Shown here piece after piece: positions 1-64,000 of a stretch of 64,000 nt of DNA. The translations under genes were made by a program, and so were the position numbers. Position 1 is the first letter of the stretch. Every line of letters begins with the position of its first letter. The stretch is from contig NZ_CP114909.1 of assembly GCF_027497355.1 (NCBI RefSeq), forward strand, positions 3,739,001 through 3,803,000, written 5' to 3'. The notes under the pieces were generated by a model. That model did not search any database and was not told the origin of the DNA. It saw nothing but the letters and a program-made list of their open reading frames with translations. The DNA comes from Micromonospora sp. WMMA1947 (GTDB lineage: Bacteria; Actinomycetota; Actinomycetes; Mycobacteriales; Micromonosporaceae).

Positions 1-2
1 CG

Positions 3-65
3 CTCAACCGGTCCACGGCCACCCGGGAGGTGTGGCAGCGGCTGCGCGCCGCCGCACGGGTGTGA
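3..65 (+). CDS. C-terminal tail of an upstream gene (partial)
   Basis: The window opens inside a reading frame that ends with TGA at 63-65. Only about 20 residues are visible, ending in an Arg/Ala-rich tail (WQRLRAAARV). This is too short to assign a family. The next gene starts 44 bases downstream on the same strand but has its own -10 element, so it need not be co-transcribed. Confidence 0.45.
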   Translation, partial: LNRSTATREVWQRLRAAARV

Positions 66-97
66 CCACCCGCCACACGACACCCGCGCCGTGCTTC

Positions 98-103
98 TAC
101 GGT
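98..103 (+). promoter_or_regulatory. Predicted -10 element, leaderless start
   Basis: TACGGT lies exactly six bases before the GTG at 110, the spacing expected of a leaderless actinobacterial mRNA. No ribosome binding site precedes that GTG, which fits. Confidence 0.4.
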
Positions 104-109
104 TGATCC

Positions 110-799
110 GTGGTGGGCACACAGCTGAACTGGGACCAGTACGCGACCGCGTGGGCACGGCTGCACGGCGGCTTCGATCCGCGTACCGCCGCGCCGGTGG
201 TACGCGCCTGGCTGCGCTTCGCCTACCACGTGGGCTACGTGCTGGGCCGGCTGCGCGTCGGCCCCACCCCGGTGACCGTGTTCGGGGTGCTGCTCTGCTT
301 CTGCGTACCCCTGTTCGTGGAGCGGCCCGGCAACGGGCCGTTCCTGGGCGCGTTGTTCGTGCTGCTGGCCGCGGTGGCCGACAGCGTCGACGGCGCGGTG
401 GCGGTGGCCACCGGCCGCACCACCCGGCTGGGCTACGTGTACGACTCGGTCGCCGACCGGCTCGGCGAGGTGGCCTGGCTGATCGCGTTCTGGCTGCTCG
501 GCGCGCCGGGCGCGCTGGTCGCGGCGGCCGGCGGCCTGTCCTGGCTGCACGAGTACGTGCGGGCGCGCGCGGTCTCGGCCGGGATGCGGGAGATCGGCGC
601 GGTGACGGTGGGGGAGCGGCCGACCCGGGTCTGCGTGGCGCTGGTCGGGCTGCTGGTCGCCGGGCTCACCGGGCTGATCGACGCCGACCTGACCGCCGGC
701 ACCATCACCATGGCCACCACGGTCTGGGTGCTGCTCGCCGGGTTCGGCCTGGGGCAGTTGCTCTCCGCCGTCCGCCGCGCCCTGGTCGACGCCGGCTGA
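110..799 (+). CDS. CDP-alcohol phosphatidyltransferase family membrane protein
   Basis: This 229-residue, mostly hydrophobic protein should transfer a phosphatidyl or similar group from a CDP-activated donor to an alcohol in the membrane. The CDP-alcohol signature is visible from about residue 91: Asp91, Asp94-Gly95, Ala98, Gly108, Asp112 and Asp116 keep the family spacing and supply the metal-binding aspartates. The usual Arg after Ala98 is Val here. Several hydrophobic segments follow. The GTG start at 110 is chosen because a -10 hexamer sits six bases upstream. The acceptor (glycerol phosphate, inositol phosphate or other) cannot be told from sequence. It is convergent with the carotenoid desaturase, 33 bases away. 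Confidence 0.8.
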   Translation: MVGTQLNWDQYATAWARLHGGFDPRTAAPVVRAWLRFAYHVGYVLGRLRVGPTPVTVFGVLLCFCVPLFVERPGNGPFLGALFVLLAAVADSVDGAVAVATGRTTRLGYVYDSVADRLGEVAWLIAFWLLGAPGALVAAAGGLSWLHEYVRARAVSAGMREIGAVTVGERPTRVCVALVGLLVAGLTGLIDADLTAGTITMATTVWVLLAGFGLGQLLSAVRRALVDAG

Positions 800-832
800 C
801 CGCCGCGCGCCCGTGCGGCGGTCGGCGACACC

Positions 833-2320
833 TCACCAAGCCGGGCCGACCGCCTCCGCGACGATCTCCGCGGACAACGTCACCATGGGCAGCCCGCCCC
901 CCGGGTGGCTGGAGCCGCCGACCAGCCAGAGCCCGGCCACCGGCCCCCGGTTGGCCGGGCGCAGCAGCCCGCCCGCGGTGCCGTAGATCGCCCCGCCCGG
1001 CGCGCCGGTGGCCGCGTCCAGGTCGGCCGGGGTACGGATCTCCCGGAACACCAGCCGGTCCCGTACGTCGGCGCCGCGCTCGGCCAGCACGTCGAGGATC
1101 CGGTCCGCGTACGCCTCGGCCAGGCCGGGCCGCCGCCAGTCCACCGCGCTCGCGGCGGTGCCGTGGCGGGGCGCGTTGACGAGCACGAACCACGCCTCGT
1201 GGCCGTCGGGGCGGACCGCCGGGTCGTCGGCCGCGGTGACGAACACGGTCGGGTCGGGCGCCGGGCGGGCCCGCACCCCGCGACCCGGGTCGCCGAACAC
1301 GGCGTCGAACTCGGCGTCGTAGTCGCGGGGGAAGAAGACGGTGTGGTGGGCCAGCCCGGAGTCGCCGCGTACGCCCAGCAGCAGCACGAACCCGGCCAGG
1401 CTGCGGTCGGTGAGCGCGGCCAGCCGGCGCGGGTCGGGCAGCAGGTTCCGGTAGACGGTGAGCGCGTCCACGTTCGCCACCACCACGTCGGCCGGAACCG
1501 GCGCGGCCATCCCCGCCACGCGTACCCCGTGCACCCGCCCGCCCGCGGCGTCGATCCGGGTGACAGTGGCGTCGGTGCGTACCACCACGCCGAGGTCCAG
1601 GCAGCGCGACAGCAGCGCGTCGGCGAGCGTGCCCAGCCCGCCGCGCAGGTACCAGCCGCCGTACGCCAGTTCGGCGTAGGGGACGGCGACGAGCGCGGCC
1701 GGGGCGCGGCGCGGGTCGGCGCCGGTGTACGTGGCGTACCGGTCCAGCAGCATCCGCATCCGCGGGTCGGACAGGTGACGGCGGCCCAGCCCGCGCAGGC
1801 TGCGGCCGGGGCCGATGGCGGCGAGGTCACCCAGCCGCCAGGCCAGCGCGGCCAGGTCGCGCGGCGAGTCGACGGTACGGCGCAGGATGTCCCGGTGCGA
1901 GGCCGCCCACACCCGGCCGGCGCGCCGCCACAGCCCGCGCCAGTCGGCGGCGGACCGGTCGCCGAATGCGGCGCCGATCCGGGTGGCGAACTCGTCCGGG
2001 TCGGCGCAGGAGTCGAGCGCCTGCCCGCCGCCGGGGAAGACGTGCCGCACGATCGGGTCCAGCGGGACCAGGTCGAGGTATTCGTCGAGCTTCGCGCCGG
2101 TCGCCTCGAACAGGTCGTGGAAGACCTGCGGCAGCGTGAACAGGCTCGGCCCGGTGTCGAAGTGCCACACCCCCTCCGGAGTGTGGTGGGCGTACCGGCC
2201 GAGCTTGCCCCCGACCGTGCCGGCCCGTTCGAGGACGGTGACCTCGTGCCCGGTGACCGCGAGCCGGGCGGCGGTGGCGAGCCCGCCCACCCCGGCGCCG
2301 ATGACCACGATGCGCGCCAT
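833..2320 (-). CDS. Carotenoid (phytoene-type) desaturase, CrtI family
   Basis: This is a 495-residue FAD enzyme of the CrtI/CrtO family, which introduces double bonds into, or otherwise oxidises, carotenoid chains. The N-terminal dinucleotide-binding fold (VVIGAGVGGLATAARL, about residues 5-20) is followed by the GGK and DTGPSLF elements of the family, and the C-terminus has the expected PGGGLPMVTLSAEIVAE signature. A strong Shine-Dalgarno (AGGAGGGG on the minus strand) precedes the ATG. It is the last gene of the minus-strand run, 12 bases after the glycosyltransferase gene. Its substrate may be phytoene or a later intermediate. No crtB or crtE is in the window, so the pathway must start elsewhere. 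Confidence 0.85.
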   Translation of the reverse strand: MARIVVIGAGVGGLATAARLAVTGHEVTVLERAGTVGGKLGRYAHHTPEGVWHFDTGPSLFTLPQVFHDLFEATGAKLDEYLDLVPLDPIVRHVFPGGGQALDSCADPDEFATRIGAAFGDRSAADWRGLWRRAGRVWAASHRDILRRTVDSPRDLAALAWRLGDLAAIGPGRSLRGLGRRHLSDPRMRMLLDRYATYTGADPRRAPAALVAVPYAELAYGGWYLRGGLGTLADALLSRCLDLGVVVRTDATVTRIDAAGGRVHGVRVAGMAAPVPADVVVANVDALTVYRNLLPDPRRLAALTDRSLAGFVLLLGVRGDSGLAHHTVFFPRDYDAEFDAVFGDPGRGVRARPAPDPTVFVTAADDPAVRPDGHEAWFVLVNAPRHGTAASAVDWRRPGLAEAYADRILDVLAERGADVRDRLVFREIRTPADLDAATGAPGGAIYGTAGGLLRPANRGPVAGLWLVGGSSHPGGGLPMVTLSAEIVAEAVGPAW

Positions 2321-2332
2321 GGCGTGCCCCTC

Positions 2333-3460
2333 CTAGGTGACCGGGCGACCCCGCCAGGTGAGCCGGTGTCGCTTCCGCAGATGGTACGACCGGACGGTCA
2401 GCCAACCGAGGACCACGACCGATACGGGGTGTGCGAGCGCGTCGGGCCACGCCCGCCCGCCGGTGGCGCGGGCGCTGACCACCCGCCCGGCGACCCCGGC
2501 CAGGTAGGCCAGGAACGCCACGGCGGCCACCGCCGGCGCGCCGGCGAGCAGCGCCCCGAGGGTCAGCAGCGGCGGCGCGACGTAGAGCGCGGCCAGCAGT
2601 GCCAGCACGGCCGCCGCCGCGGCAGGGTGCCCGAACGTGGCCCACAGCGACTTGGTGTAGCCGTCGCGCAGCTGCGGCCAGGTGTCGTACATCCGGCAGG
2701 ACGCCAGCCGGGAGCCGTCGGCGAGCGCGATCCGCCCGCCGGCCCGTTTCACCGCCCGGGCCAGCTCGATGTCCTCCAGCACCTTGTCGGCCACCGCCGC
2801 GTGCCCGCCGGCCCGCAGGTAGCCGGCCCGGTCCACGACCAGGAACTGCCCGCCCGCCGCGGCCAGCGACGGCCGTCGCGAGCGCTCCATCGCGCGCAGC
2901 GGCAGGAACGTCAGCCACAACCACTGCAACAGCGGCTGCACCAGCCGGTCGGCCGCCGTCCGCACCACGATCCGGGGGTACGGCGACAGCAGCGCCGCGT
3001 CCGCCGCGCGCAACTCGGTCACCGCCGCCGCCACCGCGTACGGGGTGAGCACCACGTCCGCGTCGACGAAGGCCAGCACCGCCGGTTCCGGGGCGGTACG
3101 GGTGGCGAGCTGCCAGCAGGCGTGCGGCTTGCCCAGCCAGCCCGGCGGCGGGGTGACGCCGGTGAGCAGCGTGAGGCGGGGATCGTCACCGGCCACCGCG
3201 CGGACCACGTCGGCGGTGCCGTCGGTCGAGCCGTCGTCGAGCACCACGATCCGCAGGTCCGGCACGCCGCGCTGGGCCAGCAGCGCGCGCAGGCACGGGG
3301 TGACCCGCTCGGCCTCGTCGCGCAGCGGCAGCAGCACCGCCACCGGTTCGGTCACCTCGGCCGGGCCGGTGCCGGGGCGGCGCAGCCAGGCGTACGCGTT
3401 GACCAGCGTGTGGCCGGTGAGCGCGGCGACCGCCACGGCCAGCGCGAAGACGGCGATCAT
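2333..3460 (-). CDS. Family 2 glycosyltransferase, CruG-like (carotenoid)
   Basis: This 375-residue membrane-associated GT-A glycosyltransferase has an N-terminal hydrophobic segment, then the catalytic domain: LDDGSTDGT around residues 75-85, the metal-binding DxD as FVDADVVL, the acidic VLEDIELA element, and a membrane-spanning C-terminal third. Its start is set by the ATGA overlap with the stop of the CruF-like gene. In cyanobacteria CruG is a GT2 enzyme that glycosylates the 2'-hydroxyl of carotenoids and works after CruF. The same adjacency here supports a carotenoid glycosyl-transfer role. The sugar is unknown. Confidence 0.75.
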   Translation of the reverse strand: MIAVFALAVAVAALTGHTLVNAYAWLRRPGTGPAEVTEPVAVLLPLRDEAERVTPCLRALLAQRGVPDLRIVVLDDGSTDGTADVVRAVAGDDPRLTLLTGVTPPPGWLGKPHACWQLATRTAPEPAVLAFVDADVVLTPYAVAAAVTELRAADAALLSPYPRIVVRTAADRLVQPLLQWLWLTFLPLRAMERSRRPSLAAAGGQFLVVDRAGYLRAGGHAAVADKVLEDIELARAVKRAGGRIALADGSRLASCRMYDTWPQLRDGYTKSLWATFGHPAAAAAVLALLAALYVAPPLLTLGALLAGAPAVAAVAFLAYLAGVAGRVVSARATGGRAWPDALAHPVSVVVLGWLTVRSYHLRKRHRLTWRGRPVT

Positions 3461-4320
3461 GCTGGGGCGTCGACGCGCGGCGCCGGCTGCGGCGTTCCGG
3501 CCCGGTCCTGGCGGGCCCGCCACAGCGTCACCGCCAGCGGTACCGCCGCCACCGCCATTCCGGCCGCGCCCCACAGCGCCGACGCCGGCAGCCGCAGGAA
3601 CACCGCGTGCGCCAGCACGCTGGAGGCGTACGTCCAGAGGTAGAGCGCGAACATCGGGGCGTCCCGGCCGTCGACCCGGTCCACGGACGACCCGGCGAGC
3701 GGGCGCAGCGCGACGGCGAGCAGCACCGCGAAGCCCAGCCAGCCCAGGTAGTTGCTGACCGGGATGCCCGCTAGCCCGGGCAGCGCCGGGGTGGCGTCGC
3801 GCCAGGTCCAGTAGCCCTCGGCCACCATCTGCGGGTCGAGGAACAGGTCCCAGGCGGCCAGCCCCACCGCCGAGAGCGCGATCCGCGCGATCCGGGAGCG
3901 GACCAGCCGGACCGCGGTGAGCCAGGCCGGCCAGGCCATCCAGGTCCAGGCGAGCGGGATGATCAGCGGCACCCCGGCCAGCTTCGGGCCCAGCTCGCCG
4001 GAGTAGTCGTAGGTGCCGAACGGGAACCCGGTGGCCACGCCGATCGCCTCCACCGCGAACCCGCCGCCGGTGACGACGGCGACCAGCGCGGCGGCGGTAC
4101 GGGCGCCGCGAGTGAGCAGCGCATGGCCGACCGAGAGCAGCCAGCCGAGCACCACGGTGGCCACCGTGAGCCCGGCCCGGGTGGAGCCGCCGGTGAGCGG
4201 GTAGCAGATCTGGGCGAGGATCAGCACGGCCAGCAGCGCCCAGGGCAGCCGGCCGCTCACTGTGCCGCTTTTCGTTCGCGACTGCGGGGCTCGCAAACCC
4301 GGCTCACTCCTCGCGCTCAC
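3457..4320 (-). CDS. Carotenoid biosynthesis membrane protein, CruF/DUF422-like
   Basis: This is a polytopic membrane protein of up to 287 residues with about seven hydrophobic helices. The stretch FPFGTYDYSGELGPKLAGVP and the later WDLFLDPQMV and NYLGWLGF motifs are typical of the CruF/DUF422 family, which hydrates the psi-end of carotenoids (1',2'-hydratase). The stop overlaps the GT2 start (ATGA). Two starts are possible: GTG at 4320, overlapping the upstream stop as GTGA, or GTG at 4260. The 60 bases between them look like a Micromonospora-type intergenic repeat, so the first 20 residues (SEPGLRAPQSRTKSGT region) may be repeat-derived or not translated. Confidence 0.75.
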   Translation of the reverse strand: MSARSEPGLRAPQSRTKSGTVSGRLPWALLAVLILAQICYPLTGGSTRAGLTVATVVLGWLLSVGHALLTRGARTAAALVAVVTGGGFAVEAIGVATGFPFGTYDYSGELGPKLAGVPLIIPLAWTWMAWPAWLTAVRLVRSRIARIALSAVGLAAWDLFLDPQMVAEGYWTWRDATPALPGLAGIPVSNYLGWLGFAVLLAVALRPLAGSSVDRVDGRDAPMFALYLWTYASSVLAHAVFLRLPASALWGAAGMAVAAVPLAVTLWRARQDRAGTPQPAPRVDAPA

Positions 4321-4871
4321 GGGGCGTCCGGCGGGGGCAGCGGCAGGTCCCGGCCGAGCACGCCGAACGGCCGTTCGTCGCCGGGGAAGTGGAAGTGACG
4401 CAGCACGTCGACGAAGCCGAACCGGCGGTACAGCCGCCAGGCTCGGGACTTCTCCTCGTCGGCCTCCGGCGTGGACAGCAGCGTGGTGTCGCCCTCGGCC
4501 ACGGCGAGCAGCGCGCGCAACTGGCGGGCGCCCAGGCCGTGCCCCTGCGCGGGCGGGCGGACGTGCAGCTCGACCACCTCGAACGGGTGCGCCAGCCAGC
4601 GCTGCCGGTCCTGCGCGTTCAGCGCCCGGTGCACCTGGTCGTGCCACCACTGTCCGGTGGCGCCCCGGTAGCCGTACCCGAAACCGGCCAGGTGCCCCTC
4701 GCTGGTGAGGCTGGCGACGGCGCGGAAGCCGGGCCGGCGTACGTGGGTGGCGATGTAGCCGCGGCGGGCCTCCAGCAGGTCGGGCCGGTAGCCCATCGCC
4801 TCGCCGTAGACGGCCACCACGTCGTCCAGCCGCCGGACCAGGTCGTCCGGTGTCCACCGCACCAGCCTCAT
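4317..4871 (-). CDS. GNAT family N-acetyltransferase
   Basis: This 184-residue protein has a GNAT acetyl-CoA fold. The central strand and pyrophosphate-binding loop read VVELHVRPPAQGHGLGARQL (Q/R-x-x-G-x-G/A type), and a late YRRFGFVDV segment is the usual GNAT beta6-beta7 region. Its ATG at 4871 overlaps the stop of the monooxygenase gene (ATGA) and its stop overlaps the start of the CruF-like gene (GTGA), so it is translationally coupled into the carotenoid run. The substrate is unknown. An acyl-transfer step on the pigment or its sugar is possible but only inferred from position. Confidence 0.8.
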   Translation of the reverse strand: MRLVRWTPDDLVRRLDDVVAVYGEAMGYRPDLLEARRGYIATHVRRPGFRAVASLTSEGHLAGFGYGYRGATGQWWHDQVHRALNAQDRQRWLAHPFEVVELHVRPPAQGHGLGARQLRALLAVAEGDTTLLSTPEADEEKSRAWRLYRRFGFVDVLRHFHFPGDERPFGVLGRDLPLPPPDAP

Positions 4872-5596
4872 GCGTGCCCTCTCGCCGTCTCCGGGTCGCC
4901 CTCGGCGGCCCAGCCGAGCACCGTACGGTCGCCGGCCACGTCGCCCACCGCGAACCGCGCGAACAGTTCCTCCGCGTACCAGCCCTCGGTGGGGGTGCGG
5001 GTGATCGCGGCGCGGTGCTCCGGGGAACGGTACGCGAACGCGACCAGGTCCGCCGGGTCGCGCCACACGCTCACCGTGCCCTGCCAGCCCAGCGGCGCCT
5101 CCCCGACGCCGAACCGGGCGAGCAGCCCGGGCGCGGCGTGCAACTCGGCGGCGACCGGCGGGATCGCCCGCCAGAACGTGGCCGCGCGGCGGGCCCGCAA
5201 CCGGGCCCGGGTCAGCGCCAGCACCGGCCCGGTGACCCGCCCGCCGGACGGCGCGCCGAACGGCTCCCGGCCGGACCACCGGCCGCGGCTGGTCAGCGGG
5301 CGCAGGTCCACCCGTACCGTGGCGTGCGCGATCCGGGCCCAGGACCGGGCGACGGGGGAGGCGTCGAAGCTGGCCGCGTCGGCGGGGGAGTCCCAGACCA
5401 CGAGCGCGGCCCACCGGGTCAGGTCGGCGTCGCCGGGGCCGAAGCCGGTGCCGGTTCCGGTGCCGAGCAGCTTGGCGAAGCGGACGCCCGGCAGCCGGCG
5501 CAGCCGGGCCGGGTGGGTGGCCATCCGGGTCAGCACACCGGGTACGGCCCGCCGGGGCACACGCCACACGTGCAGCGTGACGAGTCCGGGGTTCAC
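4868..5596 (-). CDS. Spheroidene monooxygenase (CrtA)-like protein
   Basis: The 242-residue protein reads like the CrtA family: TLHVWRVPRRAVPGVLTRMA near the start, a KLLGTGTGTGFGPGDADLTRWA block, then AALVVWDSPADAA and a late GTVSVWRDPADLVAFAYRS segment. CrtA introduces a keto group at C-2 of acyclic carotenoids such as spheroidene. The GTG at 5596 overlaps the YbaK stop (GTGA), fixing the start. With the CruF-, CruG- and CrtI-like genes downstream it suggests an oxidised, hydrated and glycosylated acyclic carotenoid end group. That product is inferred. Confidence 0.7.
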   Translation of the reverse strand: MNPGLVTLHVWRVPRRAVPGVLTRMATHPARLRRLPGVRFAKLLGTGTGTGFGPGDADLTRWAALVVWDSPADAASFDASPVARSWARIAHATVRVDLRPLTSRGRWSGREPFGAPSGGRVTGPVLALTRARLRARRAATFWRAIPPVAAELHAAPGLLARFGVGEAPLGWQGTVSVWRDPADLVAFAYRSPEHRAAITRTPTEGWYAEELFARFAVGDVAGDRTVLGWAAEGDPETARGHA

Positions 5597-6081
5597 GCCA
5601 CCTCGGCCGGGGCGCCGGCGGTGATCCGCAGCAGTTCCGCGTACGTGGTGGGGAACACCGCCCGGGGTACGCCACCGGCCGCCCACACCTCGTCGTACCC
5701 GGCCAGGGCGGTGTCGACGACGGTGCGCAGTGGCGCGGGGTGGCCGACCGGGGCGACGCCGCCGATCACCTGCCCGGTGTGCCGTTTGACGAACTCCGGG
5801 GTGGCCCGGCGCAGCCGGGTCACGCCCAGCGTGGCGGCCAGCCCGGCGGTGTCCACCCGGTGCGCGCCGGAGGTGAGCACCAGCAGCGGCGCGTCGTCCG
5901 CGTCGAAGATCAGCGAGTTGGCGATGGCACCGACGGCGACGCCGAGCGCCTCGGCCGCCGCGGCCGCGGTGTGCACCGCCTCGGGCAGCAGTCGGACGAG
6001 GCTGGCCTCGCCCGATCCGTTCCGCGCGCCCGCGTCGTCGAGCGCGCGCTGCACCGCCTGCACGTTCGGGTGTGGCTGCAT
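5593..6081 (-). CDS. YbaK/EbsC-type aminoacyl-tRNA deacylase
   Basis: This is a 162-residue single-domain protein of the YbaK/ProX editing family, which hydrolyses mischarged tRNA such as Cys-tRNA(Pro) or Ala-tRNA(Pro). Visible family features are AVGAIANSLIFDADDAPLLVLTSG in the middle and RRATPEFVKRHTGQVIGGVAPVGH, which includes the conserved Lys and the GxxP loop. ATG at 6081 is preceded by a run of G that can act as a Shine-Dalgarno. It is the first gene of the minus-strand run and is GTGA-coupled to the CrtA-like gene, although no functional link to carotenoids is obvious. Confidence 0.85.
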   Translation of the reverse strand: MQPHPNVQAVQRALDDAGARNGSGEASLVRLLPEAVHTAAAAAEALGVAVGAIANSLIFDADDAPLLVLTSGAHRVDTAGLAATLGVTRLRRATPEFVKRHTGQVIGGVAPVGHPAPLRTVVDTALAGYDEVWAAGGVPRAVFPTTYAELLRITAGAPAEVA

Positions 6082-6166
6082 CCCCCCATTCTTCCCCCAC
6101 CCCGGCGCGGCCCCGCCGGGGGCCGTCACCCTCCCGCGCGTCCCCGGCGCGTCACACGTTGCGTTT

Positions 6167-6189
6167 TCGTCGGTGGGGAGGTGTACTGT
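6167..6189 (+). promoter_or_regulatory. PafBC/RecA-NDp-type damage promoter of the mutasome operon
   Basis: The 9-mer TCGTCGGTG at 6167-6175 matches the mycobacterial RecA-NDp element (TTGTCRGTG) at eight of nine positions. It is followed by exactly eight bases and then TACTGT (TA-N3-T) at 6184-6189. That element is the target of the PafBC activator. Transcription would start near 6196, just upstream of the LexA box. Confidence 0.65.
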
Positions 6190-6198
6190 CAGGGTAGT

Positions 6199-6214
6199 TA
6201 GAACGAGTGTTCGA
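6199..6214. promoter_or_regulatory. LexA (SOS) box
   Basis: GAAC at 6201-6204 and GTTC at 6209-6212, separated by four bases and flanked by A/G and GA, match the actinobacterial SOS box core GAAC-N4-GTTC. It lies about 10-15 bases downstream of the predicted -10, where bound LexA would block transcription of the HEPN-imuA'-imuB-dnaE2 operon. Confidence 0.75.
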
Positions 6215-6423
6215 TTCCGGCTCGAGGTTCGATCGGCCCGAAGTTCGGCCCAGTCCGAACGGCAACGGCTCAGCTCCCCGGCTGGCCCGGCCTGATCCGA
6301 GCCGGTCGCGCACTCGTCGAACGCTCCGGAAGCGGTGTTTCGCGGCACCGGCTTCCGGGAGGTGCGGCACCGCGGGCCGCACCGGGTCTCGGACAGTCGC
6401 GAGTCCGGGCCCGTCAGGCAGGT

Positions 6424-6462
6424 CGTCGTCCGCCGCCCACGACCCCCGGGCGGCGGACGACG
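6424..6462 (+). other. Strong leader hairpin upstream of the HEPN gene
   Basis: Arms 6424-6438 and 6448-6462 pair perfectly over 15 bp around a nine-base C-rich loop. No T-run follows, so it is not a classical intrinsic terminator. It could be a pause or attenuation site or an RNA-stability element. Confidence 0.6.
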
Positions 6463-6626
6463 GACCCGCCGGCACGCCGGCCGGGTGTGGGTGTGGGGAA
6501 GCGTCCACATCCGGCCGGCCGCCACCCTGCAAGGTGCGTCTTCCTCCGCACCGACCGCTCCGGGCGACCGGGCGACGTTCCCCGTCGCGCGACCGCCCGC
6601 CCCGGCCACACGCGGAGGAGAGACCC

Positions 6627-7130
6627 ATGCCGACCAGTCCGGCCCAGGCGCCCACGGTGCCCGCGCACGTGCTGCCGCACCGCACCCCCGCCCAGTTGCT
6701 CGCGGTGGCCCGCGACGGGCTGGCCGAGGCATCCCGCACCCGTCCCGACGGCCTCCGGTACGCCGCCGCCCACCTCGCGGCGCTGCGCGCCGCCGCCGCC
6801 GTGCTCGCCGCCCGGGCCCGCCCCGCGCCCACCAAGCGGCACCGGATCACCAGTGTCTGGGTGCTGCTCGCCACCATCGCCCCCGAGTTGGACGAGTGGG
6901 CCGCCTACTTCGCCGCCGGCGCGAGCAAGCGGGCCGCCGCCGAGGCCGGCATCCCCCGCGTGGTCACCGCCCGGGAGGCCGACGACCTGCTGCGCGCCGC
7001 CGAGGAGTTCGTGACGGTGGTGGAGACCGCACTCGGCCTGGCGCACCAGCCGGCGCTCGACGGCCTGCCCCGACCGCTGCGGCTCGGCGCCTCCGGCTCC
7101 CCGCCCCGCCCGGGAGCAGCCGCCGCCTGA
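6627..7130 (+). CDS. SAV_6107-type HEPN domain protein, first gene of the mutasome operon
   Basis: This is a 167-residue, largely helical, Ala-rich protein that resembles the SAV_6107 HEPN family of actinobacteria. A candidate HEPN signature R-x4-H is visible as Arg44-YAAA-His49 in an otherwise helical stretch; in many HEPN proteins this pair forms an RNase active site. A second helical part (TSVWVLLATIAPELDEWAAYF) is conserved-looking and not enzymatic in appearance. The ATG at 6627 has a clear GGAGGAGA Shine-Dalgarno at 6613-6621. The gene is downstream of the LexA/PafBC promoter and upstream of imuA', which suggests expression after DNA damage. Whether it is a nuclease, a nucleotidyl-transfer target or a structural partner is unknown. 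Confidence 0.75.
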   Translation: MPTSPAQAPTVPAHVLPHRTPAQLLAVARDGLAEASRTRPDGLRYAAAHLAALRAAAAVLAARARPAPTKRHRITSVWVLLATIAPELDEWAAYFAAGASKRAAAEAGIPRVVTAREADDLLRAAEEFVTVVETALGLAHQPALDGLPRPLRLGASGSPPRPGAAAA

Positions 7131-7135
7131 TTCGT

Positions 7136-7178
7136 GGCGCCCGGCCACCACCGGCGGGACCCCGGGTGGCCGGGCGCC
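7136..7178 (+). other. Hairpin between the HEPN gene and imuA'
   Basis: Perfect 14-bp arms (7136-7149 and 7165-7178) enclose a 15-base loop, five bases after the HEPN stop. Two weaker hairpins follow before 7269. There is no T-run. It could reduce read-through or protect the upstream mRNA end. Confidence 0.55.
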
Positions 7179-7268
7179 GCACCACGGCACACGCGTGCCG
7201 CGCACGACACGATCCACAGCACCATCCACGGGCGGGCCCGTGGCGAAACACGACGGGGGGTTGGTCCG

Positions 7269-8030
7269 ATGGCGGGCCGCATGGTGGTCGGTTCCGCCGC
7301 TCTGGCGGATCTGGTCCGGCCGGCGAGCGCGCCCGACCCGGCCGGTGGCCACCGGGTGCTGCCCGTGCGGGCCGAGCTGACCGGGCTGCTGCCCAACCGC
7401 GGCCTGCGGCGCGGCAGCACCGTCGCGGTCGGCGCCGGCCAGCCCCGGCGCAGCGGCGCCACCTCGCTGATCCTCGCGCTGCTCGCCGAGGCGTCCCGGG
7501 CCGGCTCGTGGTGCGCGGTGGTCGGCGTACCCACCTTCGGGGCCGGCGCGGCGGCCGAGGCGGGCATCGCCCTGGACCGGCTGGCCCTGGTGCCCGACCC
7601 CGGGCCGGAGTGGCCCACAGTGGTCGCCGCGCTCATCGACGGGGTCGACGTGGTGGTCACCGCCGTGCCGGCCACCGTCTCCGCCTCGGTCGCCACCCGG
7701 CTGGCCGCCCGGGCCCGGCAGCGTGGAAGCGTGCTCGTCCCGTACGGCAGGTGGGACGGCGCGGACGTCACGCTCCAGGTGGTCCGGGGCGTCTGGCAGG
7801 GGCTCGGCCCCGGCCGCGGGCGGCTGCGCCGCCGCGAGGTCACAGTGTCGGCCCGGGGGCGGGGCGCCGCCGCCCGCCCCAAGGAGATCAAGGTGTGGCT
7901 GCCCGGCGACGAGCTGACCCGGGTGATCCCCCGCTCGGCCGGGCTCGGCGCACCGTCCGCCGCGCCGTCGCGGCGGCTGCGTGTGGTGGCCCCACCCGCC
8001 CGTACGCTCACCGCGGCCGGGCCGGCGTGA
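7269..8030 (+). CDS. imuA': ImuA'-type mutasome accessory protein
   Basis: This 253-residue protein has a RecA-like shape: a first part ending in LTGLLPNRGLRRGSTVAVG, then a loop GAGQPRRSGATS where an ATPase would have its Walker A. Here that loop lacks the GKT. Later strands (WCAVVGVPTFGAGAAAEAGI, VDVVVTAVPATVSASVATRL) follow RecA-like topology. ImuA' is the third partner of ImuB and DnaE2 in damage-induced mutagenesis and contacts ImuB. ATG at 7269 has a GGGGGGTTGG upstream and is preferred over earlier in-frame starts that run into the hairpin. Its stop overlaps the imuB GTG (GTGA). Confidence 0.8.
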   Translation: MAGRMVVGSAALADLVRPASAPDPAGGHRVLPVRAELTGLLPNRGLRRGSTVAVGAGQPRRSGATSLILALLAEASRAGSWCAVVGVPTFGAGAAAEAGIALDRLALVPDPGPEWPTVVAALIDGVDVVVTAVPATVSASVATRLAARARQRGSVLVPYGRWDGADVTLQVVRGVWQGLGPGRGRLRRREVTVSARGRGAAARPKEIKVWLPGDELTRVIPRSAGLGAPSAAPSRRLRVVAPPARTLTAAGPA

Positions 8031-9802
8031 GCGGCGTACCGCAGCGGACGCTGCTGCTCTGGTGCCCGGACTGGCCGGTCCTGGCCGCCGAGATCGTCGA
8101 CGGGGTGCCCGCCACCGACCCGGTCGTGGTGCTGCACGCCAACCGGGTGATCGCCTGCTCCGAGCGGGCCCGCGCCGAGGGGATCCGGCGCGGGCTGCGC
8201 CGCCGCGAGGCGCAGGGGCGCTGCCCGCACCTGACGGTGGTCGACCACGACCCCGGCCGGGACGTGCGGGCGTTCGAGCCGGTGGTGGCCGCCGTGGAGG
8301 AGGTGGTCGCCGGCGTCGAGGTGATCCGGCCCGGCGCCTGCGCGACGGCGGCCCGGGGGCCGAGCCGCTACCTCGGCGGTGAGGAGGCGGCAGCCGAGCG
8401 GATCGTGGAGCACGTCGCGCAGAGTTGCGCGGTGGAGAGCCAGGTCGGCATCGCCGACGGGGTGTTCGCGGCCGGGCTGGCCGCCCGGGAGGGCCGGATC
8501 GTGACCCCCGGCGGCACCCGCGAGTTCCTGGCCGCCCGGCCGGTCGAGGCGCTCGGCCGGCCCGCGCTGGCCGACCTGCTGCGCCGGCTCGGCGTGCGTA
8601 CCCTCGGCGAGTTCGCGGCGCTGCCCGCCGGGGACGTGCTGGCCCGGTTCGGTTTCGACGGGGCGCTGGCGCACCGGCTCGCCGGTGGCCGGGACGACCG
8701 CCCGCTGGCGGTCCGGCAGCCGCCCGCCGACCTCACCGTCACCGCCGACTACGACGAGCCGGTCGACCGGGTCGACGCCGCCGCGTTCGCCGCCCGCACG
8801 CTCGCCGAGCGGCTGCACGAACGGCTGGCCGGGTACGGGCTGGCCTGCACCCGCCTCGGCATCGAGGCGGTCACCGCACACGGCCAGGAACTGCACCGGG
8901 TCTGGCGGCACGACGGCCTGCTCACCGCAGCGGCCATCGCCGACCGGGTCCGTTGGCAGCTCGACGGCTGGCTCTCCGGCAGCAACGGCCGGGGCGGGAC
9001 ACGTCCGGCCCACCCCACCGCCGGAATCGTCCGGTTGCGACTGGTGCCGGACGGGGTGCTCGCCCAGTCGGGCCTGCAACCCGGGCTGTGGGGGGAGACC
9101 GGCGAGGAGCGGGAGCGGGCGCACCGCGCGCTGAGCCGGGTACAGGGCATCCTCGGCCCCGAGGCGGTGGTCACCGCCGTGCTCGGCGGCGGGCGTTCCC
9201 CGGCCGACCAGGTGCGCCTGGTGCCGTGGGGCGACGAACGGGTGCCCGCGCGTCCCGGCCCGCCACCCCTGCCACCCGCCGCAGCGTCCCCGGTTCCGGC
9301 GTCCCCGGCCGCGTCGCCGTCCCGGGCTCCGGTCCCGGCCGGGCCGTCGTCTCCGGCGGCGTCACTCGTCCCGGTCGTCGGGGCCGCTCCGGGTGCCGCG
9401 TCCGCCCCGGTCGCCGTACCCGATGCCGGGATGCGGACCGGGCGGCGGACCCGGCGGGGCCGGACGGTGGCCGAGCCGCCGTGGCCGGGGCGGATTCCGC
9501 CGCCGTCGCCGGCCGTGGTGCTGCCCACCCCGTTGCCGGCCGACGTGCGTGACGCCGCCGGGGAGCCGGTCGTGGTGAGTGCCCGGCTGGCGGTCAGCGC
9601 GGCGCCGGCCCGGCTCACCGTCGGCGACGGCCGCCCGGCCGAGATCACCGGGTGGGCCGGTCCGTGGCCGGTGGACGAGCGCTGGTGGGCGCCGGCCGAG
9701 GCGCGCCGCCGGGCCCGGTTCCAGGTGTGCCTGGCCGACGGCGCCGCCCTGTTGCTCGCGGTCGAGGGCGGGCAGTGGCTGGTGGAGGCGATCTATGACT
9801 GA
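8027..9802 (+). CDS. imuB: ImuB, catalytically inactive Y-family polymerase of the mutasome
   Basis: The 591-residue protein has Y-family architecture but lacks the catalytic acids: where active enzymes have DMDAFYA this one has WCPDWPVLAA, and the SLDE element is replaced by GACATAARGPSR. Little-finger and helix-hairpin regions follow (ADLLRRLGVRTLGEFAALPA). At residues 351-356 it carries QPGLWG, almost the same place and form as the beta-clamp motif of M. tuberculosis ImuB. An Ala/Pro-rich linker (about 415-490) leads to a C-terminal domain with the WAGPWPVDERWW signature used to dock partners. Role: bridges DnaE2 and ImuA' to the clamp for translesion synthesis. Start fixed by GTGA overlap with imuA'. 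Confidence 0.88.
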   Translation: MSGVPQRTLLLWCPDWPVLAAEIVDGVPATDPVVVLHANRVIACSERARAEGIRRGLRRREAQGRCPHLTVVDHDPGRDVRAFEPVVAAVEEVVAGVEVIRPGACATAARGPSRYLGGEEAAAERIVEHVAQSCAVESQVGIADGVFAAGLAAREGRIVTPGGTREFLAARPVEALGRPALADLLRRLGVRTLGEFAALPAGDVLARFGFDGALAHRLAGGRDDRPLAVRQPPADLTVTADYDEPVDRVDAAAFAARTLAERLHERLAGYGLACTRLGIEAVTAHGQELHRVWRHDGLLTAAAIADRVRWQLDGWLSGSNGRGGTRPAHPTAGIVRLRLVPDGVLAQSGLQPGLWGETGEERERAHRALSRVQGILGPEAVVTAVLGGGRSPADQVRLVPWGDERVPARPGPPPLPPAAASPVPASPAASPSRAPVPAGPSSPAASLVPVVGAAPGAASAPVAVPDAGMRTGRRTRRGRTVAEPPWPGRIPPPSPAVVLPTPLPADVRDAAGEPVVVSARLAVSAAPARLTVGDGRPAEITGWAGPWPVDERWWAPAEARRRARFQVCLADGAALLLAVEGGQWLVEAIYD

Positions 9803-9812
9803 GCGCCGGGGA

Positions 9813-9862
9813 AGATCTTGGAAGGAAAGCGCCCCTCCGGGGGCCGTTTCGTACCAAGATCT
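9813..9862. repeat. Palindromic intergenic repeat, copy 1 (AGATCTTGG family)
   Basis: An imperfect 50-base inverted repeat begins AGATCTTGG and ends CCAAGATCT, with inner GAAA/TTTC and a GC-rich tip; 19 of 23 arm positions pair. It lies in the 93-base gap between imuB and dnaE2. A second copy, with the same outer arms and the same GAAAGCGCCC segment, is at 17920-17969. Confidence 0.75.
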
Positions 9863-9895
9863 CGGGCGGCCGGGTGCGGGGCGAGGCGGGCGTCG

Positions 9896-12800
9896 GTGAG
9901 CTTCCACAACCCGAAGATGCCGTGGTCCAAGCTGGAGCAGGTGCTCTCCGGGCGGGCCAAGGGCGAGCGGCACCTGCACGTGGTCGACCCGCTCGCGGTC
10001 GACGCCGACGGCGGCGACTCCCCGGCCTGGAGCCGCAAGCGCCAGGAGTACCGGCCGCCGGAGCTGGCCCGCCCGGACGGCGTGGTGCCGTACGCGGAGC
10101 TGCACGCGCACTCCAACTTCAGCTTCCTCGACGGCGCCAGCCACCCGGAGGAACTGGCCGAGGAGGCGGCCCGGCTCGGCCTGACCGCGCTCGCCGTCAC
10201 CGACCACGACGGCTTCTACGGTGTGGTGCGCTTCGCCGAGGCGGCCCGCGCGCTGCGGCTGCCGACGATCTTCGGCGCGGAACTGTCGCTCGGGCTGCCC
10301 GGCCCGCAGAACGGCGAACCCGACCCGCTCGGCCGGCATCTGCTGGTGCTGGCGCACGGCCACGAGGGGTACGCGCGCCTGGCCGCCACCATCTCCCGGG
10401 CCCAGCTGCGCGGCGGGGAGAAGGGCCGCCCGGTCTACGGCGAGCTGGAGGAGATCGCCGCCGAGCTGCGCGACCACGTGCTGGTGCTCACCGGCTGCCG
10501 CAAGGGGCACGTGCCCGCGGCGCTGCTCACCGAGGGCGTCGACGCGGCGGCCCGGGAGCTGGACCGGCTCACCGCGTTGTTCGGCGCGGAGACGGTGGCG
10601 GTGGAGCTGACCGACCACGGCCATCCGATCGACGCCGACCGCAACGACGCGCTCGCCGACCTGGCCGCCGCGGCCGGGCTGCCCACTGTGGCCACGAACA
10701 ACGTGCACTACGCCACCCCGGGCCGGCGGCGGCTGGCCACCACAGTCGCGGCGGTCCGGGCCCGGCGCAGCCTCGACGAGATCGACGGCTGGCTGCCCGC
10801 CGCGGCCACCGCCCACCTGCGCAGCGGCGCGGAGATGGCGGCGCGGTTCGCCGCGTACCCGGGCGCGGTGGCGCGGGCCGCCGAGTACGGCGCGGAACTC
10901 GCCTTCGACCTGCAGCTCGTGGCGCCGAAGCTGCCCGCGTACCCGGTGCCGCCCGGGCACACCGAGATGAGCTGGCTGCGCCGGCTGACCATGGACGGCG
11001 CCCGGGAGCGCTACGGCCCGCCCGAGGCGCACCCGGAGGCGTACGCGCAACTGGAACACGAACTGCGGATGATCGAAGACCTCGGGTTCCCCGGCTACTT
11101 CCTGGTGGTCTACGACATCGTCGCGTTCTGCCGCGCGCAGGACATCTACTGCCAGGGCCGGGGCTCGGCGGCCAACTCGGCGGTCTGCTACGCGCTGCGC
11201 ATCACCAACGTGGACGCGGTCCGGCACCGGCTGCTGTTCGAACGGTTCCTCGCCCCCGAACGCGACGGCCCGCCCGACATCGACGTGGACATCGAGTCCG
11301 ACCGCCGGGAGGAGGTGATCCAGCACGTCTACGCCCGCTACGGCCGGGAGCACACCGCCCAGGTCGCCAACGTCATCTCGTACCGGCCCCGGTCGGCGGT
11401 GCGCGACGTCGCCAAGGCGTTCGGTTTCTCGCCCGGCCAGCAGGACGCCTGGAGCAAGCAGATCGACAGGTGGGGCTCGGTCGCCGCGGTCGACGTGGCG
11501 GACATCCCCGAGCAGGTGGTCGCGTACGCCAACGAGCTGCAGACGTTCCCCCGGCACCTGGGCATCCACTCCGGCGGCATGGTGATCTGCGACCGGCCGG
11601 TGATCGAGGTGTGCCCGGTGGAGTGGGGCCGGATGCCCGGCCGCAGCGTGCTCCAGTGGGACAAGGACGACTGCGCGGCCGTCGGCCTGGTCAAGTTCGA
11701 CCTGCTCGGCCTCGGCATGCTCTCGGCGCTGCACTACGGCTACGACCTGATCGGCTCCCGCCTCGACCTGGGCGACATGACGCTGGACGACCCCGAGGTC
11801 TACGACATGCTCTGCCGGGCCGACTCGGTGGGCGTGTTCCAGGTGGAGAGCCGCGCCCAGATGGCCACGCTGCCGCGGCTCAAGCCCCGCGAGTTCTACG
11901 ACCTGGTGGTGGAGGTGGCGCTGATCCGGCCCGGTCCGATCCAGGGCGGCTCGGTGCACCCGTACATCCGGCGCAAGAACGGCCAGGAGCCGGTGACGTA
12001 CGCGCACCCGCTGATGCGCAACGCGCTGGAGAAGACGCTCGGCGTGCCGCTGTTCCAGGAGCAGCTCATGCAGCTCGCCATCGACCTGGCCGGGTTCGAC
12101 GCGGCCGGCGCCGACCAGCTGCGCCGGGCCATGGGGGCGAAGCGGTCGGTGGAGCGGATGGCGCAGATCGCCGACCGGCTCTACGCCGGGATGGCCGAGC
12201 GGGGCATCACCGGCGAGCTGGCCGACGACGTCTACCGCAAGCTCACCGCGTTCGCCAGCTACGGCTTCCCGGAGAGCCACGCGATGAGCTTCGCCTACCT
12301 GGTGTACGCCAGCTCGTGGCTCAAGCGCTACCACCCGGGCCCGTTCCTGGCCGCGCTGCTCAACGCCCAGCCGATGGGCTTCTACTCGCCGCAGACGCTC
12401 ACCGACGACGCCCGCCGGCACGGCGTGGAGGTGCGCCGGCCGGACATCAACGCCAGCGGCGCCAAGGCGGTGCTGGAGTCCACCCCGCAGACCCGGTGGG
12501 GCAGCGTGCCGGGCGAGCCGCCGCACGCCTGGGGGCTGGGCGGCCCGGCGGTACGGCTCGGGCTGGGCAGCGTCCGTACCCTCGGCGAGGACGTGGCCGA
12601 GCGGATCGAGGCGGAACGCGCCGCGCACGGGGCGTACCGGGACATGCCGGACCTGGCCCGCCGCGTCGGTCTCACCGCCGCGCAGCTGGAGGCACTGGCC
12701 ACCGCCGACGCGTTCGCCTGTTTCGGGCTGACCCGGCGGCAGGCCCTCTGGGCCGCCGGCGCGGCGGCCCAGGACCGGCCCGGCCGGCTACCAGGCACGG

Positions 12801-13246
12801 TGACCGGCGCGGACCCGCCGACCCTGCCCGGCATGGCCGCGGTGGACCGCCTGGTCGCCGACGTCTGGGCCACCGGCCTGTCCCCGGAGAGCCATCCGGC
12901 CCGGTTCATCCGGGATCGCCTCGACGAGCTGGGCGCGGTGCCGATCGCCCGGCTCGGCCAGGTGCCGCCCGGGCAGCGGATCCGGGTCGGCGGGATCGTC
13001 ACCCACCGGCAGCGCCCGGCGACCGCCGGTGGCGTCACGTTCATCAACCTGGAGGACGAGACCGGGATGCTCAATGTCACTTGCTCCCCGGGGTTGTGGC
13101 AGAGATACCGTCGAGTCGCCCGCACCAGTGGAGCACTTGTGGTGCGGGGCCGGCTGCAGCGGCACGAGGGCGTCACGAACCTCACCGCGGACCGGCTGGA
13201 CGCGATCGAGCCCCCCGTCACACCGGCATCCAGGGATTTCCGTTGA
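9896..13246 (+). CDS. dnaE2: Error-prone DNA polymerase DnaE2
   Basis: This is a 1116-residue C-family polymerase, the catalytic subunit of the damage-induced mutasome. The PHP domain is at about residues 62-330 (YAELHAHSNFSFLDGASHPE, then AVTDHDGF). The palm contains PDIDVDIES near residue 460, which supplies two catalytic aspartates, and the fingers follow with the PIQGGSVHPYIRRKNG block. An OB-fold closes the protein (RIRVGGIVTHRQRPAT, INLEDETGMLNV). Length and order match DnaE2 rather than DnaE1. GTG at 9896 is chosen because an upstream in-frame ATG (9818) lies inside the palindromic repeat. Expression should follow the LexA/PafBC promoter at 6.2 kb unless the 93-base gap hosts another signal. 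Confidence 0.93.
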   Translation: MSFHNPKMPWSKLEQVLSGRAKGERHLHVVDPLAVDADGGDSPAWSRKRQEYRPPELARPDGVVPYAELHAHSNFSFLDGASHPEELAEEAARLGLTALAVTDHDGFYGVVRFAEAARALRLPTIFGAELSLGLPGPQNGEPDPLGRHLLVLAHGHEGYARLAATISRAQLRGGEKGRPVYGELEEIAAELRDHVLVLTGCRKGHVPAALLTEGVDAAARELDRLTALFGAETVAVELTDHGHPIDADRNDALADLAAAAGLPTVATNNVHYATPGRRRLATTVAAVRARRSLDEIDGWLPAAATAHLRSGAEMAARFAAYPGAVARAAEYGAELAFDLQLVAPKLPAYPVPPGHTEMSWLRRLTMDGARERYGPPEAHPEAYAQLEHELRMIEDLGFPGYFLVVYDIVAFCRAQDIYCQGRGSAANSAVCYALRITNVDAVRHRLLFERFLAPERDGPPDIDVDIESDRREEVIQHVYARYGREHTAQVANVISYRPRSAVRDVAKAFGFSPGQQDAWSKQIDRWGSVAAVDVADIPEQVVAYANELQTFPRHLGIHSGGMVICDRPVIEVCPVEWGRMPGRSVLQWDKDDCAAVGLVKFDLLGLGMLSALHYGYDLIGSRLDLGDMTLDDPEVYDMLCRADSVGVFQVESRAQMATLPRLKPREFYDLVVEVALIRPGPIQGGSVHPYIRRKNGQEPVTYAHPLMRNALEKTLGVPLFQEQLMQLAIDLAGFDAAGADQLRRAMGAKRSVERMAQIADRLYAGMAERGITGELADDVYRKLTAFASYGFPESHAMSFAYLVYASSWLKRYHPGPFLAALLNAQPMGFYSPQTLTDDARRHGVEVRRPDINASGAKAVLESTPQTRWGSVPGEPPHAWGLGGPAVRLGLGSVRTLGEDVAERIEAERAAHGAYRDMPDLARRVGLTAAQLEALATADAFACFGLTRRQALWAAGAAAQDRPGRLPGTVTGADPPTLPGMAAVDRLVADVWATGLSPESHPARFIRDRLDELGAVPIARLGQVPPGQRIRVGGIVTHRQRPATAGGVTFINLEDETGMLNVTCSPGLWQRYRRVARTSGALVVRGRLQRHEGVTNLTADRLDAIEPPVTPASRDFR

Positions 13247-13299
13247 TGGAGTGATCCACATTACGGTTTCCGTGAGCCGGAGGCGGGAGACTCCCGACG

Positions 13300-13323
13300 C
13301 GGGTGGGCAGAGTGGCCCACCCG
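13300..13323 (+). terminator. Hairpin after dnaE2
   Basis: Nine-base perfect arms (13300-13308 and 13315-13323) around a six-base loop lie 54 bases after the dnaE2 stop. No T-run follows, so the terminator call is tentative. Confidence 0.4.
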
Positions 13324-13342
13324 GGGTATGGGGGATGAACAG

Positions 13343-13522
13343 ATGACCTTTCACCGCACGTACGCCGGTGGCGTAGCCAACGTCCGACGGACCCGCCTCG
13401 GCGCCGACTGGGCGCCCACCCACGAGGCCGAGCCGCGGGAATACCAGGTGACCGACGGCCCGGTGGCGAACGACCAGCGCTCCCGCGCCGAGGACGACCC
13501 CGCCGGCGGCGGCGAGTCCTGA
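13343..13522 (+). CDS. Small conserved-looking hypothetical protein (59 aa)
   Basis: This 59-residue hydrophilic protein begins MTFHRTYAGGVANVRRTRLG and ends in an acidic, Gly-rich tail. It has no membrane segment or recognised motif. The ATG at 13343 follows a GGGGGA at 13330-13335 with good spacing; an earlier in-frame ATG at 13328 lacks one. The codon use is normal for the region, which supports a real gene. It stands alone between dnaE2 and the methyltransferase. Function unknown. Confidence 0.6.
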   Translation: MTFHRTYAGGVANVRRTRLGADWAPTHEAEPREYQVTDGPVANDQRSRAEDDPAGGGES

Positions 13523-13541
13523 ACCCGGGCCGGGGGGTGAC

Positions 13542-13547
13542 TAGGCT
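13542..13547 (+). promoter_or_regulatory. -10 element, leaderless methyltransferase mRNA
   Basis: TAGGCT ends seven bases before the GTG at 13554, and no Shine-Dalgarno precedes that GTG. This is a typical leaderless arrangement. Confidence 0.5.
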
Positions 13548-13553
13548 CGGCCC

Positions 13554-14285
13554 GTGGAGCAGATCCGAACCCTCACCCCCCGCACCGCCGTCATCTGGTC
13601 GGTGCTCCGGGCCGAGCTGGACCGGCGGGCCGGCGAACGACTCTCCGTGCTCGACGTCGGCGGCGGGACCGGCGGCTTCGCCGTCCCGCTCGCCGAGGCC
13701 GGTCACCGGGTCACCGTCGTCGACGCCAGCCCCGACGCGCTCGCCGCGCTGACCCGCCGGGCCGCCGAGGCCGGGGTCGCCGATCGGGTACGCGCGACGC
13801 AGGGCGACGCCGACGCGCTCACCGGGCTCGTCGAACCGGCCACCGTGGACCTGGTGCTCTGCCACTCCGTCCTCGAGGTGGTCGACGACCCGGAACCGGT
13901 GATGTCCGCGCTGGTCACCGCGTTGCGACCGGGCGGCGCCGCGAGCGTGCTCGTCGCCGGCCGGGCCGCCGCCGTGTTCGGCCGGGCGATGAACGGGCAA
14001 CTGGACGCCGCCGCCGCGCTCGCCGCCGACCCGCGCGGCACCACAGGCGGCCGGGACACGCTGCGCCGCCGCTACGACGCCACCGACGCGACCGCGCTGC
14101 TCACCGCCGCCGGCCTCGTCGTGGAGGAGATCCACGGGGTACGGGTGCTCGCCGACCTGCTCCCGGCCGCGGTGGCCGACGGGCAGCAGGCGGCCCTGGT
14201 GGAGCTGGAGCGCGCGCTGGCAGCTCGGTCCCCGTACCGCGATCTCGCCGCCCAGCTGCACCTGTTCGCCCGCCGCCCGGCATGA
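13554..14285 (+). CDS. Class I SAM-dependent methyltransferase
   Basis: This 243-residue Rossmann-fold methyltransferase has motif I as VLDVGGGTGGFAVPLAEAG (about residues 27-45), an acidic strand-2 end in VTVVDASPDALAAL, an NxD-like acidic step in RATQGDAD, and VDLVLCHSVLEVVDDP as motif IV. The substrate cannot be told; the overall pattern resembles small-molecule methyltransferases such as those acting on quinones or tRNA. GTG at 13554 is supported by the leaderless promoter. Its stop overlaps the next start (ATGA), coupling it to the phosphodiesterase-fold gene. Confidence 0.8.
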   Translation: MEQIRTLTPRTAVIWSVLRAELDRRAGERLSVLDVGGGTGGFAVPLAEAGHRVTVVDASPDALAALTRRAAEAGVADRVRATQGDADALTGLVEPATVDLVLCHSVLEVVDDPEPVMSALVTALRPGGAASVLVAGRAAAVFGRAMNGQLDAAAALAADPRGTTGGRDTLRRRYDATDATALLTAAGLVVEEIHGVRVLADLLPAAVADGQQAALVELERALAARSPYRDLAAQLHLFARRPA

Positions 14286-15457
14286 CCGGCCCGGTTCCCG
14301 ATCCGGCGCCCGGCCCGCTGGACCGGGTGGCGCCCCGCTACGACGGCGGCGCCCTGACCGATGTGCTGCCCAGCGCGCTGGCGCTGCTCGGCGTACCGGG
14401 CGCGGCCGACCGGCTCGGCCTGACCCCGCGCCTGGCCGGGGTACGCCGGATCGCGGTGCTGCTCGTCGACGGCCTCGGCTGGTACCAGATCCCCACCGCC
14501 GCCCCGTACGCCCCGACGCTCGCCGGCCTGGCCGCCACCGCCGGCCGGCCGCTCACCACCGGCTTCCCGTCCACCACCCCGACCAGCCTGGTCAGCCTCG
14601 GCACCGGCACCCCGTCGGGCGCCCACGGCGTGCTCGGCTTCACGGTCCGGGTGCCCGGCACCGACCGGGTGCTCAACCACATCGACTGGACCGGTGACCC
14701 GGACCCGGCGAGCTGGCAGCCGGTGCCCACCTGGTACCAGCGGGCCCGCGCCGCCGGCGTCGCGGTGACTGTGGTCAGCCGCCCCGAGTTCACCGGCAGC
14801 GGCCTGACCCTCGCCGCCAACCGGGGCGGCGACTACCGGGGCGCGGCCGGCGTGGACGCGCTCGCCGCCCGGATGCTGGCGGCGCTCGCCGCCGGTGACG
14901 GCCCCGCACTCGTCTCCGGCTACCACCCCGACCTGGACCGGCACGGGCACCTCAGCGGCGTCGACTCCGCGCCCTGGCGGACCGCCGCCACCGATGTGGA
15001 CGCGCTGCTGGCCCGGCTCGTCGACGGGCTGCCGCCGGACGCCGCACTGCTGGTCACCGCCGACCACGGCCAGCTCGACGTGCCCGCCGGGCACCGGATC
15101 GACCTGGACACCGACCCCCGGCTGCGAACCGGGGTACGGGTGGTCGCCGGCGAGCCCCGGGTCCGCTACCTGCACGTCGAGCCGGGCGCCGAGGCCGACG
15201 TGGTGGCCGTCTGGACCGAGGTGCTGGGCCCGGCCGCGCAGGTGCTGACCCGGGCCGAGGCGGTGGCGACCGGCTGGTTCGGGCCGGTGCCCGAGGCACA
15301 CCTGAGGCGGATCGGCGACGTGGTGGTGGTGTGCCGGGACACGTACGCCGTGGTCGCGACCCGTTCCGAACCGCCGATGGCGTCGCGGCTGGTGGCGTAC
15401 CACGGCGCGGACACCGCCGCCGAGATGACAGTCCCGCTGCTGGTGGTCCGGGGCTGA
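14282..15457 (+). CDS. Alkaline phosphatase/nucleotide pyrophosphatase-fold protein
   Basis: This is a 391-residue metalloenzyme of the type I phosphodiesterase/nucleotide pyrophosphatase superfamily. The metal and nucleophile pattern is present: VLLVDGLGWYQ (first Asp), FPSTTPTSLVSLGTG (Thr nucleophile region), YHPDLDRHGH (Asp-x3-His) and LLVTADHGQLDVP (Asp-His), and then a distal RYLHVEPG segment. No signal peptide is visible, so it is probably cytoplasmic. Substrate unknown; phosphodiester or pyrophosphate bonds are likely. ATG at 14282 overlaps the methyltransferase stop. Confidence 0.8.
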   Translation: MTGPVPDPAPGPLDRVAPRYDGGALTDVLPSALALLGVPGAADRLGLTPRLAGVRRIAVLLVDGLGWYQIPTAAPYAPTLAGLAATAGRPLTTGFPSTTPTSLVSLGTGTPSGAHGVLGFTVRVPGTDRVLNHIDWTGDPDPASWQPVPTWYQRARAAGVAVTVVSRPEFTGSGLTLAANRGGDYRGAAGVDALAARMLAALAAGDGPALVSGYHPDLDRHGHLSGVDSAPWRTAATDVDALLARLVDGLPPDAALLVTADHGQLDVPAGHRIDLDTDPRLRTGVRVVAGEPRVRYLHVEPGAEADVVAVWTEVLGPAAQVLTRAEAVATGWFGPVPEAHLRRIGDVVVVCRDTYAVVATRSEPPMASRLVAYHGADTAAEMTVPLLVVRG

Positions 15458-15468
15458 CCCCGGTTCGC

Positions 15469-15526
15469 CCCTGCCTCCGCGCCGCGGCCCCGGTCGGCCC
15501 TGCCTCCGCGCCGCGCCCCTGGTCGG
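15469..15526. repeat. Imperfect 29-bp tandem duplication
   Basis: Two adjacent units (15469-15497 and 15498-15526) both begin CCCTGCCTCCGCGCCGCG and end GGTCGG. They lie in the gap before dinB, which also repeats GTCCGGGGCCGGTGG twice (about 15535 and 15575). Probably slippage in low-complexity GC-rich spacer. Confidence 0.6.
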
Positions 15527-15614
15527 ACCCGCCTCGTCCGGGGCCGGTGGGCGGTGACCGCCGGCCCGCGACTGGTCCGGGGCCGGTGGCGTCGCCGCGG
15601 GCTGGGCGGTGGGG

Positions 15615-15637
15615 TTGTCGGACCGGCGGGCTAGCCT
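15615..15637 (+). promoter_or_regulatory. PafBC/RecA-NDp-like promoter of dinB
   Basis: TTGTCGGAC at 15615-15623 matches seven of nine positions of TTGTCRGTG, is followed by exactly eight bases, and then TAGCCT (TA-N3-T) at 15632-15637. The ATG of dinB is six bases further, so the mRNA is predicted leaderless. Confidence 0.5.
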
Positions 15638-15643
15638 GCTGGC

Positions 15644-16903
15644 ATGGGCCGCAGCCAGTCGTTGCCCCGAGGCGGTGACCCGCGCTTCGGGCCGGACGCC
15701 GACGACACCGGCTGCACCATCCTGCACGTCGACATGGACGCGTTCTACGCCTCCGTGGAGGTGCGCCGCCGCCCCGAGCTGCGCGGCCGGCCGGTGGTGG
15801 TGGGCGGCGTCGGCCCGCGCGGCGTGGTCAGCTCCGCCAGCTACGAGGCCCGGCGGTACGGCGTCCGCAGCGCGATGCCCACCGCCCGCGCCCGGGCCCT
15901 GTGCCCCGGCGCCGTCTACCTCCCGCCCGACTTCGCCGCCTACACCGAGGCGTCGCGGGCGGTGATGCGGATCTTCCGGGACGTCACCCCGCTGGTCGAG
16001 CCGCTCTCGCTGGACGAGGCGTTCCTCGACGTGGCGGGCGCCCGACGGCTGTTCGGCCGGCCCGCCGACATCGCCGCGCTGATCCGCCGCCGGGTCGCCG
16101 AGGAGCAACAGCTGACCTGTTCGGTGGGCGTGGGGCCGAGCAAGTTCGTGGCCAAGCTCGGCTCCACCCGGGCCAAGCCCGACGGGCTGCTCGTGGTCCC
16201 GGCCGCCCGGGTGCTGGACTTTCTGCACCCGCTGCCGGTGTCCGCCCTGTGGGGCGTGGGGGAGCGCTCCGCGGACGCGTTGCGCCGCCTCGGCCTGCGC
16301 ACCGTGCGCGACCTCGCCGAGGCGCCGGCCGGCCTGCTGCGCCGGGCCGTGGGCGATGCGTCCGCCGCCCACCTGCACGAGCTGGCCTGGGGGCGTGACC
16401 CGCGCGGGGTCACACCCGAGCAGGTGGAGAAGTCGATCGGCGCGGAGGTCACGTTCGACACCGACGTGACCGACCCGGCCGAGATCCGGCGGTCCCTGCT
16501 CGCGCTCGCCGACAAGGCCGGTTCCCGGCTGCGCGCGGCCGGGCAGGTGGGCCGTACGGTGTCGCTCAAGGTCCGCTTCGCCGACTTCCGGACGATCAGC
16601 CGCTCCCGCACGCTCGCCGTGCCCACCGACACCGCCCGGGAGATGTTCGACACGGCCTGGGCGCTCTGGGTCGCGCTCGCCCCCGGCGAGCCGGTTCGGC
16701 TGGTCGGTGTCCGGATGGAAGGTCTCGCCCCCGCCGGGGAGACCCCGCAGCAGCTCACCCTCGGTGCGCCCGAGCGCGGCTGGCGTGAGGCGGAGGCGGC
16801 GGCCGACGCGGCGGCCGCCCGATTCGGGCGGTCCGTCATAGGTCCGGCCAGTCTTCTCGGCCGTCGTGATACACGACAAGTCGAAAAACCGACCCGGCCG
16901 TAG
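15644..16903 (+). CDS. dinB: DNA polymerase IV (Y-family, DinB)
   Basis: The 419-residue polymerase has an intact active site: LHVDMDAFYASVE near residues 27-39 and SLDEAFLDVAG near 122-132 supply the catalytic acids. A YEARRYGVRSAMP helix, the helix-hairpin-helix region (VGERSADALRRLGLRTVRDL) and the little finger follow. GETPQQLTLG near residue 370 resembles a beta-clamp-binding motif. It performs translesion synthesis on undamaged-like or minor-groove-damaged templates. It is 2.4 kb from dnaE2 and has its own damage-type promoter. ATG at 15644 follows the -10 by six bases. Confidence 0.92.
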   Translation: MGRSQSLPRGGDPRFGPDADDTGCTILHVDMDAFYASVEVRRRPELRGRPVVVGGVGPRGVVSSASYEARRYGVRSAMPTARARALCPGAVYLPPDFAAYTEASRAVMRIFRDVTPLVEPLSLDEAFLDVAGARRLFGRPADIAALIRRRVAEEQQLTCSVGVGPSKFVAKLGSTRAKPDGLLVVPAARVLDFLHPLPVSALWGVGERSADALRRLGLRTVRDLAEAPAGLLRRAVGDASAAHLHELAWGRDPRGVTPEQVEKSIGAEVTFDTDVTDPAEIRRSLLALADKAGSRLRAAGQVGRTVSLKVRFADFRTISRSRTLAVPTDTAREMFDTAWALWVALAPGEPVRLVGVRMEGLAPAGETPQQLTLGAPERGWREAEAAADAAAARFGRSVIGPASLLGRRDTRQVEKPTRP

Positions 16904-17018
16904 GTCGTCCCGCTTTCCGACGCGCGGGGGCCCTCGTAGACTTGCGGGTAAGCAGCCGGTTGGCTGCCACGGTCTGTCGGCCCGCCCGGGCCGACCAACG
17001 TGACCGGGGAGGAGTGCC

Positions 17019-17420
17019 GTGCCGCTCTCGGAGCACGAGCAGCGGCTGTTCGAGCAGATCGAGCGGTCGCTTGCCGAGGACCCCAAGTTCGCCTCGGCCG
17101 TGCGCGCCAGCGACCCGCGTTTCCACGCGCGGCGTCGCGTGCTCGTCGCTGCCGGCGTGGTCGTCGCTGGTCTGGCCCTGTTGATCTACGGTGCCGTGAT
17201 CAAGATTCCCGCGGTGGCCGTGGCGGGTTTCGTCGTCATGCTGGCCTCGTTGGGCTACGCGGTGCAGTCGCACCGCCGATCCCAGTCGCCCGACCTGCAC
17301 GTGGTCGGCGGCACAACGAGCCGGCGTCGTCCCCGTGGCCGCAGTGGTGGTGGTCGCCGGGGCTCCTTCCTCGACCGGATGGAGGACCGCTGGCGGCAGC
17401 GCCCGGAGGGCCACCGCTGA
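17019..17420 (+). CDS. DUF3040 membrane protein
   Basis: This 133-residue protein starts with MPLSEHEQRLFEQIERSLAE, the hallmark of DUF3040, then two hydrophobic helices (about residues 45-85) and a basic, Gly/Arg-rich cytoplasmic tail. Family members are small actinobacterial membrane proteins of unknown function, often near cell-wall or division genes. GTG at 17019 has GGGGAGGAG immediately upstream. A TAGACT -10-like element sits near 16937. The gene ends against a hairpin terminator. Confidence 0.85.
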   Translation: MPLSEHEQRLFEQIERSLAEDPKFASAVRASDPRFHARRRVLVAAGVVVAGLALLIYGAVIKIPAVAVAGFVVMLASLGYAVQSHRRSQSPDLHVVGGTTSRRRPRGRSGGGRRGSFLDRMEDRWRQRPEGHR

Positions 17421-17426
17421 CCGCGC

Positions 17427-17448
17427 CCCGCCCCTGACCAGGGGCGGG
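17427..17448 (+). terminator. Hairpin terminator of the DUF3040 gene
   Basis: Nine-base perfect arms (17427-17435 and 17440-17448) with a four-base loop start seven bases after the stop. Only AAA follows, no T-run, as is common in high-GC actinomycetes. Confidence 0.5.
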
Positions 17449-17778
17449 AAACCGGCGGCGCCTCCGTAACAGGCCGGCGAGCGCCGCCGGCGCTACTTGC
17501 TGCCGGGGTGTTGTGGCGGCGAGGGCGAGGGCGAGGGCGCGCGCTCAGCCATGCCCACGATCGATCCCACCGCCCCGCCCCTAGGCGCGCCCCCCGCGGT
17601 CCGTCCCCCTCTACGCGCCTCATTCGCCACGCGGCGCCCCGGGTTGCCCGCACGCAAACATGTGCACCGCCGGGCCGGGTCGCGGTTCGCGCCCGAGCCT
17701 CGGCGCCCCGCGAGCGCCTCCTCGAGGCCCATCAGCCCCCGCCCTCCGCCCCGCCCGCCCGCTCTCCCGCTCTCCCGC

Positions 17779-17849
17779 GCGATCTTGCACTTTCGGCCCG
17801 AGCGGTGCCCCGAATGTCCCGTTCACCCGGGCACAAACCGCAAGATCGC
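17779..17849. repeat. Inverted repeat, GCGATCTTGC family
   Basis: Perfect ten-base outer arms (17779-17788 and 17840-17849) with a partly matching inner TTT/AAA enclose a 51-base interior. It shares the GATCTTG core with the repeats at 9813 and 17920. Confidence 0.6.
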
Positions 17850-17919
17850 CGAGGCAAGGGGGCCTGCTCGGCCGGCCCGCCTCATCAGCCCATGCGCCGC
17901 GTATCGCGGGAGCCGTCGT

Positions 17920-17969
17920 AGATCTTGGTACGAAAGCGCCCTCACGAGGGCCATTTCGCACCAAGATCT
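17920..17969. repeat. Palindromic intergenic repeat, copy 2 (AGATCTTGG family)
   Basis: Twenty of 23 arm positions pair (17920-17942 with 17947-17969) around a four-base loop. The outer arms AGATCTTGG/CCAAGATCT and the GAAAGCGCCC segment match the copy at 9813, which marks a dispersed repeat family. Confidence 0.75.
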
Positions 17970-17987
17970 CGTGCGCTCCGGCCAGAA

Positions 17988-18052
17988 GCGGTGATCAAGG
18001 AGTTTGTGTCCTCAGCGGGGCTGGATGTGGACACAAACTCCTTGATCACCGC
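17988..18052. repeat. Perfect 24-bp inverted repeat (GATCAAGGAGTTTGTGTCC family)
   Basis: Arms 17988-18011 and 18029-18052 are perfectly complementary over 24 bases around a 17-base spacer. AT content in the arms is high for this genome. It ends 54 bases before the stop of the convergent transglutaminase gene, so its RNA would form a long hairpin from either side. Confidence 0.75.
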
Positions 18053-18105
18053 CGGGGGCCGGGCGGGAGGGGACGGGGCGGGGCGGGGAGGGTGGGGAAG
18101 GGGGG

Positions 18106-20568
18106 TCAGCGGGCGGGGCGGCCGGCCAGGAGGCGGCGCGGGCTCCAGCGCGTCATCCGCTGCCGGATCTGACCGCTCGTGGTCACCGCCCTCGCCGACC
18201 GTTCGGCCAGGGCGGTACGCCAGCGTTGCAGCACCGACGGGGGCAGCAGCGCGGCCAGCAGGCGGGTACGGCGGTCCGCGCCGGCCGCCAGCGCGCCCCG
18301 GACCGTGCGCAGCGCCGGCTGCAACTCCGCGTCGGTCAGCGGGTCACGCGCGTAGCGGGCGCGTTCCTCGGCGCGGCCGAGCAGGCGTACCCCGGTCGCG
18401 GCGTCGCCCTTCTCGGCGAGCGCCTCCCGGGCCAGCCGCTCGGCGGTCGCGCGCGGGGTCTCCGTGCGGTCCACCCGGACGTGGAAGTCGACGAGCGTGT
18501 CGAGCAGCTCGTCCCAGGCGGCGTGCGCGTCGGCGCGGGCCGCCTCGGCGTCCACGCCGACCACGACCTCCCGCGTCTCGCCGCGCTGGCCCGGCACCGG
18601 CAGCGCGGTGGCCGCGGGTGTGACGGTCCGGACGCGACGGCGGCGCAGGGCGGAGCGGCGCAGGGCCGGTACGGCGAGCAGCGCCAGCAGCGCCAGCGCA
18701 CCAGCCAGCCACCACGGCCAGACGGGGCTCTCCTCGGCGGGCGCGCCCTGGTCCAGCGTCAGGCCCTGGTCGGTGTCCTTGTCGAGCCGGTCGGCCTCGT
18801 TCGGCCCGGCCGACGGGCCGGCCGCGTCGGGAGCGGTGGTGCTGCCGGCCGAGGGGGTGACCTCCTCGGGGGCGTCGACGTCCGGCGCCCAGGCCGAACG
18901 GACCGAGCCCGTCACGGCCGCCGCCGGGGTGGCGTCGAACGGCACCCAGCCGATCCCGTTGAAGTTGACTTCGGTCCAGGCGTGCAGGTTGCGGTTGGTC
19001 AGCACGTACGTGCCGCTGTCGGCCTTGCTGCCGTTGGTGAACCCGACCGCCACCCGGGCCGGGATCCCGGCGGCCCGGACCAGCCAGGCCATCGCCGCGG
19101 CGTACTGCTGGCAGTAGCCGACCTTGGTGGCGAGGAAGTCGGTGATGTCCTCCCCGCTGCTGCCGTTACGGGTGGACAGCGCGTAGGTGAAGCCGTTCTC
19201 CACGGAGAAGTAGTCGTAGATCGCCCGGACCTTGTCGTAGTCGTTCGACTTGCCCTTGACCAGTTCCGCGACCAGTTCCTCGACGGCCGGGACGGACGGC
19301 CGCTCGGTCTGCTGGCGCATCAGCGGGCTGTCCGAGGGCAGTGACCGGGCCGCGCGCAGCGCCGCCGGACTGTAGGTGGACCGGACGTAGTCGAACGAGT
19401 AGTTCTTGCCGCGGGCGGTGTCCCGCTTGGAGAAGATGACCTGCTGGCTCTCGTCGTACAGCCAGTTGCCGTTGAGGTCGTCGGCCTTGACCGGCTCGGT
19501 GTAGACCGGCAGCAACGGCATGTTCAGGTTCTTCGTCACCTCGACGGTGGCGCGGTAGCGCTGCCGGTCGACGCCGCGCGGGGCGTTGTCGACCGGGTCG
19601 GACAGCGAACGGGAGATCGACTTCCCGGTCGGCACCCGCGCCTGGAAGCCGCTCGGCCGCAGGTCGTCCACCACGCCCAGGCGCAGGTAGAACGGGGCCG
19701 TCTCGTTGGTGCTGACCTTGACCAGATCGACTTCCTCGCTCTGGTTGAGCTGACCGCTGAGCGCCGCGAACAGGTCGACCCGGCCGGAGCTGCCGCCCTG
19801 GCCCGGCCGCCCGTTGCCCTCGCCGGGCCCGGCGCCGACGTTGTTCAGCAGCCCGCCGGTCATCCCGGGCACTGCCAGCGGCAGCGCCACCGCGGCGATC
19901 ACACCGACCACCGCGAGCCGCCGTCCGGCCGCGGCGAGCGGGGACGCCTCCCAGACGTCGACGTCGCGGCCCTCGCCGGTGAACCGGCGGCCGAACCGGC
20001 GTACCCGGTCGACGTTGTCGGTGACCAGCAGCCAGAGGTAACCGGCAGCACCCACCACGAACGGGGTGGCCGGGACGCTGTCCACGTACACCGCGACCGG
20101 CACCGAGTAGATGGCGAGCATCGGCAGGCCGGCCAGCGCGGGCCGGCGCAGCCCGACCGCGAGCACGTCCACCACCACCGCCACCGCGCCGATGCCGAGC
20201 ACCGCGAGGAACAGCAGCGAGTCGACGTCCGGCACCTGTACGCCGTACGAGCGCATGTCCTGCAGCGACGCCTGGAGCAGGTCGCCGAAGTGGCCGAACG
20301 TCGCCGGGGTCGGCACGAACGCGAGCAGTTCGGTGCCGCCGGGGAAGACCCAGGTCAGGCCCAGGGTCAGCCCGGCCAGCATGGCCAGCACCTGCCCCCA
20401 CAGCGGTAGCCGGCCGAGACGGCTCAGCGCGGCCGAGCCGGCCACCACGGCGACCACGACGGCGGCCTGGATCAGCCAGGTCCAGCGCTCGAAGATCGCC
20501 GACAGCGGGGCCGCCGCCAGCAGCGTCGCCGCCGCGGCGACGAAGCCGATGTTGCGGTGCGGGGTCAC
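18106..20568 (-). CDS. Transglutaminase-like membrane protein (TgpA/DUF3488 type)
   Basis: The 820-residue protein has an N-terminal block of about six membrane helices (from residue 8 to about 230), an extracytoplasmic transglutaminase domain and a final membrane helix near 615-640 with a DUF4129-like cytoplasmic tail. The catalytic triad is visible: Cys in KVGYCQQYAAAMAW near 484, His in NLHAWTEVNF near 529 and Asp in WVPFDATP near 544. It forms the third gene of a moxR-DUF58-tgpA operon, an arrangement found across bacteria and linked to envelope processing. The true substrate is not known. Confidence 0.88.
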   Translation of the reverse strand: MTPHRNIGFVAAAATLLAAAPLSAIFERWTWLIQAAVVVAVVAGSAALSRLGRLPLWGQVLAMLAGLTLGLTWVFPGGTELLAFVPTPATFGHFGDLLQASLQDMRSYGVQVPDVDSLLFLAVLGIGAVAVVVDVLAVGLRRPALAGLPMLAIYSVPVAVYVDSVPATPFVVGAAGYLWLLVTDNVDRVRRFGRRFTGEGRDVDVWEASPLAAAGRRLAVVGVIAAVALPLAVPGMTGGLLNNVGAGPGEGNGRPGQGGSSGRVDLFAALSGQLNQSEEVDLVKVSTNETAPFYLRLGVVDDLRPSGFQARVPTGKSISRSLSDPVDNAPRGVDRQRYRATVEVTKNLNMPLLPVYTEPVKADDLNGNWLYDESQQVIFSKRDTARGKNYSFDYVRSTYSPAALRAARSLPSDSPLMRQQTERPSVPAVEELVAELVKGKSNDYDKVRAIYDYFSVENGFTYALSTRNGSSGEDITDFLATKVGYCQQYAAAMAWLVRAAGIPARVAVGFTNGSKADSGTYVLTNRNLHAWTEVNFNGIGWVPFDATPAAAVTGSVRSAWAPDVDAPEEVTPSAGSTTAPDAAGPSAGPNEADRLDKDTDQGLTLDQGAPAEESPVWPWWLAGALALLALLAVPALRRSALRRRRVRTVTPAATALPVPGQRGETREVVVGVDAEAARADAHAAWDELLDTLVDFHVRVDRTETPRATAERLAREALAEKGDAATGVRLLGRAEERARYARDPLTDAELQPALRTVRGALAAGADRRTRLLAALLPPSVLQRWRTALAERSARAVTTSGQIRQRMTRWSPRRLLAGRPAR

Positions 20569-20584
20569 AGGACCATCCCTCCGG

Positions 20585-21883
20585 TCATCGTCGTCCGCCG
20601 GCCACCGTCTCGGCCATGGCCGCCCGCAGCGCGAAGCCCTGCGAGCCCCGTCCGGCCTGCGGCCACAGCATCGGCAGCCGGGTGCCGTGCTCCACCCCGA
20701 TGACCCGCCAGCCGCTCTGCAGCAGCGTGAGCGCGGCGGCGCCGTGTGCCCGCTCCGCCTCGGCCCGGGCGTTCGGCGGCAGGTTGAGCCAGGTGTTGCT
20801 GTCGAGCAGGAACGCCACGCAGGTGGCGCCGTTGCCGCGCAACCCGGCCAGCAGTTCCGCCTCGGCGGTGCCGAGCGTGCCGAGCAGCGCGATGATCAGG
20901 CCGCCGTCGGCCCGTTGCCGGACCTGCTGCACCAGCGTGGTGATCTCACCGCGCCGGTCCAGGTGAACGTCGGCGAGGTGGTCGAGAAGCAGTCCCTCAC
21001 CGCCTGCCTCGGTGGCACCGACATCGGCGCCGTTGCCGGTGACCAGCCGCAGCTTGTAGCCGGCCTCGCGCAGGTGCACGGCGATGCTGGCGGCCGCCGA
21101 CACCGCCCACTCGAAGCTCGCAGTCGGGCCCTCGCCCCGGTGCCCGCCGGCGCGGGTGTCGAGCACCACCGTGGCGCGGCTCTCCCACGGCTGCTCCTCG
21201 CGGCGCACCATCAGCTCGCCGGTGCGGGCGGTGGACTTCCAGTGCACCCGGCGCAGGTCGTCACCCATCCGGTACTCCCGGGTGGCGGCGTCGTCCTCGC
21301 CGTGCACCGCCACCGAGCGGGCCCGGCTGTCGCCGCTGCCGGCGTACTCGCCGGGAAGCCGCACCGACGGCAGCGGGGTGACCTGCGGGATCACCGTGAG
21401 GTGGTCGGTGCTGGGGAACGACCGGGTCAGCTCGCACAGCCCGAACGGGTCGGTCAGCCGGATCACCAGCGGGCCCACCTCGTAGCGGCCGCGCACGTCC
21501 GCGCGGACCGTGTACGCCACGGAGCTGGCCTGGTGCGCGCCGAGCCGCTCCAGCACCACCCGGGGCCGGCTGCCCAGCGCGTACGGCAGGCGGTCCTCCA
21601 GCAGCAGCGTGCCGGTGGGCAGCCGGGACAGGTTCTGCAACCGCAGCACCACCCGGGAACTGGCGCCGACCGGCACCCGGTGCGGCTCCAGTGACCGGTT
21701 GCAGGCCAGCTTGTATCGGCTGCGCCCGACGTACGCGGCGGCCAGCAGCGGCAGCACGGCGAGCAGGACCGCCACCCGGAGCAGGTCCTTCTCGCCGAGG
21801 ATGCCGGCGGAGATCGCGGCGGCCACCGCGGCCGCCAGGAAGGAGCGGCCGCGGGTGGTCAGCCCACGCAGGCCGTCGCGCAC
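20585..21883 (-). CDS. DUF58 domain protein
   Basis: This 432-residue protein has two membrane helices near the N-terminus, a beta-rich middle, then the DUF58 signature GDDLRRVHWKSTARTGELMV followed by VVLDTRAGG, which opens a von Willebrand A-like domain. DUF58 proteins are partners of MoxR ATPases. GTG at 21883 is one base after the moxR stop, so the two are translationally linked. It ends 16 bases before the transglutaminase start. Function inferred from the operon only: membrane scaffold or metal-dependent adaptor. Confidence 0.85.
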   Translation of the reverse strand: MRDGLRGLTTRGRSFLAAAVAAAISAGILGEKDLLRVAVLLAVLPLLAAAYVGRSRYKLACNRSLEPHRVPVGASSRVVLRLQNLSRLPTGTLLLEDRLPYALGSRPRVVLERLGAHQASSVAYTVRADVRGRYEVGPLVIRLTDPFGLCELTRSFPSTDHLTVIPQVTPLPSVRLPGEYAGSGDSRARSVAVHGEDDAATREYRMGDDLRRVHWKSTARTGELMVRREEQPWESRATVVLDTRAGGHRGEGPTASFEWAVSAAASIAVHLREAGYKLRLVTGNGADVGATEAGGEGLLLDHLADVHLDRRGEITTLVQQVRQRADGGLIIALLGTLGTAEAELLAGLRGNGATCVAFLLDSNTWLNLPPNARAEAERAHGAAALTLLQSGWRVIGVEHGTRLPMLWPQAGRGSQGFALRAAMAETVAGGRR

Positions 21884-21884
21884 C

Positions 21885-22940
<1,056 letters not shown>

Positions 22941-23177
22941 GGGCCTCCTCCTCGTCGCCTGGACGGCAGCTCTTTATAGAGCACCTGGACCCGCCGTTGG
23001 GTTCGCGACGCCGAGCCACGTCTGCCGCAGTAATCTCACTGGCCTCTCAGGCTAACCATGTTTGTCGTTACTGCCGACTCCCGCAGGTGGTCGGTCGGTT
23101 ACGCCCGGAATATTCGCCGGACCGGGGGACCGGCCGCCGAGGGTGGAACGGGCGCGCCGCCGCCGAGGGGTGCGAGG
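22941..23177. other. Divergent spacer between moxR and the leuS leader
   Basis: The region before the leuS promoter holds the moxR Shine-Dalgarno and a small GCTCT-TTAT-AGAGC hairpin (22969-22982). A TTAGCCT on the minus strand near 23055 may be the moxR -10. I saw no gene in it. Confidence 0.5.
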
Positions 23178-23183
23178 TACACT
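23178..23183 (+). promoter_or_regulatory. -10 element of the leuS transcript
   Basis: TACACT ends seven bases before an ATG at 23190. Transcription would begin at or next to that ATG, so the leader peptide would be translated from a leaderless mRNA. No clear -35 is seen. Confidence 0.5.
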
Positions 23184-23189
23184 GCCTGC

Positions 23190-23228
23190 ATGGCCGGGTT
23201 CTTCCTGCTTCTTACCGAGCCGTGTTGA
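23190..23228 (+). CDS. leuS leader peptide (12 aa, three consecutive Leu codons)
   Basis: The frame encodes [12 protein letters not shown] and stops with TGA at 23226-23228. Three adjacent leucine codons (CTG CTT CTT, 23205-23213) occur just upstream of a hairpin and an intrinsic terminator, and the next gene is leucyl-tRNA synthetase. This is the classical layout of ribosome-mediated attenuation: shortage of charged Leu-tRNA would stall the ribosome on the Leu codons and relieve termination. The peptide itself has no further expected role. Confidence 0.65.
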
Positions 23229-23253
23229 TGCGCTGAACGCGCGACAGCACGGC
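23219..23253 (+). promoter_or_regulatory. leuS: Leader hairpin before the leuS terminator
   Basis: A nine-base stem (23219-23227 with 23245-23253, one G-U pair) begins within the last leader codons and ends two bases before the terminator. A ribosome finishing the leader peptide would mask its left arm; a ribosome stalled on the Leu codons would leave it free. I did not find an unambiguous antiterminator that overlaps the terminator arm. Confidence 0.45.
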
Positions 23254-23254
23254 C

Positions 23255-23280
23255 GCCCCTCCTGCGCGAGGGGCTTTTTT
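23255..23280 (+). terminator. leuS: Intrinsic terminator in the leuS leader
   Basis: GCCCCTC and GAGGGGC pair over seven bases around a six-base loop and are followed directly by six T. It is the only textbook intrinsic terminator I saw in the window. It sits 58 bases before the leuS ATG and downstream of the leader peptide, so it should limit leuS transcription. Confidence 0.8.
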
Positions 23281-23337
23281 GTGCCCGCAGCAGACCGCCC
23301 ACAATTTTTTCGAATCGTTCCGCGCCGAGGAGACGCC

Positions 23338-26178
<2,841 letters not shown>

Positions 26179-26197
26179 CCGGCGGCCGTGTGCCGGA

Positions 26198-26223
26198 GGC
26201 GCGTCCCGTACGCGGGGCGCGCC
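26198..26223. terminator. Bidirectional hairpin between leuS and the lipoprotein gene
   Basis: Eleven-base arms (26198-26208 and 26213-26223) with one G-U pair and a four-base loop lie between convergent genes. It could end transcription from both sides, although no T-run is present. Confidence 0.5.
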
Positions 26224-26252
26224 TCAACCCGCCGGCGGCTCCCCGTGGTCCG

Positions 26253-27449
26253 TCACGGGCACGCCGGCAGCGGCGGCAGCCGGTCCAGGCGAAGCAGCGA
26301 GTAGGCGTGCCGCTCCGGGGGGACCTCGTTGTCGTCCGGGTCCATCAGCAGCGCCGAGCCCGAGACCACCGCGTGGGCGTGGTCCGCGGTCAGCCGGACG
26401 TACGAGCCGCTGCGCAGGTCGGCCACGTACCAGCCCTCGTGGTAGTCGAAGAGCACCAGATCGCCGACGGCGGTGGGTCCGGCGATCCGGTGGAACGGGT
26501 CGTCGATCGGTGGCCTGGCGCCGGGCGGCAGCGACGGCGTGGCCGGCGGGGGAGGGGTGACCCGCAGGACCCGCACGGGTGCCGTCCAGCCCGGCCGCCA
26601 GACGGTCAGGTCGCGCTCGTCCCGGGACACCCAGGCCGTGGTGCGGCCGTCCGTGGTCATGTCCACCGGGGTGCCCGGTCCCAGGGCCGGCGGTGCCGGA
26701 GGGCCCGCCGTCCCGTCCGGGCCGATCGCGTTCAGGCGGCCCGTGGCCCTGTCGAACCAGATCAGGTCGGCGCCGCGGAACCCGACAGCGCTCACCTGTC
26801 CGGTCGCCACAGCGCGGACCGTTCCGGCCGCCAGGTCGTGCAGGGTCAGCTCGGCCCGGTCCTTGTCGAGGATCCGGGTCACGGCGAGCTTCCCGTCCTG
26901 CAACAGGAACGGGACGGCCCTCTGCCCGGCGTTCGCGACCTGCCGTGGCTCGGCCCCGGTCTCCGCGTCCCAGACGAAGAGCTCGGCGCTTCCTTCCCCG
27001 TGCGGCGCCGCACGGGACAGGTCGGTGCGCGCGTAGACCAGCCAGCGCCCGTCGAAGTCGCCCCACAGCAGGAAGGTGAACAGGTCCGGCATGGTGGCCA
27101 CGACCCGTCGGTCGCCGTTCTTCTCCTGCTTGACCAGCAGCATCGGGAGACCGTCGCGCTGCACGGTGGCGAACGCGGAGCGGCCGTCCGGTGCCGGGGC
27201 GAACCCTGACCACCTCTCCCCGGGCTCCTTCGGCAGCCGGCTGTCCCGGACCGCGTCCTGCCAGCTCTGCGGCACGGTGACCAGGCAGAAGTCGGCACGC
27301 GGCGGGGCGGTCACCTGCGTCGACGGCGTTCCCTCGGTGACCGGGGCGGCCGTCGGGTCTCCCGGAGTGCAGGCGGCGAGCAGCGCCGCCGCGAGGACCG
27401 GAGCGAGGACGGCGGCGCTCCGGACGCGGGCTCGGGACGAGGGCCTCAT
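26253..27449 (-). CDS. Secreted lipoprotein with beta-propeller-like repeats
   Basis: The 398-residue precursor has a basic N-terminus, a hydrophobic core and a lipobox LLAAC (about residues 23-27), so it should be lipid-anchored outside the membrane. The mature part shows repeated strand patterns such as WLVYARTDL, ELFVWDAETG and LTLHDLAAGTVRAVA, like a propeller built from WD40- or TolB-type blades. No enzyme motif is seen. ATG at 27449 is preceded by TAGCAT eight bases upstream, a possible leaderless start. Function unknown. Confidence 0.75.
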   Translation of the reverse strand: MRPSSRARVRSAAVLAPVLAAALLAACTPGDPTAAPVTEGTPSTQVTAPPRADFCLVTVPQSWQDAVRDSRLPKEPGERWSGFAPAPDGRSAFATVQRDGLPMLLVKQEKNGDRRVVATMPDLFTFLLWGDFDGRWLVYARTDLSRAAPHGEGSAELFVWDAETGAEPRQVANAGQRAVPFLLQDGKLAVTRILDKDRAELTLHDLAAGTVRAVATGQVSAVGFRGADLIWFDRATGRLNAIGPDGTAGPPAPPALGPGTPVDMTTDGRTTAWVSRDERDLTVWRPGWTAPVRVLRVTPPPPATPSLPPGARPPIDDPFHRIAGPTAVGDLVLFDYHEGWYVADLRSGSYVRLTADHAHAVVSGSALLMDPDDNEVPPERHAYSLLRLDRLPPLPACP

Positions 27450-27567
27450 GCTCGCGAATGCTAGGGAGCGCCGGTGCCGCGCGGTGCCCGGCGGGCGGGA
27501 TCGTCGTGCGGTCGTTACCGGGCCGGTCCGGAGCTCCTCCGCGTGCTCGTGCGCCTTCGCCGCCGGG

Positions 27568-28287
27568 TCAGCCGGCCGGTCCGGCAGACCGGCGCCGTTC
27601 GGCCCGCCACCAGCGGTGGATGATCAGCACGCTGGCGATCAGGCCGAGGCTGGCCGGCGCGGCCGCGTACCAGTTGATCGAACCGGGCGTGGTCACCGCC
27701 GCGCCGATCGCCGCGTAGCCGATCGCGGTGGGGGCGGAGGCGATCACGCTGCCGGCCAGGAACGGCGCCACCCGGGCGGCGGTGGTGCCGTAGCCGTAGC
27801 TGACCAGCCCGAACCCGGCGATCGGCAGCAGCCGTACGGTGATCACGCCGAAGACGCTCTGCCGGGCGAACCAGCCGTCGAGGCGGGCCAGCCGGCCCCG
27901 TACCCGCTCGGCGACGAAGTCGCGGCCGAGCACCCGGCCCACAGTGAATCCGATGGCCGCCGCCAGCAACGCCGCGCCGAGCGCGTACGCGGCGCCCTGC
28001 ACCGGGCCGAAGATCGCGCCCGCGGCCAGCGTGACGAACGTCCGCGGCACCAGCGCCACCAGCAGCAGCGCGCCGCCGACCACGGCGGCGGGCGGGCCGT
28101 AGCCGCCGAGCGAGTCGGCGAGCCGGGGCAGGTCGGCCGGGTCCGGCCGGGGCACCAGCAGCAGCGTCACGCCGAACCCGGCGAGCAGCAGGAGAAGCAG
28201 CCCGAACCGGCGCGCCGAGGGCTGCCGCAGCAACCCGGCGAGCCGGCGGGCCACCGGTCGCCGCCCCGGCCGGGCGGCGTCGGTCAC
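27568..28287 (-). CDS. TVP38/TMEM64 (SNARE-associated, DedA-like) membrane protein
   Basis: This 239-residue polytopic protein has five to six hydrophobic helices. It carries a family-like re-entrant segment (LAAGAIFGPVQGAAYALGAAL) and RLLPIAGFGLVSYGYG. TVP38/DedA relatives include lipid scramblases; a role in lipid or undecaprenyl-phosphate flipping is possible given the neighbouring peptidoglycan genes but is not shown. GTG at 28287 overlaps the GatD stop (GTGA), so it is coupled to murT-gatD. Confidence 0.8.
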   Translation of the reverse strand: MTDAARPGRRPVARRLAGLLRQPSARRFGLLLLLLAGFGVTLLLVPRPDPADLPRLADSLGGYGPPAAVVGGALLLVALVPRTFVTLAAGAIFGPVQGAAYALGAALLAAAIGFTVGRVLGRDFVAERVRGRLARLDGWFARQSVFGVITVRLLPIAGFGLVSYGYGTTAARVAPFLAGSVIASAPTAIGYAAIGAAVTTPGSINWYAAAPASLGLIASVLIIHRWWRAERRRSAGPAG

Positions 28288-29006
28288 GGCCTCGGTGCGG
28301 CGGCCACCGCGGTGCGGCGCTCGGAGCGGAGGCGGTCGGCCCAGGTGTCGTCGAGCGGCGGGAGCTGATGGATGCCGGTCGCCCAGCGCAGCAGCAGGTC
28401 CGCCAGGTCGGGGTTGCGCGCCAGCGCCGGCCCGTGCGAGTAGGTGCCGAGCAGCTTGCCCCGCCACGCGCCCTCGGTGGCGCCGTCGTTGCCGACGCCG
28501 GTGGTGACGCGGGCCAGCGGGGACACGCCCGGGCCGAGGTGGGTACGGCCGCCGTGGTTCTCGAACCCGGACAGGTGCGGGATGCCCAGCCGCGGGTCGA
28601 CCTCGCCGGCCAGCTCGCCGACGGCCCGGGTGGGGCCGCGGTCGGAGGAGAGGTCGAGCAGCTCCAGGCCGGCGCACCGGGTGCCCTTGGCGAAGAAGGA
28701 GGTGCCGAGCAGCTGGTAGCCGGCGCAGACGCCGAACACCACCGAACCCTGGGCCACCGCCCGGTGCAGGCCGCCGTCGGCGATCAGGCGCTGGGCGCCG
28801 AGCGCCTGCGGGCCGTCCTCGCCGCCGCCGAGCAGGTAGATGTCGGCGGTGGCGGGCAGCCGCTGGTCGGAGCGGACCTCCAGCACCTCGACCGGCATGC
28901 CGCGCAGCTGGGCCCGGCGGGCCAGGATCAGCGCGTTGCCCCGGTCGCCGTAGGTGGACAGCAGGTCGGGATAGATCCAGACGATGCGCAGGCTCTCAGT
29001 TGACAC
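28284..29006 (-). CDS. gatD: Lipid II isoglutaminyl synthase, glutaminase subunit GatD
   Basis: This 240-residue class I glutamine amidotransferase frees ammonia for the MurT partner, which amidates the D-Glu of lipid II. The nucleophile lies in VVFGVCAGYQLLG (Cys near 94) and the catalytic His in GTYSHGPALARNP (near 190). The N-terminus IVWIYPDLLSTYGDRGNALIL is typical of the CobB/CobQ-like GatD branch. GTG at 29006 overlaps the end of murT by 11 bases, which favours equal production of the two subunits. Confidence 0.9.
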   Translation of the reverse strand: MSTESLRIVWIYPDLLSTYGDRGNALILARRAQLRGMPVEVLEVRSDQRLPATADIYLLGGGEDGPQALGAQRLIADGGLHRAVAQGSVVFGVCAGYQLLGTSFFAKGTRCAGLELLDLSSDRGPTRAVGELAGEVDPRLGIPHLSGFENHGGRTHLGPGVSPLARVTTGVGNDGATEGAWRGKLLGTYSHGPALARNPDLADLLLRWATGIHQLPPLDDTWADRLRSERRTAVAAAPRP

Positions 29007-30258
29007 GGTCCAGCTCCGCTCGGATGTCCTGGAAGGCGGTGTAGTTGGCGATGACCTCCAGCCGGCCCGGCGGGACCGCGCGGACGGCCTCGTCGAAGCT
29101 GCGGACGTGCTGGAACGGCACGCCGTTGACCTCCAGCCGCACCGCCAGGTCGTACGCCCGGTCGCCGGTGATCAGCACCTGCCGGCCGTTCAGCGGGGAG
29201 AAGTCCACGTCGAACAGCCAGGAGGTGTCCAGCCCGTCGGGGTCGCGGGCGTTGATGGACAGCAGTGTCGGCGCGACGTCGGCCATGTCGAACGCCTCCA
29301 GCCAGCTCGCCGGGTTCTTCGCCAGCAGCAGCCGGATGTTGCGCCCGTCGCGGTCCACCTGGGCGTAGCGGCCGGCCACCGAGGTCACCGTGCCGAGCCG
29401 GGACACCGCGTCCACCGGGCGTACGCCGAACTCGGCGGCGACGGCCAGGGCGGTGGCCGCGTTGCCGAGGTTGACCTTGCCGGGGAGCTGCAGCTGGATC
29501 TTGTGCCAGGCGCCGGTGGGGTCGAGCACACCGTCGTCCTCGACGGTCCAGTTCGGCTCGGGGCGGCGCAGCGGGCAGCCGGTGCACCACCACTGCTCGC
29601 CGGAGCGCTGGATGGTGGAGCCGCACTCGGGGCAGACCCAGGAGTCGTCGTGCCAGCGCTGCCCGGCGCTGAACCAGGTGACGTGCGGCGGCACGTGGCC
29701 CTGGGCCGGGTCGGCCGGCGGGCACGCGGCCCACACCACCATCGGGTCGTCGGCGTTGGCGACCACCCGTACCCGCGGGTGCCGGACCAGGGCGGCGCGC
29801 CAGAGCTGCGCCATCATGGCGACCTCCTTGGCGCGGTCGAGCTGGTCGCGGGAGAGGTTGAGCAGCGCCACCACGTGCGGCTCGGTCGCCTCCAGCACCT
29901 GGGCGAGGTAGTGCTCGTCCACCTCCAGCACCGCGTACGGGGTGCTGCCGGCCTTTGCGAGCGCCGAGGTGTGGCCGGTGGGCATGTTCGCGCCGAAGGA
30001 GTTGGTGGCGACCCGGCCGAGCACGCCGACCGCGGCGGTGGTGAGCCGGGTGGTGGTGGTCTTGCCGTTGGTGCCGGACACCAGGGCGATGGCGCGCCCG
30101 GCCGAAAGGTGGGCGAGCAGGTCCGGGTCGATCTTGAGGCCGATCCAGCCGCCGATCACCGAGCCGTCGCCACGGCCCGCAGCCCGCGACAGCGCCGCGG
30201 CGGTGCGCGACACGGAGCTGGCCACCTTTGCCCGCAAGGGCATCTTCGCGTCCGTCAC
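28996..30258 (-). CDS. murT: Lipid II isoglutaminyl synthase, Mur ligase subunit MurT
   Basis: This 420-residue Mur-ligase-like protein has a P-loop [20 protein letters not shown] near residue 60, a four-cysteine zinc ribbon (CPECG and CTGC, about 205-226) characteristic of MurT, and the [16 protein letters not shown] segment of the C-terminal domain. With GatD it converts D-isoglutamate to D-isoglutamine in the stem peptide. GTG at 30258 is favoured over the ATG at 30243 because TAACCT sits seven bases upstream and neither start has a Shine-Dalgarno. Confidence 0.9.
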
Positions 30259-30265
30259 GCGAGCG

Positions 30266-30271
30266 AGGTTA
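30266..30271 (-). promoter_or_regulatory. murT: -10 element of murT-gatD-TVP38, leaderless
   Basis: On the minus strand TAACCT precedes the GTG at 30258 by seven bases. No Shine-Dalgarno is present, which fits a leaderless mRNA. Confidence 0.45.
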
Positions 30272-30488
30272 CCGGACCACCACCTCCGCCAGATCGCGGC
30301 CGAGGGCGAACCGTTCGGCCGGGGAGGGCCCGGCGGACGGCCGGAGCGCGCGGGGCCGGACGGTGGCGGTCGATGTCGGGTAGCGGACGCTGCGCGGCCC
30401 TCCCCACCCCCTCCACTCCGCCCCACCCGCGTTGACGTGCGGTTTTGCGCGCGGAAACGCCACGCCACGCGGGCGAATCTGGTTGCAG
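30272..30488. other. Divergent spacer between murT and mraZ
   Basis: This part of the 340-base gap has no recognisable gene. It is GC-rich with several CCGGCC-type inverted repeats. A TTGACG near 30432 could be a second -35, but I found no matching -10. The mraZ promoter follows at 30483. Confidence 0.4.
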
Positions 30489-30514
30489 GTGGAGGGAAGT
30501 GGAGTAGAGTGGGG
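30483..30514 (+). promoter_or_regulatory. mraZ: mraZ promoter with three MraZ-type boxes
   Basis: Three GTGGRG repeats at 30489-30494, 30499-30504 and 30509-30514 have an exact ten-base period, matching the direct repeats that MraZ binds in front of dcw operons. TTGCAG (30483-30488) and TAGAGT (30505-30510) give a plausible -35/-10 with a 16-base spacer, so bound MraZ would cover the promoter. This predicts autorepression of the cluster. Confidence 0.7.
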
Positions 30515-30598
30515 CGCGATGGTGAGGCCGGGAGGGCCACACCGGCCCGGGGGGTCAGCGGCGCCGCGAACGCCGCTCAGGGCGAGGGGGTTGGGCCG

Positions 30599-31030
30599 AT
30601 GTTCCTCGGCACCCACACTCCGCGCCTGGACGACAAAGGCCGGTTGATCCTTCCGGCGAAGTTCCGGGACGAACTGGCGGGGGGTGTCGTGATCACCAAA
30701 GGGCAGGAGCGCTGCCTCTACGTCTTCCCGATGCCCGAGTTCCAGCGGATCGCCGACCAGTTGCGCGCGCAGCCGATGACGAGCAAGGCGGCCCGGGCCT
30801 ACAGCCGGGTCTTCTTCGCCAGCGCGCACGACGAGGTGCCGGACAAGCAGGGCCGGGTCACCATTCCCGGCCACCTGCGGTCGTACGCGGCACTGGACCG
30901 GGATCTGGTCGTGATCGGAGCGAGCACCCGGGTGGAGATCTGGGACAAGGCGGCCTGGGAGGCCTACCTCGCGGAGAGCGAAGACGACTTCGCCGACATC
31001 GAGGAGGGGGTGCTGCCCGGCGGTCTGTAG
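30599..31030 (+). CDS. mraZ: Transcriptional regulator MraZ
   Basis: This 143-residue protein contains two AbrB-like MraZ repeats: [20 protein letters not shown] with a first DxKGR, and [20 protein letters not shown] with the second. MraZ forms a ring-shaped DNA-binding oligomer and represses its own operon in several bacteria. ATG at 30599 follows GGCGAGGGGG. The boxes at 30489-30514 lie about 85 bases upstream. Confidence 0.93.
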
Positions 31031-31079
31031 GGCGTGACGGCGCCCGACGTACTGCGAGATCTCCAGCCGCTTTCGAGTT

Positions 31080-31105
31080 CCTGGCACCCCTTCCCCGGTG
31101 CCAGG
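31080..31105 (+). ncRNA. mraW RNA motif hairpin upstream of rsmH
   Basis: A perfect nine-base stem (CCTGGCACC, 31080-31088, with 31097-31105) carries the eight-base loop CCTTCCCC. It sits between mraZ and rsmH (mraW). Position, stem and pyrimidine-rich loop agree with what I recall of the actinobacterial mraW RNA motif found by comparative genomics; the exact consensus is from memory. It is probably a cis-acting leader element acting on rsmH and the genes behind it. Confidence 0.65.
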
Positions 31106-31234
31106 CGCACGATCCGACACGGAGGGCCGCGGCCTCCGGCGGGCGGGAGCGGATGGGGATCTGGCGGTATGGCGAGGCGTCGTGGCGACGACAGACACGT
31201 GACGGAACGGTTGGCGAACGGGGTGGGGGTCGAG

Positions 31235-32344
31235 ATGGGGGAGCTACGCGGCACGCACGTGCCGGTGCTGCTCGAGCGGTGTCTCGAGCTGCTGGCCCCC
31301 GCACTGGGCCGGCCCGGTCGCACCGTCCACGTCGACGCCACGCTCGGCCTGGCCGGGCACGCCGAGGCGGTGCTCACGGCGCATCCGGACACGGTGCTGA
31401 TCGGCCTGGACCGGGACACCGAGGCGCTCGCCCACGCGCGGGTCCGCCTGGCCCGGTTCGCCGACCGGATCCACCTGGAGCACGCCGTCTACGACGAGCT
31501 GCCCGAGGTGCTCGACCGGCTCGGTTACCCGGCGATCGACGGGGTGCTGTTCGACCTCGGCGTCTCGTCCCTGCAACTGGACGCGCCCGACCGCGGGTTC
31601 GCCTACGCGCAGGACGCGCCGCTGGACATGCGGATGGACCAGACCCGGGGGGTGACCGCCGAGGAGGTGGTCAACACCTACTCCCACCCGGACCTGGCCC
31701 GCCTGCTGCGGGTGTACGGCGAGGAGAAGTTCGCCGGGAAGATCGCCTCGGCGATCATCCGGGAACGGGAGCGCACCCGGATCACCTCCTCGGCCCGGCT
31801 GGCCGAGCTGGTGCGGGACGCCATTCCCGCACCCGCCCGACGAACCGGTGGACACCCGGCAAAGAGAACGTTTCAGGCTTTACGGATCGAGGTAAACAGA
31901 GAACTGGCAGCGCTGGAGACGGCGCTGCCGGCTGCTCTGGACAAGCTCACAGTGGGCGGCCGCATGGTGGTCCTGTCCTACCACTCGCTGGAGGACCGGC
32001 TCACCAAGCAGGCGCTCGCCGACCGGGTCCGCAGTAAGGGCCCGATCGACCTCCCGGTCGAACTGCCCGGGTCGGGCCCGACGTTCCGGCTGTTGAGCCG
32101 GGGCGCCGAGCTGCCCGGGGAGGCGGAGGTGGCCGCGAACCCGCGTGCCGCCTCGGTGCGGCTGCGTGCCGCCGAACGCCTCGACCCGGAGGCGACCCGG
32201 CAGGGGCGTACCGACCGCGAACGGTACCGCCGCCGGGTGAAGGCGATGCACCAACCGGGGACGGGGTCACCGGGGTCCGGCGAGGACCCGCGGTCGGCCC
32301 CGGGGGACGCGAACGGGACGGACGAGGAGGGGGAGGGGACATGA
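31235..32344 (+). CDS. rsmH: 16S rRNA m4C1402 methyltransferase RsmH (MraW)
   Basis: This 369-residue SAM methyltransferase methylates N4 of C1402 in 16S r[16 protein letters not shown] opens the protein, [15 protein letters not shown] is motif I, and [19 protein letters not shown] plus the later [12 protein letters not shown] are family signatures. ATG at 31235 has GGTGGGGGT upstream; GTG at 31223 or 31199 are possible alternatives. The stop overlaps the ftsL-like start (ATGA). Codons 209-225 use rare codons including a TTA (31880-31882), unlike the rest of the gene. Confidence 0.92.
31859..31909 (+). other. Codon-anomalous block with a TTA codon inside rsmH
   Basis: Over 17 codons encoding [17 protein letters not shown] the gene switches to AGA (twice), TTT, TTA, GTA, GAA and GCA, whereas flanking codons are almost all G/C-ending. 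The amino acids are conserved in RsmH, so the frame is real, but the base composition is not that of its neighbours. Confidence 0.7.
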
Positions 32345-32922
32345 ACGTCGAGAAGCGCGACGGCCGGGGAGCCGTCGGGCAGCGCGCACCGCGGTCGGGG
32401 GGCCGGACCGCGGCGCAGCGCACCACGCGGGACACGACGGCGGCCGACCGCCGGGAGACCACTCGTGCCCGGGGGGCGCGCGAGTTCCCGACGCAGGGCA
32501 GCGCCGCCCTGCGGCCGGCCGAGCGCACCCGGGTCACCGGTGCGCCCACGCCGCGCCTGCGGGTCGCCCCGCCGGCGCCGATCCGAGTGCCCCGCGCCCC
32601 GTTCGTCGCGCTGATCCTGGTGCTGGTGGTCGGTGGGGTGCTGGGCATCCTGGCGGTCAACACGAAGATCAACGAGAACGCGTTCAAGCTGGAGAAGCTC
32701 CAGCAGCAGCAGGCCAAGCTGGACGTGGACGAGCAGGAGCTGAAGAAGGAGATCGCCAAGCAGGAGGCGCCCGGCAACCTGACCGCCAACGCCCGGCGGC
32801 TCGGCCTGGTCGAGTCCGAGGACCCGGCGTACATCCGGCTGCCGGACGGGCAGACCATCGGGGTGCCGCACCCCGCGCAGGGCGCTCCGTCGGTCACCAG
32901 CCAGCAGGGCAACGGAGGCTGA
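32341..32922 (+). CDS. ftsL: FtsL-like division protein
   Basis: The 193-residue protein has a disordered basic cytoplasmic region (about 1-80), one membrane helix ([20 protein letters not shown], about 87-106) and a short extracytoplasmic coiled coil rich in Gln/Lys/Glu ([20 protein letters not shown]). That layout and the slot between rsmH and ftsI identify the FtsL/septum-formation-initiator type protein, which joins FtsQ and FtsB at the septum. ATGA overlap with rsmH fixes the start. Sequence identity to FtsL is weak, so the name rests on topology and position. Confidence 0.75.
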
Positions 32923-32925
32923 GTC

Positions 32926-35139
32926 GTGCCGCCGAGATCGGATGATCCGCGCCGGGACGCCACGGGCTCCCGGCGCGGCTCGTCGCGGGGGTCGGAGCCG
33001 CGCGAGCCGGGCCTCGGGGGGATCTCCGACGCCCGGGCGTACACCCCGCGCGGCCGGACCGTGCGCGAGGGCGGCGGCGCCGAGCAACGGCGTACCCCCC
33101 GCAGCAACCGGTCCGGCGACCCGTTCCGGCCCGCGTTGCAGGTGCTCGACGGTGGCCGGGCCGGGCGTGCCGGCACGCGGGAGCCCGCGACCGACGGCGC
33201 CCGGGCCGGCCGCCGGTCCACCGCCGCGGGCGGCCGGGCCGGCGTGGTGCGGACCGTCTCGTCCCGGCCGGTGCGGGAGCCGTTCGACGACGAGGAGGAC
33301 GCGCCGCCGCCACGCCGCCGGTCCCAGCCGCGCCGCCCGGATGCGCAGCCCCGCCGGCCGGTCCGCAAGCCGCGCCGGCCGCCGCGACTCGGTGACCCGC
33401 GCCGGCGCCTGCGGCTCGGCACGGTGCTGGCGCTGGCGTTGTTCGCCAGCATCGGCGTGCGGCTGGTCTACCTCCAGACCGTGGACACCCCGGCGTACGC
33501 CGACGGTGGCCTGCCCAACCGGCTCGCCGTGGTCGAGCTGCCGGCCCCGCGCGGGGCGATCCTCGACCGCGACGGCGAGCCGCTGGCGCACAGCGTCGAG
33601 GCCCGGTACGTGTTCGCCGACCCGACCCGGGTCAAGGACCGGTTCGCCACCGCGCGCCTGCTCTCCCCGCTGCTCGGCGTGCCCGTGTCCGACCTGGCCG
33701 AGAAGATGCGCAAGCGCACCCTGCCCGGCACCGACACCCCGTTGCAGTTCGTCTACCTGGCCCGCGGTGTGGAGATCGCCACCGCCAAGCGGATCATGGC
33801 GCTCGACCTGGCCGGCATCAACGTGCACCGCGACGAGCGGCGCGAGGTGCCCGGCGGTGACCTGGCCGCCAACCTGATCGGCTTCGTCAGCCAGGACATG
33901 AACGGCCTGGAGGGGCTGGAGGCCAAGTACGACGACGTGCTGCGCGGGCAGGCCGGCAAGCGGACCTACGAGGTGGGCCTCGGTGACCTGGCCGCGCCCA
34001 TCCCGGGCGGCTACAGCCGCACCACCCAGCCGCAGCCGGGTAGCTCGCTGAAGCTCACCGTCGACCGGGACCTGCAGTTCATGACGCAGCGGATCCTGGC
34101 CAAGCAGACGGCCAAGGTGAAGGGCAGCGTCGGCGCCGCGGTGATCATCGAGGTGCCGAGCGGCGAGGTGCTGGCGCAGGCCAGCCAGCCGACGTACGAC
34201 GCGGCCAACCCCACGAAGGTCGCCTCGCCGTCGGACCGGGACGACGCGGCCACCACGTTCGTCGTCGACCCGGGCTCGATCCACAAGGCGATCACCTTCG
34301 GCGCCGCGCTCCAGGAGGGCGTGATCACCCCGGACACCGCGTTCCCGGTCGCCAACACGATCGACAGGGGCGGGGTCACCTTCCGCGACACCCACCCGGT
34401 CGACGGCCGCACCATGAGCATCCCCGGCATGCTCGCCTTCTCCTCGAACGTCGGCACCATCGAGATCGGCGAGAAGCTCGGCAAGGAACGGCTCTTCGAC
34501 TACCAGAAGCGGTTCGGGCTGGGCCAGGTGACGGGCGAGGGCATGCCGGGCGAGGCGGCCGGACGGCTGCTGCCGCCCGACCAGTGGAGCGGCTCGGCGT
34601 ACGGGTCGGTGCCGATCGGGCACAGCGTGGACGCCACGCCGCTGCAGATGGCCGCCGCGTACGCCACCATCGCCAACAACGGCACGTACGTGCAGCCGCA
34701 CCTGGTCAAGGAGACGATCGGCGCGGACGGCGAGCGCAGCCCCGCCGCCGCGCCCACCACGCGCTCGGTGCTCAGCCCGGCCAACGCGGCGGCGCTGCGC
34801 CGGATGATGGAGGCGGTCACCACCGTCGACGGCCCGGACGGTCAGGCGACCGGGCTGGCCGCGGCCGTGCCCGGCTACCGGGTGGCCGGCAAGACCGGCA
34901 CCGGCCTGCGCTACGACGGCGGCAAGCAGCAGCCCGGCGAGGTCGGCTCGTTCATCGGCATGGCACCGGCGGAGAACCCCCGGTACGTGGTGGCGGTGTT
35001 CGTGTGGAGCCCCGGCGGCGGGGGCGGCGCGGTCGCCGCGCCCGCGTTCCGGGAGATGATGGGCTTCACTCTCCGCCACTACCGGGTGCCGCCGTCGCTG
35101 ACCAACAAGTCCCCGAAGTTCGAGGTCTTTCCGCGCTGA
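32926..35139 (+). CDS. ftsI: Septal peptidoglycan transpeptidase FtsI (class B PBP)
   Basis: The 737-residue protein crosslinks septal peptidoglycan. A long disordered, Arg/Pro-rich cytoplasmic head (about 1-155) precedes one membrane helix (LGTVLALALFASIGVRLVYL), a pedestal domain (APRGAILDRDGEPLAHS), and the transpeptidase domain with SxxK as SIHK near 450, SSN near 505 and KTG as GKTGTG near 655. The head is longer than in E. coli PBP3. GTG at 32926 follows the ftsL stop by three bases. Confidence 0.92.
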   Translation: MPPRSDDPRRDATGSRRGSSRGSEPREPGLGGISDARAYTPRGRTVREGGGAEQRRTPRSNRSGDPFRPALQVLDGGRAGRAGTREPATDGARAGRRSTAAGGRAGVVRTVSSRPVREPFDDEEDAPPPRRRSQPRRPDAQPRRPVRKPRRPPRLGDPRRRLRLGTVLALALFASIGVRLVYLQTVDTPAYADGGLPNRLAVVELPAPRGAILDRDGEPLAHSVEARYVFADPTRVKDRFATARLLSPLLGVPVSDLAEKMRKRTLPGTDTPLQFVYLARGVEIATAKRIMALDLAGINVHRDERREVPGGDLAANLIGFVSQDMNGLEGLEAKYDDVLRGQAGKRTYEVGLGDLAAPIPGGYSRTTQPQPGSSLKLTVDRDLQFMTQRILAKQTAKVKGSVGAAVIIEVPSGEVLAQASQPTYDAANPTKVASPSDRDDAATTFVVDPGSIHKAITFGAALQEGVITPDTAFPVANTIDRGGVTFRDTHPVDGRTMSIPGMLAFSSNVGTIEIGEKLGKERLFDYQKRFGLGQVTGEGMPGEAAGRLLPPDQWSGSAYGSVPIGHSVDATPLQMAAAYATIANNGTYVQPHLVKETIGADGERSPAAAPTTRSVLSPANAAALRRMMEAVTTVDGPDGQATGLAAAVPGYRVAGKTGTGLRYDGGKQQPGEVGSFIGMAPAENPRYVVAVFVWSPGGGGGAVAAPAFREMMGFTLRHYRVPPSLTNKSPKFEVFPR

Positions 35140-35216
35140 GCGGGGGTGGCGGGACATCATCGGTGAGTGGCGACGAACCACCGGGGCGGCTGTGCGGTCG
35201 GAACCGGACGACCGGG

Positions 35217-35222
35217 TAGGGT
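35217..35222 (+). promoter_or_regulatory. murE: -10 element upstream of murE
   Basis: TAGGGT lies eight bases before the GTG of murE, which has no Shine-Dalgarno. This suggests a second transcription start within the dcw cluster. Confidence 0.4.
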
Positions 35223-35230
35223 CTGACGCC

Positions 35231-36754
35231 GTGCCCGGCAATCCACGTCCCACAACCGTGCGTCCCGTACGGCTCGGCGACCTCGCCGCCCGCGTCGCGG
35301 CGACCCCGCCGGAGGAGGCCGCCGAACTGGCCGTCACCGGCGTGACCCACGCCAGCCAGGAGGTACGCCCCGGCGACCTGTACGCCGCCCTTCCCGGTGC
35401 CCGGCGCCACGGCGCGGAGTTCGCCGCCGCCGCGGCGGCGGCGGGCGCGGTGGCCCTGCTGACCGACCCGGCCGGCGTGGCGCTGGCCGCCGGGACCGGC
35501 CTTCCCGTGCTCGTCGTCGACGACCCGCGCGACGCGCTCGGCGAGGTGGCCGCGACCGTCTACGGCGACCCGACCGCCGGACTGACGGTGATCGGGGTGA
35601 CCGGCACCGCCGGCAAGACCTCCACCAGCTACCTGGTCGAGTCGGGACTGCGCGCCGCCGGGCACGTCACCGGGCTGATCGGCACCGTGGAGACCCGCCT
35701 CGGCGACCTGGTGATCGACAGCGTCCGGACCACCCCGGAGGCCACCGACCTGCACGCCATGCTCGCGGTGGCCCGTGAACACGGGGTGGACACCGTGGTG
35801 ATGGAGGTGTCCAGCCACGCCCTCGCCATGGGCCGGGTCGGCGGCGTCCGGTTCGACGTCGGCGGCTACACCAACTTCGGCTCCGACCACCTGGACTTCC
35901 ACGCCGACGAGGCGGACTACTTCGCGGCCAAGGCCAAGCTGTTCGACGGCCGCTGCCGGGTCGAGGTGCTCAACCACGACGACCCCGCGTTGCGCCCGCT
36001 GCACAAGCCGGGCACCGTCACCTACTCGGCGGCCGGCGACGCCGGTGCGACCTGGTGGGCCGACGGGATCGACGGCGAGGGCTACGCGCAGCGGTTCACG
36101 CTGCACGGGCCGGACGGGCTGACGCTCCCGACCGGCGTGGCGCTGCCCGGCCGGCACAACGTGGCGAACGCGCTGCTGGCGGTCGCCCTGCTGGTCGCCG
36201 TCGGAGTGGACCCGGAGACCGCGGCGCGCGGCGTGGCCGCCTGCGGCGGTGTGCCCGGCCGGCTGGAACTGGTCAGCGGCGACGCCCCGGTACGCGGGGT
36301 GGTCGACTACGCGCACAAGGCCAACGCGATCGAGGCGGTCCTGACCGCGCTGCGCGGCCTGACCGAGGGCCGGCTGATCTGCGTGCTGGGCGCCGGCGGC
36401 GACCGGGACCGGGGCAAGCGGCCGGTGATGGGCGGCGTGGCCGCGCGCGGCGCCGACGTGGTGCTGGTGACCGACGACAACCCGCGGACCGAGGACCCGG
36501 CCGCGATCCGGGCCGAGGTGCTGGCCGGCGCGTACGCCGCCGCGACCCCGGCCCGCGTCATCGAGGTGCCCGGGCGGCGGGCGGCGATCGAGGAGGCGGT
36601 CCGGGTGGCCGAACCGGGTGACGTGGTGGCGGTGCTGGGCAAGGGCCAGGAACGCGGCCAGGAGATCGGCGGCGAGGTGCTGCCGTTCGACGACCGGGTG
36701 GAGCTGGCGACGGCGCTGCGCGCCCGCTTCGGTGACCTGGTGGGTCAGCGGTGA
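35231..36754 (+). CDS. murE: UDP-MurNAc-tripeptide synthetase MurE
   Basis: This 507-residue Mur ligase adds the third stem-peptide residue to UDP-MurNAc-L-Ala-D-Glu. The P-loop is TVIGVTGTAGKTSTSYLVE (near 120-138), the second domain has VVMEVSSHALAMGRV and GSDHLDFHADEADYF, and the C-terminal domain has DDNPRTEDP near 416. DNPR with an acidic following segment is the signature for meso-diaminopimelate specificity, which fits a DAP-type cell wall. GTG at 35231 is chosen from the -10 spacing; the stop overlaps murF (GTGA). Confidence 0.94.
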   Translation: MPGNPRPTTVRPVRLGDLAARVAATPPEEAAELAVTGVTHASQEVRPGDLYAALPGARRHGAEFAAAAAAAGAVALLTDPAGVALAAGTGLPVLVVDDPRDALGEVAATVYGDPTAGLTVIGVTGTAGKTSTSYLVESGLRAAGHVTGLIGTVETRLGDLVIDSVRTTPEATDLHAMLAVAREHGVDTVVMEVSSHALAMGRVGGVRFDVGGYTNFGSDHLDFHADEADYFAAKAKLFDGRCRVEVLNHDDPALRPLHKPGTVTYSAAGDAGATWWADGIDGEGYAQRFTLHGPDGLTLPTGVALPGRHNVANALLAVALLVAVGVDPETAARGVAACGGVPGRLELVSGDAPVRGVVDYAHKANAIEAVLTALRGLTEGRLICVLGAGGDRDRGKRPVMGGVAARGADVVLVTDDNPRTEDPAAIRAEVLAGAYAAATPARVIEVPGRRAAIEEAVRVAEPGDVVAVLGKGQERGQEIGGEVLPFDDRVELATALRARFGDLVGQR

Positions 36755-38160
36755 TCCCGCTGACGCTGGCCGAGGTGGCCGCGGCCGTCGACGGCCGGCT
36801 GGCCGGCGCCGACCCGGACGCCCGGGTCACCGGCACCGTCGAGTTCGACTCCCGCAAGGTGAACCAGGGCGGGCTGTTCGTCGCCTTCCCCGGCGAGCAC
36901 GTCGACGGCCACGACTACGCGGCCGGCGCGGTCTCGGCCGGCGCGGTGGCGGTGCTCGGCACCCGGGAGCTGCCGGGCGTGCCGATGGTGCTCGTCGGCG
37001 ACGCGCTCGACGCGATGGGCCGGCTGGCCCGCGCCGTCGTCGACCGGCTGCCCGGGCTGACCGTGATCGGGCTGACCGGCTCGTCCGGCAAGACCACCAC
37101 CAAGGACCTGATCGCCCAGCTCGCGGTCCGGCTCGGCCCGACCGTGGCGCCGCCCGGCTCGTTCAACAACGAGCTGGGGCACCCGTACACCGCGTTGCAG
37201 GCCACCCCGGAGACCCGCTACCTGGTGATGGAGAAGGGTGCCCGCGGGGTCGGGCACGTCCGCTACCTGTGCGACGTGGTGCCGCCGCGGATCTCCGTGG
37301 TGCTCAACGTCGGCGTGGCGCACCTGGGCGAGTTCGGCTCGGTGGAGACCATCGCGCTCGCCAAGGGGGAGCTGGTCGAGGCGCTGCCCGAAGACGGGCT
37401 GGCGGTGCTCAACGCCGACGACCCGCGGGTCGACGCGATGGCGTCGCGCACCCAGGCCCGGGTGGTGCGCTACGGCGAGTCGGAGCGAGCCGACGTGCGC
37501 GCCGTGGACGTGACGCTCGACGGCCGGGGACGGCCCTCGTACACCCTGGTCACCCCGGAGGGCAGCGCGCCGGTACGGCTCGGGCTGACCGGTCGGCACC
37601 AGGTCTCCAACTCGCTCGCCGCCGCGGCGGTCGGCCGGGAGCTGGGCCTGCCGCTGCCCGAGCTGGCGGCGGCGCTGAACGAGCTGGGCCTGGTCTCGAC
37701 CCGGCGGATGGACGTCTTCGAACGCCCCGACGGGGTGACCGTGATCGACGACTCGTACAACGCCAACCCGGCCTCCACCGGCGTGGCGCTGCGGGCATTG
37801 GCGAGCATGCGCGGCGACGGGCGTACCGTCGCGGTGCTCGGCTTCATGGCCGAGCTGGGTGACTTCGAACGGGAGGGGCATCAGCAGGTCGGCCGGCTCG
37901 CGGCCGAACTGGGAGTGGACCGGCTGCTCGTGGTGGGTGAGCCGGCGGCGCCGATCCACGAGGGCGCGACAGCGGTAGGCAATTGGGGAGGAGAGTCGGT
38001 GCTGCTCACCGATCAGGCGGCGGCCGTCGAGGTGCTGCGGAGCGAGCTGCGTCCGGGAGACGTGGTGCTGGTGAAGGGCTCCCGGTACCGGACCTGGGAG
38101 GTGGCCGACGCGCTGCGCGCGGACACCCGGGAGGGTGCGACGGAGGGCGGCGCCGCATGA
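36751..38160 (+). CDS. murF: UDP-MurNAc-tripeptide:D-Ala-D-Ala ligase MurF
   Basis: This 469-residue ligase adds D-Ala-D-Ala to complete the pentapeptide precursor. Motifs: N-terminal [19 protein letters not shown]-loop [20 protein letters not shown] (near 105-124), then [11 protein letters not shown], and C-terminal [20 protein letters not shown] at 36751 overlaps the murE stop and its own stop overlaps the mraY start (ATGA), so murE, murF and mraY form one coupled unit. Confidence 0.94.
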
Positions 38161-39284
38161 GGGCGGTCATCGTCGCCATCGGCGTCGCGTTCCTGATCTC
38201 GCTGTTCTGCACGCCGATCGCGATCAAGGTGTTCGCCCGGCTGAAGGCCGGCCAGCCGATCCGATCGAACCTCGGGCTCGCCAGCAACGAGGGCAAGAAG
38301 GGCACGCCGACGATGGGCGGCGTGGTCTTCATCCTGGCCACCGTCATCGCGTACGTCGCCGGGCACCTGGCCCTGACCACGCTGCCGGACGCGCAGATCG
38401 CCCAGGTCGAGCCGACGATCACGGCGCTGGTGCTGCTGGGGTTGATGGTGTTCTCCGGCGCGGTCGGCTTCATCGACGACTTCCTGAAGGTGCGCAAGCG
38501 GCACAGCGGCGGCCTCAACAAGCGGGGCAAGCTGGCCGGGCAGATCCTGGTCGGTGCCGTGTTCGGCGCGGTGGCCGTCTACTTCCCGTCGAGCATGACC
38601 GACGCCGGCGGCAACGCGACGAACACCGAGACGGTGGGCAGCACCACGCTGAGCTTCATCCGGGACATCCCGGCGCTGGAGATCGGCAAGGTCGGCGCGG
38701 TGATCGTCATCATCATGGTGGTCATGGCGGCCACCAACGGCGTCAACCTCACCGACGGTCTCGACGGCCTGGCCACCGGCGCCTCGGTGATGGTGCTGGC
38801 GGCGTACGCGCTGATCGCGTTCTGGCAGTACCGGCACTGGTGCGCCGACCCGAACTACACCGAGTCGTACTGCTACACCGTGCGCGACCCGCTGGAGATC
38901 GCGCTGATCGCGGGCGCGGCGGCCGGTGCCTGCGTGGGCTTCCTGTGGTGGAACACGTCCCCGGCGCGGATCTTCATGGGTGACACCGGCGCGCTCGGGC
39001 TGGGCGGCCTGATCGCCGGCATGGCGATGTCCACCCGCACCATCCTGCTGCTGCCGATCCTGGGCGGCCTGTTCGTGATCATCACGATGTCCGTGGTCAT
39101 CCAGATCATCTCCTTCCGCACCACCGGCAAGCGGGTGTTCCGGATGTCGCCGCTGCAGCACCACTTCGAGCTTGCGGGCTGGAGCGAGGTCAACATCGTG
39201 GTCCGGTTCTGGATCATCGCCGGTATCGGCGTGGCCATCGCGCTGGGCCTGTTCTACAGCGAGTTCCTCGCCGCGGTGAGCTAG
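38157..39284 (+). CDS. mraY: Phospho-MurNAc-pentapeptide translocase MraY
   Basis: The 375-residue integral membrane enzyme makes lipid I from UDP-MurNAc-pentapeptide and undecaprenyl phosphate. About ten helices are visible. Conserved elements are [22 protein letters not shown] (catalytic Asp pair region), [17 protein letters not shown], and [12 protein letters not shown] followed by a cytoplasmic segment with QHHFEL. ATG at 38157 overlaps the murF stop. Unusually, the next gene is not murD: 120 bases of non-coding DNA with a perfect palindrome lead to ftsW. Confidence 0.95.
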
Positions 39285-39288
39285 GTGT

Positions 39289-39338
39289 AAGGAAGGGCCC
39301 CTTATTAACAGACGTCTGTTAATAAGGGGCCCTTCCTT
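39289..39338. repeat. Perfect 50-bp palindrome between mraY and ftsW
   Basis: Bases 39289-39313 and 39314-39338 are exact reverse complements with no spacer. The arm reads from AAGGAAGGGCCCC through an AT-rich TTATTAACAGAC to the dyad. In this GC-rich region the AT-rich core stands out. It begins five bases after the mraY stop, so an RNA from either strand would form a 25-bp hairpin followed by CAGATCC rather than a T-run. It may act as a terminator, a mobile palindromic repeat, or both. Confidence 0.9.
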
Positions 39339-39392
39339 CAGATCCGACACGCCGACCGGGCGGTTGCGCCACGGGCGGGCGGGTCGAGCGGC

Positions 39393-39398
39393 CATGAT
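39393..39398 (+). promoter_or_regulatory. ftsW: -10 element of ftsW, leaderless
   Basis: CATGAT is six bases before the GTG of ftsW. Coming right after the palindrome it suggests that ftsW starts a new transcript. Confidence 0.35.
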
Positions 39399-39404
39399 GG
39401 GCCT

Positions 39405-40931
39405 GTGGGGGAGGGACGAGACATCCAGGTGACCAGCGACCCGCCGGCCCGTCGTGCGCCGGCGGCCACGCCACCGGCCGACCCGCCGGAGGCGCGCTGG
39501 GACCCGGCGGGTGGCCTGGCCGCGCTGCGTGGCCTGCTGGCCCGGCCGCTGGCCTCCTACTACCTGCTGCTGTCCAGCGCCGGCCTGCTGCTGCTGATCG
39601 GCCTCACCATGGTCTTCTCCGCGACCAGCGTGCGGGACTACGTCATGGACGGCGACGCGGCGGCGTCGCTCACCAAGCAGACCGTCTTCGCGGTGATCGG
39701 CATCGGTGCGTTCTGGGCCTGTCAGCGGCTGCCCGCACGTACGTTCCGGGCGGTCAGCCGTCTGGCGCTGGGTGTGGCGGTGGCGCTGCTGCTCCTGCTC
39801 AACCTGCTGGTGGCTCTGAACTCGCTGTTCGGGGTGACGTCGATCGGGCCGTTGAAGGCGCAGCTGCTCTGGCTCTACCTCGGCCCGATCTCCGTGCAGC
39901 CGGTCGAGGTGGCGAAGTTCGCGCTGGTGCTGTGGGGTGCGCACGTGCTGGCCCGCAAGGGCGCGGCACTCGGCTGGTGGAAGGAACTGGCCACGCCGCT
40001 GTTCCCGGTGGTCGCCCTGCTGTTCGTACTCGTCGGCTACAACGACCTGGGCAGCATGCTCTGCCTGCTCGCGCTGGTGGTCGGGATGCTCTGGGCGGCG
40101 GGCGTGCGGACCCGGGTCTTCGCCGCGCTCACCGCGATCGGCCTGGCCGGCGTCGGCCTCCTGGTGGCAGCGGCCTCGCTCGGCGCCGGCTCCGGCTCCC
40201 GGGGCGCCGACAACTACCGGCTCGGCCGCCTCACGATGTGGCTCGACCCGCCCTCCCCGCGGACCTGCTTCGAACAGGAGCTGGACTACTGCTACCAGCT
40301 CGTGCAGGCCCGCTACGCGATCGGCAACGGCGGCTGGTTCGGCGTCGGCCTGGGCCAGAGCAGCTTCAAGTACGGCTGGCTGCCCGAGGCGCACAACGAC
40401 TTCATCTTCGCCATCCTCGCCGAGGAGCTGGGGGTGGTCGGCTGCACAGTGATCCTGGTGCTGTTCGCCGTGCTGGCGTACACCGGGATGCGGATCGCCC
40501 GCCGGGTCGAGGACCCGTTCCGCCGGCTCGCCGCCGCCGGCGTGACCGCCTGGCTGGTCGGCCAGGCCGTCATCAACATCGGCGGCGTGACCGGGCTGCT
40601 GCCGCTGACCGGCGTACCGCTGCCGTTCATCTCCGACGGCGGCAGCGCCCTGGTGGTGACGCTCGCCGCGATCGGCATGCTCGCCTCGTTCGCCCGCGCC
40701 GAGCCGGACGCGGCGCGCGCGCTGCATGCCCGTCCGCCCGCCCGATGGGTCCGACTAGTGTGGGCCCCGTTGCCGCCGCTTCCCGGCCGGCGTCGCAAGG
40801 CGGCGCCGCCCCCGGCCGACCGAGGGTCCGTGCCCCGGTCCCGGCAGCGGCGGCAGGACGACCAGGCCGCGCCCCGCGGCGCCCGGCCCGACCGGGCGCG
40901 CGCCGGCGCGGCGAGCGAGAGGAGACGCTGA
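39405..40931 (+). CDS. ftsW: Septal peptidoglycan polymerase FtsW (SEDS family)
   Basis: This 508-residue SEDS protein polymerises lipid II into glycan strands together with FtsI. About ten membrane helices follow a 55-residue cytoplasmic head. Signatures: TMVFSATSVRDYV, EVAKFALVLWGAHVLARKG, and the extracytoplasmic GVTGLLPLTGVPLPFISDGG block near the end of the membrane domain. A basic C-terminal tail of about 65 residues is typical of actinobacterial FtsW. The GTG start is placed by the -10; its stop shares one base with murG (TGATG). Confidence 0.92.
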   Translation: MGEGRDIQVTSDPPARRAPAATPPADPPEARWDPAGGLAALRGLLARPLASYYLLLSSAGLLLLIGLTMVFSATSVRDYVMDGDAAASLTKQTVFAVIGIGAFWACQRLPARTFRAVSRLALGVAVALLLLLNLLVALNSLFGVTSIGPLKAQLLWLYLGPISVQPVEVAKFALVLWGAHVLARKGAALGWWKELATPLFPVVALLFVLVGYNDLGSMLCLLALVVGMLWAAGVRTRVFAALTAIGLAGVGLLVAAASLGAGSGSRGADNYRLGRLTMWLDPPSPRTCFEQELDYCYQLVQARYAIGNGGWFGVGLGQSSFKYGWLPEAHNDFIFAILAEELGVVGCTVILVLFAVLAYTGMRIARRVEDPFRRLAAAGVTAWLVGQAVINIGGVTGLLPLTGVPLPFISDGGSALVVTLAAIGMLASFARAEPDAARALHARPPARWVRLVWAPLPPLPGRRRKAAPPPADRGSVPRSRQRRQDDQAAPRGARPDRARAGAASERRR

Positions 40932-42037
40932 TGGGTCCGCTGCGTTCGGTGGTGCTCTGCGGAGGGGGTACGGGCGGGCACATCTACCCGCTGCTCGCCT
41001 TCGCCGACTGCCTGCGCCGACACGACCCGAGCGTCCGGATCACCTGTCTGGGCACACCCAAGGGGCTGGAGAACGAGCTGATCCCGCCGGCCGGCTACGA
41101 CCTGCGGCAGATCCCGGCGTACCAGCTGCCCCGGTCGGTGAACATGAGCCTGGTGCGTACCCCGGACCGGATGTGGAAGGCGGCCCGCGCCGCGGGCAAG
41201 GTGATCGACGAGGTCCAGGCCGACGCCGTGGTCGGCTTCGGGGGGTACGTCTCGGTGCCCGGTTATCTGGCCGCGTGGCGGCGGGAACTGCCCATCGTCA
41301 TCCACGAGGTGAACGTGCCGCCGGGCGTGGCGAACCGGCTCGGGATGAAGTTCACCAAGAACGTCGCGGTGGGCTTCCCGCACCAGCCGGCCCAGGCCGA
41401 GGCGCTGCGCGACGCCCGGGTGGTCGGCGTGCCGCTGCGCCGGGGCATCGCCGGGCTGGACCGGGCCGCGCTGCGCGACGCCGCCCGCGCCCACTTCGGA
41501 CTCCGCCCCGACCTGCCGGTGCTGTTCGTCGCCGGTGGCTCGCAGGGCGCCCGCTCGATCAACCTGGCCGTCTCCGGCGCGGCGAAGGAACTGGCCCGCA
41601 ACGGTGTGCAGGTGCTGCACGTCATCGGCGCCCGCAACGAGCCGGTCTCCGTGCCCACCGACCTGCCGGTGCCGTACGTCACGCTGCCGTACCTGTCCGA
41701 GATGGAGCTGGGTTACGCCGCGGCCGACCTGATGCTGGGCCGGGGCGGCGCGATGACCTGCGCCGAGGTGGCCGCGATCGGCCTGCCCACCGTCTACGTG
41801 CCGTACCCGCACAGCAACCAGGAGCAGAAGCGCAACGCGCTGCCGGTGGTGGAGGCGGGCGGCGGTCTGCTGGTCGACGACGCCGAGGTGACCCCGGCCT
41901 GGGTGGAGCGGACGGTGATCCCGCTGATCCGGGACCCGCAGCGGCTGTACGCGATGAGCCACGCCGCAGCCGGGTACGGCCGCCGCGACGGCGACGTGGC
42001 GTTGCTGAACTTCGTCTACGAGGCGGTCTCCCGCTGA
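40931..42037 (+). CDS. murG: N-acetylglucosaminyltransferase MurG
   Basis: This 368-residue GT-B enzyme transfers GlcNAc to lipid I, giving lipid II. Motifs: VVLCGGGTGGHIYPLLAFAD (first G-loop), VGFGGYVSVPGYLAA (second G-loop), IHEVNVPPGVANR, and VAGGSQGARSINLAVSGA; the UDP-GlcNAc site includes GRGGAMTCAEVAAIGLPTV and YPHSNQEQKRNA. ATG at 40931 shares one base with the ftsW stop. It is linked to murC through a 10-codon bridging frame. Confidence 0.94.
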   Translation: MGPLRSVVLCGGGTGGHIYPLLAFADCLRRHDPSVRITCLGTPKGLENELIPPAGYDLRQIPAYQLPRSVNMSLVRTPDRMWKAARAAGKVIDEVQADAVVGFGGYVSVPGYLAAWRRELPIVIHEVNVPPGVANRLGMKFTKNVAVGFPHQPAQAEALRDARVVGVPLRRGIAGLDRAALRDAARAHFGLRPDLPVLFVAGGSQGARSINLAVSGAAKELARNGVQVLHVIGARNEPVSVPTDLPVPYVTLPYLSEMELGYAAADLMLGRGGAMTCAEVAAIGLPTVYVPYPHSNQEQKRNALPVVEAGGGLLVDDAEVTPAWVERTVIPLIRDPQRLYAMSHAAAGYGRRDGDVALLNFVYEAVSR

Positions 42038-42069
42038 TGAGGGACACCGCGACGGGAAGGTACGTCTGA
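42037..42069 (+). CDS. Possible bridging mini-ORF between murG and murC (10 aa)
   Basis: A frame encoding MRDTATGRYV begins in the murG stop (TGATG) and ends in the murC start (TGATG), sharing one base at each end and exactly spanning the 31-base gap. Such back-to-back overlaps could couple murC translation to murG. The murC ATG also has its own GGGAAGG, so the mini-ORF may be coincidental. No function is claimed for the peptide. Confidence 0.3.
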   Translation: MRDTATGRYV

Positions 42070-43550
42070 TGAACACCGCGCAGTTCACGCCCGCCGGCAC
42101 CATGACGGCGGAGGACCTGGGCCGGATCCACCTGATCGGGGTGGGCGGGGTCGGGATGGCCGGGCTGGCCCGGCTGTTCCTCACCCGGGGTCTGCCGGTC
42201 TCCGGCAGCGAGCTGCGGGAGTGGCCGTCGCTGGCCGGCCTGCGGGCGCTGGGCGGCACGATCCACTCCACCCACGAGGCGTCCAACCTCGACGGCGTGG
42301 ACACGGTGGTCTACTCCTCGGCCATCCCGCAGGACCACCTGGAGATGGTGGAGGCGCGCCGGCGGGGCCTGCGGGTGCTGCACCGCTCCGAGGCGCTCGC
42401 CGCCGCGATGACCGGCCGTCGCACGGTGGCGGTCGCCGGCACCCACGGCAAGACATCCACCACGTCGATGGTCACCATGGTGCTCCAGCAGGCCGGCACC
42501 GACCCGTCGTTCGTGATCGGCGGCGAGATCTCCGAGGTGGGTTCCGGCGCGCACCACGGCACCGGCGAGCACTTCGTGGTCGAGGCGGACGAGAGCGACC
42601 GCTCCTTCCTCATCTACCGTCCGTTCGTGTCGGTCGTCACGAACATCGAGGCGGACCACCTCAACACCTACGGCGACCTGGCCACGCTGGAGGCGGCGTT
42701 CGCCGAGTTCGCCCGGCTCACCGACCCGGCCGGTTTCGTGATCACCTGCGCCGACGACGCGGGCGGGCGCCGGCTGGCCGAGACGCTGCGCGCCGAGGGC
42801 CGCCGGGTCTGGACGTACGGCGAGTCCACCGACGCGGACCTGCGGATGAGCGAGGTCGTCTCGTCCGCGCACGGGGTGCGCTTCCAGGCCGAGGTCGAGG
42901 GCCGGCCGCTCGGCGAGATCCGGCTGCCCGTACCGGGCAAGCACATGGCCCTGAACAGCGCCGCCGCGGTGCTCACCGCGTACCTGCTGGAACTGCCGGT
43001 GGCCGCGGCGGAGGCCGCGCTCGGCGCGTTCCCGGGCGTGCGGCGGCGCTTCGAGCGCAAGGGCGTGGCCGACGGCGTGCTGGTCTACGACGAGTACGCC
43101 TACCACCCGACCTCGATGACGCTGGCGTTGCAGACGCTGCGGGAGGTCGCCGGCGACGGCCGGCTGATCGTGGTGTTCCAGCCGTACCGGCTCTACCGCA
43201 CCCGCGACAACCAGGCGGAGATCGCCGCCGCGCTCGGCATCGCCGACGAGGTGGTGCTGCTGGAGGTCTTCGGCCCCGGTGAGACGCGCCGCCCGGGCGA
43301 GGGCTCGGCCGCGCTGATCCAGGAGGTGTCGCTGCCGGCCGAGCGGAAGGTGTTCGTCGAGTCGTGGGACGACGTGCCGGCCGAGGTGGCCCGGCGGGCG
43401 CGGACCGGCGACGTGGTGGTGACCATGGGCGCGCCGCCCATCTCGCTGATGGGTGACCAGCTGCTCGACGCCCTGCTCGCCCGCTCCGGCGGTGGCGCGG
43501 GGCTGGGCGCCGGCGTCGACCCGGACGGCGCGGCGACCCCGGCCGGATGA
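42069..43550 (+). CDS. murC: UDP-MurNAc-L-alanine ligase MurC
   Basis: The 493-residue ligase adds L-Ala to UDP-MurNAc, the first stem-peptide step. The N-terminal UDP-binding fold is IHLIGVGGVGMAGLARLFLTRG, the P-loop AVAGTHGKTSTTSMVTMVL (near 120), with VVEADESDRSFL, EADHLNTYG, and the C-terminal VYDEYAYHPTSMT that fits the MurC His/Tyr signature. The stop overlaps ftsQ (ATGA). Confidence 0.94.
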   Translation: MNTAQFTPAGTMTAEDLGRIHLIGVGGVGMAGLARLFLTRGLPVSGSELREWPSLAGLRALGGTIHSTHEASNLDGVDTVVYSSAIPQDHLEMVEARRRGLRVLHRSEALAAAMTGRRTVAVAGTHGKTSTTSMVTMVLQQAGTDPSFVIGGEISEVGSGAHHGTGEHFVVEADESDRSFLIYRPFVSVVTNIEADHLNTYGDLATLEAAFAEFARLTDPAGFVITCADDAGGRRLAETLRAEGRRVWTYGESTDADLRMSEVVSSAHGVRFQAEVEGRPLGEIRLPVPGKHMALNSAAAVLTAYLLELPVAAAEAALGAFPGVRRRFERKGVADGVLVYDEYAYHPTSMTLALQTLREVAGDGRLIVVFQPYRLYRTRDNQAEIAAALGIADEVVLLEVFGPGETRRPGEGSAALIQEVSLPAERKVFVESWDDVPAEVARRARTGDVVVTMGAPPISLMGDQLLDALLARSGGGAGLGAGVDPDGAATPAG

Positions 43551-44365
43551 GTCCCGGCCCGGCCCGCGGCCGTACCCCCGGACCGGACGGCGGGGCGGGG
43601 CGGCGCAGCCCGGCCCGGCGCTGGCAGCTCGTGCGGGCGAACGCGGACGCCGTGCCGCCGTCGACCCGCCGGTTCATGGCCCGGGCCCGGCAGCGGCGGA
43701 TGCGGGCCGCGCTGCCCTGGGCGGTCGCCGCCGCGGTGCTCGCCGTCGCGGGCCTGGTGGCGTGGACGGTGCTCGGCACCGGCCTGTTCGGCGTCCGCGA
43801 GGTACGGGTGGTCGGCGCGCGGCTGGTCACCCCGGTGCAGATCCGCGACGCGGCGGCGGTGCCGGACAACGCGCCGCTGGCCAGGGTGGACCTGGACGCG
43901 ACGGCGCGCCGGGTCGGCACGCTGCCGCCGGTGGCGGACGCCACCGTGGAACGGGAGTGGCCGGGCACGCTCGTGATCCGGGTGCGGGAACGCACGCCGG
44001 TGGCGGTGGTGCCGCAGGGCGACGGCTTCGTGGTCGTCGACGGCTCGGGCGTGGTCTTCCAGCGGCTGGACCGGGCGCCGGACGGGTTGCCGCAGGTCCG
44101 GGTCGCCCGGCCCGGCCCCGACGACCCGGGTACGCGGGCCGGGCTGGCGGTGCTCGACGCGATGGGGGAGAAGCTGCGCGCGGAGCTGGTCGCGGTTGAC
44201 GTGGCCGGCCTGGCCCGGATCACCCTGCTGCTGCGCGGCGAGCGTCAGGTCTTCTGGGGTGACGCCTCCCGGGGGGCGCAGAAGTCCACCGTGGCCACCG
44301 CGTTGCTGAGCCGCAAGGCGGACCGGATCGACGTCAGCGCGCCGGACGTGGTCACGTTCGAGTGA
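43547..44365 (+). CDS. ftsQ: Division protein FtsQ
   Basis: This 272-residue bitopic protein has a proline- and arginine-rich cytoplasmic head (about 1-60), one helix (AALPWAVAAAVLAVAGLVAW, about 57-80), a POTRA domain (GLFGVREVRVVGARLVTPVQ) and a C-terminal beta domain (PGTLVIRVRERTPVAVVPQG). FtsQ links FtsL/FtsB with the septal synthases. ATG at 43547 overlaps murC. A 246-base spacer with a separate promoter follows before ftsZ. Confidence 0.9.
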   Translation: MSPGPARGRTPGPDGGAGRRSPARRWQLVRANADAVPPSTRRFMARARQRRMRAALPWAVAAAVLAVAGLVAWTVLGTGLFGVREVRVVGARLVTPVQIRDAAAVPDNAPLARVDLDATARRVGTLPPVADATVEREWPGTLVIRVRERTPVAVVPQGDGFVVVDGSGVVFQRLDRAPDGLPQVRVARPGPDDPGTRAGLAVLDAMGEKLRAELVAVDVAGLARITLLLRGERQVFWGDASRGAQKSTVATALLSRKADRIDVSAPDVVTFE

Positions 44366-44479
44366 CCCGCGGCTCAGCGAGCGGGCGTTGTGTCCCCTGT
44401 CGCTCGGTCGGCGACACGCCGGAACAGGTCCTTGGCTCCTGGCGCGGCGGCGCATACGTTGCCCCGAAGAGATCAGTGG

Positions 44480-44508
44480 TTGACATAACTCTAAGCCTCT
44501 AGTAGAGG
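44480..44508 (+). promoter_or_regulatory. ftsZ: ftsZ promoter with a small operator-like palindrome
   Basis: TTGACA (44480-44485), 17 bases, then TAGAGG (44503-44508) is a consensus-like promoter about 100 bases before ftsZ. The -10 lies in a 13-base palindrome CCTCTA-G-TAGAGG (44496-44508), which could bind a regulator. ftsZ can therefore be transcribed separately from the upstream mur genes. Confidence 0.6.
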
Positions 44509-44611
44509 GTGAGGGTTCAGCCGTCGGAGGCCACCGGGGAGTGTCCGACCGCTGATCCGGCCAAGCCGTGTGGGGTCGGCCCATGCCAATCTCGAAGGGA
44601 AAGGACCGGAG

Positions 44612-45727
44612 ATGACACCTCCGCACAACTACCTGGCGGTCATCAAGGTCGTCGGCATCGGGGGCGGCGGCGTCAACGCCGTCAACCGGATGATCGAGGT
44701 TGGGCTCAAGGGCGTCGAGTTCATCGCGATCAACACCGATGCGCAGGCGCTGCTGATGAGCGACGCCGACGTCAAGCTCGACGTGGGCCGGGAGCTGACC
44801 CGGGGACTCGGCGCGGGCGCCAACCCGGACGTCGGCAAGAACGCCGCCGAGGACCACCGCGACGAGATCGAGGAGGTCCTCAAGGGCGCCGACATGGTGT
44901 TCGTGACCTGCGGCGAGGGCGGCGGCACCGGCACCGGCGGCGCGCCGGTCGTGGCGAACATCGCCCGTAAGCTCGGCGCGCTCACCATCGGCGTGGTCAC
45001 CCGGCCGTTCTCGTTCGAGGGCAAGCGCCGGCAGGTCCAGGCCGAGGCGGGCATCGAGGAGCTGCGCAACCAGTGCGACACGCTCATCGTGATCCCGAAC
45101 GACCGGCTGCTCGCGCTCGGCGACCGCAACATCTCCATGATGGACGCGTTCCGCACCGCGGACCAGGTGCTCCTCTCCGGTGTCCAGGGCATCACCGACC
45201 TGATCACCACGCCGGGTCTGATCAACCTGGACTTCGCCGACGTCAAGAGCGTGATGAGCGGCGCCGGCAGCGCGCTCATGGGCATCGGCAGCGCCCGGGG
45301 CGAGAACCGGGCCGTCGAGGCGGCCGAGGCGGCCATCTCCAGCCCGCTGCTCGAGCAGAGCATGGACGGTGCGCGCGGCGTGCTGCTCTCCATCGCCGGC
45401 GGGTCGGACCTCGGCCTGTTCGAGATCAACGACGCGGCGCAGCTGGTCACCGACGCGGCCCACCCGGACGCGAACATCATCTTCGGCGCGGTCATCGACG
45501 ACGCGCTCGGCGACGAGGTGCGGGTCACGGTGATCGCGGCGGGCTTCGACGGGGGTACGCCGGCGTACAAGGCGGTCGAGCCTCCGCGCAAGAGCAACCA
45601 GAACCCGCCGGCCCAGCCGAACGCGCCGGTGAGCCCGCCGGCCACCATGCCGGCGCCGCAGCAGCCGTCGCGCCGGGTGCTCTTCGACGACGTCGACGTG
45701 CCCGACTTCCTCAAGAACGGGTCCTGA
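44612..45727 (+). CDS. ftsZ: Cell division tubulin homologue FtsZ
   Basis: This 371-residue GTPase polymerises into the Z-ring. The nucleotide-binding parts are [17 protein letters not shown], the tubulin signature GGGTGTG at about 104-110, and the T7 loop [12 protein letters not shown] Pro/Gln-rich linker ends in the C-terminal peptide [14 protein letters not shown], the contact for SepF and other partners. ATG at 44612 is preceded by GGACCGGAG. The upstream promoter at 44480 should drive it. Confidence 0.97.
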
Positions 45728-45736
45728 GCCGCGCCG

Positions 45737-46483
45737 ATGACGGAGTCACAGACGGCGGTGCGGCCCGAGCGGCGCGCCGAACTCGCGGCCGGACTGGCCC
45801 GGGTCCGGGCCCGCATCGCCGACGCCTGTGCGGCGGCCGGGCGGCAGCGCGACGAGGTCACACTGGTCGCGGTGACCAAGACGTACCCGGCGGCGGACGT
45901 GGTCGCGCTGGCCGGGCTCGGCGTGACCGACGTCGGGGAGAACCGCGACCAGGAGGCGGCGCCGAAGGCGGAGGCGGTGTCCGCCGCCGGGGCCGCGCCG
46001 CGCTGGCACTTCATCGGCCAGTTGCAGCGCAACAAGGCCCGCTCGGTGGTCCGGTACGCCGACGTGGTCCAGTCGGTGGACAGCGTCCGGCTGGCCGCCG
46101 CGCTGGACACCGCCGCCGGTGCGGTCCGGGACCGGCCGCTGGACGTGCTGGTGCAGGTGAGCATCGACGGCGACCCGGCCCGGGGCGGGGCGCTGCCGGG
46201 TGTGGCCGATCCGCAGCGCGGGCTCGACCCGGTGGCCGCCGCGGTGGCCGGCGCCGACGGCTTGCGCCTGGCGGGCCTGATGGCGGTGGCGCCGCTGGGC
46301 TGGGAGCCGGACCGGGCGTTCGCCCGGCTGGCCGAGGTGGCGGCGCGGCTCCGGGCCGACCATCCGGACGCGACGGTGCTGTCGGCAGGCATGAGCGGAG
46401 ACCTGGAGAGCGCGATCGGGTACGGCGCGACACATGTCCGTGTCGGCAGCGCGTTGCTCGGAATGCGCCCTGCGCTGCGGTAG
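45737..46483 (+). CDS. PLP homeostasis protein, YggS/YlmE family
   Basis: This 248-residue single-domain PLP protein has the alanine-racemase N-terminal barrel. VTLVAVTKTYPAADV contains the PLP-binding Lys, then VGENRDQEAAPKAEAV, WHFIGQLQRNKARSV, and the late MSGDLESAIGYGATHVRVGS, which is diagnostic for the family. The role is vitamin B6 and amino-acid homeostasis. It is nine bases after ftsZ; the ylmD gene that separates these in many actinomycetes is absent here. Confidence 0.9.
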   Translation: MTESQTAVRPERRAELAAGLARVRARIADACAAAGRQRDEVTLVAVTKTYPAADVVALAGLGVTDVGENRDQEAAPKAEAVSAAGAAPRWHFIGQLQRNKARSVVRYADVVQSVDSVRLAAALDTAAGAVRDRPLDVLVQVSIDGDPARGGALPGVADPQRGLDPVAAAVAGADGLRLAGLMAVAPLGWEPDRAFARLAEVAARLRADHPDATVLSAGMSGDLESAIGYGATHVRVGSALLGMRPALR

Positions 46484-46676
46484 CCTCAGCAGGACGGAAG
46501 CAAATTACATCAGTGTTGTTCAGGACGGCGTTCCCGTAGCCGGGGGCCGTGACGGGCGGACCGCGAACCGCACGTCAGGGGATTGCCGATCCGGTCCGGT
46601 GGGCATGATCGTCCACTCGTGATCAAGCGACACGGCACGGGGGCGCGTGCCGCACGGCGGACGGAAGGGCGCGGGG

Positions 46677-47378
46677 ATGGGTGCACTGCGCAAGGCGGGG
46701 GTCTGGCTCGGTCTCGTCGAGGAGGACGACGAGCGGGCGTACGAGGACGGTGGCTACGACAAGGGTGGCTACCGGGACTCGTCGCGCTACCGGTCGAGCC
46801 GGTACGCCGAGGAGTTCGCCGACGAGGACGACGACGAGGCCGAGGAGCCGCCGACGACGCGCGGCCGGCTCAGCGACCGTGGCCGGCTGTCCGAGCGCGC
46901 CTCCAGCCGCGCCGTCGACGCCGACCGGGCCGAGGGCGAGCGCCCGGAGCGGGCCGAGCGGTCCAGCGTGCGGTCGATCACCCGGTCCTCCGCCGGTGAC
47001 ACCTCGGGCGCCCTGAGCTACCACACCCGGGACAACCTCGCGCTCGCGCCGCAGGCCCAGCCGCGCGAGCGGGAGCGCGTGGCGCCGGAGGACGAGCAGC
47101 GCTACCAGATCACCACGCTGCACCCGACCACGTACCGCGAGGCGCGGACCATCGGCGAGCACTTCCGTGACGGCGTACCGGTGATCATCAACCTCACCGA
47201 GATGGACGAGGCGGACGCCCGCCGGCTCGTCGACTTCGCCGCCGGGCTCGCGTTCGGTCTGCGCGGTACGATCGAGCGCGTGACCAACCGGGTGTTCCTG
47301 CTCTCACCGGCCAACGTCCAGGTCACCGCGGAGGACAAGGCCAAGATCGCTGAGGGCGGCTTCTTCAGCCTGAGCTGA
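46677..47378 (+). CDS. sepF: Z-ring anchor protein SepF
   Basis: The 233-residue protein tethers FtsZ to the membrane. The N-terminal amphipathic helix ([16 protein letters not shown]) is the membrane anchor, residues about 20-135 are an acidic and Arg/Ser-rich linker, and the globular SepF domain begins near 145 ([20 protein letters not shown]) with [19 protein letters not shown] and NVQVTAEDK at the end. ATG at 46677 has GCGGGG just upstream. It follows a 193-base spacer. Confidence 0.9.
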
Positions 47379-47406
47379 GCCGCACGACCGAGGGACGTCG
47401 CCTGCC

Positions 47407-47712
47407 GTGTTGTCGATCCTGTTCCAGGTGCTCTACCTGCTGCTGTACATCTTCCTAATTGTCCTTTTGGCGCGATTTGTTCTTGGCGCGGTGCTGGCCT
47501 ATGGTCGCCGCTGGCAACCGGGGCGCGGAGCGTCGGCGGGACTGGAAGTCGTGTGGAGCGTCACTGATCCGCCCCTGCGAGCGTTGAGGCGTGTGATCCC
47601 ACCACTGCGAATTGGTACCGTGAGCATCGACCTGGCCTCCCTTGTGCTCCTGGTTATCCTGTTCGTGCTGATGGAGTTCGTGTTTAGGCGCCTGATCTTC
47701 GCGTTTGCCTGA
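47407..47712 (+). CDS. YggT family membrane protein
   Basis: This is a 101-residue integral protein with two hydrophobic regions (about residues 1-32 and 75-100) separated by a conserved-looking WSVTDPPLRALRRVIPPLRIG loop, the YggT signature. It is commonly found between sepF and divIVA, and may help with membrane or division-site organisation. The coding style is different from neighbours: CTA, ATT, CTT, TTG, TTT and similar codons are frequent, especially in the first helix. GTG at 47407. Confidence 0.88.
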   Translation: MLSILFQVLYLLLYIFLIVLLARFVLGAVLAYGRRWQPGRGASAGLEVVWSVTDPPLRALRRVIPPLRIGTVSIDLASLVLLVILFVLMEFVFRRLIFAFA

Positions 47713-47753
47713 CCAGAGCGCTTTCGCGGCCGCAACTGACCCGAGGAGTTTCG

Positions 47754-48557
47754 ATGCCGCTGACCCCGGCCGACGTCCACAACGTCGCCTTCAAAAAGCC
47801 GCCGATCGGCAAGCGGGGGTATGACGAGGAGGAGGTTGACGCCTTCCTGGACGAGGTCGAGCGTGAGCTGGCCCGTCTGATCGAGGAGAACAACGAGCTG
47901 CGCGCCCAGGTGGAGCGCGGCGGTCGGGGTGGCGCTCCCGCCGGCCCCGGCGGCGACGCCCGCCTCGCGGCGGAGCTCAACGACGTCAAGGCCCAGCTCG
48001 ACCGGGTGCAGCGCGACAAGGCGGCCGCCGAGCAGGCGGCCCGCGCGATGCAGGCCGAGCTGGAGCAGGTCCGCACGCAGGGCGGCCCGGCCGGCGTGAC
48101 CGCTGACGGCGAGCAGCAGGCGCTGCGGGTGCTCATGATGGCCCAGCGCACCGCCGACGACCACGTCTCCGACGCCCGTCGCGAGGCCGACCAGCTGCTC
48201 TCCGAGGCCCGTTCGAAGGCCGAGGAGGTCACCCGGGAGGCGCGCGCCAAGGCCGACGCCCTGGAGCGGGACGCCCGCCAGCGGCACCAGGAGGCCATGG
48301 GCGGCCTGGACGCCAAGCGCACCGCGCTGCAGAAGCACATCGAGGAGCTCAAGCAGTTCGAGCGCGAGTACCGCACCCGCCTCAAGGCGTACCTGGAGAG
48401 CCAGCTGCGTGACCTCGACGGTCGCGGCCAGGGTCTCGAGGTGGAGATGAACCGCACCGAGGGCACCCGTGCCACCGGCAGCAACGGTCTCGCCGCGGCC
48501 GGCCTCGCCGGTTCCTACGGCGGTGGCCGCGCGGGCTCGCTCGAGTCCGGCCGCTGA
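47754..48557 (+). CDS. wag31: Polar growth protein DivIVA/Wag31
   Basis: The 267-residue protein marks the cell poles and directs apical growth. The N-terminal DivIVA domain reads PLTPADVHNVAFKKPPIGKR and DEEEVDAFLDEVERELARLI; long coiled coils (about 65-120 and 150-225) with a Gly/Ala linker follow, and a Gly/Ser-rich end. ATG at 47754 has GAGGAG upstream. It is terminated by a perfect 12-bp hairpin. Confidence 0.93.
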   Translation: MPLTPADVHNVAFKKPPIGKRGYDEEEVDAFLDEVERELARLIEENNELRAQVERGGRGGAPAGPGGDARLAAELNDVKAQLDRVQRDKAAAEQAARAMQAELEQVRTQGGPAGVTADGEQQALRVLMMAQRTADDHVSDARREADQLLSEARSKAEEVTREARAKADALERDARQRHQEAMGGLDAKRTALQKHIEELKQFEREYRTRLKAYLESQLRDLDGRGQGLEVEMNRTEGTRATGSNGLAAAGLAGSYGGGRAGSLESGR

Positions 48558-48564
48558 TCCCGCG

Positions 48565-48593
48565 TCGGTGGCCGTCCCCGTGACGGCCACCGA
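48565..48593 (+). terminator. Hairpin terminator after wag31
   Basis: Arms 48565-48576 and 48582-48593 pair perfectly over 12 bases with a five-base loop, beginning eight bases after the wag31 stop. No T-run follows. Confidence 0.6.
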
Positions 48594-48629
48594 CCGCCCA
48601 GACCGACACGACGCGGCCGGGGGTGAGCC

Positions 48630-49433
48630 GTGGTAGCCGCCAGCATCCTGCTCATCCTCGTCGCGGTCGTGCTGCTGATCGCCGGTCTCGCCGGCGGGTC
48701 CAGCCTCCTGCTCATCGTCTCGATCGCGGCCAGCCTGCTGTCCGCCGTCGCCTTCGTCGCGTTCGCCCGCCAGGCCGCCGCGACGCGGGCCACGGCCGGC
48801 CGGGAGACCGGTCCGCGCGTACGGACCGCGCACACCTTTTCGTCCCCGGACGAACCGGTGAGCCCGGTCCCGCACCACACGTCCACGGTCGGCGCCGGCG
48901 GATCCGGGTGGCGGCAACCGCCCGGGTCTCCGGTGACCGAACCGGACGACGTCCCGCCGCCGGCCGCGTACTCGCCGCCGGCCGAACCGGCCGCCGGGCC
49001 GTACGAGGCCGAACCGGCCGCGGGGCCGTACGAGGCCGGGCCGTACACGTCGGCGTTCGACGCCGAGCCCGCCGGGCCGTACGCGGCGACGGTGGACACG
49101 GACCCGGTCGTCGCGGACGCGGCGCCCTACTCGCCGCCCGGCCCGCGTGTGCCGGAGACCGCCCGGCCCACCTCGCCCGCACCGGGCGGGCCGTTCGACG
49201 GCGACCCGCCGGCCGAACTCCTCTCCGACGGCGAGGTTGCCCGGCTGGTCCGGCTGCCCGGCGAGGTCCTGGTGGTCGACGGCCACCCCCGCTTCCACAT
49301 GCCCGACTGCCCGCACCTGGTGGGCCGGGACGACGAGCCACTGCCGGTCGCCGAGGCGGTCGCGCTGGGCTTCACCCCGTGTGCGCACTGCGCCGCCGCC
49401 ACCACCCTGCTCGCCGAGGCCCGGCCGCGCTGA
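48630..49433 (+). CDS. Membrane protein with a C-terminal Cys/His motif
   Basis: This 267-residue protein starts with two hydrophobic helices (about 1-50), then a disordered middle with GPYEAEPAAGPYEA-type repeats, and a conserved-looking C-terminus with HMPDCPHLVGRD and ALGFTPCAHC. The His/Cys arrangement (H-x3-C...P-C-x2-C) resembles a metal-binding motif of the Ada-like type found at protein ends. The start GTG at 48630 follows GGGTGAGCC. Function unknown. Confidence 0.6.
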   Translation: MVAASILLILVAVVLLIAGLAGGSSLLLIVSIAASLLSAVAFVAFARQAAATRATAGRETGPRVRTAHTFSSPDEPVSPVPHHTSTVGAGGSGWRQPPGSPVTEPDDVPPPAAYSPPAEPAAGPYEAEPAAGPYEAGPYTSAFDAEPAGPYAATVDTDPVVADAAPYSPPGPRVPETARPTSPAPGGPFDGDPPAELLSDGEVARLVRLPGEVLVVDGHPRFHMPDCPHLVGRDDEPLPVAEAVALGFTPCAHCAAATTLLAEARPR

Positions 49434-49435
49434 CC

Positions 49436-49744
49436 ATGACGATCGCGGACGACACACTCACCGTCGCGGTGCGGGTGAAGCCCGGAGCGTCCCGTGCCCG
49501 GGTGGGCGGGCGGTTCGACGGGCCGTACGGTCCCGCGCTCGTCGTCGCGGTGCACGCGCCGGCGGTCGACGGCCGCGCCACCGAGGCGGCCCGGCGCGCG
49601 CTCGCCGACGCGCTCGGCGTCCGGCCGGCGACCGTGTCGCTGCGGTCCGGCGCCGCCAGCCGCGACAAGCTCTTCCTGGTCGAGCGCCCGCACGACGGGC
49701 TGCCCGAGGTGCTGCGCCGGCTGCGCGACGGCAGCACGGCGTGA
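49436..49744 (+). CDS. DUF167 (YggU-like) protein
   Basis: This 102-residue protein belongs to the DUF167/YggU family: VAVRVKPGASRARVGG, then VVAVHAPAVDGRATEAARRALA and VSLRSGAASRDKLFLVE. Members are small, compact and of unknown role, often near yggT. ATG at 49436 is two bases after the preceding stop, so the genes are probably co-transcribed. Confidence 0.85.
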   Translation: MTIADDTLTVAVRVKPGASRARVGGRFDGPYGPALVVAVHAPAVDGRATEAARRALADALGVRPATVSLRSGAASRDKLFLVERPHDGLPEVLRRLRDGSTA

Positions 49745-49766
49745 GGTCCGGTCGGGCCGGCCGGCG

Positions 49767-51272
49767 ATGACCCCGGGGCTCGACGTCGCGTTGCTCGTGG
49801 GCGCCGCCGTGCTGCTGGTCGCGGTGGGCGCGGTGCGGTTCTCCACCCGGCTCGGCGTGCCGAGCCTGCTGGTCTACCTGGCGCTGGGGGTGCTACTCGG
49901 CGAGGCGGGGCTGGGCATCCGCTTCGACGACGTCGAGCTGACCCGGGTGCTCGGCTTCTGCGCGCTCATCGTGATCATCGCCGAGGGCGGCCTGACCGCG
50001 CGGTGGAGCACGTTGCGGCCGGTGCTGGGCCTGGCCGCGGCGCTGTCCACCGTCGGTGTGGTGGTCAGCATCGTGGTCGTCGGCGTAGTGGTGCACCTGC
50101 TGCTCGGCCTGGACTGGCGGCTGGCCCTGCTCTACGGCGCGGTGCTCTCCTCCACCGACGCGGCGGCGGTGTTCGCCACGCTGCGCCGGTTGCGCCTGCC
50201 GCCCCGGCTGGTCGCCGCGCTGGAGGCGGAGTCCGGCGTGAACGACGCCCCGGTCGTCCTGCTGGTGCTGGTGCTGTCCCGCGCCGGGGCCGGGGTCGCC
50301 CACCCCTGGTGGTACGAGGTGCTGCTGGTCGGCTACGAGCTGAGCGCGGGCGCGGCGGTCGGGGTCGGCGCCGGGCTGGCCGGCCGGTACGCGCTGCGCC
50401 GGGCCGCGCTGCCGTCGGCCGGCCTGTACCCGATCGCGGTGGTCGGCTTCACCGTGCTCGCGTACGCGGCCGGCTCGGTGCTGCACGCCTCGGGTTTCCT
50501 CGCCGTGTACGTCGCGGGCGTGCTGCTCGGCAACTCCCGGCTGCCGCACCGGCAGGCCATCCTCGGTTTCGCCGACGGGCTGGCCTGGCTGGCCCAGATC
50601 GGGTTGTTCGTGCTGCTGGGCCTGCTGGTCTCGCCGCGCCGGCTGGACTCGGCGGTGCTGCCGGCCGTGATCACCGGGCTGGCCCTGCTGCTGCTCGCCC
50701 GGCCGCTGTCGGTGGCGATCTCCGCGCTGCCGTTCCGGGTGAACCTGCGCGAGCAGTTGTTCCTGTCCTGGGCCGGGCTGCGCGGCGCGGTGCCGGTGGT
50801 GCTGGCGACCATCCCGCTGTCGCTGCACGTACCGGGGGCGGACCGCCTGTTCGACGCGGTCTTCGTCCTGGTGGTGATCTTCACGTTGCTCCAGGCGGGC
50901 ACGCTGGCGCGGGCGGCCCGGCGGCTGGGCGTGACCGCACCGGCCGAGGCGAGCGAGATCCTGCTGGAGACGGCCCCGCTGGAGCGGATGCGCGCCGATC
51001 TGCTCCAGTTGGAGGTGCCGCCCGGGTCGCGGCTGGCCGGGGTGCACGTGGACGAGCTGCGGCTGCCTGTCGGTGCCGCGGTCACCCTGGTGCTGCGCGA
51101 CGGCGTCGGTTTCGTGCCGGGCGCGGACACCCGGCTCAAGGTCGGGGACAGCCTGCTCATCGTGGCCACCGCCGGTGTACGGGACGAGACCGAGCGGCGG
51201 CTGCGGGCGGTGAGCCGCCGGGGCCGGTTGGCGAGGTGGTTCGGGGAGTACGGCGAGGAGCCGGCCCGCTGA
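49767..51272 (+). CDS. CPA1-type cation/H+ antiporter with TrkA-C domain
   Basis: This 501-residue transporter has about twelve helices of the CPA1/NhaP2-like fold: a YGAVLSSTDAAAVFATLRRL region with the Asp-containing signature, the VNDAPVVLLVLVL motif where Na+/H+ or K+/H+ exchangers carry the transport acids, and WAGLRGAVPVVLATIPL. The C-terminal region (about 400-470) is a regulatory TrkA-C fold (LQLEVPPGSRLAGVHVDELR). Substrate probably K+ or Na+, exported for H+. ATG at 49767; it follows DUF167 by 22 bases. Confidence 0.85.
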   Translation: MTPGLDVALLVGAAVLLVAVGAVRFSTRLGVPSLLVYLALGVLLGEAGLGIRFDDVELTRVLGFCALIVIIAEGGLTARWSTLRPVLGLAAALSTVGVVVSIVVVGVVVHLLLGLDWRLALLYGAVLSSTDAAAVFATLRRLRLPPRLVAALEAESGVNDAPVVLLVLVLSRAGAGVAHPWWYEVLLVGYELSAGAAVGVGAGLAGRYALRRAALPSAGLYPIAVVGFTVLAYAAGSVLHASGFLAVYVAGVLLGNSRLPHRQAILGFADGLAWLAQIGLFVLLGLLVSPRRLDSAVLPAVITGLALLLLARPLSVAISALPFRVNLREQLFLSWAGLRGAVPVVLATIPLSLHVPGADRLFDAVFVLVVIFTLLQAGTLARAARRLGVTAPAEASEILLETAPLERMRADLLQLEVPPGSRLAGVHVDELRLPVGAAVTLVLRDGVGFVPGADTRLKVGDSLLIVATAGVRDETERRLRAVSRRGRLARWFGEYGEEPAR

Positions 51273-51342
51273 TCTGCTACCGTTCCTTTTGCCCCGATTG
51301 ATGGCAGTCCGGGGCGAATACGTGGGACTACGGTGCGGCACG

Positions 51343-51371
51343 TTGTCGGACGCCTGTACGTTCCGTATTCT
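51343..51371 (+). promoter_or_regulatory. Promoter of the TraR/DksA-family gene
   Basis: TTGTCG (51343-51348), 17 bases, then TATTCT (51366-51371) is a good sigma70-like promoter. Transcription would begin near 51378 and leave a 5' leader of about 120 bases holding two perfect hairpins. Confidence 0.5.
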
Positions 51372-51385
51372 TGCCAACCTCCGGA

Positions 51386-51449
51386 GTGCACGGCGGGCCG
51401 CTCGCCGTGCACCCTTCCGTACGCGGGGGACGCCGACGTGGGCGTCCCC
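51386..51449 (+). other. Two tandem perfect hairpins in the leader
   Basis: Stem one pairs 51386-51395 with 51403-51412 (10 bp, 7-base loop). Stem two pairs 51426-51434 with 51441-51449 (9 bp, 6-base loop). They are 13 bases apart and end about 48 bases before the ATG. No T-run or known riboswitch is recognised. Confidence 0.55.
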
Positions 51450-51496
51450 GCCCACGCACCGCTGACCGCCGCTCCGCGCGGCTGAGGGAGCTGACG

Positions 51497-51916
51497 ATGG
51501 CGAAGCCAGCCGACACCAGGACCGCCGGTCGCAAGCCGGTGGCGAAGGCCACCCGCAGCGCGGCGGAGACCGAGAAGATCCGGGCCGCCCTGGCGGCACG
51601 GCGGGACGAGCTCACGGCCGAGTACGATCAGACGCTGAGCGAGATCACCGAGCTGCAGCGCGAGCGGCTGACCGACTCGGCCGGGGACGACCAGGCCGAC
51701 ACCGGGACCAAGACGTTCGAGCGGGAGCAGGAGATCTCTCTCGCCAACAGCATCAAGGAACGAATCACGCAGGTCGAGCGCGCCCTGGAGCGCCTCGACG
51801 AGGGTGGCTACGGCTGGTGCGAGCGGTGCGGCAACCCGATCCCGGTGGAGCGGCTCGCCGCGTTCCCGTCGGCCACCCTCTGCGTGACGTGCAAGCAGCT
51901 GGAGGAGCGGCGCTGA
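51497..51916 (+). CDS. TraR/DksA-type zinc finger protein
   Basis: This 139-residue protein has an N-terminal basic segment, a coiled coil (about 30-85) and a C-terminal C4 zinc finger, GWCERCGNPIPVERLAAFP and LCVTCKQLEERR, with the Cys pairs of the TraR/DksA family. Such proteins act in the secondary channel of RNA polymerase or bind DNA near the promoter. It is the usual upstream neighbour of lspA in actinomycetes. The leader hairpins suggest post-transcriptional control. Confidence 0.85.
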   Translation: MAKPADTRTAGRKPVAKATRSAAETEKIRAALAARRDELTAEYDQTLSEITELQRERLTDSAGDDQADTGTKTFEREQEISLANSIKERITQVERALERLDEGGYGWCERCGNPIPVERLAAFPSATLCVTCKQLEERR

Positions 51917-51982
51917 TCACCGCTCCCCGGCGGCCGTACGGCAGACGGTGACCACACCGTCGCGAACGTCGATGGGGAGCAG

Positions 51983-52585
51983 ATGACCGCAGCACCGCCC
52001 GCCGGGGCCGGCACCACCGAGTCGGGCGCCGGCGCGCCTCGCCGTAAGGCCGTCGGCCTGCTGCTCGGCGTGTCCCTGTTCTCGCTGCTGGCGGATCTCG
52101 GCACGAAGCAGCTCGCGCTCGCCGAGCTGACCGGCCGGGAACCGGTGTCGCTGCTCGGTGGCGCGGTCTACCTCAGCCTCACCCGCAACAGCGGCGCGGC
52201 CTGGAGCATCGGCTCGGACCACACCTGGGTCTTCCCGATCATCACGTTCGTGGTGGTCGGGTGGATCGCCTGGATGGCGTTGCGGCTGCGCTCGCTGCCC
52301 TGGGCGGTGTCGCTGGGACTGGTGCTGGGCGGTGCGCTGGGCAACCTGATCGACCGGATCTTCCGCGCGCCGGGGCACTTCGTCGGCCACGTGGTCGACA
52401 TGATCAGCCTCTTCGACCCGTACGGCCAGGTCTGGCCGGTGTTCAACCTGGCCGACAGCTCGCTGGTGTGCGGCGTGGTGCTCGCGGTCTTCCTGGAGCT
52501 GACCGGCCGCCAGCGCGACGGCTCCCGGCTGCGCGACGAGAAGCGCGACGACGCCGCCCCGGCCGAGCAGCGGGAGAGCGCGTGA
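51983..52585 (+). CDS. lspA: Signal peptidase II (LspA)
   Basis: This 200-residue membrane aspartyl protease removes signal peptides from prolipoproteins after lipid attachment. Four helices are visible. The catalytic aspartates lie in [20 protein letters not shown] and FNLADSSL, and NSGAAW is the family NxGxAW element. A disordered N-terminus of about 25 residues precedes the first helix. Its stop overlaps the rluD-like start (GTGA). Confidence 0.92.
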
Positions 52586-53526
52586 CCTCCGCGTTCGCCG
52601 CCGCCGGCGACACCCGCTCCCTGCCCGTGCCGGACGGCCTCGACGGGATGCGCCTGGACCAGGCCGTGTCCCGGCTGTTCGGGCTCTCCCGCACCGCCGC
52701 CGCCGGCCTGATCGACGCCGGCGACGCGCTCGTCGACGGCGTGGTCCGGCCCAACTCGCACAAGGTCAAGGCGGGCTCGTGGCTGGAGGTCACGCTGCCC
52801 GCGCCGCCGGCACCGCCGACTGTGGTGCCGCAGGCGGTGCCCGGCCTGACCGTGGTGTACGCCGACGACGACATCGTGGTGGTGGACAAGCCGGTCGGGG
52901 TGGCGGCCCACCCCAGCCCGGGCTGGACCGGCCCCACGGTGATCGGCGGGCTGGCCGGCATCGGCCACCGGATCTCCACGAGCGGCGCCGCCGAGCGGCA
53001 GGGCGTGGTGCACCGGCTCGACGTGGGCACCACCGGGATCATGGCGGTGGCCAAGAGCGAGCGCGCGTACACCGCGCTGAAGCGGGCGTTCAAGTACCGC
53101 GAGGTGGAGAAGCGCTACCACGCCGTGGTGCAGGGCCACCCGGACCCGCTGAGCGGCACCATCGACGCGCCGATCGACAGGCACCCGCACCACGACTACC
53201 GCTGGGCCGTGGTCTCCGGCGGCAAGCCGAGCATCACCCACTACGACACGATCGAGGCGTTCCCCGCCGCCAGCCTGCTCGACGTGCGGCTGGAGACCGG
53301 GCGTACGCACCAGATCCGGGTGCACTTCTCCAGCATGCGGCACCCCTGCGTGGGTGACCTGACCTACGGCGCGGACCCGACGCTGTCGGCCCGGCTGGGG
53401 CTGGCCCGGCAGTGGCTGCACGCCCGCTCGCTGAGCTTCGCGCACCCGGGCACGGGCGACGAGGTGACGTTCGTCAGCGAGTACCCGGACGACCTGGCCC
53501 GCGCGCTGGAGATCCTGCGCGACTGA
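52582..53526 (+). CDS. RluD-family 23S rRNA pseudouridine synthase
   Basis: This 314-residue enzyme has an S4-type N-terminal domain ([20 protein letters not shown]) and the RluA/RluD catalytic domain with [18 protein letters not shown], in which the Asp is the catalytic residue, then [12 protein letters not shown] and [15 protein letters not shown]. Actinobacterial RluD-type enzymes modify 23S rRNA. GTG at 52582 overlaps lspA by four bases. Confidence 0.9.
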
Positions 53527-53527
53527 C

Positions 53528-54376
53528 GTGAGCGACGATCCCGCGCCGCCGCGCCGGTCCCGGTCCGCCGCGCTGACCTGGATCGCGCTGGCCTGCGCGC
53601 TCGTGGTGCTGGTGGTCGCGGTGGCCCAGCGGCGGGACCGGCCGGTGAGCGACCGCACTGTCGGCGAGGTGACCCGGGTCGGCGTGAGCGACGGCGCGAG
53701 CATCCCGGCGTACCTGCGGGCCGCCGGGGACGAGCTGGCCCGCCTCGACGCCCCCGACGGCTACGCGCTCGTCTCGTTCGACGGCTACCTGACCCCGGCG
53801 CGGGCGGCCGCCGCGCTGGACGGCACGCGGGTCTCGGCGGTGGTGGCGCGGGTACCGCTGCCCGGCCGGCAGACCGAGATCGTCCGGATCGCGGCGCTGC
53901 GCCTGCCCCAGGACCTGGTGGCCGGCATGGCCGGCGTCGCGACGCGCAAGGACGCCGAGGCCGCGGACTACCGCTCCCGCGCCGCCGCGACCACCGCCGA
54001 TCCGGAGCTGCGCCGGGTGTACGACAGTGGCGCCGAGGTCGCCGCGCGCGAGGCCGAGGCGTACCGGACGGGCTGCGCCTGCGTCTACGCCGCGGTGGTG
54101 AGTGCCGCACCGGAGGCCCTGCGCGCGCTCGCCGGGCGTCCGGGCGTGCGGGTGGTGGACCCGGCGCCGGAGGTCCGCCGCCTGGACCGGACCGTGTTCA
54201 CCCCGCCGCTGCCCGAGCAGCGTGACGTGGTCCGCCCACCCGCCGACGGCGAACCCACCGAGGCAGGCGGAATGGGCGATTCGTCGGAAGCTGCACGGAC
54301 GGTGAGCGGACCTTCACCCACCGCCCCGGCGCCGGGCGGCGGCTCCGGGGCACCCAACCCCGCTCCCACCTCCTGA
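53528..54376 (+). CDS. Hypothetical membrane-anchored protein
   Basis: This 282-residue protein has one N-terminal membrane helix (about 14-35) and an extracytoplasmic part that I do not recognise. It contains TGCACVYAAVVSAA with two cysteines, which could be oxidised outside the cell, and a Pro/Gly/Ser-rich tail of about 50 residues. GTG at 53528 follows the rluD stop by one base, so it belongs to that transcript. Function unknown. Confidence 0.7.
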   Translation: MSDDPAPPRRSRSAALTWIALACALVVLVVAVAQRRDRPVSDRTVGEVTRVGVSDGASIPAYLRAAGDELARLDAPDGYALVSFDGYLTPARAAAALDGTRVSAVVARVPLPGRQTEIVRIAALRLPQDLVAGMAGVATRKDAEAADYRSRAAATTADPELRRVYDSGAEVAAREAEAYRTGCACVYAAVVSAAPEALRALAGRPGVRVVDPAPEVRRLDRTVFTPPLPEQRDVVRPPADGEPTEAGGMGDSSEAARTVSGPSPTAPAPGGGSGAPNPAPTS

Positions 54377-54458
54377 GACATCGGGGCCCGCGGTGACCGG
54401 GCCGATCCCATGGTGCGGCAGGCCGCCGGGCGATGTGCGGCGCGGGGAGTGGTCCGAA

Positions 54459-54464
54459 TAGGGT
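54459..54464 (+). promoter_or_regulatory. -10 element of the ParA-like gene
   Basis: TAGGGT gives a transcript start near 54472. It lies downstream of an ATG at 54433, so that ATG cannot be the start for this promoter; the TTG at 54517 with GGGGGAGGG upstream fits. Confidence 0.4.
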
Positions 54465-54516
54465 TTCGTTCGTAGCCTGTCAGGCGGAGATCGATGGGCT
54501 GGGGGAGGGCGAATCC

Positions 54517-56055
54517 TTGGACGGCAGCGAGACCGGCTGGGGTCGGCAGGGCGAGCCGGCACCGCGGTGGCGGGCGCTGCTCGACCGGGCCCGGCTCGGC
54601 GGTCGCGGCGCGGAGCACGCCGACGCCGACCGGCACGTCGAGGAGCAACCGGCGCCGCCGCCCGACCCGCTGCCCCGTCGTGCCGCGGGCACCGGGTGGA
54701 CCGGGCGCGCCACCGCCGTCGGCCGCGCGCCCGACGGGTCGTACGGCGCCGAGCCCGGCTACCGCGCCGAGGCCACGTTCCGGGTCGACCCGGCCTTCCG
54801 CGCCGATCCCCGCCACGACGGCGAGCCGGCCTACCGGGCCGAACCGGCGTACCGCAGCGACCCGGAGCCGTCCTGGCGCACCGGGCAGCCCTACCCGGCC
54901 GAGCCGTCCTGGCGCGCCGAGCCGTCGATCGCGCCGGACCCGCCCTTCGCCGCCGAGCCCCGGCCGGAGCCGTCATGGCGCGCCGAACCGGCACGGCCGG
55001 AGCCGCACGGCCGGGCCGAGGCGCCGGCCGAGTCCCGGTACTCCCTTCTCGACAGCGGCTACCGGCCCGCGCCGCCGCCTGCCGAGTCCCGGTACGCCCT
55101 GCTCGACCGGGGCCGCTACCGGCCGGACGTCCCGCCCGCGCCGGAACCGGTGGTGCCCGCGCCGCGCAGCCCGCTGGAGGGCCGCTCCGGCCGGGCGGGC
55201 CGGGCCGCGCCGGCCCAGGCGAAGTGGCGTGCCCCCGAGCCGGACGCCGAGCTGGAACGCGCCACCAGCGTGCTGCGCCGCGAGCTGGGCACCCCCCGGG
55301 TGCTCGCCTTCGCCAACCCCAAGGGCGGCGTGCACAAGACCACCGCGACGGTGCTCGCCGCCGCCACCGTGGGCAGCGTCCGCGGGCGCGGCGTGCTCGC
55401 CTGGGACGACAACGAACTGCGCGGCACGCTCGGTCTGCGAGCCGGCAGCGCCCGGCACGCCCGTACCATCCGCCACCTGATCCACGACCTGGCGCAGATC
55501 GAGATCCTCGAGGGCAACACGCTGCTGTCGCACCTCGACGACTACCTGCGGCACGCCTCCGACGGCTCGTACGACGTGCTGGCCGGCGAGGAGAGCCCGC
55601 GCTTCGCCCAGCGGCTCGACCAGTTCACCGTCAAGCGGGTGCTGGAGCTGCTGCGCCGCACCCACGAGGTGGTCTGCGTGGACACCGGCAACAACGTGGA
55701 GAGCCCGAACTGGCGCACCGTCATGCAGGCCGCCGACCAGCTCGTGGTGACCACCGTGCCGCGCGAGGACGCGGCGTTCAGCGCGGACTGGATGCTCGAC
55801 CTGCTGCACGAGGAGGGCATGGGGGAGCTGGCCGACAACGCGGTCACGTTGATCTCCTGCCCGACGCCGGGGCGTACCTCGTTGCAGGACGACCTGGAAC
55901 GGCACTTCGCCACCCGTACCCGGGCGGTCGCCGTGGTGCCCTACGACCCGGCGCTGGAGACCGGCTCCTCGATCGAGTACCACCAGCTCCAGGCCGAGAC
56001 CCGCAACGCCTGGCTCAAGGCGGCAGCGGTGATGGTGGAACCGTTCGCGCGCTGA
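54517..56055 (+). CDS. ParA/MinD-like ATPase with repetitive N-terminal region
   Basis: This is a protein of about 512 residues. The first 240 residues are low in complexity and built from repeats such as AEPAYRAEPAYRSDPEPSW and ESRYSLLDSGYRPAPPP. The ATPase domain then begins: deviant Walker A NPKGGVHKTTATVLA (about residue 266), VVCVDTGNNVESPNWRTVMQ as Walker B region, and LISCPTPGRTSLQDDL. In the loop an His replaces the common Gly/Lys. Actinomycetes carry such large ParA-like proteins of unclear role in segregation or polar assembly. TTG at 54517 is chosen by Shine-Dalgarno and -10 position. Confidence 0.8.
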   Translation: MDGSETGWGRQGEPAPRWRALLDRARLGGRGAEHADADRHVEEQPAPPPDPLPRRAAGTGWTGRATAVGRAPDGSYGAEPGYRAEATFRVDPAFRADPRHDGEPAYRAEPAYRSDPEPSWRTGQPYPAEPSWRAEPSIAPDPPFAAEPRPEPSWRAEPARPEPHGRAEAPAESRYSLLDSGYRPAPPPAESRYALLDRGRYRPDVPPAPEPVVPAPRSPLEGRSGRAGRAAPAQAKWRAPEPDAELERATSVLRRELGTPRVLAFANPKGGVHKTTATVLAAATVGSVRGRGVLAWDDNELRGTLGLRAGSARHARTIRHLIHDLAQIEILEGNTLLSHLDDYLRHASDGSYDVLAGEESPRFAQRLDQFTVKRVLELLRRTHEVVCVDTGNNVESPNWRTVMQAADQLVVTTVPREDAAFSADWMLDLLHEEGMGELADNAVTLISCPTPGRTSLQDDLERHFATRTRAVAVVPYDPALETGSSIEYHQLQAETRNAWLKAAAVMVEPFAR

Positions 56056-56103
56056 GCGGTGACCACCGCCCCGCGCCGTGCCCGGGCCTGAGAGGATCAA
56101 CGG

Positions 56104-56964
56104 GTGAGTCCGGACACCCCTGAGCCCGAGCGGGCGCGCGAGCGCACCGACGGCACCGACGCGCGTACCGGCGACGCCGTCCCGCGTACCGGAAACGCCC
56201 CGTGGCCCGGCGACGGCGCGTGGCCCGCGCGCGAGCAGCCGCCCGGCTGGCCCGGCGGCCTGCCGGTACCGGCAGGCACGCCGGTCACCGCGCCCGGCGC
56301 CGACCCGCTAGCCGGGTACCCCGGCGTGGTGGCGCAGCTACCTGGCGCCGACGCCGGCCGGTCCGGCCGCCCGCTGCTCACCGCGCTGGCCGTGGTCGCG
56401 CTGCTCACCGCGCTCGGCGTCCCGCTGGGCCTGCTGTGGGCGTGGGCGGCGCCCGCCACCCCGGTACGGCAGACCCCGGCGGGCGCGGTCTACGCGACCA
56501 CCCAGCCGGAGCAGCCGATCGCCGCGGACGGCTGGTTCAGCCTCCTGACGCTCGGCTTCGGTGTGCTCGCCGCGATCGCCCTGTGGGTGGTGCTGCGCCG
56601 CCGGCGCGGCCCGGCCGGCCTGGTCGCGGTGACGCTCGGCGGTCTCGGCGCGGCAGTGGTGGCCTGGCAGGTCGGCCGCCGGATCGGGCTGTCGACGTTC
56701 CAGCGGCTGGTGGAGACCGCGCCGCCGGGAACCGCCTTCACCAAGCCCGTCGACCTGCGCGCCGGTGGCGTCGACTGGTACGGCCCGCTGCCGTTGCCGC
56801 ACGGGAACCTGCTGCTCGCCGCGTTCGGCGCCGCCGTCACGTACACGCTGCTGGCGGGCTGGTCGCGGTGGCCGTCGCTGCGGCCGGAGCCGGAGCTCGA
56901 CGCGACCTGGCCGCCGCCCCCGCCCGGGTTCAGTTCGGCGCCGGGGGACCAGCCAGCTCGCTGA
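56104..56964 (+). CDS. DUF2567-type membrane protein
   Basis: The 286-residue protein has a disordered Pro/Gly-rich head of about 85 residues and four hydrophobic helices. The loops between helices include TPVRQTPAGAVYATTQPEQP and a GVDWYGPLPLPHG segment, which I match to actinobacterial DUF2567. It has no enzymatic motif. Its 3' end overlaps the LON-domain gene on the opposite strand by 35 bases. Confidence 0.65.
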   Translation: MSPDTPEPERARERTDGTDARTGDAVPRTGNAPWPGDGAWPAREQPPGWPGGLPVPAGTPVTAPGADPLAGYPGVVAQLPGADAGRSGRPLLTALAVVALLTALGVPLGLLWAWAAPATPVRQTPAGAVYATTQPEQPIAADGWFSLLTLGFGVLAAIALWVVLRRRRGPAGLVAVTLGGLGAAVVAWQVGRRIGLSTFQRLVETAPPGTAFTKPVDLRAGGVDWYGPLPLPHGNLLLAAFGAAVTYTLLAGWSRWPSLRPEPELDATWPPPPPGFSSAPGDQPAR

Positions 56965-57634
56965 GCGGCACCGGCACCGCGCGCACCTGCCGCAGCAGCG
57001 CCGTCTCCCGGTTGAGCAGGCGCAGCTCGGCGCGCAGCCGGCCGGCCGTGTCGTCGGCGGCGAGCAGCCGCTGCCGGTCGGCGACGGTCAGCGCGGCGGT
57101 CGCGGCGACCAGGTGCGACAGGACCGTCGGATCCTCCGGCAGCTGCTCGGTGATCTCCTGCTGGTCCGGCCGGATCAGGCCGAGATATTGCCGGAACACC
57201 GAGATCACCCGGGCCGCCAGCAGGTCGGAGACCTCGTCCGGGCCGTCCGGCTCGGGCAGCCACTCCACCTCGGCGGTCAGGTACGGCTCGGCGGAGTCGT
57301 CGACCTCGGCGACCCGGAAGCGCCGCCGCCCCACCGTGACGATGTCGAAGCCGCCGTCGGCCAGCTCGGTGACCTGCCGCAGTTCGGCGGTGCAGCCGAC
57401 CTCGTGCAGGGTGACCTCGCCGCCGGCCGGCCCGGCGCGACCCGGCGGCCCGGCCGGCGCGACCTCCCAGCCGGCCTGGATCGCGACCACGCCGAACTCG
57501 CGCGGCGCGCCCTCGGGCAGCCCCACGAGGTGGCGCACCAGCGCCTTGTAGCGCTCCTCGAAGATGTGCAGCGGAAGGACCAGCCCGGGGAAGAGGACGG
57601 TCCCGAGCGGGAACACCGGCAGCCGTGCGCTCAC
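56930..57634 (-). CDS. LON-domain (peptidase substrate-binding) protein
   Basis: This 234-residue protein has the N-terminal substrate-binding domain of Lon without protease or ATPase parts. LPVFPLGTVLFPGLVLPLHIFEERYKAL is diagnostic, followed by FGVVAIQAGWEV and the helical C-terminus (LLAADDTAGRLRAELRLLNRETALL). Its role is unknown; stand-alone LON proteins may bind peptides or act in proteolysis control. Its C-terminal coding end overlaps the DUF2567 gene. Confidence 0.88.
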   Translation of the reverse strand: MSARLPVFPLGTVLFPGLVLPLHIFEERYKALVRHLVGLPEGAPREFGVVAIQAGWEVAPAGPPGRAGPAGGEVTLHEVGCTAELRQVTELADGGFDIVTVGRRRFRVAEVDDSAEPYLTAEVEWLPEPDGPDEVSDLLAARVISVFRQYLGLIRPDQQEITEQLPEDPTVLSHLVAATAALTVADRQRLLAADDTAGRLRAELRLLNRETALLRQVRAVPVPLSELAGPPAPN

Positions 57635-57729
57635 GTGATCGAGCGTATCGCCAACGCGCCCACCCGCGCGTGTCCCGGCTCACCGTCCCGGCGTGCGGGC
57701 GGGCCCGGCCGGTGACACCGGTGGCGGCC

Positions 57730-57735
57730 TAGACT
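57730..57735 (+). promoter_or_regulatory. hisD: -10 element of the his operon, leaderless
   Basis: TAGACT lies seven bases before the hisD GTG with no Shine-Dalgarno. The mRNA is predicted leaderless. Confidence 0.5.
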
Positions 57736-57742
57736 CGCAGGC

Positions 57743-60745
<3,003 letters not shown>

Positions 60746-60746
<1 letters not shown>

Positions 60747-60913
60747 TGAAGGTGCTGCCCACCCTTCTGTTGATCCTGGCCGGCCTGCTGGTCGGCGGGA
60801 CGTGGTCGCTGCTCAAGCAGGGCGCTCCCCGCGCCGCCGTGGTGATCACCGGCCTGCTGGCCGTGCTGGCCACCGTCGCCGGGGTGCTCTGGCTGCTGCC
60901 GGGGGAGAGCTGA
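60746..60913 (+). CDS. Small membrane protein between hisB and hisH (55 aa)
   Basis: A 55-residue frame (MKVLPTLLLILAGLLVGGTW onward) has two hydrophobic helices joined by SLLKQGAPRA and ends LWLLPGES. Its ATG shares one base with the hisB stop and its TGA shares one base with the hisH ATG, so it is fully embedded in the operon. Length, tight overlaps and codon style support a real gene. Its function is not known. Confidence 0.75.
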
Positions 60914-61533
60914 TGGCACGGGTGGTGGTGCTCGACTACGGCTCGGGCAACCTGCGTTCGGCCGAGCGCGCGGTGGAGCGGGCCGGCGCCGACGTGACAG
61001 TCACCGACGACCTGGACGCCGCCGCGTCGGCCGACGGCCTGGTGGTGCCGGGCGTCGGCGCGTTCGCCGCGTGCATGGCCGGGATCGAGGCGCTGGGCGC
61101 CGGGCCGGTCATCGCCGACCGGGTCGCCGCCGGGCGGCCGGTGCTGGGCATCTGCGTCGGCATGCAGATCCTCTTCGGGCACGGCGAGGAGCACGGCGTG
61201 GTCACCAAGGGGCTGGGGCTGCTGCCCGGCGGCGTGACCCGGCTGCCCGCGCGGCGGTTGCCGCACATGGGCTGGAACACCGTGCGCCCGCCGGCCGGCT
61301 CGGCGCTGTTCGCCGGGCTGCCGGACGGCACCCGGTTCTACTTCGTCCACTCCTACGGGGTGACCGACCCGGTGGCGCTGGCCGAGGCGGGCGCCACGGT
61401 GACCACGGCGCACCACGGCGCGGACTTCGTCGCGGCGGTGGAGCGGGGGCCGCTGTCGGCCGCGCAGTTCCACCCGGAGAAGTCGGCCGACGCCGGGGCC
61501 GCGCTGCTGCGCAACTGGCTCGGCACGCTGTGA
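60913..61533 (+). CDS. hisH: Imidazole glycerol-phosphate synthase glutaminase HisH
   Basis: This 206-residue class I glutaminase supplies ammonia to HisF. The nucleophile Cys is in RPVLGICVGMQILF, and the His-x-Glu pair in AAQFHPEKSADAG near the end. VVVLDYGSGNLRSAERAVE opens the protein. ATG at 60913 shares one base with the upstream stop. Its partner hisF is not in the window. Confidence 0.95.
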   Translation: MARVVVLDYGSGNLRSAERAVERAGADVTVTDDLDAAASADGLVVPGVGAFAACMAGIEALGAGPVIADRVAAGRPVLGICVGMQILFGHGEEHGVVTKGLGLLPGGVTRLPARRLPHMGWNTVRPPAGSALFAGLPDGTRFYFVHSYGVTDPVALAEAGATVTTAHHGADFVAAVERGPLSAAQFHPEKSADAGAALLRNWLGTL

Positions 61534-61552
61534 CCGGCCCGCGGGCGTCCGC

Positions 61553-61873
61553 GTGAGCAAGGAGCGGGCCCGCCGCCGCGCGGAGCGCGAGGCCGAGCAG
61601 GAGCGGGCGCGCGCCGCCCGGGCCCGCCGGGTGGCACGCCGGGAGCGGCGTCGTTCTCTGGTACGCCGGCTGACGCCGTCGCCGCGGCGCGGCCGTACCG
61701 GCCGGTTGCATCGGCACACCCGCCGTGAGCGGGCGACGATCCTGGTGCTCACCGCGGTCGCGGTGGTCGCCATCTGGAATCTGGTCGACGACCTCGCGCT
61801 GCGGCTGGTGCTGGTCGTGTTGTTGTTGCTGGTCCTGCCCGCGGTCGTGGTGATCGCGCTGGACCGTCGCTGA
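61553..61873 (+). CDS. Small Arg-rich membrane protein between hisH and priA
   Basis: This 106-residue protein has a very basic first half, rich in Arg and Ala ([20 protein letters not shown]), and two hydrophobic stretches in the second (about 62-100). It has no known motif. GTG at 61553 is 19 bases after hisH. The basic head might interact with nucleic acid or acidic lipid at the membrane. Function unknown. Confidence 0.7.
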
Positions 61874-61892
61874 GGATCCGAGGAGAGAAGCG

Positions 61893-62621
61893 TTGAGCCT
61901 CACCCTGTTGCCCGCCGTGGACGTCGCCGACGGCCAGGCCGTCCGGCTCGTGCAGGGCGCCGCCGGTAGCGAGACCACGTACGGCGACCCGCTGGACGCG
62001 GCGCTGGCCTGGCAGTCCGACGGCGCGGAGTGGATCCACCTGGTCGACCTGGACGCCGCGTTCGGGCGGGGCTCCAACGCCGCGCTGCTCGCCGAGGTGG
62101 TCGGCAAGCTGGACGTGAAGGTGGAACTGTCCGGCGGCATCCGCGACGACGAGTCGCTGCGGGCGGCGCTGGGCACCGGGGCGGCCCGGGTCAACATCGG
62201 CACCGCCGCGCTGGAGGACCCGCAGTGGTGCGACCGGATCTGCGGCGAGTACGGCGACCGGGTGGCGATCGGGCTGGACGTGCGCGGCCGTACCCTGTCG
62301 GCGCGGGGCTGGACCCGCGACGGCGGTGACCTGTACGAGGTGCTGGCCCGGCTCGACGCCGCCGGCGCGGCGCGGTACGTGGTCACCGACATCACCAAGG
62401 ACGGCACCATGCGCGGTCCCAACCTGGACCTGCTGCGTGAGGTGTGCGCCCGCACCGACGCCCCGGTGATCGCCTCCGGCGGCGTGTCCACGCTGGACGA
62501 CCTGCGGGCGCTCGCCACGCTGGAGCCGATCGGTGTGGAGGGCGTGATCGCCGGCAAGGCGCTCTACGCGGGCGCGTTCACCGTCGCCGAGGCGCTGGCG
62601 ACGCTGCGGGCCGGCGCGTGA
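61893..62621 (+). CDS. priA: HisA/PriA phosphoribosyl isomerase
   Basis: This 242-residue beta-alpha barrel isomerises ProFAR in histidine synthesis, and in most actinomycetes also does the TrpF step of tryptophan synthesis. [18 protein letters not shown] contains the first catalytic Asp, and [20 protein letters not shown] the second. Phosphate-binding glycines lie in [12 protein letters not shown] and [18 protein letters not shown] at 61893 follows GAGGAGAG. The dual role is inferred from the actinomycete lineage. Confidence 0.9.
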
Positions 62622-63034
62622 CGGCGGAGCCGCCCGCCGACGCCGCGGTGGTGACCCGGCTCGGCTCGGGCGGCCCGTGGGAGGCGCTGTACGGCTACTC
62701 GCGGGTGGTCCGGGCCGGTTCGCTCGCGATCACCGCCGGCTGCACCTCCACAGTGGACGGCCGGGTGGCGCACGCGGGTGACGCGGCGGCGCAGACCGCG
62801 CAGGCGATCCGGATCGGCCTGGACGCGCTGGCGGAGGTCGGCGCCGGGCCGGGGGACGTGGTGCGGACCCGGATGTACGTGACCGACCGGATCTACGCCG
62901 ACGAGGTGGGGCGGGCGCACAACGCGGTGTTCGGGCCGGTGCGGCCGGTCGCCACGATGGTGGTGGTGGCCGGGCTGATCGACCCCGATCTCCTGGTCGA
63001 GGTCGAGCTGGAGGCGTACCTGCCGGAGCGCTGA
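62618..63034 (+). CDS. RidA-family enamine/imine deaminase
   Basis: This 138-residue YjgF/RidA protein hydrolyses reactive enamines and imines from PLP enzymes. [20 protein letters not shown] carries the N-terminal part, [20 protein letters not shown] the conserved Arg, and [18 protein letters not shown] the end. GTG at 62618 overlaps priA (GTGA), so it is part of the his operon; it may protect against intermediates from HisC or other transaminases. Confidence 0.88.
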
Positions 63035-63078
63035 CCGGTGCCCGGGTGGCCGGCGCCGTCCCGCTCCGCGCCCGGATA

Positions 63079-63109
63079 AGTTGTGCACAACTCAATTGCA
63101 CGCTACGGT
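63079..63109 (+). promoter_or_regulatory. ohrR: ohrR-ohr promoter and OhrR operator
   Basis: The perfect palindrome AGTTGTGCACAACT (63079-63092) overlaps a TTGTGC -35 (63081-63086); 17 bases later is the -10 TACGGT (63104-63109). The ohrR GTG is seven bases after the -10, so the mRNA is predicted leaderless. The palindrome over the -35 is a likely autorepression site. Confidence 0.65.
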
Positions 63110-63116
63110 TCAACAC

Positions 63117-63563
63117 GTGACCGATGATCTGGTACTGCGCCGGCAGGTGTGCTTCGCGCTCTACGCGGCGTCGCGCGCCCTGACCGACGTCTACCGGCCC
63201 ATCCTCGACGAGCACGGCCTGACCTACCCGCAGTACCTGGTGCTGCTGGTGCTCTGGGAGCGCGGCGACGACGCCCCCACGGTCTCCGAGCTCGGCGGTC
63301 AGCTCCGGCTCGACTCCGGCACGCTCTCCCCGCTGCTCAAGCGGCTGGAGGCGGCCGGTCTGGTGGTGCGTACCCGCTCGGCGGCAGATGAGCGCCGGGT
63401 CGAGGTGGGCCTCACCGGCCAGGGCCGGGCCCTGCGGGAGCGGATGGGTGACGTGCCACGGCGGGTGGCCACCGCCACCGGGCTCACCGAGGCCGAACTG
63501 GTCTTCCTCCACGGCATCCTCACCCGGGTCACCGAGACGATCCACCGACAGAAGGAGCAGTGA
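63117..63563 (+). CDS. ohrR: MarR-family organic peroxide sensor OhrR
   Basis: This 148-residue winged-helix repressor senses organic hydroperoxides through a single N-terminal Cys: LRRQVCFALYAASRAL, close to the reactive Cys15 context of B. subtilis OhrR. The winged helix includes TVSELGGQLRLDSGTLSPLLKRL and VVRTRSAADERRVEVGLTG. Oxidation of that Cys should release it from the operator at 63079-63092, and so derepress ohr. GTG at 63117. Confidence 0.9.
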   Translation: MTDDLVLRRQVCFALYAASRALTDVYRPILDEHGLTYPQYLVLLVLWERGDDAPTVSELGGQLRLDSGTLSPLLKRLEAAGLVVRTRSAADERRVEVGLTGQGRALRERMGDVPRRVATATGLTEAELVFLHGILTRVTETIHRQKEQ

Positions 63564-63564
63564 C

Positions 63565-63990
63565 ATGCAGGTGCTCTACACCGCCTCCGCCCGCGCCACC
63601 GGCGACGGCCGCGACGGTCACGTCCGGACCTCCGACGGCACGGTCGAGCTGGACCTCGCCGTCCCGAAGGAGATGGGCGGCGCCGGCGGCGCGGCCAACC
63701 CGGAGCAGCTCTTCGCGGCCGGCTACGCGGCCTGCTTCCACTCCGCGCTGCGCGTGGTGGCCCGCCAGGCCAAGGCGGACGTCTCCGGCTCCGTCGTCGA
63801 GGCCGAGGTGGGCATCGGCCCGAACGGCAGCGGCGGCTACGGCCTGGCCGTGACGCTCGTGGTCGACCTGCCCGCGATCGAGCGCGCCGCCGCCGAGCAG
63901 CTCGTCGACGCGGCCCACCAGGTGTGCCCCTACTCCAACGCGACCCGTGGCAACGTCGAGGTCACCCGCACGGTCCGCGAGGCGCGATGA
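63565..63990 (+). CDS. ohr: Organic hydroperoxide resistance protein Ohr
   Basis: The 141-residue peroxidase reduces organic hydroperoxides with two Cys: GYAACFHSALRVVA (peroxidatic) and HQVCPYSNATRGN (resolving). It begins MQVLYTASARATGDGRDGHV. ATG at 63565 is one base after the ohrR stop and has GAAGGAGC upstream. It is expected to be repressed by OhrR and induced by lipid or tert-butyl-type peroxides. Its stop overlaps the next start (ATGA). Confidence 0.95.
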   Translation: MQVLYTASARATGDGRDGHVRTSDGTVELDLAVPKEMGGAGGAANPEQLFAAGYAACFHSALRVVARQAKADVSGSVVEAEVGIGPNGSGGYGLAVTLVVDLPAIERAAAEQLVDAAHQVCPYSNATRGNVEVTRTVREAR

Positions 63991-64000
63991 ACCGGGAGAT
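63987..64000 (+). CDS. Start of a downstream gene (partial)
   Basis: ATG at 63987 overlaps the ohr stop as ATGA and the frame reads M-N-R-E before the window ends. The overlap suggests a third gene in the ohrR-ohr unit, but nothing can be said about its product. Confidence 0.35.

Follow-up and report, generated by a model that had tools for sequence, protein, structure and literature searches.

The DNA in front of leuS in Micromonospora sp. WMMA1947 (Micromonosporaceae) raises the question of whether the gene for leucyl-tRNA synthetase is preceded by a transcription attenuator that responds to the charging of Leu-tRNA and, if it is, how a stalled ribosome could allow RNA polymerase to read through the terminator. 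An earlier note on this DNA proposed such an attenuator, with a leaderless leader peptide, a hairpin and an intrinsic terminator. In this study, the locus was analysed within the whole 64-kb stretch of DNA that contains it, here called the window, and was compared with loci from the same family and class. Judging from these sequence comparisons, the element is probably a ribosome-mediated transcription attenuator of leuS and the Micromonospora counterpart of LeuL2 of Streptomyces. The idea of a leuS attenuator is already in print for Streptomyces, and the comparative picture is the new part: a two-species prediction and a one-species annotation become a broadly conserved element with fixed geometry. 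What emerges is a real, conserved element, predicted to be an attenuator of the published kind, in a further genus and with new constraints from comparison.

Layout of the Leader Region

The features of the locus are given in Table 1, where the name leuS is taken from the earlier note and from leuS in homologous published loci. The predicted leaderless-type ORF of 12 codons with three successive Leu codons was borne out; its start codon lies 6 nt behind the TACACT box, and the A of the ATG is the predicted transcription start. The ORF and hairpin P1 overlap by 10 nt, so that the stop codon sits in the 5' strand of P1, a detail absent from the earlier note.

Table 1. Features of the leuS leader locus (positions in the window)
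Feature	Position	Strand	Remarks
-10-like box TACACT	23178-23183	+	predicted leaderless promoter; without -35 match
Leader ORF, 12 codons and stop TGA (23226-23228)	23190-23228	+	ATG start at 23190
Leu codons CTG CTT CTT	23205-23213	+	last CTT (23211-23213) ends 5 nt before P1
Hairpin P1, outer arms GCCGTGT / GCACGGC	23219-23253	+	proposed sensor, anti-antiterminator or pause hairpin
Terminator stem-loop T, GCCCCTC / GAGGGGC	23255-23274	+	7 pairs, loop of 6; 1 nt after P1 in fold
U tract TTTTTT	23275-23280	+	followed by GTGCCC, common in relatives
Candidate antiterminator, GCGaCAG (P1 3' strand) with CUGCGC (T loop)	23241-23267	+	about -7.7 kcal/mol; not supported by covariation
leuS, leucyl-tRNA synthetase, regulated gene	23338-26178	+	ATG at 23338

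The fold of 23190-23279 consisted of P1 and T, with an energy of -44.1 kcal/mol (z -3.5; one of 200 shuffles folded at least as well), and a terminator scan of 22900-23400 detected T in two overlapping registers, compared with a mean of 0.4 (sd 0.8) in shuffles. Fold and scan thus confirmed a hairpin followed by an intrinsic terminator with six T ahead of leuS, and P1 was indeed seen to adjoin T without overlapping it. A sigma-70 scan of 22900-23400 yielded no -35/-10 pair, so the leader promoter is assigned from the TAnnnT box by itself. The combination of a leaderless-type ORF bearing three successive Leu codons with a terminator within 90 nt occurred once in the window, both strands considered, and did not arise in any of 100 versions of it generated by a first-order Markov model.

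T-box regulation of aminoacyl-tRNA synthetase genes is known from other bacteria, according to the available part of PMC1262725, so a leuS T-box or another known leader RNA was considered. No Rfam 15 match at E up to 1 was obtained in 20000-28000, and a search of eight relatives gave one unrelated sub-threshold match and nothing else. Moreover, the leader begins with the ORF itself, its length of about 90 nt is too short for a T-box, and we give this explanation practically no credence.

Loci and Search Models

LeuS was found in all 150 genomes of the family with a 220-aa piece as query, and the upstream DNA was examined in 90 of these together with five Micromonospora loci, making 95 family loci. 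While the family set was drawn by LeuS alone, the class set was preselected by the RNA model R1, which was built from 55 family sequences only. R1 matched at E up to 0.01 in 133 of 296 class genomes, non-leuS matches included; among the 20 listed of the 163 genomes with no match, all came from another family of the same order. We examined 107 R1 loci: LeuS lay beside the match in 89, 17 stood before ilvB-, cimA- or ilvA-like genes, and one ended at a contig edge. A related-locus scan returned many matches from Bacteroidota and served mainly for names.

Segmentation succeeded for 92 of the 95 family loci. A strict parse of P1 and T, which demanded seven of seven P1 pairs and T[TC] shortly before P1, was passed by 167 of 184 loci, in keeping with the expectation that the terminator would be conserved. 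Among the 17 loci dropped, 12 carried CTT and one CTC 5 nt before GCC, one (L081) had CTT 6 nt before P1 as judged by eye, one was a cut contig (L237), and two (L086 and L105) were without leader.

Conservation of the Leader Peptide and Control Codon

A leaderless-type ORF with two or more consecutive Leu codons preceded leuS in 93 of 95 family loci, L086 and L105 being the only ones without it. It was also present in 87 of 89 class leuS loci, a figure that is circular as a frequency because these loci were chosen by R1. A simple filter applied to 12 loci outside the family (L126-L136 and L138) found no convincing leader. Although found widely, the element is by no means universal. Locus L086 (genome G087) represents a natural loss: its leuS keeps a TATGCT box and the terminator, but start codon and Leu run are gone and little of P1 remains.

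In the 180 leaders, the TAnnnT box was separated from the start codon by 6 nt in 113 cases and by 7 nt in 67, in a search that allowed 4-9 nt and favoured 6.5, and a second box was seen in none. The promoter that the earlier note placed at 23178 is therefore matched both by TACACT in the window and by a box at this distance in all 180 leaders. Start codons were ATG in 141 and GTG in 39, and the leader was 12 codons long in 101 and 11 in 41. The Leu run was likewise conserved, its longest stretch being three or four codons in 146 leaders and two in 34. With the promoter, the Leu run and the terminator, the three features whose lack was to speak against an attenuator and which sequence can address, all results came out in favour and support the attenuator as predicted. 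The stop was TGA in 150, TAG in 29 and TAA in one; since stop codons vary while hairpin arms stay, the RNA rather than the end of the peptide appears to be kept. A conserved peptide end (PC or PR) was rejected as evidence on the same ground, because TAG replaces it in 29 of the 180 leaders and the RNA arms stay.

The triplet ending 5 nt before P1 was CTT in 161 and CTC in six of the 167 parsed loci (family: CTT 91, CTC 1, n = 92; outside the family: CTT 70, CTC 5, n = 75), counts which, like the pair counts below, lean towards the model because of the demands of the strict parse. The triplet before it was more varied, with CTC 93, CTT 54, CTG 19 and CGC 1. A single tRNA would decode both CUU and CUC in these bacteria. 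CTT was present in 178 of the 180 leaders and made up 249 of 531 leader Leu codons, compared with 4 of 291 in five coding sequences of the window. With the footprint of the E. coli ribosome and CUU in the A site, the front edge would reach about 5 nt into P1, and the outer GCCG of P1, which lies under this modelled edge, hardly varies. The fixed geometry makes the CUU codon, the 5-nt gap and the P1 base sharply testable.

Hairpin P1 and Terminator T

In the 167 parsed loci, P1 pairs 1-3 were invariant, pair 5 was TA in 84, CG in 77 and TG in 6, and pair 7 was CG in 148, TA in 11, TG in 6, GT in one and AT in one. On a LeuS tree of the 126 parsed loci whose LeuS piece was long enough, two-sided changes from pair to pair numbered 1, 2, 3, 8 and 8 for P1 pairs 4 to 8, it being understood that the parse required complementarity of pairs 1-7 and losses there could not show. 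In a permutation test on 155 distinct loci, the native arms of both hairpins formed better duplexes than permuted ones (P1: -19.10 against -16.24; T: -11.92 against -10.68), with 0 of 200 permutations as good in either case.

Behind the U tract, RTGCCC or ATGTCC often stood at a constant distance from the stem's GGGG. Counted over the leuS terminators, a loose form of this pattern fits 113 of the 167 loci, and the window instance lies at 23275-23286. The pattern resembles an elemental pause motif.

Search for an Antiterminator

The remark of the earlier note that the antiterminator is not obvious holds, as the candidate in Table 1 neither covaries nor displaces T in folds with a modelled ribosome. 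In the window locus, this candidate has 5-6 bp and reaches -7.7 kcal/mol, against -13.5 kcal/mol for T. Across the 155 loci, native pairing of the P1 3' strand with the T loop (-7.11) was slightly weaker than permuted pairing (-7.39; 199 of 200 permutations were no worse), and with the T 5' strand and loop together all 200 permutations were at least as good. No pairing signal was found between the P1 5' strand and the T loop, or between the post-T region and either the P1 3' strand or the T 3' strand (200 permutations, 155 loci). Compared with shuffles, the P1 3' strand was more complementary to the linker, T 5' strand and loop in just 37 of 155 loci, and slightly more complementary to the T loop alone in 126 of 155. 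The candidate appeared with four or more pairs in 67 of 155 best folds lacking T.

Three pairings gave weak signals (z about -3), namely Leu codons with the T 3' strand (4 of 200 permutations), the leader start with the post-T region (1 of 200) and the P1 loop with the T loop (0 of 200). They are not claimed here, being small beside the controls in the same test (z -16.6 and -24.7), and the permutation ignores relatedness. The first also fails, by eye, in the Streptomyces type with its CTT CTG CTT.

When 5 nt of P1 were masked to model a ribosome on CUU, T was complete in 152 of 155 folds, and losing it would cost a median of 11.7 kcal/mol. In the window locus, the upper part of P1 survives this mask, and the candidate antiterminator is an intermediate only when the mask extends as far as a ribosome at the stop codon. 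In these fold models, a stop-codon ribosome would free the P1 3' strand more than a CUU ribosome, which is opposite to classical logic. As the candidate pairing lacks covariation and T stays intact under the CUU mask, the models point to either a kinetic, lineage-specific antiterminator or a need for P1 itself in termination.

The persistence of T in the modelled stalled state would also suit a terminator that sets a fixed fraction of read-through, with a leader peptide of no regulatory role, and altered codons in the ilvB leader of S. coelicolor are reportedly without effect (PMC1262725, citing others, in its available part). This reading is quite improbable, because the Leu run, the position of CTT and the spacing are kept across many genera, none of which a constitutive terminator needs.

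A stronger contender, which we hold to be a serious possibility while leaning to the other side, is that P1 and T act as one composite terminator, or that P1 pauses RNA polymerase as T needs. A ribosome on CUU would then break the P1 base and weaken termination directly, and no antiterminator would be needed, in agreement with a candidate that neither covaries nor competes. In 157 of 167 parsed loci, a linker of 0-2 nt separated P1 and T, though such adjacency could be simple compaction. Additionally, 160 of the 167 loci had TG in the T loop or at its edge, most frequently 10 or 11 nt behind the 3' end of P1, a position which we take to resemble a hairpin-stabilised pause site. The U tracts are poorer outside the family (5.44 against 6.32 T in 8 nt), which fits this reading; the window T with its six T looks strong alone, which speaks against it. 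Hairpin and terminator are similarly adjacent in the cimA leaders described below, but the cimA terminators examined are without the TG feature, and the literature examined, as far as its available parts go, offers no direct precedent.

Proposed Mechanism

For the attenuator that we favour, the leader, the CUU codon, P1, T and their spacing are supported by the comparison of sequences, and from them we infer a leaderless start in this organism, ribosome stalling and read-through. Transcription would begin with the A of the leader ATG, a ribosome then loading on the leaderless 5' end. With ample charged Leu-tRNA, the ribosome would pass the Leu codons and leave, P1 and then T would form, and transcription would mostly stop at the U tract. 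When Leu-tRNA is uncharged, above all the isoacceptor for CUU and CUC, the ribosome would stall with CUU in the A site and its front edge would extend over roughly 5 nt at the start of P1. The P1 base could then not form, T would fail more often and leuS would be transcribed. The favoured link from the loss of P1 to the loss of T would be a short-lived pairing of the P1 3' strand with the first half of T.

The Trp leader of E. coli combines control codons, a stalled ribosome, competing hairpins and an intrinsic terminator; the leuS element differs in being without a Shine-Dalgarno sequence and without a clear 2:3 antiterminator. If no antiterminator exists, the route from stalled ribosome to read-through would be simpler than in the trp textbook case.

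Relation to Published Attenuators

Attenuators before leuS were predicted in S. coelicolor and S. avermitilis and called classical (Seliverstov et al. 2005, PMC1262725); in the available part of that paper, the claim covers these two Streptomyces species. They have a Leu-codon leader ORF and a terminator, as here, but the paper names an antiterminator hairpin (its Fig. 4), whereas our comparison supports none in the leuS element. In S. lividans TK24, leuL2 before leuS encodes MRAVRLLLSEPR followed by a stop, is transcribed leaderless and is followed by a hairpin and a U stretch, and most leaderless genes of that species have a TAnnnT-type box without a strong -35 (PMC8079986, in the part available). 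The likeness to our element extends to a 12-aa peptide with three Leu, predicted to be leaderless here, and to the hairpin and the U stretch. LeuL2 differs in its P1 arm (GCCGCGC against GCCGTGC/T), its longer P1 loop, its peptide end (PR against PC) and its Leu codons CTT CTG CTT. Streptomyces-like loci in our set, such as L225 and L301, carry MRAVRLLLSEPR exactly and align with the window element, and R1 finds the MRAVRLLLSEPR loci at E of about 1e-12, which indicates homology to the Streptomyces element.

The ilvBNC attenuator of C. glutamicum, as described in the accessible portion of PMC11857589, is similar in its leader start one nt from the transcript start, its terminator, its weak antiterminator and its conserved control codons CUU and GUA. 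Its antiterminator has a calculated energy of -6.8 kcal/mol and an effective one of about -1.5 kcal/mol, and the -7.7 kcal/mol of the leuS candidate is near the calculated value. There, the terminator shares a GCC trinucleotide with the antiterminator, whereas P1 and T of leuS do not overlap.

Leaders before Other Branched-Chain Genes

Weaker R1 matches adjoin other branched-chain genes. Ten of the 17 non-leuS loci were typed by NCBIfam pieces as citramalate synthase (L252, L264, L273, L275, L295), acetolactate synthase (L246, L255, L267, L311) and threonine ammonia-lyase (L271), and the other seven are ilvB-like by motif only. At L271:63-164, a leader encoding MPQHLMIIN and a stop, a hairpin and a terminator precede the threonine ammonia-lyase-like gene; the best homologue of this enzyme in the organism's own genome has no T run in the 600 nt upstream.

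Attenuators of ilvB are already known (PMC1262725, PMC11857589 and PMC10272879, in their available parts). Our literature search on cimA or citramalate synthase with a leader peptide returned no report of such a leader, and the S. lividans leader list, in the part available, does not name cimA (PMC8079986). In our cimA survey, Ile-rich leaders were present in 46 of 60 loci, L377 being discounted by eye. They look leaderless, with ATT ATT common and a GC hairpin abutting the terminator (L321-L376 and L378-L380 in part, and the five citramalate synthase loci above). Ile-Ile occurred in 43 of the 46, and of 101 Ile codons 71 were ATT, compared with 0 of 74 in coding sequences of the window; as these ORFs were picked for Ile, only the codon choice is informative. 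The cimA leaders would add isoleucine synthesis by the citramalate route to the genes under ribosome-mediated attenuation.

Rather tentatively, and with the balance against it, we suggest that branched-chain attenuators throughout the class Actinomycetes (leuS, ilvB, cimA and perhaps ilvA) share one design, in which a leaderless peptide carries a rare control codon (CUU, GUA or AUU) just before a hairpin that abuts the terminator without overlap. There would be no dedicated antiterminator; a stalled ribosome would break the P1 base, P1 being part of the terminator or needed by it, and citramalate synthase, with its Ile-codon attenuator, would join the group as a new member.

By eye, cimA in the organism's own genome (L321, G000:C1 near 629961-630398) is preceded by a GTG-started leader, MTSFVLIISS and a stop, then a hairpin and a T run, and its last branched-chain codon ends 8 nt before P1. 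To assign a 5-nt gap between codon and P1 to all non-leuS leaders would accordingly be too strong. The own-genome ilvB (L312, G000:C1 near 643374-643844) has, also by eye, the leader MSSNRSPRVLT and a stop, with GTA CTT, a hairpin and a T run. After the terminator of this ilvB leader comes TTTTTTGTTGCC.
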